Shown here piece by piece: positions 1 through 39,660 of a DNA stretch of 39,660 nucleotides. The notes below the pieces were generated by a model that saw nothing but the letters and a program-made list of their open reading frames with translations, searched no databases and was not told the DNA's origin. The first letter of the stretch is position 1. Each line of letters opens with the position of its first letter. This DNA is from Nitrospirota bacterium. Lineage in GTDB: Bacteria; Nitrospirota; UBA9217. The translations under genes and the position numbers were made by a program. The DNA is taken from contig JAGVOT010000130.1 of the NCBI GenBank assembly GCA_020052615.1, positions 1-39,660 of the forward strand, written 5' to 3'.

Positions 1-846
1 CCTCCTCCGCCTCCGCCAAAGCCGAATTCCCAGCAAGCGGTCCCTTCAGACATATTCGATATCATTCAGGAGGCGCCGGCGCATACTGCCGTTCGTGCGA
101 CCCAGACGACACCCGCCGCTCCCCGGATGGAGAAGGCCGAGGAGGAGACCTTCGAGGTCGAGCCGGAGTTTGAAGTCGAGCCTGAAGTAGAATCAGAGCA
201 ACCCGCTCCGGCGAAGCCGCAACCGGCCCCCGCTGTATTAAAGACATCGGAGGCCGAGGACGCGGAATGGGCCAGGTTGGCGGAAGAGACCGAAGTTGAA
301 GTTGAACCGGAGCCTATGTCCGGACAAACAGCCGCGGTCCCTGATGCATTCGACACGGACCAGCTGTTCGGCCGGGAACCTTCCCCTGCACCGCAGGCAA
401 GTGCGGCCGAGATCCCTTCGTTCGAATTTGGAGCTCCGCTGTCAACGGAAGAAGAAAAGGCCCTTCCTGTCGGTCAAAAAGCGATGGACGAAATGCGAGA
501 AGGGCTTGGGCTTGCCGAGGAAGACGCCTCCGCCAGGCATCCCGATATTGTGAGCTTTGAATCCCTCGATGTGGCATCGAGGGCCTCCCATGAAGATTAC
601 GCCTATACGCCGCCCGCAGCCAAGGTCCCGGCAGCGCAAACGGCAGCAGCACCGGCTCCCGAACAGCCTTTCCGCACATTGTCCCGTGCTCCGGAAGTAT
701 CCGATGAAATGCTCAAGGGTGTTGCCCGGGAAGCCATTGAGAAGGCTGTACGAGAGGTCCTGGAGCGGGTAGCGTGGGAGGTCATTCCCGACCTGGCAGA
801 ACGTCTGATCCGTGAAGAGATCGAGCGGCTCAAAGCGGAAAAATAG
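1..846 (+). CDS. C-terminal part of an acidic linker-rich cytoplasmic protein
   Basis: The reading frame is open from the first base, so the N-terminus lies outside the window; 281 residues are visible. Residues 1-230 are low complexity, rich in Pro, Ala and Glu, with repeated E-V-E-P-E type units, typical of a flexible linker. The last 50 residues form an amphipathic helical tail containing VAREAIEKAV and ERVAWEVIPDLAERLIREEI. I recall similar tails at the C-terminus of receiver-domain or zinc-ribbon proteins in Deltaproteobacteria and Nitrospirota; that is recollection and not a search result. No signal peptide, membrane segment or catalytic motif is visible in this part. A terminator follows at 940. 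The function cannot be stated without the missing N-terminal domain. Confidence 0.75.
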   Translation, partial: PPPPPPKPNSQQAVPSDIFDIIQEAPAHTAVRATQTTPAAPRMEKAEEETFEVEPEFEVEPEVESEQPAPAKPQPAPAVLKTSEAEDAEWARLAEETEVEVEPEPMSGQTAAVPDAFDTDQLFGREPSPAPQASAAEIPSFEFGAPLSTEEEKALPVGQKAMDEMREGLGLAEEDASARHPDIVSFESLDVASRASHEDYAYTPPAAKVPAAQTAAAPAPEQPFRTLSRAPEVSDEMLKGVAREAIEKAVREVLERVAWEVIPDLAERLIREEIERLKAEK

Positions 847-939
847 AAAATCGTTCACAGGTATATTTCAGGCACCAAAAGACACGCTCAACATAAACAG
901 GGATCAGTTGTTGGCGTTTTGACGATCGGCATTCAGCCT

Positions 940-963
940 GAGGGGACACGCTCCCCTCTTTTT
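940..963 (+). terminator. Rho-independent terminator after the first gene
   Basis: A 7-bp GC-rich stem (GAGGGGA 940-946, TCCCCTC 952-958) with a 5-base loop is followed by five T. It ends the transcript of the partial gene and separates it from valS. The rest of the spacer 847-1074 shows a TTGACA at 1037-1042 without a convincing -10 partner, and no T-box features were seen. Confidence 0.85.
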
Positions 964-1074
964 ATTGTCTCGCCGGTCCCGGCTCGTCATGAGCACAGCA
1001 GATCCGGTGTTCTTCTCTTCTGTAATTCCTACACCTTTGACAACGTGATTAATTGAATATGAAGGAGCTGGTGG

Positions 1075-3771
1075 ATGTCCGTGAATGAGCTTTCAAAATC
1101 CTACGATCCAAAGTCGGTCGAAGAGACCTGGTACGACTTCTGGATCAATAAGAAATATTTTCATGCCGATGAGAACGCGGTTCACCAGCATTTCTCCATC
1201 GTGATCCCGCCTCCCAATGTCACCGGACAGCTCCACATCGGCCATGCCTTGAACTCCACGCTTCAGGACATCCTCGCCCGGTGGATGCGCATGTCCGGGA
1301 GGAATGTGCTCTGGGTGCCGGGAACGGATCACGCGGGCATTGCTACGCAGAACGTCGTGGAGCGCATGCTTGCAAAAGAGAACATCGACCGCCATGCAAT
1401 GGGGCGGGAGAAGTTCATCGAAAAGGTCTGGGAGTGGAAGAAGGAATACGGCGGGAAGATCATCGGTCAGCTCAAGCGGCTCGGCGCTTCCTGCGACTGG
1501 GACCGCGAGCGGTTCACCATGGACGAGGGGTTGTCGAAGGCCGTCCGGGAGGTCTTTGTCCGGCTCCACGAGGAAGGGCTCATCTACCGCGGCGAACGGC
1601 TGATCAACTGGTGCCCCCGCTGCCACACGGCGCTTTCCGACATCGAAGTGGAGCACGAGGACGAAAAGGGCAAGCTCTATCACATTTCCTATCCGCTGAG
1701 CCATGACCATTCGGTCCGTCTTACCGTTGCCACGACACGGCCCGAGACCATGCTGGGCGATACGGCAGTGGCCGTGCACCCCTTGGACCCCCGCTACAAG
1801 GACCTGATCGGCAAGACCGTAGATCTCCCGCTTACGAACAGAAAGATCCCTGTCGTAGGCGACTCGATCCTTGTTGACCTCGAGTTCGGCACCGGGGCCG
1901 TGAAGGTCACCCCTGCCCACGATTTCAACGATTATGAAGCTGGCTTGCGGCAGGACCCTGAGCTCCTGCGGATAAAAATGCTGAGCGACAAGGCCGAGAT
2001 ACTGGCCGATATCCCGGACGTGCTTCCCGAGGTGCTCCACCAGATCGCGGGCAAGCCCGCCAAAAAGGCGCGGGGCATGATCGTGGAGCTGCTCAAGGGG
2101 CAGGGATATCTCGGCAGGACGGACGATCACAGCCATTCCATCGGCAAGTGCTATCGATGCAAGACCGTTGTGGAGCCCTATCTTTCTCCCCAATGGTTCG
2201 TAAAGACGCAGCCCCTTGCGGAACCTGCCATCAAGGCTGTCGAGGACGGCACGATCGCATTCTACCCCAAAGGCTGGGAGAACACCTACTTCGACTGGAT
2301 GCGGAACATCAAGGACTGGTGCATCTCGCGCCAGATCTGGTGGGGCCACCGCATCCCGGCATGGTACTGCGACGACTGCGCCGCCATCACTGTCAGCCGC
2401 ACCGATGCCGTCACTTGCTCGGCTTGCGGGAGCACAAACATCCGTCAGGAGACCGATGTGCTCGACACGTGGTTCTCGTCCGCCCTCTGGCCATTTTCCA
2501 CGCTCGGCTGGCCGGAGAAGACAAAGGAACTCGCGACCTATTACCCCACGTCCGTGCTTGTTACCAGCTTCGACATCATCTTTTTCTGGGTGGCGCGCAT
2601 GATCATGATGGGCCTCCACTTCATGAAGGAGGCGCCGTTCAAGGATGTCTATATCCACGCGCTGGTCCGCGACGCCGAAGGGCAGAAGATGAGCAAGTCC
2701 AAGGGGAATGTCATCGACCCGCTGGAGATGACCGAACAATACGGCACTGACGCGTTCCGGTTCACCCTCACGGCCTTTGCCGCCCAGGGCCGCGACATCA
2801 AGATGTCGCCAGAACGCATCGAGGGCTATCGGAACTTCGCGAACAAGATATGGAACGCAAGTCGCTTTGTGATGATGAACATCGAGGAAGGGTTCGTCCC
2901 GAACAGCGCAATCGTGATGCGGCAGTCGTCTCTGGCGGACCGCTGGATCGTATCGCGCCTCAACACGGTCGCGCAGGAGGTCCAGGGGGCCCTGCAGGAG
3001 TACCGGTTCAACGACGCGGCATCGACGCTTTACCAGTTCATCTGGCATGAGTACTGCGATTGGTACGTCGAGCTTTCCAAGCCCGCATTGAAGGACGAGG
3101 ATCCCGGCAGGAAAAAGGCGGCCCAGACGACGCTGGTCATGACGCTGGAAACGACACTGCGCATGCTCCATCCGATCATGCCGTTCATTACCGAAGAGAT
3201 CTGGCAGAAGCTTCCTAAAGAGATCAGGGGCGAGGCAGAGTCGATCATGATGTCGCCTTTTCCGAAGTCGGACGGCACATATATCGACGCGGTCGTTGAA
3301 CAGACCATGCGCCTACCGATGGATGCGATCCTTGCGATCAGGAACATCCGCGGTGAGATGAACATATCTCCACGGGAGAAGGTCAAGGCGGCCATCCGGG
3401 CAGAGAATACGGATGTCATCAAGAACTTTGAACAGACAGCGGGATATGTGACGGCATTGTCGGGATTGTCGAACTTCACGGTCGCCCTTGACACGGCAAA
3501 GCCCGAGGGGTCGTCAACGGGGACGATCCGCTGCGCCGAGATCTATGTTTCCTCGGACCAGACCATCGACAAAGGCGCAGAGCGCGATCGGCTGATGAAA
3601 GAGATCGCCAAGACGTCCAAGGATATCGACATGTTCTCCAAGAAGCTGTCGAACAAGAGCTTCGTGGATAAGGCGCCGAAAGCCGTTGTTGAGAAGGATA
3701 CCGCGCGGCTCGAGGAGCTGAAGGCGATGCGCGAGAAGCTGGAGCAGAGCCTCGCGACGCTGGGTGCGTGA
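1075..3771 (+). CDS. valS: Valine--tRNA ligase
   Basis: Class I aminoacyl-tRNA synthetase that charges tRNA-Val in the cytoplasm. The 898-residue length is normal for ValS. The HIGH motif is at residues 54-57, inside PPPNVTGQLHIGHAL, and KMSKS is at 538-542. The CP1 editing domain contains the ATTRPETMLGDTAVAVHP stretch. The anticodon-binding region follows KMSKS, and the last 60-65 residues form the heptad-rich coiled-coil arm typical of ValS (ERDRLMKEIAK to the end). The ATG at 1075 has a Shine-Dalgarno AAGGAG at 1062-1067. It begins a close run of plus-strand genes (nadC 67 bases downstream, then birA and coaX). Confidence 0.98.
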   Translation: MSVNELSKSYDPKSVEETWYDFWINKKYFHADENAVHQHFSIVIPPPNVTGQLHIGHALNSTLQDILARWMRMSGRNVLWVPGTDHAGIATQNVVERMLAKENIDRHAMGREKFIEKVWEWKKEYGGKIIGQLKRLGASCDWDRERFTMDEGLSKAVREVFVRLHEEGLIYRGERLINWCPRCHTALSDIEVEHEDEKGKLYHISYPLSHDHSVRLTVATTRPETMLGDTAVAVHPLDPRYKDLIGKTVDLPLTNRKIPVVGDSILVDLEFGTGAVKVTPAHDFNDYEAGLRQDPELLRIKMLSDKAEILADIPDVLPEVLHQIAGKPAKKARGMIVELLKGQGYLGRTDDHSHSIGKCYRCKTVVEPYLSPQWFVKTQPLAEPAIKAVEDGTIAFYPKGWENTYFDWMRNIKDWCISRQIWWGHRIPAWYCDDCAAITVSRTDAVTCSACGSTNIRQETDVLDTWFSSALWPFSTLGWPEKTKELATYYPTSVLVTSFDIIFFWVARMIMMGLHFMKEAPFKDVYIHALVRDAEGQKMSKSKGNVIDPLEMTEQYGTDAFRFTLTAFAAQGRDIKMSPERIEGYRNFANKIWNASRFVMMNIEEGFVPNSAIVMRQSSLADRWIVSRLNTVAQEVQGALQEYRFNDAASTLYQFIWHEYCDWYVELSKPALKDEDPGRKKAAQTTLVMTLETTLRMLHPIMPFITEEIWQKLPKEIRGEAESIMMSPFPKSDGTYIDAVVEQTMRLPMDAILAIRNIRGEMNISPREKVKAAIRAENTDVIKNFEQTAGYVTALSGLSNFTVALDTAKPEGSSTGTIRCAEIYVSSDQTIDKGAERDRLMKEIAKTSKDIDMFSKKLSNKSFVDKAPKAVVEKDTARLEELKAMREKLEQSLATLGA

Positions 3772-3838
3772 TCCGAATGCGGCACCAAGCCGGCCGCAGC
3801 GTTTAGTCGTAAAATACCGCGTGAGGGAATGAGCGAGG

Positions 3839-4666
3839 ATGGAACATCTTATAGAAAAACTGATCGAAGAGGCGCTCTTCGAGGACATCGGTCCTGGAGA
3901 TATCACGTCCGAAGCGGTGATCCCCGATGAGGCCTCGTCAACGGCCGAGGTCATCGCCAAGCAGGACCTGGTCCTTGCCGGCGCGCTGATCGCCCGGGAA
4001 GTGTTCCGCAAGCTCGACCCGTGGGTCCAGTTCACACCCCTCGCCCACGACGGCAGCCGGGTGCAGTCCGGCTCCATCATCGCGCAGGTCCAGGGCAGGA
4101 CCCGGATGCTCCTTGCCGGTGAGCGCGTGGCGCTGAACCTGATGCAGCACCTCTCGGGCATCGCGACCACCACGGCCAGATTCGTTGAGGCCCTCAAGGG
4201 ATCCCGCGCCGAGATCCTGGACACCCGCAAGACCCTGCCGGGCCTCCGCATGCTCGAAAAATACGCGGTACGCATGGGTGGCGGACGAAACCACCGTTTC
4301 GGTCTGTACGACGGCATCCTGGTCAAGGACAATCACATCAAAGCGGCCGGCGGCATCATCAAGGCCATGGCCGGCATCCGGAAGAAGGTCCATCCGTTGC
4401 TCAAGATCGAGGTCGAGGTGAAGAATCTTGACGAGGTGCGCGAGGCAATGGCTGCGGGAGCAACGATGATCCTGCTCGACAATATGCCGCCGGCGCTCAT
4501 GAAACAGGCTGTAGGGATCACCGGCGAGCGTGTCCTGGTGGAGGCCTCGGGGAACGTGACCCTTGACAACATCAGGGCGATCGCAGAGACCGGCGTTGAT
4601 TTCATTTCCTCGGGAAGCCTGACGCATTCGGCCCCTGCCGCCGATATCAGCATGAAAATAAAATAA
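3839..4666 (+). CDS. nadC: Nicotinate-nucleotide diphosphorylase (carboxylating)
   Basis: Quinolinate phosphoribosyltransferase: converts quinolinate and PRPP to nicotinate mononucleotide, CO2 and PPi in de novo NAD synthesis. At 275 residues it has the usual length. The N-terminal alpha/beta sandwich includes EDIGPGDITSE. The barrel carries the hallmark active-site blocks LDTRKT (residues 127-132), GGGRNHR (147-153) and DGILVKDNHI, and the phosphate-binding part VDFISSGSLTHS near the C-terminus. No nadA or nadB is in the window. It lies between valS and birA and is probably cotranscribed with them. The ribosome-binding site is weak (GAGG just before the ATG). Confidence 0.97.
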   Translation: MEHLIEKLIEEALFEDIGPGDITSEAVIPDEASSTAEVIAKQDLVLAGALIAREVFRKLDPWVQFTPLAHDGSRVQSGSIIAQVQGRTRMLLAGERVALNLMQHLSGIATTTARFVEALKGSRAEILDTRKTLPGLRMLEKYAVRMGGGRNHRFGLYDGILVKDNHIKAAGGIIKAMAGIRKKVHPLLKIEVEVKNLDEVREAMAAGATMILLDNMPPALMKQAVGITGERVLVEASGNVTLDNIRAIAETGVDFISSGSLTHSAPAADISMKIK

Positions 4667-4684
4667 CTGTCCATGAGACAAGGA

Positions 4685-4733
4685 ACGGGATCCAGGGACG
4701 TCCTGCTCCCGACGTCGCATCCCTGTCTCCCGT
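4685..4733. repeat. Inverted repeat in the nadC-birA spacer
   Basis: Arms 4685-4702 and 4711-4733 share ACGGGA, two free bases, CAGGGA and then (GA)CGTC in mirrored order, enclosing about 8 bases. There is no T tract, so it is not a canonical terminator. The units resemble the octamer repeats at 5790, 11294 and 23616 (for example ACAAGGAA at 4678), so it may be a decayed inverted pair of that family. It sits just upstream of birA, so an operator role is also conceivable. Confidence 0.5.
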
Positions 4734-4743
4734 ATCGGGGAAT

Positions 4744-5721
4744 ATGAAAAAGGAAGAGGTATTGACGCTCCTGCGGTCCTCACGCTCCGGCCATGTGTCG
4801 GGATCGGCGCTTGCCGCCGTGATGGGCGTATCCCGAACTGCTGTGTGGAAGCATGTCAAGACTCTGGAGCGCGAAGGATATGCGATCGAGGCCGTACCGT
4901 CAAAAGGATATCGCCTCACCGCGTCCCCTGACATCATTGTTGCCGGCGACGTGAAGCAGGGCCTGGGAACGAAGATCATCGGCAAAGAGATCCTGCATTA
5001 TGCGGAAGTCGCATCGACCAACACGCTTGCCATGGACCTCGCCCAAAAGGGCGCTGATGACGGCACGGTAGTGATCGCCGAGACCCAGACCGGCGGCAAG
5101 GGAAGGCTGGGCAGGTCCTGGACATCGCCGGCCGGCAACCTGTACATAAGCATGGTCCTCCGGCCGGCCGTTCCGATCTCCCAGGCGCCGCTCATCACGC
5201 TCATGGGTGCCGTTGCTGTTGCCTCCTGCCTCAGGAGGTGCTGCGGGGTACCGGCCGGGATCAAGTGGCCGAACGATATCCTCCTGTCCGGGAAAAAGGT
5301 GTCCGGTCTTCTCACCGAGATGAGCGCGGAGCCTGACCGGATCAGACATATCGTGCTCGGGATCGGAGTGAACGTGAACATGGACAGCAGGGCGCTTCAT
5401 CCCGGTGTCCGTAAGATGTCCACGTCCCTCGCTGCCGCCACGGGAAGACGCGTAGACAGGACCGCTCTCCTGAGGACCCTGCTTGCCGAGCTTGATCTCT
5501 GGTATCACCGCTTTCTGCATAACGATGAGTCGGTGCTTGCCGTGTGGAAAGAGCTGAACGTGACGCTGGGGCATCGAGTGACGGTCGACGGTGGCAGGGT
5601 AACGCTGGAGGGGTTTGCCCGCGGCGTGGATGCCGAGGGCAGGCTCATCCTCAAACTGGACGACGGAACGCTCCGGCAGGTCGCGGCCGGGGACGTGACG
5701 ATCATGAAGGAAAAGCACTGA
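4744..5721 (+). CDS. birA: Bifunctional biotin--[acetyl-CoA carboxylase] ligase / biotin operon repressor BirA
   Basis: Makes biotinyl-5'-AMP and transfers biotin to carboxylase carrier domains. Residues 1-65 form a winged helix-turn-helix (EEVLTLLRSSRSGHVSGSALA, then VSRTAVWKHVKTLEREGY), so it is probably also a DNA-binding repressor. The ligase core has the biotin/ATP loop GGKGRLGRSW (residues 117-126), KWPNDI (174-179) and GKKVSGLLTEM. The C-terminal small SH3-like domain includes DGGRVTLEGFARGVDAEGRL. The 325-residue length fits the bifunctional class. A candidate operator-like inverted repeat lies directly upstream. Adjacency to coaX is common in bacteria. Confidence 0.96.
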   Translation: MKKEEVLTLLRSSRSGHVSGSALAAVMGVSRTAVWKHVKTLEREGYAIEAVPSKGYRLTASPDIIVAGDVKQGLGTKIIGKEILHYAEVASTNTLAMDLAQKGADDGTVVIAETQTGGKGRLGRSWTSPAGNLYISMVLRPAVPISQAPLITLMGAVAVASCLRRCCGVPAGIKWPNDILLSGKKVSGLLTEMSAEPDRIRHIVLGIGVNVNMDSRALHPGVRKMSTSLAAATGRRVDRTALLRTLLAELDLWYHRFLHNDESVLAVWKELNVTLGHRVTVDGGRVTLEGFARGVDAEGRLILKLDDGTLRQVAAGDVTIMKEKH

Positions 5722-5789
5722 CGCGGCGGCACAGCGGCAAAAGAGACGCAGCGAGAGTTCCTGATTGAATTTTTTGGCTAGAGACGTTT

Positions 5790-5821
5790 CACCCCGTCCC
5801 CTTGTCGACCTGTCACCGTGT
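5790..5821. repeat. Octamer tandem repeat, four units (copy 1 of the octamer family)
   Basis: Four consecutive 8-base units, CACCCCGT, CCCCTTGT, CGACCTGT and CACCGTGT, all end in GT. On the minus strand they read as ACxxGG-type octamers matching the arrays at 11294-11317 and 23616-23679. The GTG at 5818 lies inside the last unit, which argues against using it as the coaX start. Confidence 0.7.
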
Positions 5822-5841
5822 CCGCAGTACTCGGAGGGAGC

Positions 5842-6606
5842 ATGCTTCTTGCCATCGACATCGGCAATACCAATGTGGTGCTCGGCGTTTTCGAAGGTGA
5901 ACGCCTGTGCGAGAGCTGGCGTATCGGGACCAAGGCATCGATCACCGCCGACGAATACGCCGTGATCGTGAAGGACCTCTTCGCCTTTTCGGACATCGCA
6001 TTCAAGCAGATCGACGGGATCATCATCTCCACGGTCGTTCCGCCGCTGCTTTCGATCATGACCGAGATGTCCCGTAAGTACTTCAAGCTCGAGCCCGTGG
6101 TCGTGACCAACGAGCTCAAGACGGGGATCACGCTGAACTATGAGAATCCCCGCGAGATCGGCGCCGACCGCATCGTGAACGCCGCTGCTGCATTCAGACT
6201 TTACGGTGGACCGCTCATCATCATCGACTTCGGCACGGCGACTACCTTCTGCGCTGTGACGAAGAAAGGAGAGTACCTGGGCGGCGCAATCACGCCGGGC
6301 GTGAAGATCTCCGCCGAGGCCCTGTACCAGCGCGCGGCGAAACTGCCGCGGGTCGAAATTACGCGGCCGCAGACGATCATCGGCCGGGACACGGTGAGCG
6401 CCATGCAAGCGGGTATTCTCTTCGGGTACGCAGGCCTTGTTGATGGGATCGTAGAACGGATGAAAAGCGAGCTTTCCCCCGACGCCAGGGTGATCGCCAC
6501 CGGGGGGCTTGCCGAGCTCGTTGCCCCCGAGACCAAGAGCGCTATCGAGGTCAGGCCGAACCTGACGCTCGAAGGACTTCGGCTGATCTATGATGCAAAC
6601 CGTTGA
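5842..6606 (+). CDS. coaX: Type III pantothenate kinase
   Basis: Phosphorylates pantothenate, the first step of CoA synthesis, as an acetate/sugar kinase-fold enzyme. It has the N-terminal phosphate loop AIDIGNTN with Asp6, the NPREIGADR block near residues 102-110, IDFGTATTF with Asp129, and GGAITPG. I chose the ATG at 5842 (254 residues) because it begins directly with the conserved strand and has GGAGGGAG at 5833-5840. The in-frame GTG at 5818 would add eight residues encoded by a repeat. Type III enzymes need a monovalent cation and resist CoA feedback (family knowledge). Confidence 0.96.
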   Translation: MLLAIDIGNTNVVLGVFEGERLCESWRIGTKASITADEYAVIVKDLFAFSDIAFKQIDGIIISTVVPPLLSIMTEMSRKYFKLEPVVVTNELKTGITLNYENPREIGADRIVNAAAAFRLYGGPLIIIDFGTATTFCAVTKKGEYLGGAITPGVKISAEALYQRAAKLPRVEITRPQTIIGRDTVSAMQAGILFGYAGLVDGIVERMKSELSPDARVIATGGLAELVAPETKSAIEVRPNLTLEGLRLIYDANR

Positions 6607-6737
6607 TATTTCAATGGAATGAACAGCTGCCAACCAGCCTGCCCGACCGCCATATTGTAAAACAAATGGGCCTCTACCTTGACGAGTCGAGGTTTTTATG
6701 ATATTTATTGCCATATCATTGCATTGCGGGAGAACTG

Positions 6738-7115
6738 ATGAAAATCCTGGTTGTTGACGATGAAGAGGGCGCACGGGAGCTCTTTAATACCATATTGACC
6801 GATGAAGGCTATGAGGTCACCCTCGCCGTCAACGGTGAGGACGGCATTTCGCAGTTCAAGGGCGCGCTCTTCGACCTGGTGGTGACCGACATCAAAATGC
6901 CGGGAATGGATGGTCTCCAGTTGCTGCAGGAGATCCGGAAGACGGGCTCAAAGGCCGATGTGATCATGGTGACCGCCTACGGTGAAGTGGAATCCTACCT
7001 CAAGGCCATGAGCCTTGGCGCCGCCGAATATATCAACAAACCCATCCGGATCAAGGAACTCAAGCGGATCGTCCACAAGGTCCTTTCCGAACGGAAGGCA
7101 AGACCGGGCGTCTGA
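6738..7115 (+). CDS. Single-domain CheY-like response regulator
   Basis: A stand-alone receiver domain of 125 residues with the full phosphorylation site: acidic pair Asp7/Asp8, phospho-acceptor Asp51 (VVTDIKMPGMDG), Thr79 and Lys101 (YINKP). No output domain follows. The ATG at 6738 has GGGAG eight bases upstream; the longer frame from 6708 lacks such a site. Its stop overlaps the galT start as TGATG (7113-7117), implying translational coupling to a sugar-nucleotide enzyme. No partner kinase is adjacent. It could be regulated by the hybrid kinase at 23860 or the CheA-like kinase at 36543, but nothing here shows that. Confidence 0.92.
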   Translation: MKILVVDDEEGARELFNTILTDEGYEVTLAVNGEDGISQFKGALFDLVVTDIKMPGMDGLQLLQEIRKTGSKADVIMVTAYGEVESYLKAMSLGAAEYINKPIRIKELKRIVHKVLSERKARPGV

Positions 7116-8140
7116 TGTCACGATTGCGCAAAGACCCCATCGTCGGCCGCTGGATCATTATCTCCACCGAACGGCCAAAAAAACCCCAGGATTTCCATAC
7201 TGAAGAACCAGAAGATGATGTGAGGCCGGCCGAATGCCCGTTCTGCGCCGGTAATGAGTCAAAGACCCCGCCTGAGATAGCGTCCTTCCGAACCGAGAAG
7301 ACCCTGCCGAACAAAGAAGGGTGGTGGGTCCGCATCATCCCCAGCAAGTTTCCCGTGCTCCATGTCGAGGGCAGTCTGGAGCGCGAGGGCGGCGGCATCT
7401 ATGACTGGATGAACGGGATCGGTGCGCACGAGATCATCATCGAGACCCCGGAGCATGCCCAGCGCCTCGAGGAACTTCCTGAAAGCCAGGTGGAGAAGGT
7501 CCTGTGGTCCTACCGTGACCGGATACTGGACCTCGAGCGAGACGAGCGGCTGCGGTACGTGCTGATCCTCAAGAACCAGGGCTGGGCCGCCGGATCGGCC
7601 CTGAACCATACCCACTCCCAGATCATCGCGACACCGATCATCCCGAAACGCGTCAAGGAGAAGCTCGACGGGGCCAAGTCCTACTACGATTACAAGGAGC
7701 GGTGCATCTTCTGCGACATCATCCGGCAGGAGCTTGCCGACAACGCGAGGCTGGTCGAGGAGACGCGCCATTTCCTTGTCTTTGCCCCTTTTGCCGCACG
7801 GTTCCCCTTCGAGGTCTGGATCTACCCGAAGAAGCATGCCTGCGCCTATGTCGATGTCTCCAAGGAAGAGATGATGGACTTTTCCCGGACGCTCCGGAAC
7901 ACCCTGCTGCGGCTCGGTAAGGTGCTCGACAATCCTCCTTATAACTACATCCTCTACACCGCTCCCAACCGCGTGCCGAGGCGGGGCCACTGGCACACCC
8001 TGAACGATGATTTCCACTGGCATCTCGAGATCATGCCGCGGCTCACCCGCGTGGCGGGTTTCGAATGGGGCTCGGGATTCTATATCAATCCGACACCGCC
8101 CGAGGATGCCGCGATGTACCTGCGCGACGTCAAGCTTTGA
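7115..8140 (+). CDS. galT: Galactose-1-phosphate uridylyltransferase family protein (GalT-like)
   Basis: HIT-superfamily nucleotidyltransferase that in the classic case exchanges UMP between UDP-glucose and galactose-1-phosphate through a nucleotidyl-histidine. The 341-residue length is typical. The N-terminal half has DPIVGRWIIISTERP and the zinc-type pair CPFC. The active-site block is N-H-T-H-S-Q at residues 164-169, where classic GalT has H-P-H-G-Q; a second Cys pair CIFC follows. The variation leaves room for a related activity such as ADP-glucose phosphorylase-type chemistry. No galK or galE is nearby, but a glycogen phosphorylase lies at 21124. It overlaps the upstream regulator and the downstream SET gene by one base each (TGATG). 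Confidence 0.88.
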   Translation: MSRLRKDPIVGRWIIISTERPKKPQDFHTEEPEDDVRPAECPFCAGNESKTPPEIASFRTEKTLPNKEGWWVRIIPSKFPVLHVEGSLEREGGGIYDWMNGIGAHEIIIETPEHAQRLEELPESQVEKVLWSYRDRILDLERDERLRYVLILKNQGWAAGSALNHTHSQIIATPIIPKRVKEKLDGAKSYYDYKERCIFCDIIRQELADNARLVEETRHFLVFAPFAARFPFEVWIYPKKHACAYVDVSKEEMMDFSRTLRNTLLRLGKVLDNPPYNYILYTAPNRVPRRGHWHTLNDDFHWHLEIMPRLTRVAGFEWGSGFYINPTPPEDAAMYLRDVKL

Positions 8141-8571
8141 TGGGCTTCACCACGCCTGGCAACCCGCACACCATGATCAAGCATCCCGTGAGAACAGCCC
8201 CCAGCGAGATCGAAGGCCGCGGTGTGTTCGCAGCCGCCACGATCCCGCGTGGCGCCAAGATCGGCGAAGTGACCGGCGAGCTCATCTCCATCAGGACCGC
8301 CCGACAGCGGGCGCGCGGCAGATGCCGGATGTGCCTCATCGATATCAGCAGTACGCAGGCCCTCGACTGCACGGGAGGGAACGCTCTCCGCTACCTGAAC
8401 CACTCCTGCCGGGCGAATGCCTTTTTGCGCATCATCGGTCAGCGGGTGGAGGTATATGCGCGGCGGGCAATCAGGAAGGACGAGGAGATCACTGTTGACT
8501 ACGGCGAGTCGCCGCACAGCGGCGGCATGAAGTGCGGTTGCGGACAGAAGACGTGCCGGGACAGGATATGA
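8140..8571 (+). CDS. Small SET-domain protein (putative lysine methyltransferase)
   Basis: A 143-residue protein that is nearly all SET domain: IEGRGVFAAATIPRGAKIGEVTGE at the start, the cofactor-binding LNHSC block, DEEITVDYG, and a post-SET-like cluster CGCGQKTCR at the C-terminus. SET enzymes transfer methyl groups from S-adenosylmethionine to lysine; the bacterial substrate here is unknown. The start at 8140 gives a TGATG overlap with galT; an internal ATG at 8173 would give 132 residues and still keep the whole domain. Some SET-only bacterial proteins are thought to have been acquired laterally, but base composition here matches its neighbours. Confidence 0.88.
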   Translation: MGFTTPGNPHTMIKHPVRTAPSEIEGRGVFAAATIPRGAKIGEVTGELISIRTARQRARGRCRMCLIDISSTQALDCTGGNALRYLNHSCRANAFLRIIGQRVEVYARRAIRKDEEITVDYGESPHSGGMKCGCGQKTCRDRI

Positions 8572-8591
8572 TCACGGCGTTGATACGACAA

Positions 8592-8620
8592 AGCCGCACT
8601 CCCAAGGAGTACGGCTCTTC
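8592..8620 (-). terminator. Terminator between convergent SET and aconitase genes
   Basis: An 11-bp stem (AGCCG-ACTCC region 8592-8602 with 8606-8616). On the minus strand every position pairs if one G-U is allowed, and it is followed by TTTGT. On the plus strand there is one mismatch and a weak CTTCT tail. It can end the minus-strand aconitase transcript and perhaps the plus-strand one. Confidence 0.6.
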
Positions 8621-8655
8621 TGTTCTCTCGGAAAACGGTTGTGGACGCCGGCCGC

Positions 8656-10596
8656 CTAGACCGATCTCGTCCGCGTGTAGTTCAGCATGCCGCCTGCCAA
8701 AAGGATGTCCCGTTGCCGCGTGCTGAGCGAGTACATGAGCGGGATCCGCTTCTTCGTGGTCCGGTCAAAGAGCGAGAGTTCCGATCCCGCGGTCAGCGCG
8801 GCCTTGATCCCGGTGATCTCGATCTCGTTGCCCCCACCAAGCGCATCACCGTCCGTCTCGTTCGCGAAGGTGAGCGGCAGGATGCCGAAGTTGATGAGGT
8901 TCGCGGCATGGATGCGCTCGAAGGACCGGGCGATCACGGCTTTGATGCCCAGGTACATCGGGCAGATGGCCGCGTGCTCGCGGCTCGAGCCCTGTCCGTA
9001 ACTGCTCCCCGCCACGACTATGTTGTGTATGCCCGCGTTCTTGTTCTCGAGCGCCCGCTTCGAGAACTGCGGGTCTACTCCCTCGAACACGAACTCGGCA
9101 TACCTCGGGATGTTGGACCGGTATTTGAGGCGCGATCCGGCAGGCATGATATGGTCCGTCGTGATCTTGTCTCCGACCTTGATCGCCACAACGCCCTTGA
9201 TGATGTCCGGCAGGGGCTCGGCAGCAGGCGGGGCGCCGATGTTCGGGCCGCGTTCGATCGTGACCTGCTCCGGCTTGTCCGCGGGCCGCAGCACCATGCT
9301 GTCATCGATCCAGAACTCGGCAGGCATCTCGATCGCCGGGTAGGGAAGTCCCAGATCGCGGGGGTCGGTGATCATCCCGGTAAGCGCGGCAGCGACCGCG
9401 GACTCCGGACTTGCCAGATAGACCTTTGCGCTCTTGGTGCCGGTGCGGCCCTCAAAGTTCCGGTTGTTCGTCCGGACCGAGACAGCGTCGGTCTTGGGCG
9501 CCTGTCCCGCGCCGATGCAGAATCCGCAGGTGGACTCGAGAACACGCGCGCCGGCAGTAATGATGTCGGCAAGCGCGCCGTTCCTCGCGATCATCTCCAG
9601 CACCTGTCGGGAGCCCGGCGCCACGCCGAAGCTCACGTCGCGATGGACCCGTCTCCCTTTCAGGAGAATGGCAACAAGCATCAGGTCCCGGTAGGAGGAG
9701 TTCGTGCAGGAGCCGACCATCACCTGGTCCACCTTCAAGCCCGCAAGCTCCTTCACCGTGGCGATGTTGTCGGGGGAGTGGGGCTTCGCCATGCGCGGCA
9801 CCAGGGTGCCGAGGTCAAGGTCGATGGTCCGGTCATAGACCGCGTCAGCGTCGGCGATAAGCTCCACCCACTGCTCGGCGCGCTTCTGTGCCTCAAGGAA
9901 CTGGCGGGTTATCTCGTCGCTCGGAAAGACGGACGTGGTCACGCCGAGCTCGGCGCCCATGTTCGTAATGGTCGCGCGCTCCGGCACGGACAGGGTCCTG
10001 ACCCCGTCGCCTCCGTATTCGATCATCGTGCCCACGTTCCCCTTGGTGGTCAGGCGCTCCAGGACCGCGAGGATCACGTCCTTTGCCGACACCCAGGGCT
10101 TCAGCCTGCCGGTCAGGTTCACCTTCACGACCTTCGGGCAGGTGAGGTAGAAGGGGCCGCCGCCCATGGCCACGGCCACGTCAAGACCGCCTGCGCCGAT
10201 GGCCAGCATGCCGATGCCGCCGCCCGTGGGCGTATGGGAATCCGAGCCGAGCAGCGTCCTTCCCGGCCTGCCGAAGCGCTCCAGATGCACCTGGTGGCAG
10301 ATGCCGTTCCCGGCCTTCGAATAGCGGATGCCGAATTTCGCGGCAACTGACTGCAGATAGCGATGGTCATCGGCGTTCTCGAAGCCGTCCTGGAGCGTAT
10401 TGTGGTCCACATAGCTTACCGACAGCTCCGTCCTGACCCGCGGTACGCCCATGGCCTCGAACTGGAGATAGGCCATGGTCCCGGTCGCGTCCTGGGTGAG
10501 GGTCTGGTCGATCCGGATGGCGATCTCCGTGCCCGGTTCGAGATTTCCTTCGACGAGATGCGATCCGAGGATCTTGATGACGATGTTCTTGCCCAT
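8656..10596 (-). CDS. acn: Aconitate hydratase
   Basis: TCA-cycle isomerase of citrate and isocitrate via cis-aconitate. The 646-residue length matches the compact, mitochondrial-type bacterial aconitases and not the 890-residue AcnA. The [4Fe-4S] ligands are Cys297 (VGSCTNSSYRDL), Cys357 and Cys360 (STCGFCIGAG). Other hallmarks are LGSDSHTPTGGGIGMLAIGAGG and the swivel-domain SSYGQGSSREHAA and ARSFERIH. I chose the ATG at 10596 because AAGGAG (10605-10610) sits eight bases upstream and the protein begins with the conserved GKNIVIKILGSHL; the longer frame adds 21 unrelated residues. It is transcribed alone, convergent with the SET gene. Confidence 0.96.
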   Translation of the reverse strand: MGKNIVIKILGSHLVEGNLEPGTEIAIRIDQTLTQDATGTMAYLQFEAMGVPRVRTELSVSYVDHNTLQDGFENADDHRYLQSVAAKFGIRYSKAGNGICHQVHLERFGRPGRTLLGSDSHTPTGGGIGMLAIGAGGLDVAVAMGGGPFYLTCPKVVKVNLTGRLKPWVSAKDVILAVLERLTTKGNVGTMIEYGGDGVRTLSVPERATITNMGAELGVTTSVFPSDEITRQFLEAQKRAEQWVELIADADAVYDRTIDLDLGTLVPRMAKPHSPDNIATVKELAGLKVDQVMVGSCTNSSYRDLMLVAILLKGRRVHRDVSFGVAPGSRQVLEMIARNGALADIITAGARVLESTCGFCIGAGQAPKTDAVSVRTNNRNFEGRTGTKSAKVYLASPESAVAAALTGMITDPRDLGLPYPAIEMPAEFWIDDSMVLRPADKPEQVTIERGPNIGAPPAAEPLPDIIKGVVAIKVGDKITTDHIMPAGSRLKYRSNIPRYAEFVFEGVDPQFSKRALENKNAGIHNIVVAGSSYGQGSSREHAAICPMYLGIKAVIARSFERIHAANLINFGILPLTFANETDGDALGGGNEIEITGIKAALTAGSELSLFDRTTKKRIPLMYSLSTRQRDILLAGGMLNYTRTRSV

Positions 10597-10677
10597 GCAA
10601 CGCGCTCCTTGGTAAAAATAGTGACCAGCATTATATTTCAATCCGGAAGAGAAAGGCAACAGAAAACCACGCGTCGG

Positions 10678-10711
10678 TTGAAAAGCACAATGTTCTATGC
10701 TATGCTATAAC
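10678..10711 (+). promoter_or_regulatory. Sigma70-like promoter of the bacterioferritin gene
   Basis: TTGAAA at 10678-10683 is separated by 17 bases from TATGCT at 10701-10706; a TGC-TATAAC extended -10 variant overlaps it at 10703-10711. Transcription would start near 10713-10718, about 35 bases before the ATG. It is divergent from aconitase. Confidence 0.6.
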
Positions 10712-10750
10712 TGTTCGCGCAGCTATCATGGGAACCTGAGGAGGATGCAT

Positions 10751-11176
10751 ATGGTACAGAAGGCCAGCCCCAAACTTACGGAAATGATGAACCAGGCGAT
10801 CGCCGGAGAGCTTCAGGCCATCGTGCAGTACATGTGGCACCACATCATGGTGAAGGGGCTCAATTCGGCGTCCCTCATGGACGTGTTCGAGGACATTGCT
10901 ATCGAGGAGATGAAGCACGCCGAGAAGATCGCCGAAAGGCTCTTCTATTTCGATGTCGCGCCCACGACCAAACCGAACCCCATCGCCAAGGGCGGCACGC
11001 CCGAGCAGATGCTCAAGGCCGACGTGCAGGCCGAGGAAGAAGCGATCACCCTCTACAAGGATATCATCAAGCAGGCCGTTGCCGAGAAGGACGAGACCAC
11101 GCGGCTCCTGTTCGAGCAGATCCTCTCCGACGAAGAGCGTCACCACGACACCTTCACGACGCTGCTGGGACGGTAG
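10751..11176 (+). CDS. bfr: Bacterioferritin-like ferritin-family protein
   Basis: Four-helix ferritin-family protein of 141 residues, probably for iron storage or peroxide detoxification. Diiron-site residues are visible: Glu20 (AGELQAIVQY), Glu53 and His56 (IEEMKHAEKI), a Glu in AEEEAITLYK (about 95-97), and Glu129 with His132 (SDEERHHDTF). Met54 corresponds to the heme-ligand Met52 position of bacterioferritins, so heme binding is plausible. It is somewhat shorter than the usual 155-160 residues. The start at 10751 has GGAGG six bases upstream; an ATG at 10745 touches the ribosome site and is less likely. It has its own promoter and a strong terminator at 11263. Confidence 0.88.
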   Translation: MVQKASPKLTEMMNQAIAGELQAIVQYMWHHIMVKGLNSASLMDVFEDIAIEEMKHAEKIAERLFYFDVAPTTKPNPIAKGGTPEQMLKADVQAEEEAITLYKDIIKQAVAEKDETTRLLFEQILSDEERHHDTFTTLLGR

Positions 11177-11262
11177 TTTTATTGCGGACGCGATTTTCCG
11201 CCTGTGCATATTGTCCCTATCAATTGAGCGGGCCGCAACCAGCAGCTACTGACAAGCAATAT

Positions 11263-11289
11263 AAAGGCAGGCGCATGCGCCTGCCTTTT
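11263..11289. terminator. Bidirectional terminator between bfr and uspA
   Basis: A perfect 20-base palindrome (11266-11285, GGCAGGCGCA and its complement) is flanked by AAA on the left and TTTT on the right. It serves the plus-strand bfr and probably the convergent minus-strand uspA. Confidence 0.85.
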
Positions 11290-11293
11290 GCTT

Positions 11294-11317
11294 TCCCTTG
11301 TCTCCCTGTCCCCGTGT
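11294..11317. repeat. Octamer tandem repeat, three units (copy 2 of the octamer family)
   Basis: Three 8-base units, TCCCTTGT, CTCCCTGT and CCCCGTGT, read on the minus strand as ACAAGGGA, ACAGGGAG and ACACGGGG. The last is identical to the commonest unit in the array at 23616-23679. It lies just beyond the bfr/uspA terminator. Confidence 0.75.
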
Positions 11318-11326
11318 CTGATTTTC

Positions 11327-11788
11327 CTACGGCATCTTGAACTCTTTTCCCGCCATCCGCACGGTCAGCACCGGACAGGGCGATTTGCGAACGACCTTCT
11401 CCGCCGTACTCCCGAAGAGCATGTGGTCGATGCCCGTCCTGCCATGGGTCCCGATGACGATCATGTCAGCGTTCTTTTCCTTTGCCGTCCTGATGATCTC
11501 CACAAAGGGAACGCCCCGGACGACCGCCTTCTCCAGGTCCTTCACCTTTAGGGCAGCCTCGGCACCCCATTTTTCCATCTCCCGCGAAGCGCTTTTCTGC
11601 ATGTCTTCCACGAGGTCAGCGGCAGATATGGATGAGGGAATGTACCACTCGGCGATGCTGATGTCCTGGATCACGTACAGCAGGATCAGCCTTGCCTTGT
11701 AATCCTGGGCCAGGGCAATGGCATAGTCCATGGCCGCACGGGCGCCCTGCGAAAAATCCGTTGGAAAAAGGATCGTCTTGATCTGCAT
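11327..11788 (-). CDS. Universal stress protein, UspA family
   Basis: A 153-residue Usp-fold protein. The N-terminus KTILFPTDFSQGARAAMDYAIALA is typical. The ATP-binding loop is present as GTHGRTGIDHMLFGSTAEKVV, matching the G-2x-G-9x-G-S/T pattern, followed by SPCPVLTVR. It is therefore probably an ATP-binding member. The family is linked to stress survival and energy limitation; the precise target is unknown. An AAGGAGG ribosome-binding site precedes the ATG, and a promoter lies at 11824-11852. Confidence 0.95.
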   Translation of the reverse strand: MQIKTILFPTDFSQGARAAMDYAIALAQDYKARLILLYVIQDISIAEWYIPSSISAADLVEDMQKSASREMEKWGAEAALKVKDLEKAVVRGVPFVEIIRTAKEKNADMIVIGTHGRTGIDHMLFGSTAEKVVRKSPCPVLTVRMAGKEFKMP

Positions 11789-11823
11789 AGCTGCCTCCTT
11801 GGCCCTGTTTCCCTGGCCCTTTA

Positions 11824-11852
11824 AGTGTAGCGCTCCCCCACCTGTCTGTCAA
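11824..11852 (-). promoter_or_regulatory. Promoter of uspA
   Basis: On the minus strand TTGACA (11847-11852) is 17 bases from TACACT (11824-11829). The predicted 5' leader is about 30 bases and ends in AAGGAGG before the ATG at 11788. Confidence 0.7.
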
Positions 11853-11880
11853 ACAGAAGAGCTCTTGAAAAAGGAACGAT

Positions 11881-11909
11881 TTGTCATTTCGGCAAAAAAC
11901 TGCTAAACT
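11881..11909 (+). promoter_or_regulatory. Promoter of the small exported protein gene
   Basis: TTGTCA (11881-11886), 17 bases, then TAAACT (11904-11909) preceded by TGC, an extended -10 form. Transcription would start near 11916, giving a leader of about 60 bases. Confidence 0.5.
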
Positions 11910-11979
11910 ATCTTCTAAAAATTTACTTCTTTATAAGTATGACCGATTTGGCGCCGGTGGGGGCCGACAAGGAGAACCT

Positions 11980-12360
11980 GTGAAAGAGGCAATCCCGATG
12001 ATCAAGCGAATGGTTCTGATTGCGGCGGTGATCGCAGCGATGAGCGTGGCAGGCGCCAGCGCCGAGGAAAAGTACGGCGTACCTGTTTACCCCGGCGCAG
12101 AATACGACGAAGGCACGACCCGCTATCTTGACGATGAGCAATATATCGAAGGCGCGGCCTATCGGACGCCGGAAGTTCCTTCGAAGGTCGCCGATTTCTA
12201 TGCGAAGCTGGGGTTGACCCCCGTCAAGGGAAAGACCAATGCGTATGCTGTCTTCAAAAAAGAGGGTGTCGAAGTGACCATTCAGGGCCCGCCGCGGAAG
12301 GACATGGTCAGCGGGAAGAAGGCGGAAGATACGCTCATAACCATTACGAATGAAGATTAG
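11980..12360 (+). CDS. Small exported protein of unknown function
   Basis: A 126-residue protein with a signal peptide: positive IKR, hydrophobic MVLIAAVIAAMSVAG, and a likely cleavage after A-S-A before EEKYG. The mature part (about 98 residues) has VPVYPGAEYDEGTTRYL and VADFYAKLGLTPVKGKTNAYAVFKKEGVEVTIQGP, suggesting a compact alpha/beta fold, probably periplasmic. I did not recognise a named family. The GTG at 11980 has AAGGAG five bases upstream; the ATG at 11998 would remove six residues. It is monocistronic, with its own promoter and a terminator at 12402. Confidence 0.8.
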   Translation: MKEAIPMIKRMVLIAAVIAAMSVAGASAEEKYGVPVYPGAEYDEGTTRYLDDEQYIEGAAYRTPEVPSKVADFYAKLGLTPVKGKTNAYAVFKKEGVEVTIQGPPRKDMVSGKKAEDTLITITNED

Positions 12361-12401
12361 CGGCACACCGCTGTCCCTTTTTCCTGCACTAAGACCGCTC
12401 T

Positions 12402-12430
12402 GCCCTGCGATGAAAGCCGGGGCTTTTTTT
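12402..12430 (+). terminator. Rho-independent terminator
   Basis: GCCCTG (12402-12407) pairs with 12418-12423 through one G-U, leaving a 10-base loop; the stem is followed by seven T. It ends the small exported protein transcript just before the ilvE promoter. Confidence 0.75.
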
Positions 12431-12472
12431 CGGTAAAACCTCGAAACTGCTGAAAAACCCTCAAAAAAACCG

Positions 12473-12501
12473 TTGACAATCGTTGCACAGACTGTTATAA
12501 A
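12473..12501 (+). promoter_or_regulatory. Strong promoter abutting the ilvE start codon
   Basis: TTGACA (12473-12478), exactly 17 bases, TATAAA (12496-12501). The ATG at 12511 is only ten bases past the -10 element, so the transcript would have almost no 5' leader. There is no Shine-Dalgarno sequence between them. Confidence 0.8.
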
Positions 12502-12510
12502 ATACTTCCT

Positions 12511-13431
12511 ATGCTTCAGGCCACTGAAAAGATCTGGATGGACGGCGAATTCGTTCCCTGGAGCGACGCCAAGGTCCATGTCCTCGCCCACACGCTGCAC
12601 TATGGCACGGGCGTGTTCGAAGGCATCCGGTGCTACAAGACGGATACGGGCTCCGCTGTCTTCCGCCTGAAGGAGCATGTTAACCGGCTCTTCGGCTCCA
12701 TGCATATCCTCCAGATGGATTGCCCCTTCACCCGCGAGCAGGTATTCGCTGCCATTCTCGATACCGTCCGGGTGAACAAGATCGACGCCTGCTACATTCG
12801 GCCGCTTGCGTTCCTCGGCTACGGCGCCATGGGCGTCTTTCCCAAGGAAAATCCCGTCAACGTGATCATCGCGGTCTGGCCGTGGGGCAGCTACCTGGGT
12901 GATGAGGGGATGAAGAACGGGATCCGCGTCAAGATCTCGTCGTTCAGCAGGCCTCATATCAATGCGACCATGGTCCGCGCCAAGACCGTCGCGAACTACG
13001 CGAACTCGCTTCTGGCAAAGCGCGAGGCGCTCAAGGACGGGTACGACGAGGCCGCGCTGCTCGATACCGACGGCTACGTGGCCGAGGGGAGCGGAGAGAA
13101 TATCTTCATGGTGCGGAACGGCAAGATCAAAACGCCGCCGCTGACCGCGATCCTCGAGGGCATCACGCGGGACACCATCATGCAGCTCGCGCAGGAGCAC
13201 GGCATCGCTCTCGAGGAGGAACGCTTCACCCGGGACGAGCTGTACCTCGCCGACGAGGCATTTTTCACCGGCACGGCCGCCGAGATCACGCCGATCCGTG
13301 AAGTGGACAACCGGAAGATCGGGACCGGCAAGCCGGGGCCCATCACCCAGAAGCTGCAGGCGGCGTTCTTCGATATCGTACACGGCAGGGACAAAAAACA
13401 CACGGCATGGCTGGCGCCGGTGAACAAGTAA
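12511..13431 (+). CDS. ilvE: Branched-chain amino acid aminotransferase
   Basis: PLP fold-type IV transaminase for the last step of Leu, Ile and Val synthesis. It is 306 residues, as usual. Hallmarks are [17 protein letters not shown], the PLP-binding Lys158 in [21 protein letters not shown], and the phosphate-binding [11 protein letters not shown]. The first residues ([17 protein letters not shown]) match the normal family N-terminus, so the ATG at 12511 is well supported although no ribosome-binding site precedes it. The promoter geometry points to a leaderless mRNA. A tRNA-Leu gene lies 60 bases downstream, an apt but possibly accidental neighbour. Confidence 0.97.
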
Positions 13432-13490
13432 GAACAGGCCCCCCGAGCAGCCGCGATCTTCGTACCGGTCGCGGCAGATTATCAGCAAGT

Positions 13491-13575
13491 GCCGAAGTGG
13501 TGGAATTGGTAGACACGCACGTTTGAGGGGCGTGTGGGGCAACCCATGGGGGTTCGAGTCCCCCCTTCGGCACCA
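13491..13575 (+). tRNA. tRNA-Leu (anticodon GAG)
   Basis: An 85-base class II tRNA. Acceptor stem GCCGAAG (13491-13497) pairs with CTTCGGC (13565-13571), then discriminator A and an encoded CCA. The anticodon loop 13523-13529 holds GAG at 13525-13527, decoding CUC and CUU. The long variable arm and the GGTTCGAGTCC T-arm are present. Confidence 0.97.
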
Positions 13576-13633
13576 TATTTTTCTATCAGGAAGCAGAACG
13601 GAAGGGGTGCTGTTCTCCCCGGCCATCAACCGC

Positions 13634-13664
13634 GTCAGGCGATTTTCGCCTGACTTCTTTTTTT
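13634..13664 (+). terminator. Terminator after tRNA-Leu
   Basis: A perfect 9-bp stem (GTCAGGCGA, 13634-13642, with 13646-13654) and a 3-base loop followed by TTCTTTTTTT. It ends the tRNA transcript and separates it from the next gene. Confidence 0.88.
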
Positions 13665-13710
13665 CCGGCAAGCAATCGCGATCTCGCGGAACGCGAACCC
13701 TTCGAAACCC

Positions 13711-15309
13711 ATGATCAATCGACTTAGCATGCTCCTTCTTGCCGTCATCCTGCTGCCTGTGGTTGCAGCGGCACAGGAACCGCAGGGCAGCCTCGGCATC
13801 ATCTCTGTTCCCCTTGCCAACGTCCGCGAAGAGCCCCTGCCGAAATCGCCGATCATCACGCAGGTCCTGCTGGCCGACGAGGTGCGGATCCTGGAAAAAC
13901 AGGAGTACCGGTACCGCATCGCCATCCCGGGACAGGGGAACCGCGAGGGCTGGATCCATCAGGAAGCCGTGCAGGTCCCCCGCGACAAGGGGAGGTCCTA
14001 CCTCAAAAGCGACCGGCAGTGGGTCGTCATCATGGTCCCGAAGACGCCGGCCCTGATCCTCGACAAGCTCGGCAACCACAATGTTTCGCTCTATGCAGGC
14101 ACGCGGCTTCCGGTCCTGGAGCGCGATACCAAGGGATACAAAGTGCAGTTTCCCGACCGGACCATCGCCATGATCTCCGCCGCGGACGTCATGCCGCTCA
14201 AACCCCGCAATCCCCTCCCGGGCGACGTGGCACCCGCTGAGATCGCAAAGACGGCACGGAAGTTTCAGGGAGCACGCTATCTGAGCGGAGGGATCACCGT
14301 CCAGGGAATGGACACCCGCGGTCTCATCTACACCGTCTACCAGATCCACGGCATCGAGCTCGATACGGAAAGGGATGTCCTGAAGGCAAAGACCGTGAAG
14401 GTTCCGAAGAAGGAGCTGGCCCCCGGCGACATCCTCGTGTTCAACGGAGAGGGGTTCGGGCTCTACGTAAGCAACGGCCAGTTCCTGCATGCCGTCAGAA
14501 AGACCACCGTCCAGCTTGGCGGCATCCATGACCGCAGGTACGCCAACGCCCTGCTATACGGGCTCCGCGTCGCGGGCTTGGAGCCCGACCGGAAGAAGCT
14601 TCCCGCGGAGATGACGGCTGACGAGATCATGATCGCCCAGGGCCTTGCCGAGGAACTGCCGCTGGGCAAACGGCTCGTGTACTGGGCGGGCCGGTTCATC
14701 GGAACGCCCTACGACACCGATCCCCTGGGATCGTACGTTCGCACGAACCGCATCGTTGCCGATGAGGCAGCCGACTGCATGTACCTCACCTTCCGCGCCG
14801 CGGAGCTGGCGCTGTCCGCGACGCCGGGCCAGGCGATCGAGCAGGCGCTTTCTCTCCGCTTTACCACCCAGGGCAGGCTCACTGACGGGCTGGTGCAGAA
14901 CTACGACGAACGGTTCGAGTACGGCGAAGACATGGTGTATAGCGGCAAGTGGGGCAGGGACATCACCGGCGATCTGGGGGCAACGAAAATCATCGCCGGC
15001 TCGCGGGGCCGCGACGGGGTTGTGATCCTTCCCAAACAGACTCTCCAGACAAAGAAACTCCAGAAGCTGCTCCAGGATGGCGATATCATCTACTGGGTCA
15101 AGGACCCGAAGAAACGCGTTGTCGAAGAGATCGTTGCCCACCTGTCCTTTGTCCATATAAAGAATGGAAAGACGTATCTCATCCATGCTGCGGGCACCAA
15201 GGCCAACTCCTCGAAGACCGGCGGCGGCATGGTGAAAGAGGTCCCCTTTGCCGCCTACGTGCGCGATACGAAGTTCATCGGCGCGTTCGTAACCCGGTTC
15301 GAGCAGTAA
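13711..15309 (+). CDS. Exported SH3 / degenerate NlpC-P60 / DUF1460-like protein
   Basis: A 532-residue exported protein. Residues 1-21 form a signal peptide. Two SH3b-like segments follow (about 25-90 and 105-170: [27 protein letters not shown]). Residues 185-290 have an NlpC/P60 layout ([45 protein letters not shown]), but the nucleophile position is Thr202 where the family has Cys, and the usual His region reads GFGLYV, so this unit looks inactive. Residues 330-532 resemble DUF1460 ([19 protein letters not shown]), with Cys356, His477 and His492 as a plausible catalytic set. Likely a periplasmic murein-related hydrolase with a dead domain for binding. The ribosome-binding site is weak and the start could move slightly. 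Confidence 0.82.
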
Positions 15310-15440
15310 CACTTCCCGACAAATATTTTTTGACAACCCCTCCCGCCTTTGCTATCCTCTTTCCAGCCTGGACAAGCCGAAACCAAAAGCAGAAGCAAAA
15401 GACATCTCTCGCAACCAAAAGTAGGCGCCCTTAGGCGAGC

Positions 15441-15499
15441 CGCAAAAAGCGCAAAGGAAATCCTTAAGGACTGGTTTTTATTTCTTGCCGCTTTGAGCA
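15441..15499. repeat. Imperfect palindromic (REP-like) element upstream of comM
   Basis: A perfect 10-base palindrome TCCTTAAGGA (15461-15470) is flanked by imperfect arms: the left contains AAAAAGCGCAAAGGAAA, and the complement of the right contains CAAAGCGGCAAGAAAT. It lies in the 317-base gene-free stretch 15310-15626. It resembles dispersed GCAAAG-type palindromes I recall from environmental genomes; copy number cannot be tested here. Confidence 0.45.
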
Positions 15500-15537
15500 G
15501 AATTTGATTTATTGCTGACTAAGCACCGATTCACGCT

Positions 15538-15565
15538 GAGGAGTCAGGAGCCAGAAGTCAGGAGA
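15538..15565. repeat. Heptamer tandem repeat, four units
   Basis: Units GAGGAGT, CAGGAGC, CAGAAGT and CAGGAGA run without gaps. A possible degenerate complementary arm follows to about 15586. This, with the palindrome at 15441, fills the spacer before comM; I see no gene in 15310-15626. Confidence 0.7.
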
Positions 15566-15626
15566 CATTCTTCTTGTCCTGATCATTTCCTTCCGCTTCA
15601 CACTCCGCGCCAACAAAGGAGTCTCC

Positions 15627-17159
15627 ATGCTTGCCAAGGTCATGAGCGCTGCCGTCCTGGGCATCGATGCCTATCCCGTCGAAGTAGAGGTCGACATCGC
15701 GAGCCGCGGCCTGCCGTTCTTCTCCACCGTGGGCCTGCCCGACGCGGCGGTGAAGGAAAGCAAGGAGCGTGTCCGCGCGGCCCTCAAGAACACGGGATTC
15801 GACTTTCCCCTGAAACAGGTGGTCGTGAACCTCGCGCCAGCGGACATCAAGAAGGAAGGCTCGGCCTTCGACCTGCCTATCGCCATCGGCATGCTGATCG
15901 CCGAGGGAGTTCTCACCCAGGAGCAGGCGTCCGGGTATCTCATCGTGGGGGAGCTTGCGCTCGACGGAAGGGTAAAGCCGGTGCGGGGCGCGCTCTCCAT
16001 GGCGGTGCTCGCGAAGAACAAGGTCTGCCGGGGCATGATCCTCCCCGGGGACAACGCGCCCGAGGCGGCGGTCGTCGAGCCGGTCCCTGTCTTCGGGGTC
16101 CGGACCCTGCCGCAGGTCGTTGAATTCCTGACCGGCGCAGCGATCGTCGAACCCGAACGCATGAATGTCCGGAGCGCCTTTGAGGCGAACTCGGTGTATC
16201 AGGAGGACTTCGCCGAGGTCCGGGGGCAGGAGCATGCCAAGCGCGCCATCGAGATCGCCGCGGCCGGCGGCCATAACATCATCATGATCGGCCCCCCCGG
16301 CTCCGGCAAGACCATGCTTGCCAGGCGCCTGCCGTCCATCCTGCCGCAGATGAGCTTCGACGAGTCCATCGAAACCACCAAGATCCACAGCATCATGGGC
16401 CTCCTCCGGCAGGGCCAGCCGCTCATCGCCACGCGGCCCTATCGTTCGCCCCACCACACGATCTCCGACGCGGGGCTCATCGGCGGCGGACAGGTCCCCA
16501 AGCCCGGCGAGGTGAGCCTGTCGCACAACGGCGTACTGTTCCTGGACGAGCTGCCGGAGTTCAAGCGGAACGTCCTTGAAGCGCTCCGCCAGCCGCTTGA
16601 GGACGGCCACGTCACTATCTCCCGCGCCCTGACGTCGCTCACCTACCCGTCGTCGCTGATGCTCGTTGCCGCCATGAACCCCTGCAAGTGCGGCTTCCAC
16701 GGGGACCCTCTGCACCCGTGCCAGTGCACGTCCCACCAGGTGCAGACCTACCGCTCCCGCGTGTCGGGACCGCTCATGGACCGCATCGACATCCACATCG
16801 AGGTACCGGCCATCAAGTTCAACGAGATCTCCTCGGACGTTCCCGGAGAACCGTCGGCTGCGATCCGCGACCGCGTTACCCTCGCCCGTTCGGTCCAGCA
16901 GGCGAGGTTCAAGTCCGACGGCATTTACGCAAACGCCCATATGAAGCCCCGCCATATCCGCAAGTATTGCAGGATCGACGCCGGCTCCCAGCAGCTCATG
17001 GAGGCTGCCATGAACCGCCTCGGCCTGTCCGCCCGGGCGTACAACCGCGTGCTCAAGGTCGCCCGCACCATCGCCGACATCGAGGGCAGCGGACCCATAG
17101 CGACGGAACACATCTCCGAGGCAATACAATATAGAAGCCTGGACAGAAGGATAAGCTGA
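15627..17159 (+). CDS. comM: ComM/YifB-family Mg chelatase-like AAA+ ATPase
   Basis: A 510-residue AAA+ protein. Known ComM is a hexameric branch-migration helicase that helps integrate DNA taken up by natural transformation. Domains: N-terminal Lon-substrate-like domain (1-170, [20 protein letters not shown]), ATPase core with Walker [10 protein letters not shown] (Lys228) and Walker [10 protein letters not shown], the Cys-rich insert [19 protein letters not shown], and the C-terminal Mg-chelatase domain ending in [14 protein letters not shown]. The length is normal. The ATG at 15627 has AAGGAG upstream. No other competence genes are in the window. Confidence 0.96.
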
Positions 17160-17186
17160 GCTATCGGCCTGATCATACCCCGAGTG

Positions 17187-17215
17187 TTGACGATTCAATA
17201 AAAAGATACTATAGT
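17187..17215 (+). promoter_or_regulatory. Promoter abutting the RNase J start codon
   Basis: TTGACG (17187-17192), 17 bases, TATAGT (17210-17215). Predicted transcription start is about 17221-17223, and the ATG is at 17226, with a GTG at 17223. There is no room for a Shine-Dalgarno sequence in such a transcript. A longer readthrough transcript from comM is an alternative. Confidence 0.65.
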
Positions 17216-17225
17216 GACCCCCGTG

Positions 17226-18923
17226 ATGAGCGATCCCGATCCAATCAACCAAGAAGCGCCGGACGCCGCTCCGGTCCTTTCTATAATCCCCCTGGGCGGC
17301 ATCGGCGAGATCGGCATGAACTGCACTCTCCTGGAGTGCGGTGACGACATCATCGTGATCGACGCCGGGCTGATGTTCCCCGACCCCGAGATGCTCGGCG
17401 TGGACATCGTGATCCCGGACTTCACCTACCTCTACGAGAACCGCCACAGGGTCCGCGCCATCGTCCTGACGCACGCCCACGAGGACCATATCGGCGCGCT
17501 TCCTTTCCTGCTCCGCGAGCTCAACGTTCCCGTCTACGGCACCCGCCTCACCCTCGGCTTCGTGAAGGACAAGCTCAAGGAGCACGGCCTCGACGAGAAG
17601 GTTGCGCTCATCACGGTCAAACCCCGCGAGGTGGTCGAGATCGGCTGTTTCCGCGTGGAGTTCATCCGCGTGACCCACAGCATCGTCGACGGCGTGGGGC
17701 TCGGCATCACGACGCCCGTTGGCTGCGTGGTGCACACGGGAGACTTCAAGATCGATCCCACGCCCGTGGACAACGAGGTGATGGACCTGGGCACCTTCAG
17801 CTCCTACGGCGACCGCGGGACACTGGCGTTCCTTTCCGACAGCACCAACGCGCTCCAGGGAGGCTATACTTTTTCGGAGAAGGAGGTCCGGCGGGGGCTC
17901 GAGGAGATCTTCCAGAAGGCAAAGGGGCGGATCGTCGTGGCCACCTTCGCCTCGAACATCCACCGCGTCCAGCAGATCATCGACGTGGCGGTGATGCATG
18001 GTCGCAAGGTCATCCTGAACGGCAGGAGCATGATCGCCAATGCCCTGATCGCCCTTGATCTGGGGTACCTGAAGATGCCGCCGGACACGTGGCTCAAGAT
18101 CGAAGCATTGAAGACATTGCCGGACGACCAGATCGTGCTGATCACCACGGGAAGCCAGGGAGAGCCCATGAGCGCCCTCACCCTCATGGCGGCGAACGAG
18201 CACAAGCATTTTCAGATCAGGAAGGGCGACACCATCGTGCTCTCGTCCAAGATGATCCCGGGGAACGAACGCGCCATTACTCGGATCATCAACCATCTCT
18301 TCAAACATGGCGCCGAGGTCTTCTATGAAAAGGTCTCGGAGGTCCATGTCTCCGGCCACGCGTCCAAGGAGGAGCTGAAGCTCCTGCTGAACCTGGTACG
18401 GCCGAAGTTCTTCATCCCGGTCCACGGAGAGTACCGCCATCTCGTGCACCACGCCAAGCTCGCGCAGAAGGTGAACATCCCCGAGGAGAAGATCTTTATC
18501 CTCGAGGACGGCGAGGTGATGGAGTTCACGGCAGGTTCGGCGAGAAGGGCGGGGCGCGTCCCCGCCGGCCGAGTGCTCATCGACGGGAAGGTGCCCGGCG
18601 GCGTGGACACCGTGGTGCTCCGCGACCGTATGAAGCTCGCCCACGACGGCGTGGTCATCGTCATCCTCGCCATCGAGCAGGCAACAGGCAGGGTGGTCTC
18701 GGGCCCGGACATCGTGTCCCGCGGGTTCCTCTTCGAGGACGCGTCACAGGAGCTCCTGGCCGAGGTGAAGGACGTCGTGCTGGACACGCTCCAGGTCATG
18801 ATCCCCGAGGCCAAAGGCGACTGGTCGCTGGTCTCCGCGCGCGTCCGGAGCAGCCTCAAGAAGTTCATCAACAAACGTCTTGACCGCAGGCCCATGATAT
18901 TGCCGGTGATCATGGAAGTGTAG
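17226..18923 (+). CDS. rnj: Ribonuclease J
   Basis: Metallo-beta-lactamase/beta-CASP ribonuclease (endo- and 5'-3' exonuclease) for mRNA decay and rRNA maturation. It is about 565 residues, the normal length. N-terminal PLGGIGEIGMN, metal-binding HAHEDH at 83-88, THSIVDG, HTGDFKID, the beta-CASP segment with STNA and SQGEP, then HVSGHAS and FFIPVHGEYRHL, and a C-terminal dimerisation domain. The N-terminal 20 residues are acidic and variable. In-frame GTGs at 17214 and 17223 are alternatives; I prefer the ATG at 17226. RNase J is best known from Firmicutes but occurs in several Gram-negative phyla. Confidence 0.95.
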   Translation: MSDPDPINQEAPDAAPVLSIIPLGGIGEIGMNCTLLECGDDIIVIDAGLMFPDPEMLGVDIVIPDFTYLYENRHRVRAIVLTHAHEDHIGALPFLLRELNVPVYGTRLTLGFVKDKLKEHGLDEKVALITVKPREVVEIGCFRVEFIRVTHSIVDGVGLGITTPVGCVVHTGDFKIDPTPVDNEVMDLGTFSSYGDRGTLAFLSDSTNALQGGYTFSEKEVRRGLEEIFQKAKGRIVVATFASNIHRVQQIIDVAVMHGRKVILNGRSMIANALIALDLGYLKMPPDTWLKIEALKTLPDDQIVLITTGSQGEPMSALTLMAANEHKHFQIRKGDTIVLSSKMIPGNERAITRIINHLFKHGAEVFYEKVSEVHVSGHASKEELKLLLNLVRPKFFIPVHGEYRHLVHHAKLAQKVNIPEEKIFILEDGEVMEFTAGSARRAGRVPAGRVLIDGKVPGGVDTVVLRDRMKLAHDGVVIVILAIEQATGRVVSGPDIVSRGFLFEDASQELLAEVKDVVLDTLQVMIPEAKGDWSLVSARVRSSLKKFINKRLDRRPMILPVIMEV

Positions 18924-18938
18924 GGCCTTGCTTTACCG

Positions 18939-18990
18939 TTGACATGCCCTCCGGGACGGCATATAGTTATCCTAGTCCGGTATAGGTAAT
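18939..18990 (+). promoter_or_regulatory. Promoter and possible operator of the toxin-antitoxin pair
   Basis: TTGACA (18939-18944), 17 bases, TATAGT (18962-18967). An imperfect inverted repeat, TTATCCTA against TATAGGTAA, covers about 18967-18990 at and just after the start site. That is where an autorepressing toxin-antitoxin complex would bind; the operator part is inference. Confidence 0.65.
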
Positions 18991-19007
18991 GACGAGGAGG
19001 TCCGGAA

Positions 19008-19196
19008 ATGAACGTTACGAAGGAAAAGTTGACAACTCTTATCAAGGATCTTCCCGATACGGTGGATATCGAAGAGGTCATGTATCGCCTTTTGCTGCTC
19101 CAAAAGATCGAGGCAGGCGAGGCCGCCATAGACGAGGGAAAGACCCTTCCGCACGATGACGTTATAAAAAGGTTGTCGAAGAAATGGCAGAACTGA
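19008..19196 (+). CDS. Antitoxin of a ParE/RelE-type module
   Basis: A 62-residue protein upstream of and overlapping a ParE/RelE toxin by 13 bases. The C-terminal part IEAGEAAIDEGKTLPHDDVIKRLSKKW matches the toxin-binding tails commonly found before RelE/ParE toxins (the DEGKxxPHxxVxxRL pattern). No obvious ribbon-helix-helix or helix-turn-helix can be named in the short N-terminus, so DNA binding is uncertain. GAGGAGG at 18994-19000 is a strong ribosome-binding site. Confidence 0.85.
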   Translation: MNVTKEKLTTLIKDLPDTVDIEEVMYRLLLLQKIEAGEAAIDEGKTLPHDDVIKRLSKKWQN

Positions 19197-19501
19197 TCTG
19201 GGGTGAAGTAGCTGTTTCCGATCTCGAAGGCATCTACGACTATATCGCGCGCGATTCTCATCAGTATGCCAGGCACCGGGTAGAGAGAATCTATCAGTCA
19301 ACAGAACGCTTGCGGCAGTTCCCTGAATCAGGCCGCCACGTGCCCGAATTTCCGCACTTACCCCACCGAGAAGTACTCATCGACAACTATCGCGTAATTT
19401 ACCGATATGCATCCGAGAGAAAAACGGTATTGATCATAACCGTTGTTCATGGCCGCCGTCTGCTGACCGAAGCACAGGTAGCATTGCCGTCCGATACGTA
19501 G
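19184..19501 (+). CDS. ParE/RelE-family toxin
   Basis: A 105-residue toxin of the RelE/ParE superfamily. Family features are the N-terminal helix with DLEGIYDYIARDS, then RLRQFPESGRHVPEF, the core strand block REVLIDNYRVIYRY, and the terminal VLIITVVHGRRLL. The sequence leans to the ParE side (gyrase-targeting) but RelE-type mRNA cleavage cannot be excluded. It overlaps the antitoxin by 13 bases, so the two are translationally coupled. The pair is inserted between RNase J and a dehydrogenase, next to a broken phage-type gene. Confidence 0.9.
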   Translation: MAELIWGEVAVSDLEGIYDYIARDSHQYARHRVERIYQSTERLRQFPESGRHVPEFPHLPHREVLIDNYRVIYRYASERKTVLIITVVHGRRLLTEAQVALPSDT

Positions 19502-19553
19502 TCAGGCGCCGCAGATTTGTTAATACAACCTGCAGGCTCCGGAAATCATCGTT

Positions 19554-19952
19554 ATGGGACAGTTATCGAAAATAGAATGGACGGAAGCAACCTGGAACCC
19601 AGCCGTCGGATGTACGAAGATGTCTCCGGCGTGCCAGAACTGCTATGCAGAGGCCATGTCGCACCGGCTGAAGGCCATGGGTGTCAATGGATACGCTGAT
19701 GGGTTCAAGCTAACCCTGCTACCCGAGCGTTTGGCTGATCCAATGCAGCGGAAGAGGTCGACCATCTACTTCGTCAACCCGATGAACGACTTGTTCCATG
19801 AGAGGATTCCGGCTTCCCATATTCGGCAGGTCTTCGATGTGATGAAGAAAGCACCTCAGCATGCGTTCCAAGTTTTGACCAAACGCGCTGACAAGGGGGA
19901 AGGGTTCGTTGCATCGTATGATGCATCACATCACCCTTACCTTGCGTTATAG
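19554..19952 (+). pseudogene. Truncated phage Gp37/Gp68 (DUF5131) family gene
   Basis: The first about 115 residues match the N-terminal half of the DUF5131 / phage Gp37Gp68 family: KIEWTEATWNPAVGCTKMSPACQNCYAEAMSHRL, with the radical-SAM-like Cys20, Cys27 and Cys30, then IYFVNPMNDLFHERIP and HAFQVLTKRA. Family members usually run to 230-300 residues; this frame stops at 132 after an unrelated tail (DKGEGFVASYDASHH). The C-terminal half is missing, so the gene is probably a remnant. Lower G+C than the neighbours and its position after a toxin-antitoxin pair suggest the edge of a mobile insertion. The next gene starts ten bases later. Confidence 0.75.
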
Positions 19953-19961
19953 TATGCCATT

Positions 19962-20987
19962 ATGAAATCCCTCTACTACGACGAACAAAAAGGCTATCAA
20001 GGCATCAAGGTCGGCGACTTCCCCACGCCCGATATCGCCGACACCGAGGTGCTTGTCAGGGTCAAGGCCTTTTCGCTCAACCACCTCGACGTCTGGGTCA
20101 TGAGCGGAAACTATCCCGTTACGATCCCCCTGCCGCACATCTTCGGGTCCGACGCGTCGGGCATCGTCGAGCAGGCAGGCAAGGCCGTTACGCACCTCAA
20201 GACAGGCGACGAGGTGGTCGTCCACCCCGGCCTGTCCTGCGGTCATTGCGCGGCGTGCCTCGGCGGCCGCGACAACGAATGCAGCGATTTCTCCGTCCTC
20301 GGCGTGGTCACTCCCGGCGTCTCGGCAGAGTACGTGAAGGTCCCCGCAGGGAACCTCTTCCCCAAGCCCGCGGGGCTCTCCTTCGAGGAGGCAGCCGGCA
20401 TCGGCGTCACCTACACGACGGCATGGAACTCGCTCGTCCTTCGTACGCGCATCAGGCAGGGCGAGACGGTCCTGGTGCAGGCGGCCGGGAGCGGCGCGGG
20501 CACGGCGGTGATCCAGGTGGCGAAGCTTTTTAACGCCGTCGTGATCACCACGGTGGGAGACGACTGGAAGGCCGCGAAGGCGAAGGAGCTCGGCGCCGAT
20601 CTCGTCATCAATCATCGCAGCGAGGATTTCCTTGAGGCCGTCAAGCGGTTCACCCATGGCAGGCTCGTTGATATCGCCGTGGACCACGCGGGCGGCGAGA
20701 CCTTCACGCGGTCGATCGCAGCGCTCAGGCGCGGCGGCCGCATCGTCACCTTCGGCGCAACGAGCGGGGACGAAGCAAAGCTTTCCCTCCGGCAGGTGTT
20801 CGGCAGGAACCTGACGATCCACGGCGTCTATGTGGGCCCCAAGGCAGCGGTGCCGCAGTACCTGCCGCTCTTTCCCAAGAAGCTCAGGACCGTCGTGGAT
20901 TCGGTGTTCTCCTTCGAGGACGCACCCAAGGCCTACGAAAAGCTCCTGTCCCGCCAGATCTTCGGCAAGATCATCGTGCGCGTCTGA
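19962..20987 (+). CDS. Zinc-type alcohol dehydrogenase / quinone oxidoreductase family protein
   Basis: Medium-chain dehydrogenase/reductase of 341 residues. N-terminal GroES-like domain with NHLDVWVMSGNYP and GSDASGIVEQAG; four structural-zinc cysteines at 93, 96, 99 and 107 (CGHCAACLGGRDNEC). The Rossmann fold has VQAAGSGAGTAVIQVAKLF, a variant of the GxGxxG loop, and GGRIVTFGATSG. The cofactor is probably NADP(H), the substrate unknown. No ribosome-binding site of note precedes the ATG, and the start lies right after the truncated phage gene, so its original promoter may have been displaced. Confidence 0.92.
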   Translation: MKSLYYDEQKGYQGIKVGDFPTPDIADTEVLVRVKAFSLNHLDVWVMSGNYPVTIPLPHIFGSDASGIVEQAGKAVTHLKTGDEVVVHPGLSCGHCAACLGGRDNECSDFSVLGVVTPGVSAEYVKVPAGNLFPKPAGLSFEEAAGIGVTYTTAWNSLVLRTRIRQGETVLVQAAGSGAGTAVIQVAKLFNAVVITTVGDDWKAAKAKELGADLVINHRSEDFLEAVKRFTHGRLVDIAVDHAGGETFTRSIAALRRGGRIVTFGATSGDEAKLSLRQVFGRNLTIHGVYVGPKAAVPQYLPLFPKKLRTVVDSVFSFEDAPKAYEKLLSRQIFGKIIVRV

Positions 20988-21123
20988 TCCCCGTCCGCTT
21001 CCGCCGCCCTGGCTGCGCTTCGCTCGTCCCGACAATTACCTTGCGGACACGGCATGTTTATGAAATAATTTGACCGTACGATGGTGTCAATCGGTCCTGG
21101 CGACCTCCAGAAGGAGGAAGGGC

Positions 21124-23601
21124 ATGAAGGCTGCGGACGAAAGCGCTTTTGAATCCAATTACCGGGGTCTCGACAGGGAGTCCATCAAGCGGTCCCTGGT
21201 GAACCTCCTGGTCTATGCCATGGGCAAGGACCACATCATGGCCACGCACCGTGACTGGCTCAATACCACGGCCCTTGCCGTGCGTGAGAGGCTGATCGAG
21301 CGCTGGATGGAGACCATGCGGAGCTATTACCGCGCGGACGCGAAGCGGGTCTACTACCTGTCGCTTGAATTCCTGACCGGGCGGCTGCTCGTGAACAGCC
21401 TGCTCAATCTCGGCATCTACGACGCCTGCTGCGATGCCCTCGCGGACCTGGACCTGGACATCAACCGGCTCAAGGAACTGGAGAACGATGCGGCCCTGGG
21501 GAACGGCGGACTGGGCAGGCTCGCCGCCTGCTTCCTCGACTCCATGGCCACCCTGGGCCTCCCCGGGTACGGCTACGGCATCCGCTATGAATACGGCATG
21601 TTCACCCAGCGCATCGAAAAGGGCTGGCAGGTGGAGCACCCCGACAACTGGCTGCGCTACGGAAACCCCTGGGAGTTCCCGCGGCCCGAGGTGCTGTACT
21701 CGGTTAAATTCGGCGGCCGCGTGCTGGAATACAAGGACGAGCACGGCGCGCTCCATTACCATTGGATCGACACCGAGGACGTGATGGCAATGGCCTTCGA
21801 TACGCCCGTCCCGGGCTTCGGCACGGACACGGTGAACAACATGCGGCTGTGGTCGGCCAAGGCGTCGCGCGACTTCAACCTCAAGTACTTCAACGAGGGG
21901 AACTACATCCAGGCCGTGGCCGAGAAGAACGAGTCGGAGAACCTCTCGAAGGTCCTCTACCCCGACGACACGACCATCATGGGCAGGGAGCTGCGCCTCA
22001 AGCAGCAGTACTTCTTCGTGTGCGCGACGCTTCAGGATATCCTGCGCCGCTTCACCAAATACCATCCGAACCTCGATGAGCTGTCCGACGAGGTGGCCAT
22101 CCAGCTGAACGACACCCACCCGGCCATCGCCGTGCCGGAGCTGATGCGGATCCTGATCGATATCCACCATCTCGACTGGGACCGCGCCTGGAACATCACG
22201 CGGCGCACTATTTCCTACACCAATCATACGCTGATGCCCGAGGCGCTCGAAACCTGGCCGGTGCAGCTGTTCGGCGAGATCCTGCCGCGCCATCTCCAGA
22301 TCATCTACGAGATCAACCAGCGCTTTCTCGATGAAGTGCGCCACCGCTTCCCCGGAGACGCCGAACTCGTGAAGCGCGTGTCGCTCATCGACGAGACGGG
22401 GGGGCGGCGGGTGCGGATGGCGCACCTGGCCATTGTGGGAAGCCATGCCGTGAACGGCGTGTCCCGCATCCACACCGAGCTCATGAAGGAGACCATCTTC
22501 GCCGATTTCGACCGCTTCTCCCCCGGCAAGATCATCAATATCACCAACGGCATCACGCCCCGCCGCTGGCTGCACCAGGCCAATCCCGACCTGTCGAAGC
22601 TCATCACGTCGCAGCTCGGCCCCTGCTGGCTCCGGGACCTCGCCTGCCTCAAGGACCTCCGGCCCCTGGCCGACGACGCGGTATTCCGGAAGGAGTTCCG
22701 GGCGGTGAAGCAGGCGAACAAGACGCGCCTTGCCGAGAGCATCGAGGCCCGGACCAGGAGCAGGGTGAACCCGGAGTCGCTGTTCGACATACAGGCCAAG
22801 CGCATCCACGAGTACAAACGGCAGCTCCTGAACGTGCTCCACGTCATCACGCGGTATAACCGCATCCGTGAAGGCCGCGCGACGGGCATGGCGCCGCGCA
22901 CGGTCATTATCGGCGGCAAGGCCGCGCCCGGGTATTTCATGGCCAAGCTGGTCATCAGGCTCATCCACGGAGTGGCCGACGTGGTGAACCATGATCCCGC
23001 CGTGGGCGATCTCCTGAAGCTGGTGTTCCTGCCGAACTACAACGTTTCGAACGCCGAGAAGATCATTCCCGCCTGCGACCTGTCCGAACAGATCTCCACG
23101 GCCGGCACCGAGGCCTCGGGCACGGGCAATATGAAGTTCGCCCTGAACGGCGGCCTCACCATCGGCACCCTCGACGGCGCGAACGTCGAGATGAAGGAAG
23201 AGGTGGGCGAAGAGAACATCTTCATCTTCGGGCTCACGTCGGACGGCGTCGCCGAGATCCGGCAGGACGGATACGATCCGTGGCACTATTACAATACCGA
23301 TGAAGAGCTCAGACGGGCGCTGGACATGATCGCCCTGGGATTCTTCTCGCCCGATGATCCTCATCGCTTCCGGCCCATCTTCGAAGCTCTCACGGGAGGA
23401 GGGGACCATTACCTGCTGCTCGCCGACTACGGGTCCTACATCAAGGCCCAGGAGCAGGTCGATGCCCTCTACCGCGACCAGGAGGCATGGTCGCGCCGCG
23501 CGATCATGAACGTGGCGGCCATGGGGAAGTTCTCGAGCGACCGGAGCATCCTCGAATATGCAGGGAAGATCTGGAACGTGAAGCCGGTGACGCGGGGGTA
23601 G
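21124..23601 (+). CDS. glgP: Glycogen/alpha-glucan phosphorylase
   Basis: GT35 phosphorylase releasing glucose-1-phosphate from glycogen or maltodextrins. It is 825 residues, the normal size. YYLSLEFLTGRLL and the glycine-rich LGNGGLGRLAACFLDSMATL are at the N-terminus; the PLP-binding Lys671 is in EASGTGNMKFALNGG, followed by TIGTLDGANVEM. The ATG at 21124 has AAGGAGGAAG upstream; the frame extends further but without a start signal. Its product could feed the same sugar-phosphate pool as the GalT-like enzyme at 7115, but no other glycogen genes are present. An octamer array begins 15 bases after the stop. Confidence 0.97.
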   Translation: MKAADESAFESNYRGLDRESIKRSLVNLLVYAMGKDHIMATHRDWLNTTALAVRERLIERWMETMRSYYRADAKRVYYLSLEFLTGRLLVNSLLNLGIYDACCDALADLDLDINRLKELENDAALGNGGLGRLAACFLDSMATLGLPGYGYGIRYEYGMFTQRIEKGWQVEHPDNWLRYGNPWEFPRPEVLYSVKFGGRVLEYKDEHGALHYHWIDTEDVMAMAFDTPVPGFGTDTVNNMRLWSAKASRDFNLKYFNEGNYIQAVAEKNESENLSKVLYPDDTTIMGRELRLKQQYFFVCATLQDILRRFTKYHPNLDELSDEVAIQLNDTHPAIAVPELMRILIDIHHLDWDRAWNITRRTISYTNHTLMPEALETWPVQLFGEILPRHLQIIYEINQRFLDEVRHRFPGDAELVKRVSLIDETGGRRVRMAHLAIVGSHAVNGVSRIHTELMKETIFADFDRFSPGKIINITNGITPRRWLHQANPDLSKLITSQLGPCWLRDLACLKDLRPLADDAVFRKEFRAVKQANKTRLAESIEARTRSRVNPESLFDIQAKRIHEYKRQLLNVLHVITRYNRIREGRATGMAPRTVIIGGKAAPGYFMAKLVIRLIHGVADVVNHDPAVGDLLKLVFLPNYNVSNAEKIIPACDLSEQISTAGTEASGTGNMKFALNGGLTIGTLDGANVEMKEEVGEENIFIFGLTSDGVAEIRQDGYDPWHYYNTDEELRRALDMIALGFFSPDDPHRFRPIFEALTGGGDHYLLLADYGSYIKAQEQVDALYRDQEAWSRRAIMNVAAMGKFSSDRSILEYAGKIWNVKPVTRG

Positions 23602-23615
23602 CGGGAGGCAGCTCG

Positions 23616-23679
23616 ACGCGGAGACGCGGGGACGCGGGGACACGGGGACGCGGAGACACGGGGACGCGGAGACACGGGG
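23616..23679. repeat. Octamer tandem repeat, eight units (copy 3, best preserved)
   Basis: Eight gap-free units of eight bases, pattern A-C-R-C-G-G-R-G, drawn from three variants: ACGCGGAG (3), ACGCGGGG (2), ACACGGGG (3). Related units occur at 5790 and 11294. The five GGGG tracts could form a G-quadruplex on the plus strand. It lies just after glgP and before the hybrid kinase; the rest of the 258-base spacer shows no gene. Confidence 0.9.
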
Positions 23680-23859
23680 AAAAACCAGCTGAGGGCTTTT
23701 CGATACTGCGCACGGATTTGTCCCAGGTTTGTGATTCGAGGAACGAACGCATTCCCCGTAGCATTGCTGTGGGGTTAGCGAGCGATCGGGATAAGATAAT
23801 TTCCCTGAGGATCAAAGATTCCCTACAGCCTGAGAGCTTCAGCGATAAGGAACACTTCC

Positions 23860-25581
23860 ATGCTCAAACTCACCCCGCTTAAGATCGTCGGCTTGTACAT
23901 TGCTCTCAGCGTGCTGTGGATATTCAGCTCCGACATCGCCCTGGAGATGATCGCGGCGGACACGCGGGTCTATACGGTCCTGAGCATCGCGAAGGGCTGG
24001 TTCTTCATCGCGGTCACGGCCACGCTGCTGTTCGGCCTCATTCGCCGCTATGCAGCGGAGCGCGACGAGACCGAGAAGAAGCTCTGCGAATCCGAACGGC
24101 AGTGCCGTTTCGTGGTGGACCACGCCAATGACGGCATCCTGATCGCCCAGGACGGCATGCTGCGCTTCGTGAACCCCCGCATGGCGGAGATCACGGGATA
24201 TACGGAGGAGGAGCTCCTTGCCCGTCCGTTCGTCGATTTTCTGCACCCCGAGGACCGGCAAATGGTCTTCGACCGGCATATGCAGCGGATGCGCGGCGAA
24301 CTCGACCACGCGTTTTCCTATACCTTCCGGCTGTTGGCGAAAAATGGCCGCACTGTCTGGGTCGAGACCCGGGGCGCGGTCAGCACCTGGAACGGGAAGC
24401 CGGCGACGATCAATTTCCTCTCCGACATCACGGATCGGAAGCGGGCAACGGAGGAACTTATGCGCTCCGAGAAGCTCCGGTCGGTGGGTGTCCTGGCCGG
24501 CGGCATCGCCCACGACTTCAACAATATCCTGACCGCGATCCTGGCGAACGTCTCGTTCGCGCGAACGCAGCTCGGGGCCGGGAGCACTGCGGCGGACCGG
24601 TTGATGGAAGCCGAAAAGGCGTCGCTTCGCGCCCGCGAGCTGACGAGACAGCTGCTTACCTTCTCCCGGGGCGGCGCGCCGGTGCGCAAGACCATCATCC
24701 TCGCCGGGCTCATCCGCGAGAGCGCGACCCTGGCGCTGCGCGGCAGCGGGACCGCCTGCGAGTTCGCGATAGCCGGGGACCTCTGGCCCATCGAGGCCGA
24801 CGAAGGCCAGATCGGCCAGGTGATCAACAATCTGGTGATCAACGCGAGCCATGCCATGGCGCGAGGCGGCACCGTCAGGGTGGCTGCCGGCAACGTCGTT
24901 GTCAGCCGGCAGGAAAACCTTGCTATTGCCGACGGAAGGTATGTGATGCTCTCCGTGTCGGACAGGGGCGCCGGCATCCCGGAGGAGCACCGCTCCCGCA
25001 TCTTCGACCCCTATTTCACCACAAAGCAGGAGGGCAGCGGCCTCGGCCTGGCGGTGTGCTATTCCATCGTGCTGAACCACGGCGGCATCATCGCCGTGGA
25101 TTCAAAGCTCGGCGCCGGCTCCCTGTTCACGGTCTATCTTCCCGCAACGGACAAGGCCGTTGTCCCGGGGCAGGAGGACGGGCCCGAACTCATACCCGGA
25201 AGCGGCAGGGTCCTTGTCATGGACGATGAGGCGATGGTGCGGGACGTCGCCGGCGAGATCATCCGGTCCCTCGGCTACGAGGTCAGCGCCGCGAAGGACG
25301 GCAGGGAGGCAGTAGAGCTTTACCGTCGCTCGATGCAGGAGGGCAGGCCTTTCGACGTCCTGATCATGGACCTGACGGTGCAGGGAGGCATGGGCGGCCG
25401 GGACGCGATCCGCGAACTGATCTCGCTCGACCCCAACGTGCGGGCCATTGTCTCGAGCGGCTACCACAACGACCCGATCATGGCGCACTACCGCGAGTAC
25501 GGGTTCCAGGACGTCATCGCGAAGCCCTATGACGCCGCATCGCTGAGCAAAGCGCTCGCCCGGATCCTCGGCCGGTCCTGA
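23860..25581 (+). CDS. Membrane-bound hybrid histidine kinase (PAS-HisKA-HATPase-REC)
   Basis: A 573-residue hybrid sensor. Two membrane helices (about 9-30 and 43-62) bracket a very short outer loop. A PAS domain spans about 80-205 (FVVDHANDGILIAQDG, VNPRMAEITGYTEEELL). HisKA has His218 in GGIAHDFNNILTAI, the HWE/NtrB-like form with DFNN. The ATPase domain has INNLVINASHAM, DRGAGIPEEH and GSGLGLAVCYSIV. A C-terminal receiver (about 445-573) has Asp504 as acceptor in LIMDLTVQGGMGG. Phosphorelay to an unknown partner is likely. The signal is probably sensed by the cytoplasmic PAS domain. No target gene is adjacent. Confidence 0.94.
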   Translation: MLKLTPLKIVGLYIALSVLWIFSSDIALEMIAADTRVYTVLSIAKGWFFIAVTATLLFGLIRRYAAERDETEKKLCESERQCRFVVDHANDGILIAQDGMLRFVNPRMAEITGYTEEELLARPFVDFLHPEDRQMVFDRHMQRMRGELDHAFSYTFRLLAKNGRTVWVETRGAVSTWNGKPATINFLSDITDRKRATEELMRSEKLRSVGVLAGGIAHDFNNILTAILANVSFARTQLGAGSTAADRLMEAEKASLRARELTRQLLTFSRGGAPVRKTIILAGLIRESATLALRGSGTACEFAIAGDLWPIEADEGQIGQVINNLVINASHAMARGGTVRVAAGNVVVSRQENLAIADGRYVMLSVSDRGAGIPEEHRSRIFDPYFTTKQEGSGLGLAVCYSIVLNHGGIIAVDSKLGAGSLFTVYLPATDKAVVPGQEDGPELIPGSGRVLVMDDEAMVRDVAGEIIRSLGYEVSAAKDGREAVELYRRSMQEGRPFDVLIMDLTVQGGMGGRDAIRELISLDPNVRAIVSSGYHNDPIMAHYREYGFQDVIAKPYDAASLSKALARILGRS

Positions 25582-25791
25582 CCAGCAGCACGATCCTGGA
25601 TTCTCCGTAAGCAAGAAGTAATTCCTGAAGCTGAGCGGCGCGCACGATTAAGCCGGATTGCAGTCTACGCCATGAACACCGCAACGGTGCCACTGGATTC
25701 AATTGAACGCTACGAAGTATATTCCGCTTCGCTTAAATCCAGCGCGTGCATTATTCCTGCAGGCTGGTAAAGAACAGAATTTTGTGTTTTA

Positions 25792-25809
25792 CTAGCCGCA
25801 CGCGGCTAG
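25792..25809. repeat. Short perfect hairpin before the cassette
   Basis: CTAGCCG and CGGCTAG enclose CACG. There is no T run after it. It sits 11 bases before the cassette boundary core at 25820. The wider spacer 25582-25844 shows no gene. Confidence 0.4.
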
Positions 25810-25820
25810 ACATACACTGG

Positions 25821-26314
25821 TTAGATTTTACGAGGAACTAATATATGATATGGTTTATAGCTGAACTTCTTATTGAAATGCGTATTGAAAAAGAACCGCG
25901 CAATGTCGTTCACGTTAATTCCCACCTAATTCGCGCAAAAACGAATGCCGATGCCAAACGAAAAGCAAAAGAGATCGGAAAGCAAAGCTCTAATTCTTAC
26001 AAGAATACCGATGGAAAGAACATTAAGGTGCGATTTCGAGGAATTAGAGATTTATTTGAACTGCCCGAAGGGATTGAAGACGGTGCTGAAATCCTGTGGG
26101 AAGAGCATATTGGACTTACAGAGAGCAAAATCAAGTCATGGCTACGGCCTACTTCAAAGAAAAGCAAATCTCGCTGTAATATTCCCAACTATATGCCTGA
26201 AAGCGTAATGAAGGACCTTGAGAAGGCGGGCTTTGGTCGCAAAGAACTGATGCACAGATAAATCTAACAAGTCGTTCGAGTCCCGCGCGCTGCGGCGCGG
26301 GGCTCAACTCGTCG
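25821..26314 (+). mobile_element. Integron-type gene cassette (DUF4288 gene plus attC)
   Basis: The left boundary is a core site GTTAGAT (25820-25826) and the right boundary is inside GTTAATT (26314-26320), cutting after the G as integron integrases do. The cassette's own attC begins with ATCTAAC (26262-26268), the exact complement of the left core. This is the diagnostic relation expected when the cassette is circularised. It holds one short gene in the usual orientation with a minimal 5' leader. No integrase gene is in the window. Confidence 0.75.
25845..26261 (+). CDS. DUF4288-like hypothetical protein, cassette-borne
   Basis: A 138-residue protein, A+T-rich compared with its neighbours. 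The N-terminus (MIWFIAELLIEMRIEKE) and the region AKTNADAKRKAKEIGKQ followed by VRFRGIRDLFEL resemble DUF4288 proteins; that is recognition by eye. The C-terminus is basic (RPTSKKSKSRCNIPNYMPE). No signal peptide or catalytic motif is apparent; function unknown. The stop codon lies directly against the attC site, as is common in integron cassettes. Confidence 0.72.
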   Translation: MIWFIAELLIEMRIEKEPRNVVHVNSHLIRAKTNADAKRKAKEIGKQSSNSYKNTDGKNIKVRFRGIRDLFELPEGIEDGAEILWEEHIGLTESKIKSWLRPTSKKSKSRCNIPNYMPESVMKDLEKAGFGRKELMHR

Positions 26315-26320
26315 TTAATT
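26262..26320 (+). mobile_element. attC recombination site
   Basis: A 59-base imperfect palindrome. The outer cores are ATCTAAC and GTTAATT. The inner pair is GTTCGAG (26274-26280) against CTCAAC (26303-26308), which pair only if one C is left out, giving the extrahelical base typical of attC. The terminal hairpin CCCGCGC/GCGCGGG has a six-base loop. All elements of a folded attC are present and the size is the minimal type. Confidence 0.82.
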
Positions 26321-26323
26321 CCT

Positions 26324-26719
26324 ATGAAAAAGACATCCTTGATTATGATCATCGTTATTGGGTGCGTGCTCGGACTGCTGGCGTATTGTGAGCACACAGA
26401 AAATCCCACCTCATATTTCGCGACTTACAACGAGGCAAAGTCATCGGGCATAATGGACCGTGGTTGGATTCCAACGTATATTCCGCAATCTTCAACTGAA
26501 ATCAGAGAAACACATAGCATTGATACCAATCGGGTTCAAATGACCTTTAAATATTTCGTCGGAGATACAAAAGAATTAGAAAAGAACTGCACCACACAGA
26601 AGATGTCAGAGAACTTAACTCAGTATAAATGCAGCTACTTTGAGTCTGATGTCATTGTTGAGCTATTGTCCAACGGCTCCGGCAAACTAGCAAGCCAGCC
26701 CAAAGAAAAGAAGAATTAG
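26324..26719 (+). CDS. Small exported or lipoprotein-like protein of unknown function, cassette-borne
   Basis: A 131-residue protein beginning four bases after the attC site. The N-terminus has KK, a hydrophobic stretch SLIMIIVIGCVLGLLAYC and a Cys at residue 22, so it is either a lipoprotein (LAYC as a loose lipobox) or membrane-anchored. The outer part has SYFATYNEAKSSGIMDRGWIPTYIP, which I recall from small proteins often found in integron arrays, and two further Cys that could form a disulfide. Composition is A+T-rich. The precise function is unknown. Confidence 0.75.
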   Translation: MKKTSLIMIIVIGCVLGLLAYCEHTENPTSYFATYNEAKSSGIMDRGWIPTYIPQSSTEIRETHSIDTNRVQMTFKYFVGDTKELEKNCTTQKMSENLTQYKCSYFESDVIVELLSNGSGKLASQPKEKKN

Positions 26720-26799
26720 CCAACGTCTCGACATCGACTCGCCAAAAAGCGGCGAGTCAGCGCCGCGTCATACCACTTGCGTCTTTAAATAAGTTATGC
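26718..26799 (+). mobile_element. Possible second, degenerate attC-like site
   Basis: AGCCAAC (26718-26724) just after the stop and GTTATGC (26793-26799) resemble attC cores. A stem GACTCGCC/GGCGAGTC sits between. The inner arm pair with an extrahelical base is not evident and the outer cores are only partly complementary, so it may be decayed or recombined. Confidence 0.4.
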
Positions 26800-26884
26800 G
26801 TCATGTCCAGCCGCCGTATCCGGCTCTGGAAATTCGATCAAGCGGTGCTTGAACTTTTCATGTAACGTCACACAGGGAGATCTT

Positions 26885-27442
26885 ATGAGAAGGGTTGTTT
26901 TTGCGATCAATATCACCACTGACGGGTACTGCAACCACACGGACATGATTGCCGACGACGCGGTGCACGAGTACTTCACCAGGCTGCTGCGCAATGCGAA
27001 TCTCCTCCTGTTCGGCCGGAAAACATATCAACTCATGGTACCCTATTGGCCCGAAATCGCCAAAAACCAATCTGAGGATGAAGCAACCAATGAGTTCGCC
27101 CGCGTGTTCGACTCTCTCGACAAGGTCGTATTCTCCACGACATTGAAACAGGTCGAAGGAAAGAATACGAGGATCGTGCGTGCCAACCTTGCGGAAGAAG
27201 TGCTCGCGCTGAAGCAGCAGCCCGGAAAGGACATTTGCATAGGCAGTCTGAGCATTGCGTCCCAGCTTTCGGAGCGCGGTTTGATCGACGAGTATCGTTT
27301 CGTGGTCCATCCGGTTGTTGCCGGAAAAGGACCGCGGTTATTCGAAACCGTGAAGCCCCAGGACAGTCTCCGGCTTGATTTTATTGGTTTGGAAACCTTT
27401 CAATCCGGCGTCGTTGCCCTTCACTACAGAAAGCATACGTGA
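26885..27442 (+). CDS. Dihydrofolate reductase-like (RibD C-terminal) family protein
   Basis: A 185-residue RibD_C / DHFR-fold protein. [17 protein letters not shown] corresponds to the first strand and substrate loop; [42 protein letters not shown], the nucleotide-binding glycine block [35 protein letters not shown], and a terminal strand are in the family order. It probably binds NADPH; the substrate is unknown. GGGAG precedes the ATG at 26885. Such genes are frequent integron passengers, but no attC follows it here, so membership in the cassette run is unproven. Composition is intermediate. Confidence 0.87.
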
Positions 27443-27590
27443 GCCGAAACGCAAACGAAGATAGGTTGTGATCAAGAATTTACCACGACGCACCGGCTAG
27501 CCGGTCTCAAGCCGACCCCGCCCACAGCGCCCGGGTGCAGTCATCAAGTCTGCCTGAGGTCATCAATATGAATTTTGCACCGTTCAGCCG

Positions 27591-28559
27591 ATGCCGTTAA
27601 TTCCCGGATCCTCCTATCAGCCTCCGTTCCTCTTCGGCAACGGATGCCTGCAGACTGTGTATCCCTCCCTGGCGCGCAGGCTCGATGGCGATCTGTATCA
27701 GCGGGAGCGCATCTCTACGCCCGACGACGACTTCCTCGACCTCGACTGGTCGCGCATCGGGAGCCGCAAACTTGTGATCCTTTCCCATGGTCTTGAAGGT
27801 GACACCCATCGTCCCTATATGGTCGGCATGGCGAAGATGATGAACCGGGCCGGCCGGGACATCCTTGCCTGGAACTACCGCGCCTGCTCCGGGGAGATCA
27901 ACCGCCGGCTGCGGATGTATCATAACGGCTGCATCGACGACCTGGACTGCGTCGTTCAGCACGCGCTTGAGAGCGGGGCCTACGATACGGTCGCCCTGAT
28001 CGGCTTCAGTCTGGGCGGGAACCTGACCTTGATGTACCTGGGAAGCATGGGAAGCAGGCTGGACAGCCGGATACAGCGGTCGGTGGCATTTTCCGTGCCC
28101 TGCGACCTGAAGGCGGGCGCGCTGGAGCTGGCAAAGCCGAAGAACCGTCTGTACATGAAGCAGTTCCTGGTCTCGCTCCATGAAAAGATCAAAAAGAAGA
28201 TGGAGCAGATGCCCGGCGTCATCAATGACGATGGGTATGAGCGCATCAGGGACTTCAGGGGGTTTGACGACCGCTATACCGCGCCGATCAACGGTTTCAA
28301 GGACGCCGAGGATTACTGGTTCAAATGCAGCAGCGGACGATTCCTCCATGCCATCACCGTTCCGACCCTTCTGGTAAATGCATTGGACGATCCATTCCTT
28401 GCGCCGAGCTGTTATCCCGTGGTCCAGGCGGAGCAGAGCAGGCATGTGCACCTTGAAATGCCGGGTTCCGGCGGTCATGTGGGGTTCGTGCAGTTCAATG
28501 AGGACGGGAGCTACTGGTCGGAGAACCGGGCGGTGGAATTTCTGGGGCAGGTGTGGTAG
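27591..28559 (+). CDS. YheT-type alpha/beta hydrolase
   Basis: A 322-residue alpha/beta hydrolase of the YheT/ABHD1 group. The N-terminus NGCLQTVYPSLARR and the region VILSHGLEGDTHRPYMVGMAK are group hallmarks. Catalytic triad: Ser140 in GFSLGGN, Asp266 or Asp267 in NALDDPFL, and His296 in GGHVGF. Probably cytoplasmic, acting on a lipid or ester; the natural substrate is not established. The start at 27591 gives the normal length. It ends just before a dispersed repeat and is not coupled to its neighbours. Confidence 0.93.
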   Translation: MPLIPGSSYQPPFLFGNGCLQTVYPSLARRLDGDLYQRERISTPDDDFLDLDWSRIGSRKLVILSHGLEGDTHRPYMVGMAKMMNRAGRDILAWNYRACSGEINRRLRMYHNGCIDDLDCVVQHALESGAYDTVALIGFSLGGNLTLMYLGSMGSRLDSRIQRSVAFSVPCDLKAGALELAKPKNRLYMKQFLVSLHEKIKKKMEQMPGVINDDGYERIRDFRGFDDRYTAPINGFKDAEDYWFKCSSGRFLHAITVPTLLVNALDDPFLAPSCYPVVQAEQSRHVHLEMPGSGGHVGFVQFNEDGSYWSENRAVEFLGQVW

Positions 28560-28573
28560 TATGCCGCCGAAAA

Positions 28574-28690
28574 ACAATTCTGTCATCCCCGTGAAAACGG
28601 GGATCCAGTGATGATCGCTGATCTCTGGATTCCCGCCGGAGCCTGCCCCAGCAGGACGTAAGCAGGGGCGGAAATGACGGAAAGAATTCC
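28574..28690. repeat. Dispersed inverted-repeat element (dRS3-like)
   Basis: The outer ends are inverted: AATTCTGTCATCCCCG on the left, and CGTCATTTCCGC as the complement of the right. The left half has a stem CCCCGT/ACGGGG closed by a GAAA tetraloop; CCAG/CTGG repeats flank the centre; the right half has a GCCCC/GGGGC stem. The architecture matches the small GTCATTCCCG-type repeats common in many genomes. It sits directly upstream of the riboswitch. With the riboswitch it fills the 380-base gene-free stretch 28560-28940. Confidence 0.7.
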
Positions 28691-28734
28691 TTTGTTCTGG
28701 TCCAAGGAGGCCAAAGGAGCGCAGGCAACGCTCT

Positions 28735-28908
28735 CGTGAACAGTATCTGAAAACAAGGAAGTCAGGGAAGAGGAGTGAGATTCTCCCGCTGCCCCGCAGC
28801 CGTGAAGGGAACGAAAGCCCGATACCAAGCCACTGTCATGCGCAAGAGCATGATGGGAAGGCGGGCGAGTAGGATGATGCCCTAAGCCGGAAGACCTATC
28901 CAGCACCA
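28735..28908 (+). promoter_or_regulatory. Cobalamin riboswitch
   Basis: Conserved parts in order: GGGAAG with the GGAGTGAGATTCTCC stem (28765-28786 region), CTGCCCCGCAGCCGTGA, CCACTGTCATG, GGGAAGGCGGGCGAGTAGGATGATGCC, and the B12-box-like AGCCGGAAGACCTATC (28885-28900). This fits the adenosylcobalamin class closely. No intrinsic terminator is obvious before the gene, whose ribosome-binding site GAGGGAGGAG is at 28923-28932, so control is probably translational. It would lower expression of the next gene when B12 is plentiful. Confidence 0.92.
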
Positions 28909-28940
28909 CCAGGAAAATTCCCGAGGGAGGAGTTGCAACG

Positions 28941-29171
28941 ATGAACTACAAGTATTTTGTCCACCAGGAGTGCGCGTTCTATCCCTGCCATGATCTTGAA
29001 GAATGGAGGTCCTGCCTTTTCTGCTGGTGTCCGCTCTATCTTCTCGAATGCGGCGGAACGTTTACGCTCAGGAACGGCATCAAGGATTGTTCGAACTGCA
29101 TCATACCTCATGGGGAAGAAGGATACGATTACATCCTCGAAGTGGTGAAGGACAAGGTTTACTGCAGATAG
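28941..29171 (+). CDS. Cys-rich small metal-binding domain protein under B12 control
   Basis: A 76-residue protein with ten cysteines, notably CAFYPCH (residues 11-17), CLFCWCPLYLLEC, and a later CSNC. The pattern of H/C-x-Y-P-C-H followed by CLFCxCPLY matches the cysteine-rich small domain (zf-like, PF04071 as I recall it), a probable metal-binding unit. The cobalamin riboswitch immediately upstream links it to cobalt or corrinoid metabolism; a role in cobalt handling is inference. It has a strong ribosome-binding site. The MOSC gene follows after 46 bases and might share the transcript. Confidence 0.85.
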   Translation: MNYKYFVHQECAFYPCHDLEEWRSCLFCWCPLYLLECGGTFTLRNGIKDCSNCIIPHGEEGYDYILEVVKDKVYCR

Positions 29172-29217
29172 CTCCTTACAGTATATACTTTAGAAAACGC
29201 CGAAAGGATCCGCGTCA

Positions 29218-29856
29218 ATGATCGTCAATTTCCTCAACATCGGCATGGCGAAGAAAGAAAGCTTTCACGGAAAGGACTTCCTGACCGGTATGTGCAAGAA
29301 ACCGGCTGCAGGCCCGCTTCTGCTTACGAAGCTCGGATTTGAAGGCGACGGAGTAGGAGACCACAGGCATCACGGCGGTGAGGACAAGGCAGTCTGCGTG
29401 TACAGCCTGGACCACTACGCATACTGGAAGTCAGTGCTCGGCATCGAGATGCCCGGGGCGGCCTTCGGCGAGAACCTGTCGGTCGTCGGCATGAACGAGG
29501 ACGCTGTTTGTATCGGAGAGATCTATACGATCGGCACGGCGGTCGTGCAGGTGAGCCAGCCGCGCCAACCATGCGGGACGCTCGCCGCACGGTACGGCAG
29601 GAGCGATCTTGTCAAGCTTGTGGCGGATTCCGGCAGGACGGGATTCTACTTCAGGGTCCTCACGGAAGGGCAGGTGAGGGCAGGAGACGCCCTGGCCTTG
29701 ATGGAACGGGACCCCCGCGGCGTGTCCATCGCCTTTGCCAACGGCATATTTCACCATGACCGCACGAATCGCGACGGCATCGAGAAGGTCCTGGCCGTTC
29801 CCGCGCTGTCCGGGTCATGGCAGCGGTCCTTCCTGGAGCTGAAACACAGGCTCTGA
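29218..29856 (+). CDS. MOSC domain protein (YiiM-like)
   Basis: A 212-residue MOSC-fold protein. Diagnostic parts are DHRHHGGEDKAVCVY, GAAFGENLSVVG, QVSQPRQPCGTLA with the conserved Cys expected to bind molybdenum cofactor, and a C-terminal helical extension as in YiiM, the E. coli protein that reduces N-hydroxylated bases. It probably acts in detoxification or molybdenum-dependent reduction; no molybdopterin genes are near. The start at 29218 has AAAGGA about ten bases upstream. It may be cotranscribed with the B12-controlled gene. Confidence 0.92.
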   Translation: MIVNFLNIGMAKKESFHGKDFLTGMCKKPAAGPLLLTKLGFEGDGVGDHRHHGGEDKAVCVYSLDHYAYWKSVLGIEMPGAAFGENLSVVGMNEDAVCIGEIYTIGTAVVQVSQPRQPCGTLAARYGRSDLVKLVADSGRTGFYFRVLTEGQVRAGDALALMERDPRGVSIAFANGIFHHDRTNRDGIEKVLAVPALSGSWQRSFLELKHRL

Positions 29857-29943
29857 CGTCCTCGTTCTTCCCGCGTACGCCGCAAAACAGCTTGAAATCC
29901 CGGGGACATTGTGAAATAATGCAACGTCATCAGCCGTACCTGC

Positions 29944-30401
29944 ATGAAGGAGACGGTTGTGGTTCCGGCCATTCTGCTCATCATCCATGTTATCGGCGTG
30001 ATCATCTGGATCGGCGGCGTTGCCTTCGTGACGCTGGTGATCTTTCCGATGATGTACCGTACCGAGGGGTCGCTCGAGAAGGCGCTCCTGTTCCAGGGCG
30101 TGGAGCACCGGTTCTCATCGTCATCGTGGGCGGCACGGGATTCACCCTGCTCTCGGCGAAGTACGGGTTCTCCATTCTGTCCACTCAGCGCGGTCTCGGC
30201 ATTCTTATCATGCTCTTCGCCTGGACGTTCTATACGGTGGTGATCCTATCGGAGAAGAAGATATTCGGGAAGATCTTTGCGGACCCCGGGAAGATCGACA
30301 TGGACAAAGCGCTCACGATGATCAATGTCATGCATTGGGTGCTGCTCACCGTGAGCTTTTCCGCCGTTGCCGCGGGAATATGGTTCGCGCACGGGGTGTA
30401 A
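29944..30401 (+). pseudogene. Frameshifted small integral membrane protein (CopD/DUF2269-like)
   Basis: The first frame (from the ATG at 29944) encodes a membrane helix AILLIIHVIGVIIWIGGVAF and VTLVIFPMMYRTEGSLEKALLFQGVEHRF, then loses sense. A second frame, entered near 30100-30115, continues with LIVIVGGTGFTLLSAKYGFSIL, RGLGILIMLFAWTFYTVVIL and a last helix HWVLLTVSFSAVAAGIWF, ending at the TAA at 30401. Together they make one four-helix protein of about 150 residues. By comparison with the family layout as I recall it, a few residues between HRF and LIV also seem to be missing, so a small deletion or an assembly error is likely. Function unknown. Confidence 0.75.
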
Positions 30402-30427
30402 TACGGAAGCAGAACGGGGAAAGATAT

Positions 30428-31243
30428 ATGGATTTGATGTTGTTCTTCAAAGGCTTATTTCTGGGGATCGTGGAAGGAATAACCGAGTTCATCCCCGTTT
30501 CCTCCACCGGACACCTGATCCTCGCGGGCGACCTGATCGGCTTTGATGACGAAAAGGCCAAGGTGTTCGAGGTGTTCATTCAATTGGGGGCCATCCTCTC
30601 GGTCGTCTGGCTTTACCGGGAGAAGGTCATCGGCGTTCTCAAAGGGCTCACGACCCGCAAGGAGGACCGGGCTTTTTCCCTGAATATCATGCTTGCTTTT
30701 CTTCCGTCGGCGTTCGTCGGCTTGCTGGCGCACAAGGCCATCAAGGCTTACCTTTTCAATCCGATCTCCGTCGCGGGAGCTCTCATCGCAGGCGGGGTCG
30801 CGATCCTGCTGATCGAAAGAATGGACCATCGCGCTCATGTGATGGATGTCGGCAGTATCACGCCGAAACAGTCCGTCGGCACGGGATTTGCCCAGTGCCT
30901 CTCGTTGTTTCCCGGGGTTTCCCGTTCGGGGGCCACGATCATGGGAGGCCTTGTGCTCGGGTTTGACCGCAAGGTCGCGGTCGAATTTTCCTTTTTTCTC
31001 GCGATCCCCACCATGTTCGCGGCGACAGGATACGATCTGCTGAAGAACCTGCACGCGCTTTCGGCATCGGATCTTCCGCTTTTTCTCGTCGGATTCATAA
31101 CCGCATTCTTCAGCGCCCTGGTGGTCATCAGGGCATTCCTCGGGTATGTCTCAAATCACGATTTTTCATGGTTCGCCTACTATCGGATCATATTCGGCCT
31201 GATCGTCCTTGCCGCATACGGGAACAAAGGATGGACGTTCTGA
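30428..31243 (+). CDS. uppP: Undecaprenyl-diphosphatase
   Basis: Membrane phosphatase (BacA family) recycling undecaprenyl diphosphate for cell-wall synthesis; family members can confer bacitracin tolerance. It has 271 residues with about eight membrane segments. Signatures are [21 protein letters not shown] near the N-terminus and [14 protein letters not shown] in the second half, which form the active site with Glu, Ser and Arg residues. The ATG at 30428 has GGGGAAAG upstream. The ftsK ATG follows one base after its stop codon, so the two are probably coupled. Confidence 0.97.
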
Positions 31244-31244
31244 G

Positions 31245-33446
31245 ATGGCAGTCTCAAAGACAAAACCGAAGCACGGCCATGCGATCGTCGCCCTAATCCT
31301 CTTTGCGGCGGGGCTTTTGGTCCTCATGGGACTGGTCACCTACAGCGCGTCCGACCCCTGTTTCAGCGTTGCCGGAAAAGGGGCCGAGGTCAGGAACGCC
31401 ATCGGGATCATCGGCTCCTACCTGTCCGACGCGCTCCTGAAGCTCTTCGGGCTCTGCGCCTACCTCATCCCGGTCTTCCTGTTCGCTTATGCCGCGTACT
31501 TCTCGTTCGGAGGCGAGGCCGCGCATCCCTTCCTGAAGAAGGTGGGCGGCGTCCTGTTCTTCGTCTCTCTCGCAACGCTCCTGGGGCTCCAGAGCGAGAC
31601 CATGACGCTCTTCGGCGAAGAGGTCCCTTCAGGCGGCATGCTGGGCCAGCTGTTCGTCATCCTCATGGTGAAGAGCATCTCGGTCACCGGCGCCTACATC
31701 ATCACGGTGACCAGCCTGGTGATCTCGCTGATCCTTCTTGCCCCCTTTTCGCTCCTCAGCGCCTTTGCCCTGGTCCGGCAGTTCTCTGTCGGCCTGTCGG
31801 AGAAGGTCCAGCTCCTCATTGCCATTCAGAAGGCGCGGGCCGAGAAGGCCCGCGAGGCCAGGGCGCGGCCGATCCAGCCGAAAGAGCCGCCCAGGATCGT
31901 CGCCTCCCCGCCGCCGAGGGAGCCCGGCCGGGAGCGGGAACCGAAGGAGAAGAAGGAAAAACCGCCCAAAGCGACCCAGGCCGCCTTCGAGTTCATGGAC
32001 GACGGCAAAGGCGCCTACCGGCTTCCCTCCGCGGAGCTCCTGGATCCGGTGCCGTCCACCATAAAGAAGATCTCCGAGAAGGAGATGATCGCCCAGTCCG
32101 AGCTGCTGGCGCAGAAGCTGCTGGACTTCGACATCCAGGGCCGCATCACCCAGGTCCATCCCGGCCCGGTGGTGACCATGTTCGAGTTCGAGCCCGCGCC
32201 GGGCGTGAAGGTGAGCAGGATCGTGGGCCTTTCGGACGATCTCGCGCTTTCGATGAAGGCGGCGTCGGTGCGCATCCAGTCGCCGCTGCCCGGCAAGGCC
32301 GCGGTCGGCATCGAGGTGCCGAACAATACCCGCGAGACCGTGTACTTCCGCCAGATCATCGAGTCCGCCGAATATCAGTCTCACCGCTCACGGCTCAAGG
32401 TGCCGATGGGCAAGGACATCTTCGGAGCGTCCGTGGTCTCGAACATCGAGAAGATGCCGCACCTCCTGGTCGCCGGAGCCACGGGCTCGGGCAAGAGCGT
32501 TGCCATCAACTCCATCATCCTGGCGCTCCTGTTCAATGCCAGGCCCAGCGAGGTGAAGCTCGTGCTGGTGGACCCCAAGATGCTCGAGCTGTCGCTGTAT
32601 AATGACATCCCGCACCTGCTGACGCCGGTCGTCACCCAGCCCAAGCGCGCGGCAGAGACGCTCCGGGCGCTCGTGGCCGAGATGGAGCGGCGGTACCGTA
32701 CCCTGGCCGAAAAGGGCTCCAAGAGCATTGAATCGTACAACAAGGCCGTGTCCGAGGCCGAGCGGCTGCCCTACATCGTGATCATCATCGATGAACTGGC
32801 GGACCTCATGATGACGGTGCAGCGCGAGGTGGAGGAGTCCATCATGCGCATCGCCCAGATGGCCCGTGCCGCGGGCATCCACCTCATCGTGGCGACGCAG
32901 CGGCCGAGCGTGGACGTCATCACCGGCCTCATCAAGGCGAACCTGCCGACGAGGATCTCCTTCCAGGTCTCGTCCAAGACGGATTCCCGCACGATCCTCG
33001 ACGCCAACGGCGCCGAAAACCTCCTGGGCATGGGCGACATGCTGTTCCAGCCCCCCGGCACGGCCCATCTCATCCGGGTGCACGGCTGCTTCGTATCGGA
33101 GGCCGAGATCAAGCGCGTGGTGGAGTTCATCAAGAAGCAGGGCGCGCCGAACTATGAGTTCCTGGCCCAGCGGGTCAAAGAGGTGGCCGAGGCCGCCTTT
33201 GCCGCGGAGGAGGACGACGAGCGCGACGAGGAATACCAGCGGGCCGTGGACCTGGTCCAGCAGAACGGGAAGGCCTCGACGTCCTTCCTGCAGCGCCATC
33301 TCCGCGTGGGCTACAATCGCGCGGCGCGCATGATCGAGATGATGGAGAAGGACGGCATCGTGAGCCCGGCTGACGGGGCCAAACCGCGGAAGGTGCTGGT
33401 CGGGCGGAACATGGACGGGACGGTGAGGGACCTCGATGACATCTGA
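31245..33446 (+). CDS. ftsK: DNA translocase FtsK
   Basis: Septum-anchored DNA pump that clears and aligns chromosome ends at division. 733 residues. About four membrane helices (20-185), a short basic/proline-rich linker (about 195-245, [12 protein letters not shown]), then the motor: Walker [10 protein letters not shown] (Lys417), Walker [12 protein letters not shown] (Asp516, Glu517), and [15 protein letters not shown]. The C-terminal gamma winged helix (about 660-715, [21 protein letters not shown]) reads orienting sequences. The linker is short, as in SpoIIIE-sized proteins. I prefer the ATG at 31245; the frame reaches back to 31209 inside uppP. Confidence 0.97.
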
Positions 33447-33451
33447 GATGC

Positions 33452-33486
33452 ATTGCGGATTGCGGATTTCGGACCGCGGATTGGGA
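33452..33486. repeat. Heptamer tandem repeat, five units, at the lolA 5' end
   Basis: Units ATTGCGG (twice), ATTTCGG, ACCGCGG and ATTGGGA run without gaps, starting five bases after the ftsK stop. They lie inside the longest lolA frame and would encode its first residues if an upstream ATG were used. Confidence 0.85.
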
Positions 33487-34149
33487 AAAGCCCGTCGATC
33501 TGTTGCAACGATCGGCATCGTGTTGACCGTTGCCGTGGCCTCGGTCTCGTACGCCCTGGATTCCTCGCCTGCCGTCACCGCGCTGGCGACCCCTCCTGAC
33601 GCCGTCGCAGCCATCGAGGCGCACTATCGGGAGCTCGTGGACCTGACCGCGAAGGTCACGCAGAAAAACTACCTCAAGTCCGTGGACAAGACCCAGACAT
33701 TCGACGGGAACCTGTCCATCAAAAGACCCGGCATGCTTCGGCTCGACTACATGAACGGCCAGACCATTGTCATCGACGGCAGGGAAGCGTGGTTCTATTC
33801 TCAGAAGAGCAGCCAGGCGATCCGCCGCACCTTCAAGGACTTCGAGCAGGCCAACATTCCTGTCGCCTTCCTGCTCGGCGCCGGCACCATCCGGGAGGAC
33901 TTCGAGGTGTCCCTGCCCAAGCCGGACCAGCCCCTGATGCTGGACCTGGTCCCGAAGCGGAAGGGGGCGGCCATGAAAAAACTGCGGCTCCTGTCGGAGA
34001 AAACCGGCAGGATAACCCAGATGATCGTCTTCGACCGGTCGGGCAACACGTCGGACATCCGGTTCTTTGAAGTGAAGGAAGGCGTGGGCCTCGACGATCA
34101 GCGGTTCCGTTTCAAGGTCCCGAAGGGGACGGAAGTGATAGATCAGTGA
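33481..34149 (+). CDS. lolA: Outer-membrane lipoprotein carrier protein LolA
   Basis: Periplasmic chaperone that ferries lipoproteins from LolCDE to the outer membrane. After a signal peptide (RRSVATIGIVLTVAVASVSYA), the mature part has AIEAHYRELVDLTAKVTQK, FDGNLSIKRPGMLRLDYMNG, IVIDGREAWFYSQKSSQ, FLLGAGTI and the C-terminal strand set, in family order. Length is about 222 residues. The start is unclear: an ATG at 33436 overlaps ftsK and one at 33448 also reads through the heptamer array. The TTG at 33481 begins right where the array ends and gives a clean signal peptide; I chose it on that ground. The stop falls inside the next heptamer array. Confidence 0.9.
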   Translation: MGKARRSVATIGIVLTVAVASVSYALDSSPAVTALATPPDAVAAIEAHYRELVDLTAKVTQKNYLKSVDKTQTFDGNLSIKRPGMLRLDYMNGQTIVIDGREAWFYSQKSSQAIRRTFKDFEQANIPVAFLLGAGTIREDFEVSLPKPDQPLMLDLVPKRKGAAMKKLRLLSEKTGRITQMIVFDRSGNTSDIRFFEVKEGVGLDDQRFRFKVPKGTEVIDQ

Positions 34150-34215
34150 TTAGTCATCAGTAATTGAGCGATCAGGGACACTGCCTGAATGACCCAATGA
34201 CTGATTACCCAATTA
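34141..34215. repeat. Inverted pair of heptamer arrays between lolA and yajQ
   Basis: Left arm 34141-34175: GATCAGT, GATTAGT, CATCAGT, AATTGAG, CGATCAG. Right arm 34188-34215: AATGACC, CAATGAC, TGATTAC, CCAATTA, which is related to the left arm in the opposite orientation. The lolA stop codon (34147-34149) lies in the first arm. The yajQ ribosome-binding site begins just after the second. Confidence 0.75.
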
Positions 34216-34230
34216 CCACGGAGGCAAGCT

Positions 34231-34728
34231 ATGGCCGCTGAAAACTCATTCGACGTTGTATCCAAGATAGACATGGCCGAGGTCACCAACGCGGTCACCC
34301 AGACCCTGAAGGAGATCTCCCAGCGATTCGACTTCAAGGGCAGCAAATCCGCCATCACCCAGGAAAAGGACGCGTTGATCGTTATCTCCGACGACGACTA
34401 CAAGCTCAAGAGCGTGATCGATATCCTCCAGGGAAAGCTGGTAAAGCGCAACGTGCCGACGAGGAACCTGACCTACGGCAAGGTAGATCCGGCCCTGGGC
34501 GGTACGGTCCGCCAGAAGATAACGATCCAGCAGGGAATTCCCACCGATAAGGCCAAGGAGGTCGTCAAGGCCATCAAGGACGCGAAGATGAAGGTTCAGG
34601 CGTCCATCCAGGCCGACCAGGTCCGGGTGTCGGGGAAGAACCGCGACGATCTCCAGGCGGTCATTCAGCTTCTGAAAGGGAAGGATTTCGGCATTGAGCT
34701 CCAGTTCACGAACTACCGGAACACCTGA
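34231..34728 (+). CDS. yajQ: YajQ family nucleotide-binding protein
   Basis: A 165-residue UPF0234/YajQ protein with two ferredoxin-like repeats. Features include [75 protein letters not shown], and the family-typical end [17 protein letters not shown]. Members bind nucleotides, including cyclic di-GMP in some bacteria, and have been linked to virulence regulation and phage-gene transcription. GGAGG lies ahead of the ATG at 34231. A terminator follows, so it ends the ftsK-lolA-yajQ run. Confidence 0.96.
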
Positions 34729-34730
34729 CC

Positions 34731-34755
34731 GGGCGGTCATGCACCGCCCTTCTTG
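34731..34755 (+). terminator. Terminator after yajQ
   Basis: A perfect 7-bp GGGCGGT/ACCGCCC stem (34731-34737, 34743-34749) with the five-base loop CATGC, then TTCTTG. The T run is interrupted but the stem is strong. Confidence 0.65.
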
Positions 34756-34791
34756 CCAGCCTCCCGACCTATCCTAACTGATGAATTAACA

Positions 34792-34819
34792 TTGCTTTTC
34801 TTGTCTAAACTGCTATAAT
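34792..34819 (+). promoter_or_regulatory. Promoter of the chemosensory-type operon
   Basis: TTGCTT (34792-34797), 16 bases, perfect TATAAT (34814-34819) preceded by TGC, an extended -10. The predicted start is near 34826, giving a leader of about 32 bases with AGGAG before the ATG at 34858. Confidence 0.75.
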
Positions 34820-34857
34820 TTGCCAATGTTCCGTACTATGCCCATACAGGAGCACGC

Positions 34858-36087
34858 ATGAGCCTTGTCGGCAGGCTGGAAGACCTTGCGCTTCCCGATA
34901 TCTTCCAGATCATCAGCCTCAGCAAGAAGACGGGCACCCTCGTGGTCCGGAGCCGCAAAGGGACGGGGATGGTCGTCTTCAAAAGCGGCCAGGTGATCCA
35001 GGCCGGCAGCGACAGTATCCGCGATTCGCTCGGGAACATCCTCGTTTCGCAGGGAATGGTCGACCAGGCGGACCTTGCCGCGGCCCTTGCCATGCAGAAG
35101 GCCGCACCCGACAAACCCCTCGGCATGATCCTTGCGGAAACGGGGGCGACGACCTCCAAGATCATCGAAGATGTCGTGCGCCAGCAGATCGAGGAGATCA
35201 TTTACGACCTTCTCGCCTGGGAGGAAGGGTTCTTTAATTTCGAGCTCGGCGAGATCGCTCCGAAGGACAAGATCGAGATCGACACCCATGACCTGTTGTT
35301 GAAGTCCGGTCTGAGCGCCGAATATCTGCTCATGGAGGGGACGCGGATCCTTGATGAACGGCGCAAGGACCAGACCAGGAAGGCGCCTCCCTCCTCCTCT
35401 GCCCCAAAGGCCTCTCCGGCGGCACCGAAGGCCGCCCCAACGGCGAAACGATCAGCTCCTGAATCCCTTCCCCCACAGAAGCCCGCACCGGTCACGCGCG
35501 CGAGCTACGAGCCCGCCAAGGCGGAGTTCCGCGCCAGGATCGAGACGGAAGATTCGTCGAAGCAGCTCACGACCCTCAAGTCGATGTTCGATGAGCTGCG
35601 GTTCCCCACGGCAACAGCAGAAGTGACGCTTCTTATCCTCCGGTATGCCAGCGAGGTGGTGAATCGCGCCATTCTCTTCATGGCGAAAAAGGACGAGGTG
35701 CGCGGCCTCGGCCAGTTCGGCATCGAGCTGACAAGCGGCAAATCTCCCGACCAGGTGGTGAGGAACATCCGCATCCCCCTGAGCGAACCATCGCTGTTCC
35801 GGAACGTCATCGAGAGCAAACGCACCTACCTGGGGCCCCTTGAGGCAAGCGAGCAGAACAGCTACTTCGTGAACGAAGCAGGAGGGATGAAGCCTGACGC
35901 GGTGCTCGCCATACCGCTGATCGTGGACGGAAAGATCGCCCTCATCGTGTACGGCGACAATCTCCCCGACCAGAAGCCCATCAGGGGGCTGGAGACCCTC
36001 GAGATCTTCATGAACCAGGCCGGCATGGCCCTGGAGAAGGCGCTGCTCGAACGGAAACTGGCAGAGCTCCAGAAGGAGAAAAAATGA
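34858..36087 (+). CDS. PATAN (DUF4388)-GAF-like signalling protein
   Basis: A 409-residue soluble protein. Residues 1-165 are a PATAN/DUF4388 domain (LVGRLEDLALPDIFQIISLSKKTGTLVVRS, GQVIQAGSDSIRDSLGNILVSQG, VVRQQIEEIIYDLLAWEEGFFNFE). A Pro/Ala-rich linker spans about 170-215. Residues 225-400 look like a GAF domain (VVNRAILFMAKKDEVRGLGQFGIEL, FVNEAGGMKPDAVLAIPLIVDGKIALIVYGDN), ending in a coiled coil. PATAN proteins are thought to mediate protein-protein contacts in motility, polarity and surface-sensing systems. Its stop overlaps the receiver gene start (ATGA), so the two are coupled. It may be the adapter or sensor of the CheA-like pathway; that is inferred from context. Confidence 0.9.
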   Translation: MSLVGRLEDLALPDIFQIISLSKKTGTLVVRSRKGTGMVVFKSGQVIQAGSDSIRDSLGNILVSQGMVDQADLAAALAMQKAAPDKPLGMILAETGATTSKIIEDVVRQQIEEIIYDLLAWEEGFFNFELGEIAPKDKIEIDTHDLLLKSGLSAEYLLMEGTRILDERRKDQTRKAPPSSSAPKASPAAPKAAPTAKRSAPESLPPQKPAPVTRASYEPAKAEFRARIETEDSSKQLTTLKSMFDELRFPTATAEVTLLILRYASEVVNRAILFMAKKDEVRGLGQFGIELTSGKSPDQVVRNIRIPLSEPSLFRNVIESKRTYLGPLEASEQNSYFVNEAGGMKPDAVLAIPLIVDGKIALIVYGDNLPDQKPIRGLETLEIFMNQAGMALEKALLERKLAELQKEKK

Positions 36088-36455
36088 AGAACGTCCTGAT
36101 CGTCGAGGATTCCAAGGCCATCCGTTCGCTGATCCGCATAGCCTTGGAAGAGGCAGGCGGTTTTTTCACCTCCGAAGCGAACAACGGGTTCGAGGCGCTC
36201 AAGACGCTGCCGAGCCGCAAATTCGACCTCATCATCACCGACATCAACATGCCGGACATCAACGGCCTGGAGCTCATCGGGTTCGTGAAGTCCAATCAGT
36301 CGTATCGGGACATCCCGCTCATCATCGTAAGCACCGAGAAGAGCGAAGAGGACAAAAAGCGGGGCATGGCGCTGGGGGCCATGGGCTACATCGTGAAACC
36401 CTTCCGAAAGGAAGATCTCATGGCGCTGGTGAACAAGGCGGTGGGAGGGAAATGA
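36084..36455 (+). CDS. CheY-like response regulator
   Basis: A stand-alone receiver of 123 residues with acidic Glu8/Asp9, phospho-acceptor Asp53 (IITDINMPDINGLEL), Ser83 in place of the commoner Thr, and Lys105 (YIVKPF). The end RKEDLMALVNKAVG is typical of chemotaxis-type CheY. It overlaps the PATAN-GAF gene by four bases and precedes the CheA-like kinase after a hairpin-forming heptamer spacer, so it is the likely phosphoryl acceptor of that kinase. Confidence 0.95.
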   Translation: MKNVLIVEDSKAIRSLIRIALEEAGGFFTSEANNGFEALKTLPSRKFDLIITDINMPDINGLELIGFVKSNQSYRDIPLIIVSTEKSEEDKKRGMALGAMGYIVKPFRKEDLMALVNKAVGGK

Positions 36456-36456
36456 C

Positions 36457-36534
36457 AGTGCGGAGTGCGGAGTGCGAAGTAAAGATTTACGTCGTTGTTT
36501 TTCACTCCGCACTTCGCACTCCGCACTCCGCACT
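36457..36534. repeat. Heptamer arrays forming a perfect 24-bp inverted repeat
   Basis: The left arm 36457-36480 is three AGTGCGG-type units (the third is AGTGCGA) plus AGT. The right side 36503-36534 carries CCGCACT-type units in opposite orientation. Bases 36511-36534 are the exact reverse complement of 36457-36480, including the variant unit. The loop is 30 bases. It fills the spacer between the cheY-like and cheA-like genes of one operon. Confidence 0.92.
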
Positions 36535-36542
36535 CGAAACAT

Positions 36543-38525
36543 ATGAAGACTGATCGTCCCATACAGGAATTCCTCGCAGAGGCGGAGGACATTCTGGAGT
36601 CCGCAAGCAGGAGCCTTCTTACCCTGGAGGACCAGCAGGCTGCCGGACAGGTCGACCCCGACCTTGTCAACGGCCTGTTTCGTTCGATCCACTCGTTCAA
36701 GGGCCTCGCCGGGATGTTCGGCCTCAAGACGCCTGCCGACCTGTCGCACAAGCTCGAATTCCTTCTCGACGAGATCCGGCTTGGCAAGGTGGGTCTGGGC
36801 GGCGAGACCCTGAGCGCCCTGTCGGATGTTCTGGGACTTCTGGCGCGGCTCGTACAGCAGAGCGGCGCGGGGCAGCCCTTCGAGGACATTTCCGGGGCGA
36901 CCGACCGCATCGACCGCATCCTTGCCGCGAAGTCCTTAGGTGGAGAGCAGTCGCTTCTCTCGCGGGTCGACATTGACCTGTCCGTGCTCCAGGTCCTTAC
37001 GGAGTACGAGGAGCACCGGCTGAAAGAGACTATCCGGGAGCGGAAGAACCTTTTCCTGGTCAAGGCGTCATTCACCTTCGCCGAGTTCGAAAGCGGCATC
37101 CGTGCCTTGACGGAAACGCTGAAGCAGCACGGCGAGATCATCTGCACCCTGCCGACGGCGTCAGCCGGCGGGGAGGGCATCGGGTTTACCATCATGGTCG
37201 GCACCGCCAAGGGGCGCGATGTCCTCGCATCATCGATCAACCTGCCGAACGTCTCTCTCGAACTGGTGCCGCGCACCGATGAAAGCTGCGCCCCGGAAGC
37301 GCGGGCGGAGGTAACCACCCTCAAGAGCATCAGCAACACGGTGCGCGTGGACATCCACAAGCTGGACAATTTGATGAGCACCGTGGGCGAGCTCCATATC
37401 ATCAAGGGCGAGATCGGCCGCATCGCCGCCGGTCTGCGCGGCCTGCAGGGTTTTACCGGCGACGCCGTCAACCTGTACAAGGCCCACAAGAACCTGGAGC
37501 GGCGGCTCAATGAGATCCAGGAGGGCATCCTCGACGTCCGGATGGTCCCAATCGGCCAGATCTTCACGCGCCTTGCCCAGGTGGTCCGGAACTACGCGCG
37601 GGAGGCGGGCAAGGAGATCGACCTCGAGATCCAGGGAGAAGAGACCGAGCTTGACAAGCTCATGGTGGAGGACCTTGCCGATCCGCTCATGCACCTCATC
37701 AGGAACGCCATTGACCATGGTATCGACCCGCCGGAGGTGCGGAAGGCGAAGGGCAAATCCGAACGCGGTATCGTGCGGCTCACCGCAGTGCCCAAGGGGA
37801 ACCATGTCATGATCACCGTGGAGGACGACGGACGGGGGATCGATCTGCCGGCGGTCCTGTCCAAGGCCCGGGAAAAGGGCCTTCTGGAAGGCGAGCTTGA
37901 CGTCGAGCACAATCGAAAAGAGATCCTGGACCTCATCTTCCTGCCGGGCTTCACCACCAGCGAAACGGTGACGGAAATCTCGGGCCGCGGCGTCGGCATG
38001 GACGTGGTGAAGAGGAACGTGTCCCGGCTTTCAGGCATGATCGACATCGAGACCGAAGCGGGCGCGGGCACGCTCTTCACCATTACGCTTCCCATCACGC
38101 TGGCCATCTTCAAGGCGCTGATCATCGAGACCAGCGGGCGCAGGTTCGCGGTTCCGCTGGGCTCGGTCCTCGAGATCCTGCGGGTGGCTCCGGACCAGAT
38201 CGAGACCATCGAGTCACGCGAGGTGATGGCCATTCGCGATGACACGGTGCCGCTCCTCAGGCTCACCGACGCCTTCGATCTGCCGAAGGGGGAGCAGCAG
38301 GAAAAGCTGTTCGTCATTCTCGTGGGGATCGCCGAGCGAAGGCTCGGCCTCATCGTGGACAGGCTTCGCGGCCAGCAGGAGATCGTCATCAAACCGCTCG
38401 GCAGCCGTCTTGCCGATACCCCGGGGATCTCGGGCGCAACGGAACTGGGCGACAAGATCGTCGTGCTCGTGCTGGATGTGGAGTCGCTCATTGAAGGGGC
38501 GATGAGAAAGACGATAGCAAGATGA
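36543..38525 (+). CDS. CheA-like histidine kinase
   Basis: A 660-residue chemotaxis-type kinase. The HPt domain (1-115) has phospho-His50 in FRSIHSFKGLAGMFG. A P2-like region with FTFAEFESGIRALTETLKQHGEI follows (about 150-240). The dimerisation domain starts near 262 (TVRVDIHKLDNLMSTVGELHIIKGEI). The ATPase has LIRNAIDHGID (Asn388), VEDDGRGIDL and FTTSETVTEISGRGVGMDVVK, and the CheW-like domain fills the last 130 residues (LIIETSGRRFAVPLGSVLEIL). The ATG at 36543 lacks a Shine-Dalgarno sequence; the frame extends upstream only through the repeat. No methyl-accepting receptor is present, so this may be an alternative-function system (pili, gliding or regulation). Confidence 0.95.
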   Translation: MKTDRPIQEFLAEAEDILESASRSLLTLEDQQAAGQVDPDLVNGLFRSIHSFKGLAGMFGLKTPADLSHKLEFLLDEIRLGKVGLGGETLSALSDVLGLLARLVQQSGAGQPFEDISGATDRIDRILAAKSLGGEQSLLSRVDIDLSVLQVLTEYEEHRLKETIRERKNLFLVKASFTFAEFESGIRALTETLKQHGEIICTLPTASAGGEGIGFTIMVGTAKGRDVLASSINLPNVSLELVPRTDESCAPEARAEVTTLKSISNTVRVDIHKLDNLMSTVGELHIIKGEIGRIAAGLRGLQGFTGDAVNLYKAHKNLERRLNEIQEGILDVRMVPIGQIFTRLAQVVRNYAREAGKEIDLEIQGEETELDKLMVEDLADPLMHLIRNAIDHGIDPPEVRKAKGKSERGIVRLTAVPKGNHVMITVEDDGRGIDLPAVLSKAREKGLLEGELDVEHNRKEILDLIFLPGFTTSETVTEISGRGVGMDVVKRNVSRLSGMIDIETEAGAGTLFTITLPITLAIFKALIIETSGRRFAVPLGSVLEILRVAPDQIETIESREVMAIRDDTVPLLRLTDAFDLPKGEQQEKLFVILVGIAERRLGLIVDRLRGQQEIVIKPLGSRLADTPGISGATELGDKIVVLVLDVESLIEGAMRKTIAR

Positions 38526-38529
38526 AAGA

Positions 38530-38602
38530 GGACAGACATCAGACAACAGACACGGCCCGCTGCTTAGGTCTGACCTCTGATCGTCTGTCATCTGCGGTCT
38601 GA
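38530..38602. repeat. Inverted pair of heptamer arrays between cheA-like and exeA-like genes
   Basis: Left arm 38530-38550: GGACAGA, CATCAGA, CAACAGA. Right arm 38568-38602: GTCTGAC, CTCTGAT, CGTCTGT, CATCTGC, GGTCTGA, which is the CAGA-type unit in the opposite orientation. It fills the spacer, and the next ATG (38607) follows with no Shine-Dalgarno sequence. Confidence 0.82.
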
Positions 38603-38606
38603 TCTT

Positions 38607-39401
38607 ATGTATGAAGAATTCTACGGGCTGAGGGAAAAGCCGTTCACCAAGACGCCGGACCCGCGGTTCCTGTACCAGGGCCGGAAGCATGCCGAGGCGC
38701 TTGCGCGACTCCAGCTTGCGGTGGAGGACCAGGACATCGTGCTCCTGACCGGCGACATCGGCTGCGGGAAGACGACGCTGTCCCGCGCGCTGATCGACGG
38801 GTTCGACAGCCGGTACCACCCGGCGCTGATCATCAACCCCAGGCTGTCGCCGATCCAGCTGCTCCAGACCGTGGCGCTCCGCCTTGGCATCGATGAAGAG
38901 CACAGCCGGCACGGTATACTCGAGGGGATCAATGCGAAGCTCTATGAGCTGTATGAGGAAGGTAAGCGGACGGTGCTCATCATCGACGAGGCCCAGCTGA
39001 TCCCGGGCAAGGAAACCTTCGAGGAGATCCGGCTTCTCACGAACTTCCAGCTCGACGACCGGAACCTCCTGGCCGTCGTGCTGATCGGCCAGACCGAGCT
39101 GAAGGCGCGGCTGGCGAAGCGGCCCTATCGCGCGCTGCGGCAGCGCATCGGGATGCAGTACCATCTCGGTCCGCTGGACGAACAGGAGACGGCCGAGTAT
39201 GTGGCGCACCGCCTCCATGTCGCCGGAAGGGAGGCGCCGCTGTTCGATGCCGAGGCGCACGCCGCCCTTCACTATTATAGCGACGGCATCCCGCGGCTCA
39301 TCAATGTACTGGCCGGCAATGCCCTCCTCGAGGGTTTCGGCCGCGATGCGGCGATCATTACGGGCGAGATCGTCGAGAACGTGGCGGAGGAATTGAAATA
39401 G
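38607..39401 (+). CDS. ExeA/GspA-like AAA ATPase
   Basis: A 264-residue AAA ATPase of the ExeA/GspA group. The N-terminus FYGLREKPFTKTPDPRFLYQGRKHAEALARL is diagnostic. Walker A GDIGCGKTT has Lys55; Walker B is VLIIDEAQLI (Asp127, Glu128); sensor parts are VVLIGQTELKARL and RALRQRIGMQYHLGPLDEQE. ExeA helps build type II secretion secretins, but relatives occur in many other settings. Unlike ExeA, there is no membrane helix or peptidoglycan-binding domain after the ATPase. It lies among chemosensory-type genes, possibly powering a polar or envelope machine; that link is inference. Confidence 0.93.
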   Translation: MYEEFYGLREKPFTKTPDPRFLYQGRKHAEALARLQLAVEDQDIVLLTGDIGCGKTTLSRALIDGFDSRYHPALIINPRLSPIQLLQTVALRLGIDEEHSRHGILEGINAKLYELYEEGKRTVLIIDEAQLIPGKETFEEIRLLTNFQLDDRNLLAVVLIGQTELKARLAKRPYRALRQRIGMQYHLGPLDEQETAEYVAHRLHVAGREAPLFDAEAHAALHYYSDGIPRLINVLAGNALLEGFGRDAAIITGEIVENVAEELK

Positions 39402-39422
39402 ACAACGTTCTTTGAACGTTGT
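39402..39422. repeat. Perfect 9-bp hairpin after the ExeA-like gene
   Basis: ACAACGTTC (39402-39410) and GAACGTTGT (39414-39422) enclose TTT, starting right after the stop codon. No T run follows, so it is not a typical terminator. Confidence 0.6.
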
Positions 39423-39460
39423 AGTGAAAACGGGAAGTTGTAAAATTTGGAAATTTAAAC

Positions 39461-39488
39461 TGTGCAGTCTGCAGTCTGCAATTTTCAA
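39461..39488. repeat. Heptamer tandem repeat before the last gene
   Basis: Units TGTGCAG, TCTGCAG and TCTGCAA, then a degenerate TTTTCAA. Weaker heptamer phasing may extend left to about 39435. The last gene begins at its right edge. Confidence 0.7.
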
Positions 39489-39502
39489 TGGAGCGAAGCG
39501 AC

Positions 39503-39660
39503 GTGGACATCCTGGCGGCACGGAAAAAAGCAGCAGAGCGGGCAAAAGCGGCAAAGCCGGAACAAGCGGCGCCTGCCGAGCAGCCCGCGGCGGGAACGGC
39601 ACAGGCCGGGCCGGCAGAGGATTTCCCCCCGATCCCCGACACCAGCTTCGTGCCCGACGA
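39503..39660 (+). CDS. N-terminal part of a probable CheW-like protein
   Basis: Only the first about 53 residues are visible before the window ends. They read VDILAARKKAAERAKAAK, then a Pro/Ala/Gln-rich linker (EQAAPAEQPAAG), then EDFPPIPDTSFVPDE. I recall DILAARxKAAE leaders with such linkers on CheW-type adaptors in related bacteria, and an adaptor is expected beside a CheA-like kinase; the domain itself is not visible, so this is inference. The GTG at 39503 has GGAG nine bases upstream; an in-frame ATG at 39488 has none and overlaps the repeat. Confidence 0.5.
   Translation, partial: MDILAARKKAAERAKAAKPEQAAPAEQPAAGTAQAGPAEDFPPIPDTSFVPD

Follow-up and report, generated by a model that had tools for sequence, protein, structure and literature searches.

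To our knowledge, dispersed bacterial repeats with units of 7-8 nucleotides have been described for decades, and their recurrence at distant sites and in unrelated phyla has had no explanation; similarly, we know of no function for IVP (S23p) and GxxExxY, both of which are common proteins. REPINs are short inverted elements present in many gene-less copies per genome; a single-copy gene with these repeats on either side is believed to mobilise them in trans. In Coxiella, the intervening sequence (IVS) of the 23S rRNA contains three to four GACAGAT heptamers beside the S23p gene, and RNase III cuts this IVS out (PMC4990558). Dispersed heptamer repeats are known from Xanthomonas (GGGAATC) and Nostoc (GGGGA(C/T)T) (Rehm et al. 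2015, PMC4692102), where no general association with mobile elements was reported.

The window, that is, the whole stretch of 39.7 kb analysed here, contains exactly three octamer arrays and no others according to a unit-scoring scan. The longest one (positions 23616-23679, plus strand, 14 bp 3' of a glycogen/carbohydrate phosphorylase gene) consists of eight gap-free units ACRCGGRG, as described in the initial annotation, and is also called by TRF (23615-23680, period 8, 8.2 copies). No minus-strand partner was found for it, and it is classed as a candidate orphan arm. Another candidate orphan arm consists of three minus-strand units at 11294-11317, with a ferritin-like/rubrerythrin-like gene on one side and a universal stress protein gene on the other; a strong palindromic hairpin immediately precedes them. 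Four degenerate minus-strand units at 5790-5821, in the birA-coaX spacer, form the right arm of an inverted pair, whose degenerate left arm (ACGCGGCG GCACAGCG ... ACGCAGCG; 5721-5757, plus strand) begins at the stop codon of birA. The left arm was identified by alignment to a clear plus-strand arm in the sister species G001, and when the RNA is folded it forms base pairs with 5790-5821. The three-unit sequence ACNNGGNG is matched with 0 mismatches at 23616-23679, with 1 at 11294-11317 (minus strand) and with 1 in each of the matches at 5790-5821 (minus strand). With at most two mismatches, the window contains nine such matches, where 0.23 would be expected and 100 shuffles never yielded as many. 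All three arrays belong to one family. A possible relic of the same family had been suggested at 4685-4733; the corresponding spacer of the sister species contains nothing that matches it, and the relic is not counted.

The whole genome (3.99 Mb in 135 contigs) contains 28+29 exact matches of the two-unit pattern ACRCGGRGACRCGGRG in the two orientations, whereas the reversed control pattern has 0+0. If one mismatch is allowed, the numbers are 84+73 and 8+7, respectively. The sampled DNA of this genome (1.1 Mb) was mostly picked around array matches, and the enrichment figures come from two large unselected contigs (C76 and C66, 366 kb in total). They contain 14 arrays, compared to 2-3 arrays per 2 Mb in a Markov background, or about half of one in 366 kb. 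Thus period-8 arrays exceed chance expectation both by exact matches (57 against 0) and by density (14 against about 0.5), and a dispersed family occurring genome-wide in both orientations, as proposed from the window alone, is confirmed. The strong arrays overlap crudely called ORFs in 17 of 68 cases (25%), compared to 78% for random 24-mers. Short head-to-tail units at many, mostly intergenic loci agree with the suggested STRR-like character; "always outside genes" has to be weakened to "mostly", as some arrays enter the tails of ORFs. CRISPR was considered and rejected, as in the initial annotation: the units are gap-free, without unique spacers of similar length.

Among the relatives, ACRCGGRGACRCGGRG has 34+48 matches in the sister species G001, 8+4 in G002 and 0-10 in other members of the family, while 47 genomes from other families of the phylum contain one match in total. 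In G027, which belongs to another family, the reversed pattern is not neutral: this genome contains 48+61 matches to it, and an IVP gene there has inverted arms of a sibling CACAGAGG-type repeat. IVP genes bounded by such octamers occur in G027 and also in G035 (loci L282 and L288).

Three exact units occur in at least 114 stretches from GTDB species genomes, and the matches listed come from Cyanobacteria, Sphingomonadales, Chloroflexi, Acidobacteria, Planctomycetes, Verrucomicrobia, Gemmatimonadetes, Bacteroidales and other groups. Among the matches listed from other phyla, neighbouring arrays at distances up to 1.5 kb have the orientation plus-minus in 44 cases, minus-plus in 6 cases, and lie on the same strand in 4. 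In the own genome, with a looser threshold and neighbours within 800 bp, 12 pairs are plus-minus, none is minus-plus and 2 lie on the same strand. Thus the purine-rich strand points inward from both ends of a pair. The gaps between paired arrays are mostly 17-170 bp long and contain no ORF. Most window-type arrays of the own genome have no partner.

One pair on contig C44 of the own genome, 16577-16608 (plus) and 17076-17119 (minus), encloses a gene (16667-16981). Its product of 130 amino acids matches PF05635 (23S_rRNA_IVP, a four-helix bundle; E-value 5.5e-32) and TIGR02436 (E-value 1.4e-30); the solved homologues of IVP, 2gsc (the Xanthomonas protein XCC0516) and 2rld, have no assigned function. 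This cassette is kept in the sister species. It is IVS-like rather than an IVS, because it is flanked by two protein-coding genes. Pairs of the sibling unit CCACAGAG on contigs C4 and C76 enclose GxxExxY genes (PF13366 PDDEXK_3, TIGR04256). On C4 (1192-3174), two GxxExxY cassettes with different arms flank nuoJ inside one nuo operon.

Arms of this kind can be recognised irrespective of the unit by local alignment of the 150 bp upstream of a gene with the reverse complement of the 150 bp downstream, a score of at least 28 being required. In the own genome and its relatives, 17 of 24 IVP genes and 22 of 30 GxxExxY genes have such arms (39 of 54 together), compared to 6 of 3000 random placements and none of 232 shifted placements in the same loci. 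In 20 genomes from other phyla, the arms were found at 12 of 20 IVP and 14 of 22 GxxExxY genes (26 of 42), and at none of 168 shifted placements. Approximately 30-40% of the IVP and GxxExxY genes have no arms by this measure. A GxxExxY gene lies between fabD and fabG on a Sphingomonas plasmid, and the arms of one IVP gene in Nostoc calcicola (L400) are made of GGGGACT, as is the Nostoc repeat of Rehm et al. (PMC4692102). Two nearly identical IVP genes of G026 (L330 and L331) adjoin CRISPR-like repeat arrays (GTTTCAGTCCCGCGAACGG...), and for this reason gave no element borders.

The repeat unit varies from cassette to cassette and is identical in both arms of one cassette. The period of the arms of IVP genes (n=33) is 7 in 22 cases, 8 in 6 and 9 in 2. 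The arms of GxxExxY genes (n=44) have period 8 in 13 cases, 9 in 9 and 10 in 4, with the remainder irregular, and never have period 7.

Per arm, the own cassettes have 10.4 dispersed sites in 1.1 Mb of own DNA; foreign arms have about 3, and shuffled arms 1.0. For the C44 arm the number, 24 sites, is inflated, because the sampled stretches were picked for the octamer; this selection does not inflate the 23 sites counted for AGTGCGG, the arm unit of an IVP gene on contig C101. The AGTGCGG/CACTCCG unit is the commonest short tandem repeat family in the sampled DNA (36 arrays in 1.1 Mb). It is also present in the window, as another family of the same class, in an inverted pair detected by TRF at 36457-36535 ((AGTGCGG)3.4 at 36457-36480 and (CACTCCG)4.7 at 36503-36535), and the same unit bounds the IVP gene at C101:72084. 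Further period-7 arrays of the window at 33452-33483, 38532-38552 and 39463-39480 (ATTGCGG, ACAGACA and TGCAGTC) are probably arms of other such cassettes.

On the tree of 37 IVP proteins, the distribution of period-8 arms requires 3 changes compared to 9.6 for shuffled labels, and none of 500 shuffles gave as few. After removal of near-copies and long branches the numbers are 2 and 7.2. Both octamer IVPs of the own genome fall into one clade (100/96) with those of Bacteroidales and Cyanobacteria, and the arms in this clade are G-rich and mostly octameric. Among plasmid relatives, the one closest to the C44 IVP (67% amino acid identity, Leptolyngbya) likewise has ACGCGGAG-type octamer arms; the plasmid collection contains relatives, but no close pairs suited to empty-site comparison. 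Judging by the tree, the octamer arms follow the IVP subclade across phyla. Shared inheritance accounts for part of this link between unit and protein, and the correlation need not mean recognition. Since the period is kept across phyla even as the unit changes by mutation, protein and arm seem to belong together. The initial annotation assigned the arrays to the right class, STRRs, but stopped at a lone STRR of no known function and missed the inverted pairs, the enclosed IVP gene, the recurrence of this architecture with other units around IVP and GxxExxY genes of many phyla, and the link between unit length and IVP clade.

From these sequence comparisons we conclude that the cassette type to which the window arrays would belong is related to 23S rRNA IVSs. 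With moderate confidence, we interpret the octamer arrays of the window as mostly gene-less or orphan arms of small IVP/GxxExxY cassettes, probably spread in trans by the cassette protein. A cassette consists of two inverted short-tandem-repeat arrays with the purine-rich strand pointing inward. When complete, it also contains a single small gene, flanked by the two arrays and encoding either IVP, a four-helix bundle, or GxxExxY, a PD-(D/E)XK-like protein. The arms may fold into a long hairpin or a cruciform, or they may pair as RNA in the manner of 23S rRNA IVSs. Recognising its own arm repeat, the protein of the cassette would carry copies with and without the gene in trans to intergenic and operon spacers, where slippage during replication and point mutations would then remodel the arrays. 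GxxExxY belongs to a nuclease superfamily, and this kinship would fit the cutting of hairpin or cruciform structures formed by the arms. The likely source of the window octamer is the IVP subclade of the C44 gene (16667-16981). A simple picture of two ends plus a gene does not account for the window-type arrays, which are mostly partnerless.

The similarity to 23S rRNA IVSs comprises the protein family (PF05635 / TIGR02436), the inverted termini with a long stem and the single small ORF; termini that could form such a stem are present in the C44 cassette and at most IVP genes, and the window arrays themselves are gene-less. Unlike IVSs, the closely examined cassettes reside in intergenic or operon spacers and not in 23S rRNA helices (helix 25 or 45), they end in tandem arrays, one genome contains many scattered copies that lack the gene, and a second gene family, GxxExxY, uses the same kind of cassette. 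With the heptamers of Xanthomonas and Nostoc and the STRRs of cyanobacteria the arrays share dispersed intergenic location, short tandem units and variable unit number, and convergent inverted pairs were also reported for Xanthomonas (PMC4692102); however, the unit here has 8 nucleotides and is tied to IVP/GxxExxY cassettes. The TAACTGA repeats of Beggiatoaceae (PMC4679880) are likewise dispersed, with patchy spread across phyla and no known mechanism, but they have one fixed heptamer, are almost never inverted and lie just upstream of start codons. Inverted pairs of short repeats dispersed in the own genome are also a property of the REPIN/RAYT system (PMC3116915), but RAYTs are Y1-HUH transposases and REPs are palindromes rather than tandem arrays, while the genes found flanked by the repeats here encode IVP and GxxExxY, which are unrelated to RAYTs and have no known transposase activity. 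No paper linking such repeats to IVP or GxxExxY was found in the open-access full-text literature, and a text search for the repeat letters yielded none.

An unlikely alternative is that the arrays are selected structural or regulatory elements, such as UTR hairpins or G-quadruplexes tuning the processing or stability of transcripts, as could be the case for the heptamers of Xanthomonas and Nostoc. Indeed, the positions are mostly kept between two species: in the own genome and G001, 15 of 18 comparable arrays share position, an upper bound, as the stretches of the sister species were picked for arrays; thus any spread would be slow or old. The paired forms fold strongly, with a 24-bp stem at 36450-36540 (-49.5 kcal/mol, z-score -8.5) and a z-score of -2.9 for the birA-coaX spacer of G001, which contains a clear inverted pair (plus arm ACGCGGCGACACGGAGACGCGGGG, minus arm ACACGGTGACAGGGGGACAAGGAG). 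The z-score of the degenerate birA-coaX pair of the window is -0.7, its overall stability being no higher than that of shuffles. GGGG runs recur at 8-base spacing, and Rehm et al. reported arrays of heptamers and convergent pairs, as well as in vitro folding into G4 (PMC4692102). However, although some octamer arrays have four consecutive tracts of at least three G, in many units the tract is broken (GGAG). Selection for structure also leaves the enclosed genes unexplained, and it does not agree with the variation of one operon spacer from nothing to several unrelated arms between related genera. The nuoJ-nuoK spacer contains a GxxExxY cassette with CCACAGAG-type arms in the own genome, G002 and G012, a gene-less AAGGTGGG hairpin in G001, and TGCAAAA arms nested within CCACGGAG arms in G005 (L317), and is nearly empty in G010. 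This spacer can thus be filled, filled differently or empty, in species too distant for target-site duplications to be read.

Elements are nested at L224 (16699-17038) and L317, where the loop of one inverted-repeat pair holds a second pair built from another unit. It looks as if insertion prefers hairpin loops.

The array orthologous to 11294-11317 has four units in G001 instead of three, the difference being an exact 8-nt indel. Slippage acts at existing array sites, by whole units. The claim that the family is not simple slippage of one site holds as far as genome-wide dispersal is concerned, but slippage does operate at the sites already occupied. This indel, the decay of the unit sequence within arrays and the many arrays having neither partner nor gene would be expected of plain simple-sequence repeats growing by slippage and spreading by recombination, with the IVP and GxxExxY genes as mere bystanders. 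We consider this improbable, since it predicts neither the excess of inward pairs (44:6 among the matches listed from other phyla, and 12:0 in the own genome), nor the arms at 39 of 54 and 26 of 42 IVP/GxxExxY genes against almost none elsewhere, nor the arm period tracking the IVP clade, and it is largely contradicted by these data. An element acting at the RNA level, excised by RNase III from polycistronic mRNA at the arm stem, with the protein binding the stem and any movement proceeding via RNA and reverse transcriptase, is a still more doubtful possibility, for orphan single arms are unexpected from an RNA stem, even though the protein family and the terminal stem are as in IVSs, the Coxiella IVS with (GACAGAT)3-4 upstream of the S23p gene is excised by RNase III (PMC4990558), cassettes occupy operon spacers such as nuoJ-nuoK and fabD-fabG, and the own IVP is weakly similar to Avd, the accessory protein of DGRs.

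If the arrays are arms of cassettes spread in trans, the interpretation may be extended, tentatively and with slightly less than even expectation, to a widespread unrecognised class of mobile elements. The ends of these elements would be inverted short-repeat arrays with a unit set by their own IVP or GxxExxY. A large share of bacterial 7-10-mer short tandem repeats, at least one classic cyanobacterial STRR family among them, would derive from copies that are orphaned or lack the gene. The link between the repeats and IVP/GxxExxY makes both puzzles testable, because it predicts that each protein binds, cuts or moves the repeat of its own arms. It connects "junk" repeats with two families of uncharacterised proteins, which may recognise these repeats or spread them, and it offers an explanation of 23S rRNA IVSs as one niche of a broader family.

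The array at 23616-23679 is missing from G001. It opens a 3.9-kb block (23600-27541) with genes for a histidine kinase, a DUF4288 protein and a RibD_C protein, and this adjoining block is replaced in G001 by an unrelated block of about 1 kb. Synteny here was taken from the DNA of the sister species; the histidine kinase gene (23860-25581) has paralogues.

A 23-nt motif, CCAAAAGTAGGCGCTTCTAAGCG, is frequently found between octamer units and occurs exactly at many loci of the own genome and the sister species, including L191, L205, L206, L190, L230 and L345 (11756-11778). It contains a short internal hairpin.

Follow-up and report, generated by a model that had tools for sequence, protein, structure and literature searches.

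The question raised by this Nitrospirota locus is how integron cassettes come to stand where the surrounding DNA encodes no integrase. A search of the contig that carries them returned no integron integrase in its 39,660 nt (the window, i.e., the whole stretch analyzed), in agreement with an earlier note made from the letters alone, which had read the segment as an orphan cassette in a cluster of attC sites lacking an integrase (CALIN). The cassette, the attC that bounds it, and the lack of a nearby intI all stand up to analysis, but the array is headed by an attI site, in which the cassette sits, and the genome encodes integrases elsewhere. We think it likely that the contents of such attI-headed arrays without intI have been changed by IntI made elsewhere in the genome or earlier in the lineage. 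In what follows, G000 is the genome of the window, G001 and G002 are other species of the same genus, G006 belongs to another genus, and C-numbers denote contigs. The comparison genomes are drafts, and at least G001 and G006 were assembled from metagenomes; an integrase gene could therefore be missing from them.

The first cassette spans 25821 to 26314 on the forward strand, from the attI crossover to the attC1 crossover. A GTTAGAT starting at 25820 and an ATCTAAC starting at 26262 are exact complements over 7 of 7 bases, as the earlier note had reported, and this complementarity of the left junction to R'' is what is expected of a cassette that was once a circle. The intact site, attC1 (26262–26320, forward strand), has R'' and R' boxes with AAC and GTT together with paired L boxes, and the extrahelical base that had been claimed for it is readable by eye in L'' (GTT[C]GAG/CTCAAC). 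The family attC covariance model, which includes attC1 and in which 7 of 11 pairs covary across 13 sites, calls it at 26260 to 26322 with 74.2 bits. A sequence-only model built without attC1 or near-identical copies ranks 26720 to 26768 (E = 3e-6) and 26261 to 26320 (E = 1e-4) as the top two sites of the window, attC1 thus coming second, with the next at E = 2.3; these E-values are rough, and the attC and attI models derive from the same Nitrospirota family. Similar sites occur in related genomes as well: copies of attC1 lie in its own genome at C46 (98% identity) and C44 (92%) and are also present in other genera. An Rfam scan of the window gave no attC match, the only matches being a tRNA and a cobalamin riboswitch (28764–28897, 72 bits), and a custom attC grammar scan gave none because its R' requirement is stricter.

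The cargo of cassette 1 is a gene for a 138-residue protein (25845–26261, forward strand) that matches DUF4288, as had been proposed (PF14119, 63.6 bits, E = 2e-17 against Pfam), and that has no match among PDB sequences. Cassette 2 carries an ORF for 131 residues (26324–26719, forward strand); its product, described earlier as a small exported protein, has a hydrophobic N-terminal stretch, and no Pfam family passes the cut-off for it. A second attC, attC2 (26712–26775, forward strand, 25.8 bits), aligns with the attC sites of the arrays on C2, C73, and G001:C15 and is decayed: GTC replaces GTT in R' and the outer stem is broken. Reading its R' box instead as GTTATGC at 26792 was dropped, since the homologous attC sites end at an earlier position. 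IntegronFinder 2 requires at least two attC sites by default to call a CALIN, and the window offers one intact and one decayed; by that program's definitions the array is CALIN-like.

To the left of the cassette, a search with the window revealed a conserved block (25745–25829) that recurs elsewhere in the same genome and in relatives. The element is ≈80 bp long (25743–25822, forward strand), its conservation stops at the core GTT, and its crossover would be G^TT at 25820 to 25822; the window copy scores 99.7 bits with model R1, which was built with it, and 84 bits with model R3. In G001:C15, G002:C81, and G006:C256, the same element adjoins a divergent intI gene with a LexA-type box and is followed by a cassette array in G006:C256 and G001:C15, the G002:C81 contig ending at that point. 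Given this position between intI and the first cassette in relatives, sequence comparison identifies the block as attI. The earlier note had overlooked both this attI and the decayed attC2. The window itself lacks the intI that would make a complete integron, and a hybrid histidine kinase gene stands upstream of attI; the locus is an integrase-less array composed of an attI, an intact DUF4288 cassette with a canonical attC, and a second cassette with a decayed attC. Whether the block is instead the attI of the C74 or C101 integron of its own genome was considered and rejected, as other sequences stand at those places.

Two overlapping inverted repeats distinguish the element from a plain core site. 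In the outer repeat (GGCTGGTAAAG...TTTTACTAGCC, 25762–25797), both partners vary in 11 of 15 pairs among 30 attI sites (covariation score 0.223 versus 0.143 shuffled); in the core-proximal palindrome (CTAGCCG...CGGCTAG, 25792–25809), which overlaps it, this holds for 6 of 7 pairs (0.434 versus 0.196). We read the repeats (25762–25809) as paired, putative integrase-binding repeats, and a folded strand may be an alternative role for them. In alignment A5 of these 30 sites, the repeats covary as if three integrase-binding repeats evolve together. The same repeats lend some plausibility to the idea that the block moves with cassettes as a promoter, an attenuator, or the end of a transposon and is no recombination site, a reading we consider very improbable: a promoter scan of the block gave no match above chance, conservation ends at G^TT, and the sequence next to the core, GATAATCACTGG^TT, is similar to GATAATAACTTG^TT, the attI core of the family's other integron class. 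The transposon-end version was dropped once the block had been seen in the intI-attI position.

The cassette could also have entered an arbitrary genomic site of the attG type, the adjoining block being a coincidence or a hot spot. Insertion by recombination of attC with attG is described in the literature, and the window locus also holds the histidine kinase gene (23860–25581, between the glycogen phosphorylase gene and attI), which is unrelated and is missing there in G001 and G004; its absence from that place indicates that the locus takes up other inserts too. This reading is hardly credible, however, for a block whose conservation reaches as far as the crossover at about 40 sites, always with the cassette on the same side, and that takes the place of attI beside intI in three integrons. 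The four variable bases at which attI core and first-attC R'' are compared agree at 2.54 of 4 positions over 28 loci versus 1.44 in shuffled pairings, and as none of 20,000 shuffles reached this value, the match is not due to chance.

The attI element is dispersed in its Nitrospirota family. Of the family's 14 genomes, 10 have matches to its covariance model, which gives a single weak match among 134 sampled genomes of the phylum outside the family; a pattern scan of one genome per species, ≈85,000 species in all, matches only Nitrospirota records (Nitrospiria bacterium Hainich-H41-bin277-1 and Nitrospirae bacterium GWC2_56_14). Eight copies are found in the window's own genome and 14 in the sister species G001, and 42 copies were examined in context. 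Two of the G002 copies, on C396 and C81, have a stretch of 100 bases in common without a mismatch and probably represent a single locus divided between two contigs. A same-strand attC follows 33 of the 37 copies with more than 1.5 kb downstream, and intI adjoins just 3 of the 39 with at least 1.3 kb upstream; by this count, intI is absent beside nearly all copies. None of the eight in the window's genome adjoins intI in the sequence available, which for C73 extends only 302 bp upstream. The arrays that these sites head are short, no cassette was found at more than one locus, and the mutated attI core of C110 indicates that some copies are dead. A comparison of cassettes between loci yielded one protein pair at 45% identity and no shared DNA longer than 100 bp.

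A search of the genome for integrases and further attC sites, as the earlier note had advised, brought to light the attC1 copies and attC2 described above and integrase genes on other contigs. Two contigs, C74 and C101, have TIGR02249 matches above the curated cut-off; the copies on C53 and C34 are broken or partial. The attI-adjoining integrases of G001 and G002 are 72% identical to each other, and this subtype was not found in the window's own genome; the C101 integrase shares 57% identity with that subtype and has a frameshift in its N-terminal extension, and the C74 integrase is intact, is 47% identical, and belongs to an integron class that uses another attI, the one with the similar core-proximal sequence GATAATAACTTG^TT. 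With no matching subtype in the genome, a frame-shifted C101 gene, and a C74 class with a different attI, the sites of the window may be inactive now. C74 carries a complete two-cassette integron of this other class (positions 254–3031 of the stretch examined, with an intact intI, an attI near 1717, and two attC sites). On C101 and C53, intI has a LexA-type box and a conserved neighbor gene stands in the place of attI; the C53 intI gene is broken.

How the arrays differ is best seen where sister species carry the same locus. Orthologous intI-less attI pairs with unrelated cassettes are found at four loci of G000 and G001 (C50/C1, C36/C57, C110/C78, and C69/C18, the last being the window). The clearest pair is C50/C1, recognizable as one locus from kilobases of flanking sequence on either side, most blocks of which are 88 to 93% identical; neither species has intI there. 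Homology there is near perfect through attI to ATACTGGTTAG and is lost at the attI core; the cassette regions that follow, which measure ≈0.4 kb and 3.1 kb in the two species, are unrelated, and near-perfect homology resumes at GTTAG.CTTACACAATGCG, the GTT of the last attC. This layout recurs, with less clear-cut edges, at C36/C57, which adjoins hisS, and at C110/C78. The window locus lies between genes for glycogen phosphorylase and a hydrolase. Each of the three congeneric species compared has cassettes there, and these differ among G000, G001:C18, and G002:C232; as the attI types of G000 and G001 differ here, this pair is weaker evidence than C50/C1. In genomes of other genera, neither the C50 locus nor the window locus contains a detectable attI, and in G004 the place of the hisS array is taken by only about 60 bp. 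At hisS, C50, and C18, the flanks in other genera are too diverged to place the edges of an empty site to the base. One locus empty of attI (G004:C101, 1530–1600 of the stretch examined) reads ACATTTGCTGTATAGCCAATTGGCTGATATTGGTTG, like a shortened attI, and this could be chance.

These observations bear directly on the possibility that the arrays are fossils, i.e., complete integrons that lost intI, with cassettes differing by differential loss only, whether or not IntI mediated it, and none inserted at an intI-less attI. Loss of intI does account for at least two copies: in G000:C2 and G003:C66, the last 17 to 34 codons of intI remain ≈170 bp upstream of attI, which shows that these two arose by intI deletion, and in G000:C2 a 290-bp stretch made up of attI and the sequence preceding it has its counterpart in G001:C15, where intI is present. 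The shortness of the arrays, the lack of any cassette found at more than one locus, and the fact that cassette differences could reflect differential loss from a longer array are all compatible with this history. As an account of all the arrays, we nonetheless consider it rather unlikely. At C50/C1 and C110/C78, the upstream kilobases are collinear in both species with no trace of intI, so that loss of intI probably preceded the divergence of the cassettes and the attI of the common ancestor most likely stood there without intI; moreover, even excision could not leave the IntI-type edges of C50/C1 without IntI. Given such an ancestor, these edges argue for site-specific recombination with an integrase supplied from elsewhere.

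Action of IntI in trans at these arrays is thus, on present sequence evidence, the most likely explanation, and the cassette differences between sister species suggest that the docking sites are served by an integrase whose gene lies elsewhere in the genome. Cassette entry at attI, exit between sites, and cutting at G^TT are established for integrons. By analogy, IntI expressed from another locus would bind attI and folded attC and would cut at G^TT in both, so that cassettes could enter at attI and leave between sites. Any assignment of the IntI that acted, like any continuing activity of the sites, is putative. We further propose, tentatively and as a possibility that we would not favor at present, a distributed integron in which one or a few integrases act on numerous attI sites scattered over one chromosome; the 80-bp attI with its covarying repeats would spread to new loci as a small unit, and in each species of this Nitrospirota family a network of cassette docks would take the place of a single array.

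Several known systems resemble these arrays in part. CALINs (PMC9024848) share with the window arrays attC-bounded cassettes and the lack of a nearby intI; here, instead, an identifiable attI is found at many loci per genome and cassettes differ at orthologous sites. Two reports (PMC9668308, PMC12444791) name mobilization in trans as a possibility for CALINs. Xanthomonas CALINs likewise occupy conserved chromosomal positions without intI, and the accessible text on them (PMC12444791) makes no mention of attI at those CALINs, unlike here. In comparison with a complete sedentary chromosomal integron, the window shares the layout of attI, attC, and cassettes seen at G001:C15 and G006:C256, where intI is present, whereas here intI is missing and many short arrays replace one long array. 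Delta-attI-type cassettes of mobile integrons (PMC12901181) are alike in placing attI sequence away from the usual intI side, but there a partial attI replaces attC at the cassette end, in contrast to the complete attI at the head of the arrays described here. A literature search that covered only a minority of subscription papers returned no description of a genome with numerous intI-less attI sites, nor of such sites that are orthologous yet differ in their cassettes, which is weak evidence of absence. Arrays that look like CALINs prove here to be headed by attI, and their orthologous loci provide evidence of recombination without a cis-encoded integrase. As attI has not been searched for outside class 1, known CALINs may hide attI sites likewise, including in other phyla.

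Finally, a 642-bp block with a RibD_C-type gene (window 26822–27464) is 95% identical to a block of G006:C256, from another genus. It stands at the far end of a cassette array in both genomes, without an attC of its own, and was probably shared by recent horizontal transfer.

Follow-up and report, generated by a model that had tools for sequence, protein, structure and literature searches.

An inverted heptamer repeat between cheY and cheA belongs to a dispersed class of tandem-unit hairpins in a Nitrospirota genome

Inverted repeats built of tandem seven-nucleotide units have so far been reported piecemeal, from Xanthomonas, Nostoc, Geobacter and Beggiatoaceae, where regulatory roles have been guessed at. 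The nearest described elements are the GGGAATC repeats of Xanthomonas, intergenic tandem heptamers present at about 180 sites per genome with some 70 close pairs that are always convergent, which are kept between the same genes with variable sequence and have a counterpart, GGGGA(C/T)T, in Nostoc (PMC4692102). Replacement has its closest parallel in the P6b stem of the tRNA-Leu(UAA) intron of Nostoc, which consists of complementary 7-nt repeats of class I (TDNGATT) or class II (NNTGAGT) and has repeatedly been replaced as a whole by another repeat class (PMC4476775). In Geobacter metallireducens, paired "global regulator sites" and elements of four heptanucleotides have been interpreted as protein-binding sites or regulatory RNA (PMC2700814), and marine Beggiatoaceae carry intergenic arrays of TAACTGA, which are direct except for one inverted case and stand mostly in forward orientation upstream of starts (PMC4679880). 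Perfect arms with mirrored variants are likewise produced by quasipalindrome or template-switch mutation, which is a mutational mechanism and not a repeat family and which the accessible parts of these sources do not describe for dispersed tandem-unit hairpins of one genome (PMC8794818; PMC7202029).

The window analysed here is a stretch of 39,660 nucleotides (contig JAGVOT010000130.1) from a 3.99-Mb genome of a Nitrospirota family (GCA_020052615.1), with relatives that include a Nitrospiria bacterium from Hainich groundwater and several Nitrospirae MAGs. On its forward strand it encodes a single-domain CheY-like response regulator (36084..36455, Pfam Response_reg 1.5e-28, stop TGA at 36453-36455), a CheA-like kinase (36543..38525, Pfam Hpt, H-kinase_dim, HATPase_c and CheW) and, as the third gene of the operon compared, an AAA_22 ATPase (38607..39401, Pfam AAA_22 1.8e-21), an order retained in nine of 11 genomes compared and cut off in the remaining two. 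Nearly all of the 87 nt between the stop of cheY and the start of cheA are occupied by a hairpin, the arms of which, at 36457-36480 (AGTGCGGAGTGCGGAGTGCGAAGT) and 36511-36534 (ACTTCGCACTCCGCACTCCGCACT), are exact 24-nt reverse complements, in agreement with the original prediction. The match ends at 36456/36535 (C/C) on the outside and at 36481/36510 (A/C) on the inside, and it is the longest perfect inverted repeat of the window at gaps of up to 100 nt, 30 codon-block shuffles reaching at most 15 nt. The purine- and G-rich 5′ arm starts 1 nt past the cheY stop and is a period-7 tandem array (AGTGCGG twice, then AGTGCGA and a truncated AGT); the pyrimidine- and C-rich 3′ arm lies within a longer array of 4.7 units (36503-36535), and since this array exceeds the arm, other pairing registers are possible. 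The 30-nt loop between them (36481..36510) has no other copy in the genome, and the 60 places at which the repeat gives BLAST matches are all accounted for by its arms. The predicted RNA fold of the spacer has a free energy of -49.5 kcal/mol, compared to -20.4 ± 3.0 for shuffled sequences (z -9.9), so that the very stable mRNA hairpin that had been proposed is borne out as a prediction.

The start of cheA at ATG 36543, 8 nt past the 3′ arm, is backed by relatives, in which conservation sets in at residue 1 or 2, and, as had been noted before, lacks a Shine-Dalgarno-like motif. It is unlikely that the 3′ arm is translated as an N-terminal extension of CheA, for which the frame is open from TTG 36495, because the conserved N-terminus starts at this ATG. 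The variant unit AGTGCGA is indeed mirrored in both arms of the heptamer structure, as originally described. Its mirroring is nevertheless weaker evidence against independent slippage than was claimed, because AGTGCGA-type units are common (roughly 22% of the AGT-type units of the genome) and the 5′ arms of two other hairpins outscore the window's own 5′ arm against the window's 3′ array. That one arm represents an assembly duplication is unlikely, since an independently assembled MAG of the same genus, G001, has paired arrays at the same place.

Several known kinds of element were considered and rejected. No intrinsic terminator was found at 36457-36535 on either strand, the stem being followed by CGAAACAT and not by a T run. 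REP or BIME elements would carry a fixed tetranucleotide tag at the foot, which is absent here, and the flanks, as judged by eye, vary from copy to copy, as do the units. A MITE was discarded on the grounds that genome matches cover the arms only, the loops are unique and no target duplication was noticed in alignments of orthologous spacers. No Rfam family matched above its gathering score, and the sub-threshold matches were to microRNA precursor models only, as a long perfect hairpin can give. G-quadruplex formation was dismissed as a general cause because many units of the class described below are devoid of G runs; the AGTGCGG unit itself contains GG only, with two GG runs in the 5′ arm and no GGG run or G-quadruplex potential.

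The cheY-cheA repeat is one member of a genome-wide, dispersed hairpin class and is not specific to this pair of genes. With up to three mismatches allowed, a 21-mer of the array has 130 matches in the genome as opposed to 8 for the reversed control, and 305 kb, comprising the window and stretches chosen around such matches, contained 94 AGTGCGG-type arrays versus 5 in a codon-shuffled control. Close neighbours of the AGTGCGG family in these 305 kb form 20 inverted pairs with the G-rich array first and the C-rich array second, and none in the opposite order. Of the family members sampled, about half have the AGTGCGG array, which is hardly found elsewhere in the phylum. A search of the fetched loci that made no assumption about the unit yielded 45 distinct inverted pairs, whose tandem units have periods of 7, 8 and 9 nt (examples are CAGACAN, AAGGTAGG, CACGGAGA, CGCAAAGNN, CACGAATNN and AATTGTA); the first arm was purine-rich in 42 and G-rich in the other three (ATTGCGG type), and the reverse order did not occur among the 45. 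Most AGTGCGG-type pairs were ascertained by that very pattern, which, the window apart, does not apply to the frequency and polarity figures from an unbiased 440-kb sample of the same genome that includes the window: here an inverted score of 12 or more was obtained for 17 of the 147 spacers between 50 and 260 nt long, against 0.65 expected (11.6% vs 0.4%), and 16 of these are purine-first, none is pyrimidine-first and one is equal. A few of the 17 may be A-/T-tract terminators (e.g., L151:11248-11318), which have the same polarity. The commonest intergenic tandem period is 7, and across all spacers the mean lag-7 autocorrelation shows almost no excess, from which we conclude that the arrays are restricted to a minority of spacers.

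With regard to genomic context, 38 of the 45 inverted pairs lie between co-directional genes (base rate for spacers 247/284), others are found between convergent and between divergent genes, and the arms often abut stop and start codons. Genes beside such hairpins have a Shine-Dalgarno-like motif in 18 of 28 cases compared to 62% for other genes, and a missing Shine-Dalgarno sequence was therefore rejected as part of the hairpin design. All genome-wide figures derive from genome searches and from about 0.7 Mb of stretches of this genome, in which genes were called by a simple home-made codon model. Arrays of the nine-nucleotide unit CACGAATNN occur as inverted pairs at L161:7874-8058 and L049:2930-3022. 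An ATTGCGG pair present in both this genome (L030:2371-2571) and G001 (L097:784-991) encloses a 136-nt loop that, unlike other loops, is highly identical across the two species and may hold a promoter or small RNA.

The spacers following cheY, cheA and the AAA gene were then compared within the family, the first in 11 genomes and the other two in nine. Between cheY and cheA, two species have a strong hairpin, four a weak one or one made of another unit, and five none. The two with the strong hairpin are the host of the window (G000) and its congener G001, which both have AGTGCGG pairs with loops that differ in length and sequence, the predicted hairpin of G001 reaching -63.4 kcal/mol (z -10.6). 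G004 has an octamer pair (AGGATTA-type) and weaker or different repeats are present in G002, G011 and G013, the hairpins of G002 and G004 being weak and built of other units; no excess RNA structure was seen at this spacer in G003, G005, G007, G008 and G010 (z -1.6 to +1.2). Depending on the species, the next two operon spacers bear CAGACAN, ACAGTAG, AATTGTA or GCAAAAT pairs. In the window, the cheA-AAA spacer (38526-38606) is filled by a CAGACAN pair with its 5′ arm at 38527..38551 (score 14.5) and a 3′ arm of pyrimidine-rich TCTGANN-type units at 38568..38593, 13 nt short of the AAA ATPase start codon (ATG, 38607); CAGACAN is also found there in G001, and other units in G002, G005 and G008. 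The spacer after the AAA gene contains an array of TGCAGTC (39463..39489), where relatives have paired AATTGTA- or GCAAAAT-type heptamers.

The comparison with G001 was extended to 30 orthologous spacers (the two che-operon spacers and 28 further pairs, with flanks about 79-96% identical), of which 27 still bear such repeats. Repeat types, assigned by eye from the alignments, were retained in 11 spacers, exchanged for another unit in both arms in 14 and partial in two, and in three the repeats were lost. Seven of the 14 switches are from AGTGCGG to ATTGCGG, a direction that is ascertained, as the loci were picked by AGTGCGG. The remaining ones change the unit wholly, including its period, from an 8-mer to a 7-mer at L028:1432, from a 9-mer to a 7-mer at L053:781 and from a 7-mer to a 9-mer at L040:349; at L049:2930, CACGAATNN in this genome corresponds to CACAGAGNN in both arms of G001. 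Cassettes of retained type usually align (local score above 35 in 7 of 11), and switched cassettes taken as a whole never score above 26.5. An ordinary spacer of the same stretch, that between yajQ and a GAF gene, is 85% identical to G001. Misassembly is a poor explanation of the switching because the two genomes are independent MAGs. Since AGTGCGG and ATTGCGG differ by a single base, switches between them could reflect a genome-wide concerted change instead of replacement.

The arms of these hairpins are not independent; some process copies, converts or replaces both together. Among 26 AGTGCGG/ATTGCGG-type hairpins, an arm matches its own partner with a score of 12.0 compared to 9.07 ± 0.91 for the partners of other hairpins (p = 0.001), and at the orthologous spacers of the family, arms pair better within than across species (permutation p < 5e-5, 0.02 and < 5e-5 for the three operon spacers). 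Between this genome and G001, the mean own-arm score is 18.3 versus 13.5 across species (Wilcoxon p = 8e-5; loci were taken as independent in these tests). The assertion that the arms do not arise independently was thus supported, and pairing is retained while the sequence changes.

The original prediction went further, in that the hairpin was suggested as something that could set the kinase-to-regulator ratio. As a regulator dedicated to this locus it would block or tune the translation of cheA or protect the 3′ end of cheY, as stem-loops do in selective RNA processing and stabilisation (SRPS); intergenic stem-loops between co-transcribed genes set operon stoichiometry in Clostridium cellulolyticum (PMC4423207), the predicted folds are strong both here and in G001, and cheA has no Shine-Dalgarno motif. 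But the same class of hairpin occupies unrelated spacers, about 12% of those sampled, as well as the next spacer of the operon with another unit, Shine-Dalgarno-like motifs are not depleted beside it, and five relatives do without excess structure while G002 and G004 have only weak hairpins of other units at the site. This lack of conservation at the locus argues against a dedicated cheA/cheY switch; a role special to the che operon is not supported, and we regard it as very unlikely. By analogy, a strong hairpin between co-transcribed genes could nonetheless alter decay or reinitiation. Slightly less likely still is a generic selection, under which any purine-first hairpin would be kept in operon spacers irrespective of sequence, be it for mRNA stabilisation, for hiding Rho sites or for the stop-start proximity needed in reinitiation. 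It would account for pairing being maintained through sequence change and for arms abutting stop and start codons, and with the purine arm first, the pyrimidine arm would be masked during its synthesis. Yet co-directional spacers hold no more pairs than their base rate predicts, pairs occur between convergent and divergent genes too, and many spacers have no such pair at all.

Both arms, and usually the loop as well, switch at the same slot between congeners, and this would follow if wholes of arm, loop and arm were moved or exchanged between slots by a dedicated enzyme or by recombination with foreign DNA. In Nostoc, the heptamer hairpin within the trnL intron has likewise been inferred to undergo whole-region replacement (PMC4476775), and members of the family encode Y1 (RAYT-like) transposases. 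Two PF01797 matches were found in this genome, at G000:C16:607-930 and G000:C76:135816-136136; about 2 kb separate the second from an AGTGCGG array (C76:137905). However, the loops are unique, so the hairpins do not descend as copies from a single element; at the aligned boundaries of orthologous spacers, neither a common terminal tag nor a target duplication was noticed; and Y1_Tnp counts in the family do not track the arrays (two genes and 99 matches in G000, four genes and one match in G008). Such mobility appears unlikely, if less so than the two preceding accounts, and we give similarly little credence to a stronger form in which complete cassettes are replaced as units by other repeat types through an undescribed exchange or copying system at dozens of loci.

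A by-product of DNA copying is more likely than a private cheY-cheA switch, and we favour, with a probability of somewhat below 0.6, an inverted tandem-unit hairpin of the dispersed class that arose through slippage and fold-back template switching and owes its continued pairing to the same processes. Members of the class share one layout, in which two complementary arrays, each short and made of 7-, 8- or 9-nt units, are separated by a unique loop of anything from a few to about 150 nt. They lie between genes in this Nitrospirota family, and on either strand the purine- or G-rich arm always comes first. A purine-rich tandem array might spread from site to site through recombination of like arrays and grow by slippage; during replication, the nascent purine-rich strand would then fold back and be copied in an intrastrand template switch, giving rise to a pyrimidine arm behind it. 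The outcome would be an exact mirror, variant units included, with a fixed polarity that is the same on both strands. Further template switches could hold the arms alike, or the whole hairpin might be lost and its slot occupied by a new hairpin of another unit. In the cell, the hairpin would be transcribed with the operon and stand between cheY and cheA, where it would at most modulate mRNA decay, processing or reinitiation. A stem-evolution analysis provides a precedent, in which template switching makes and repairs perfect stems, intrastrand switching corrects by the 5′ base and leaves a base-pair asymmetry, and this directionality of copying is proposed (PMC8794818). The purine-first rule fits fold-back copying, but selection would leave it too, for example if Rho were drawn to a pyrimidine arm that lay exposed until its complement had been synthesised. 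The recurrence of identical units at many loci is more than template switching can account for by itself, and so are changes of period at one spacer (8 to 7, 9 to 7 and 7 to 9); a dispersal or replacement step is needed in addition, with cassette exchange or inter-array recombination as the alternative or additional step.

The Nitrospirota hairpins are the same kind of element as the heptamer repeats of Xanthomonas and Nostoc. With the former they share tandem 7-nt units in several copies, mostly intergenic and at many sites per genome, and close pairs with the G-rich arm first (20 to none in the AGTGCGG family, and 45 pairs when all units are counted). They differ in that Xanthomonas has one unit with GGG runs and G-quadruplex potential, whereas here many units with periods of 7 to 9 occur and the arms switch together. 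As in Nostoc P6b, complementary 7-nt repeats flank both sides and the whole stem is replaced, but P6b is one site in a group I intron and the present hairpins are found in dozens of ordinary intergenic spacers of one genome. The elements of Geobacter metallireducens are also tandem hepta- or octanucleotides in opposite-strand pairs at variable distance, some of them intergenic; their units are different, and the accessible part of that account does not describe turnover at orthologs (PMC2700814). The TAACTGA arrays of Beggiatoaceae are intergenic heptamers too, but direct, unlike the inverted pairs seen here. In the open-access literature we found only the Nostoc trnL case as an earlier description of co-switching cassettes, and did not find described the combination of multiple units under one polarity rule with arm co-switching at many loci between congeners. 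These two features, co-switching and fixed polarity, are the surprising ones: a single genome displays one general rule over unrelated units of 7-9 nt, with the purine-rich arm first and arms that change jointly. The comparison between congeners captures such hairpins in the midst of replacement, so that the origin of these repeats and the upkeep of their pairing become testable by sequencing close strains. It also cautions against taking each hairpin of this kind as a gene-specific regulator.

Other repeats in the window deserve mention. An 8-nt tandem array of eight units (GACGCGGA/GACACGGG) with no obvious inverted partner follows a gene end at 23615-23680, and a single array of ATTGCGG, the sister unit of AGTGCGG, was detected as a tandem array at the ftsK-lolA junction (33452..33487, forward strand). 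The lolA-yajQ spacer (34150-34230) resembles a decayed slot for such hairpins, its ortholog in G001 containing CAGACAN-type heptamers in inverted order. Right past the stop of the AAA gene, a short perfect hairpin at 39402-39422 (ACAACGTTC, TTT, GAACGTTGT) differs in G001 in the loop and the last base.
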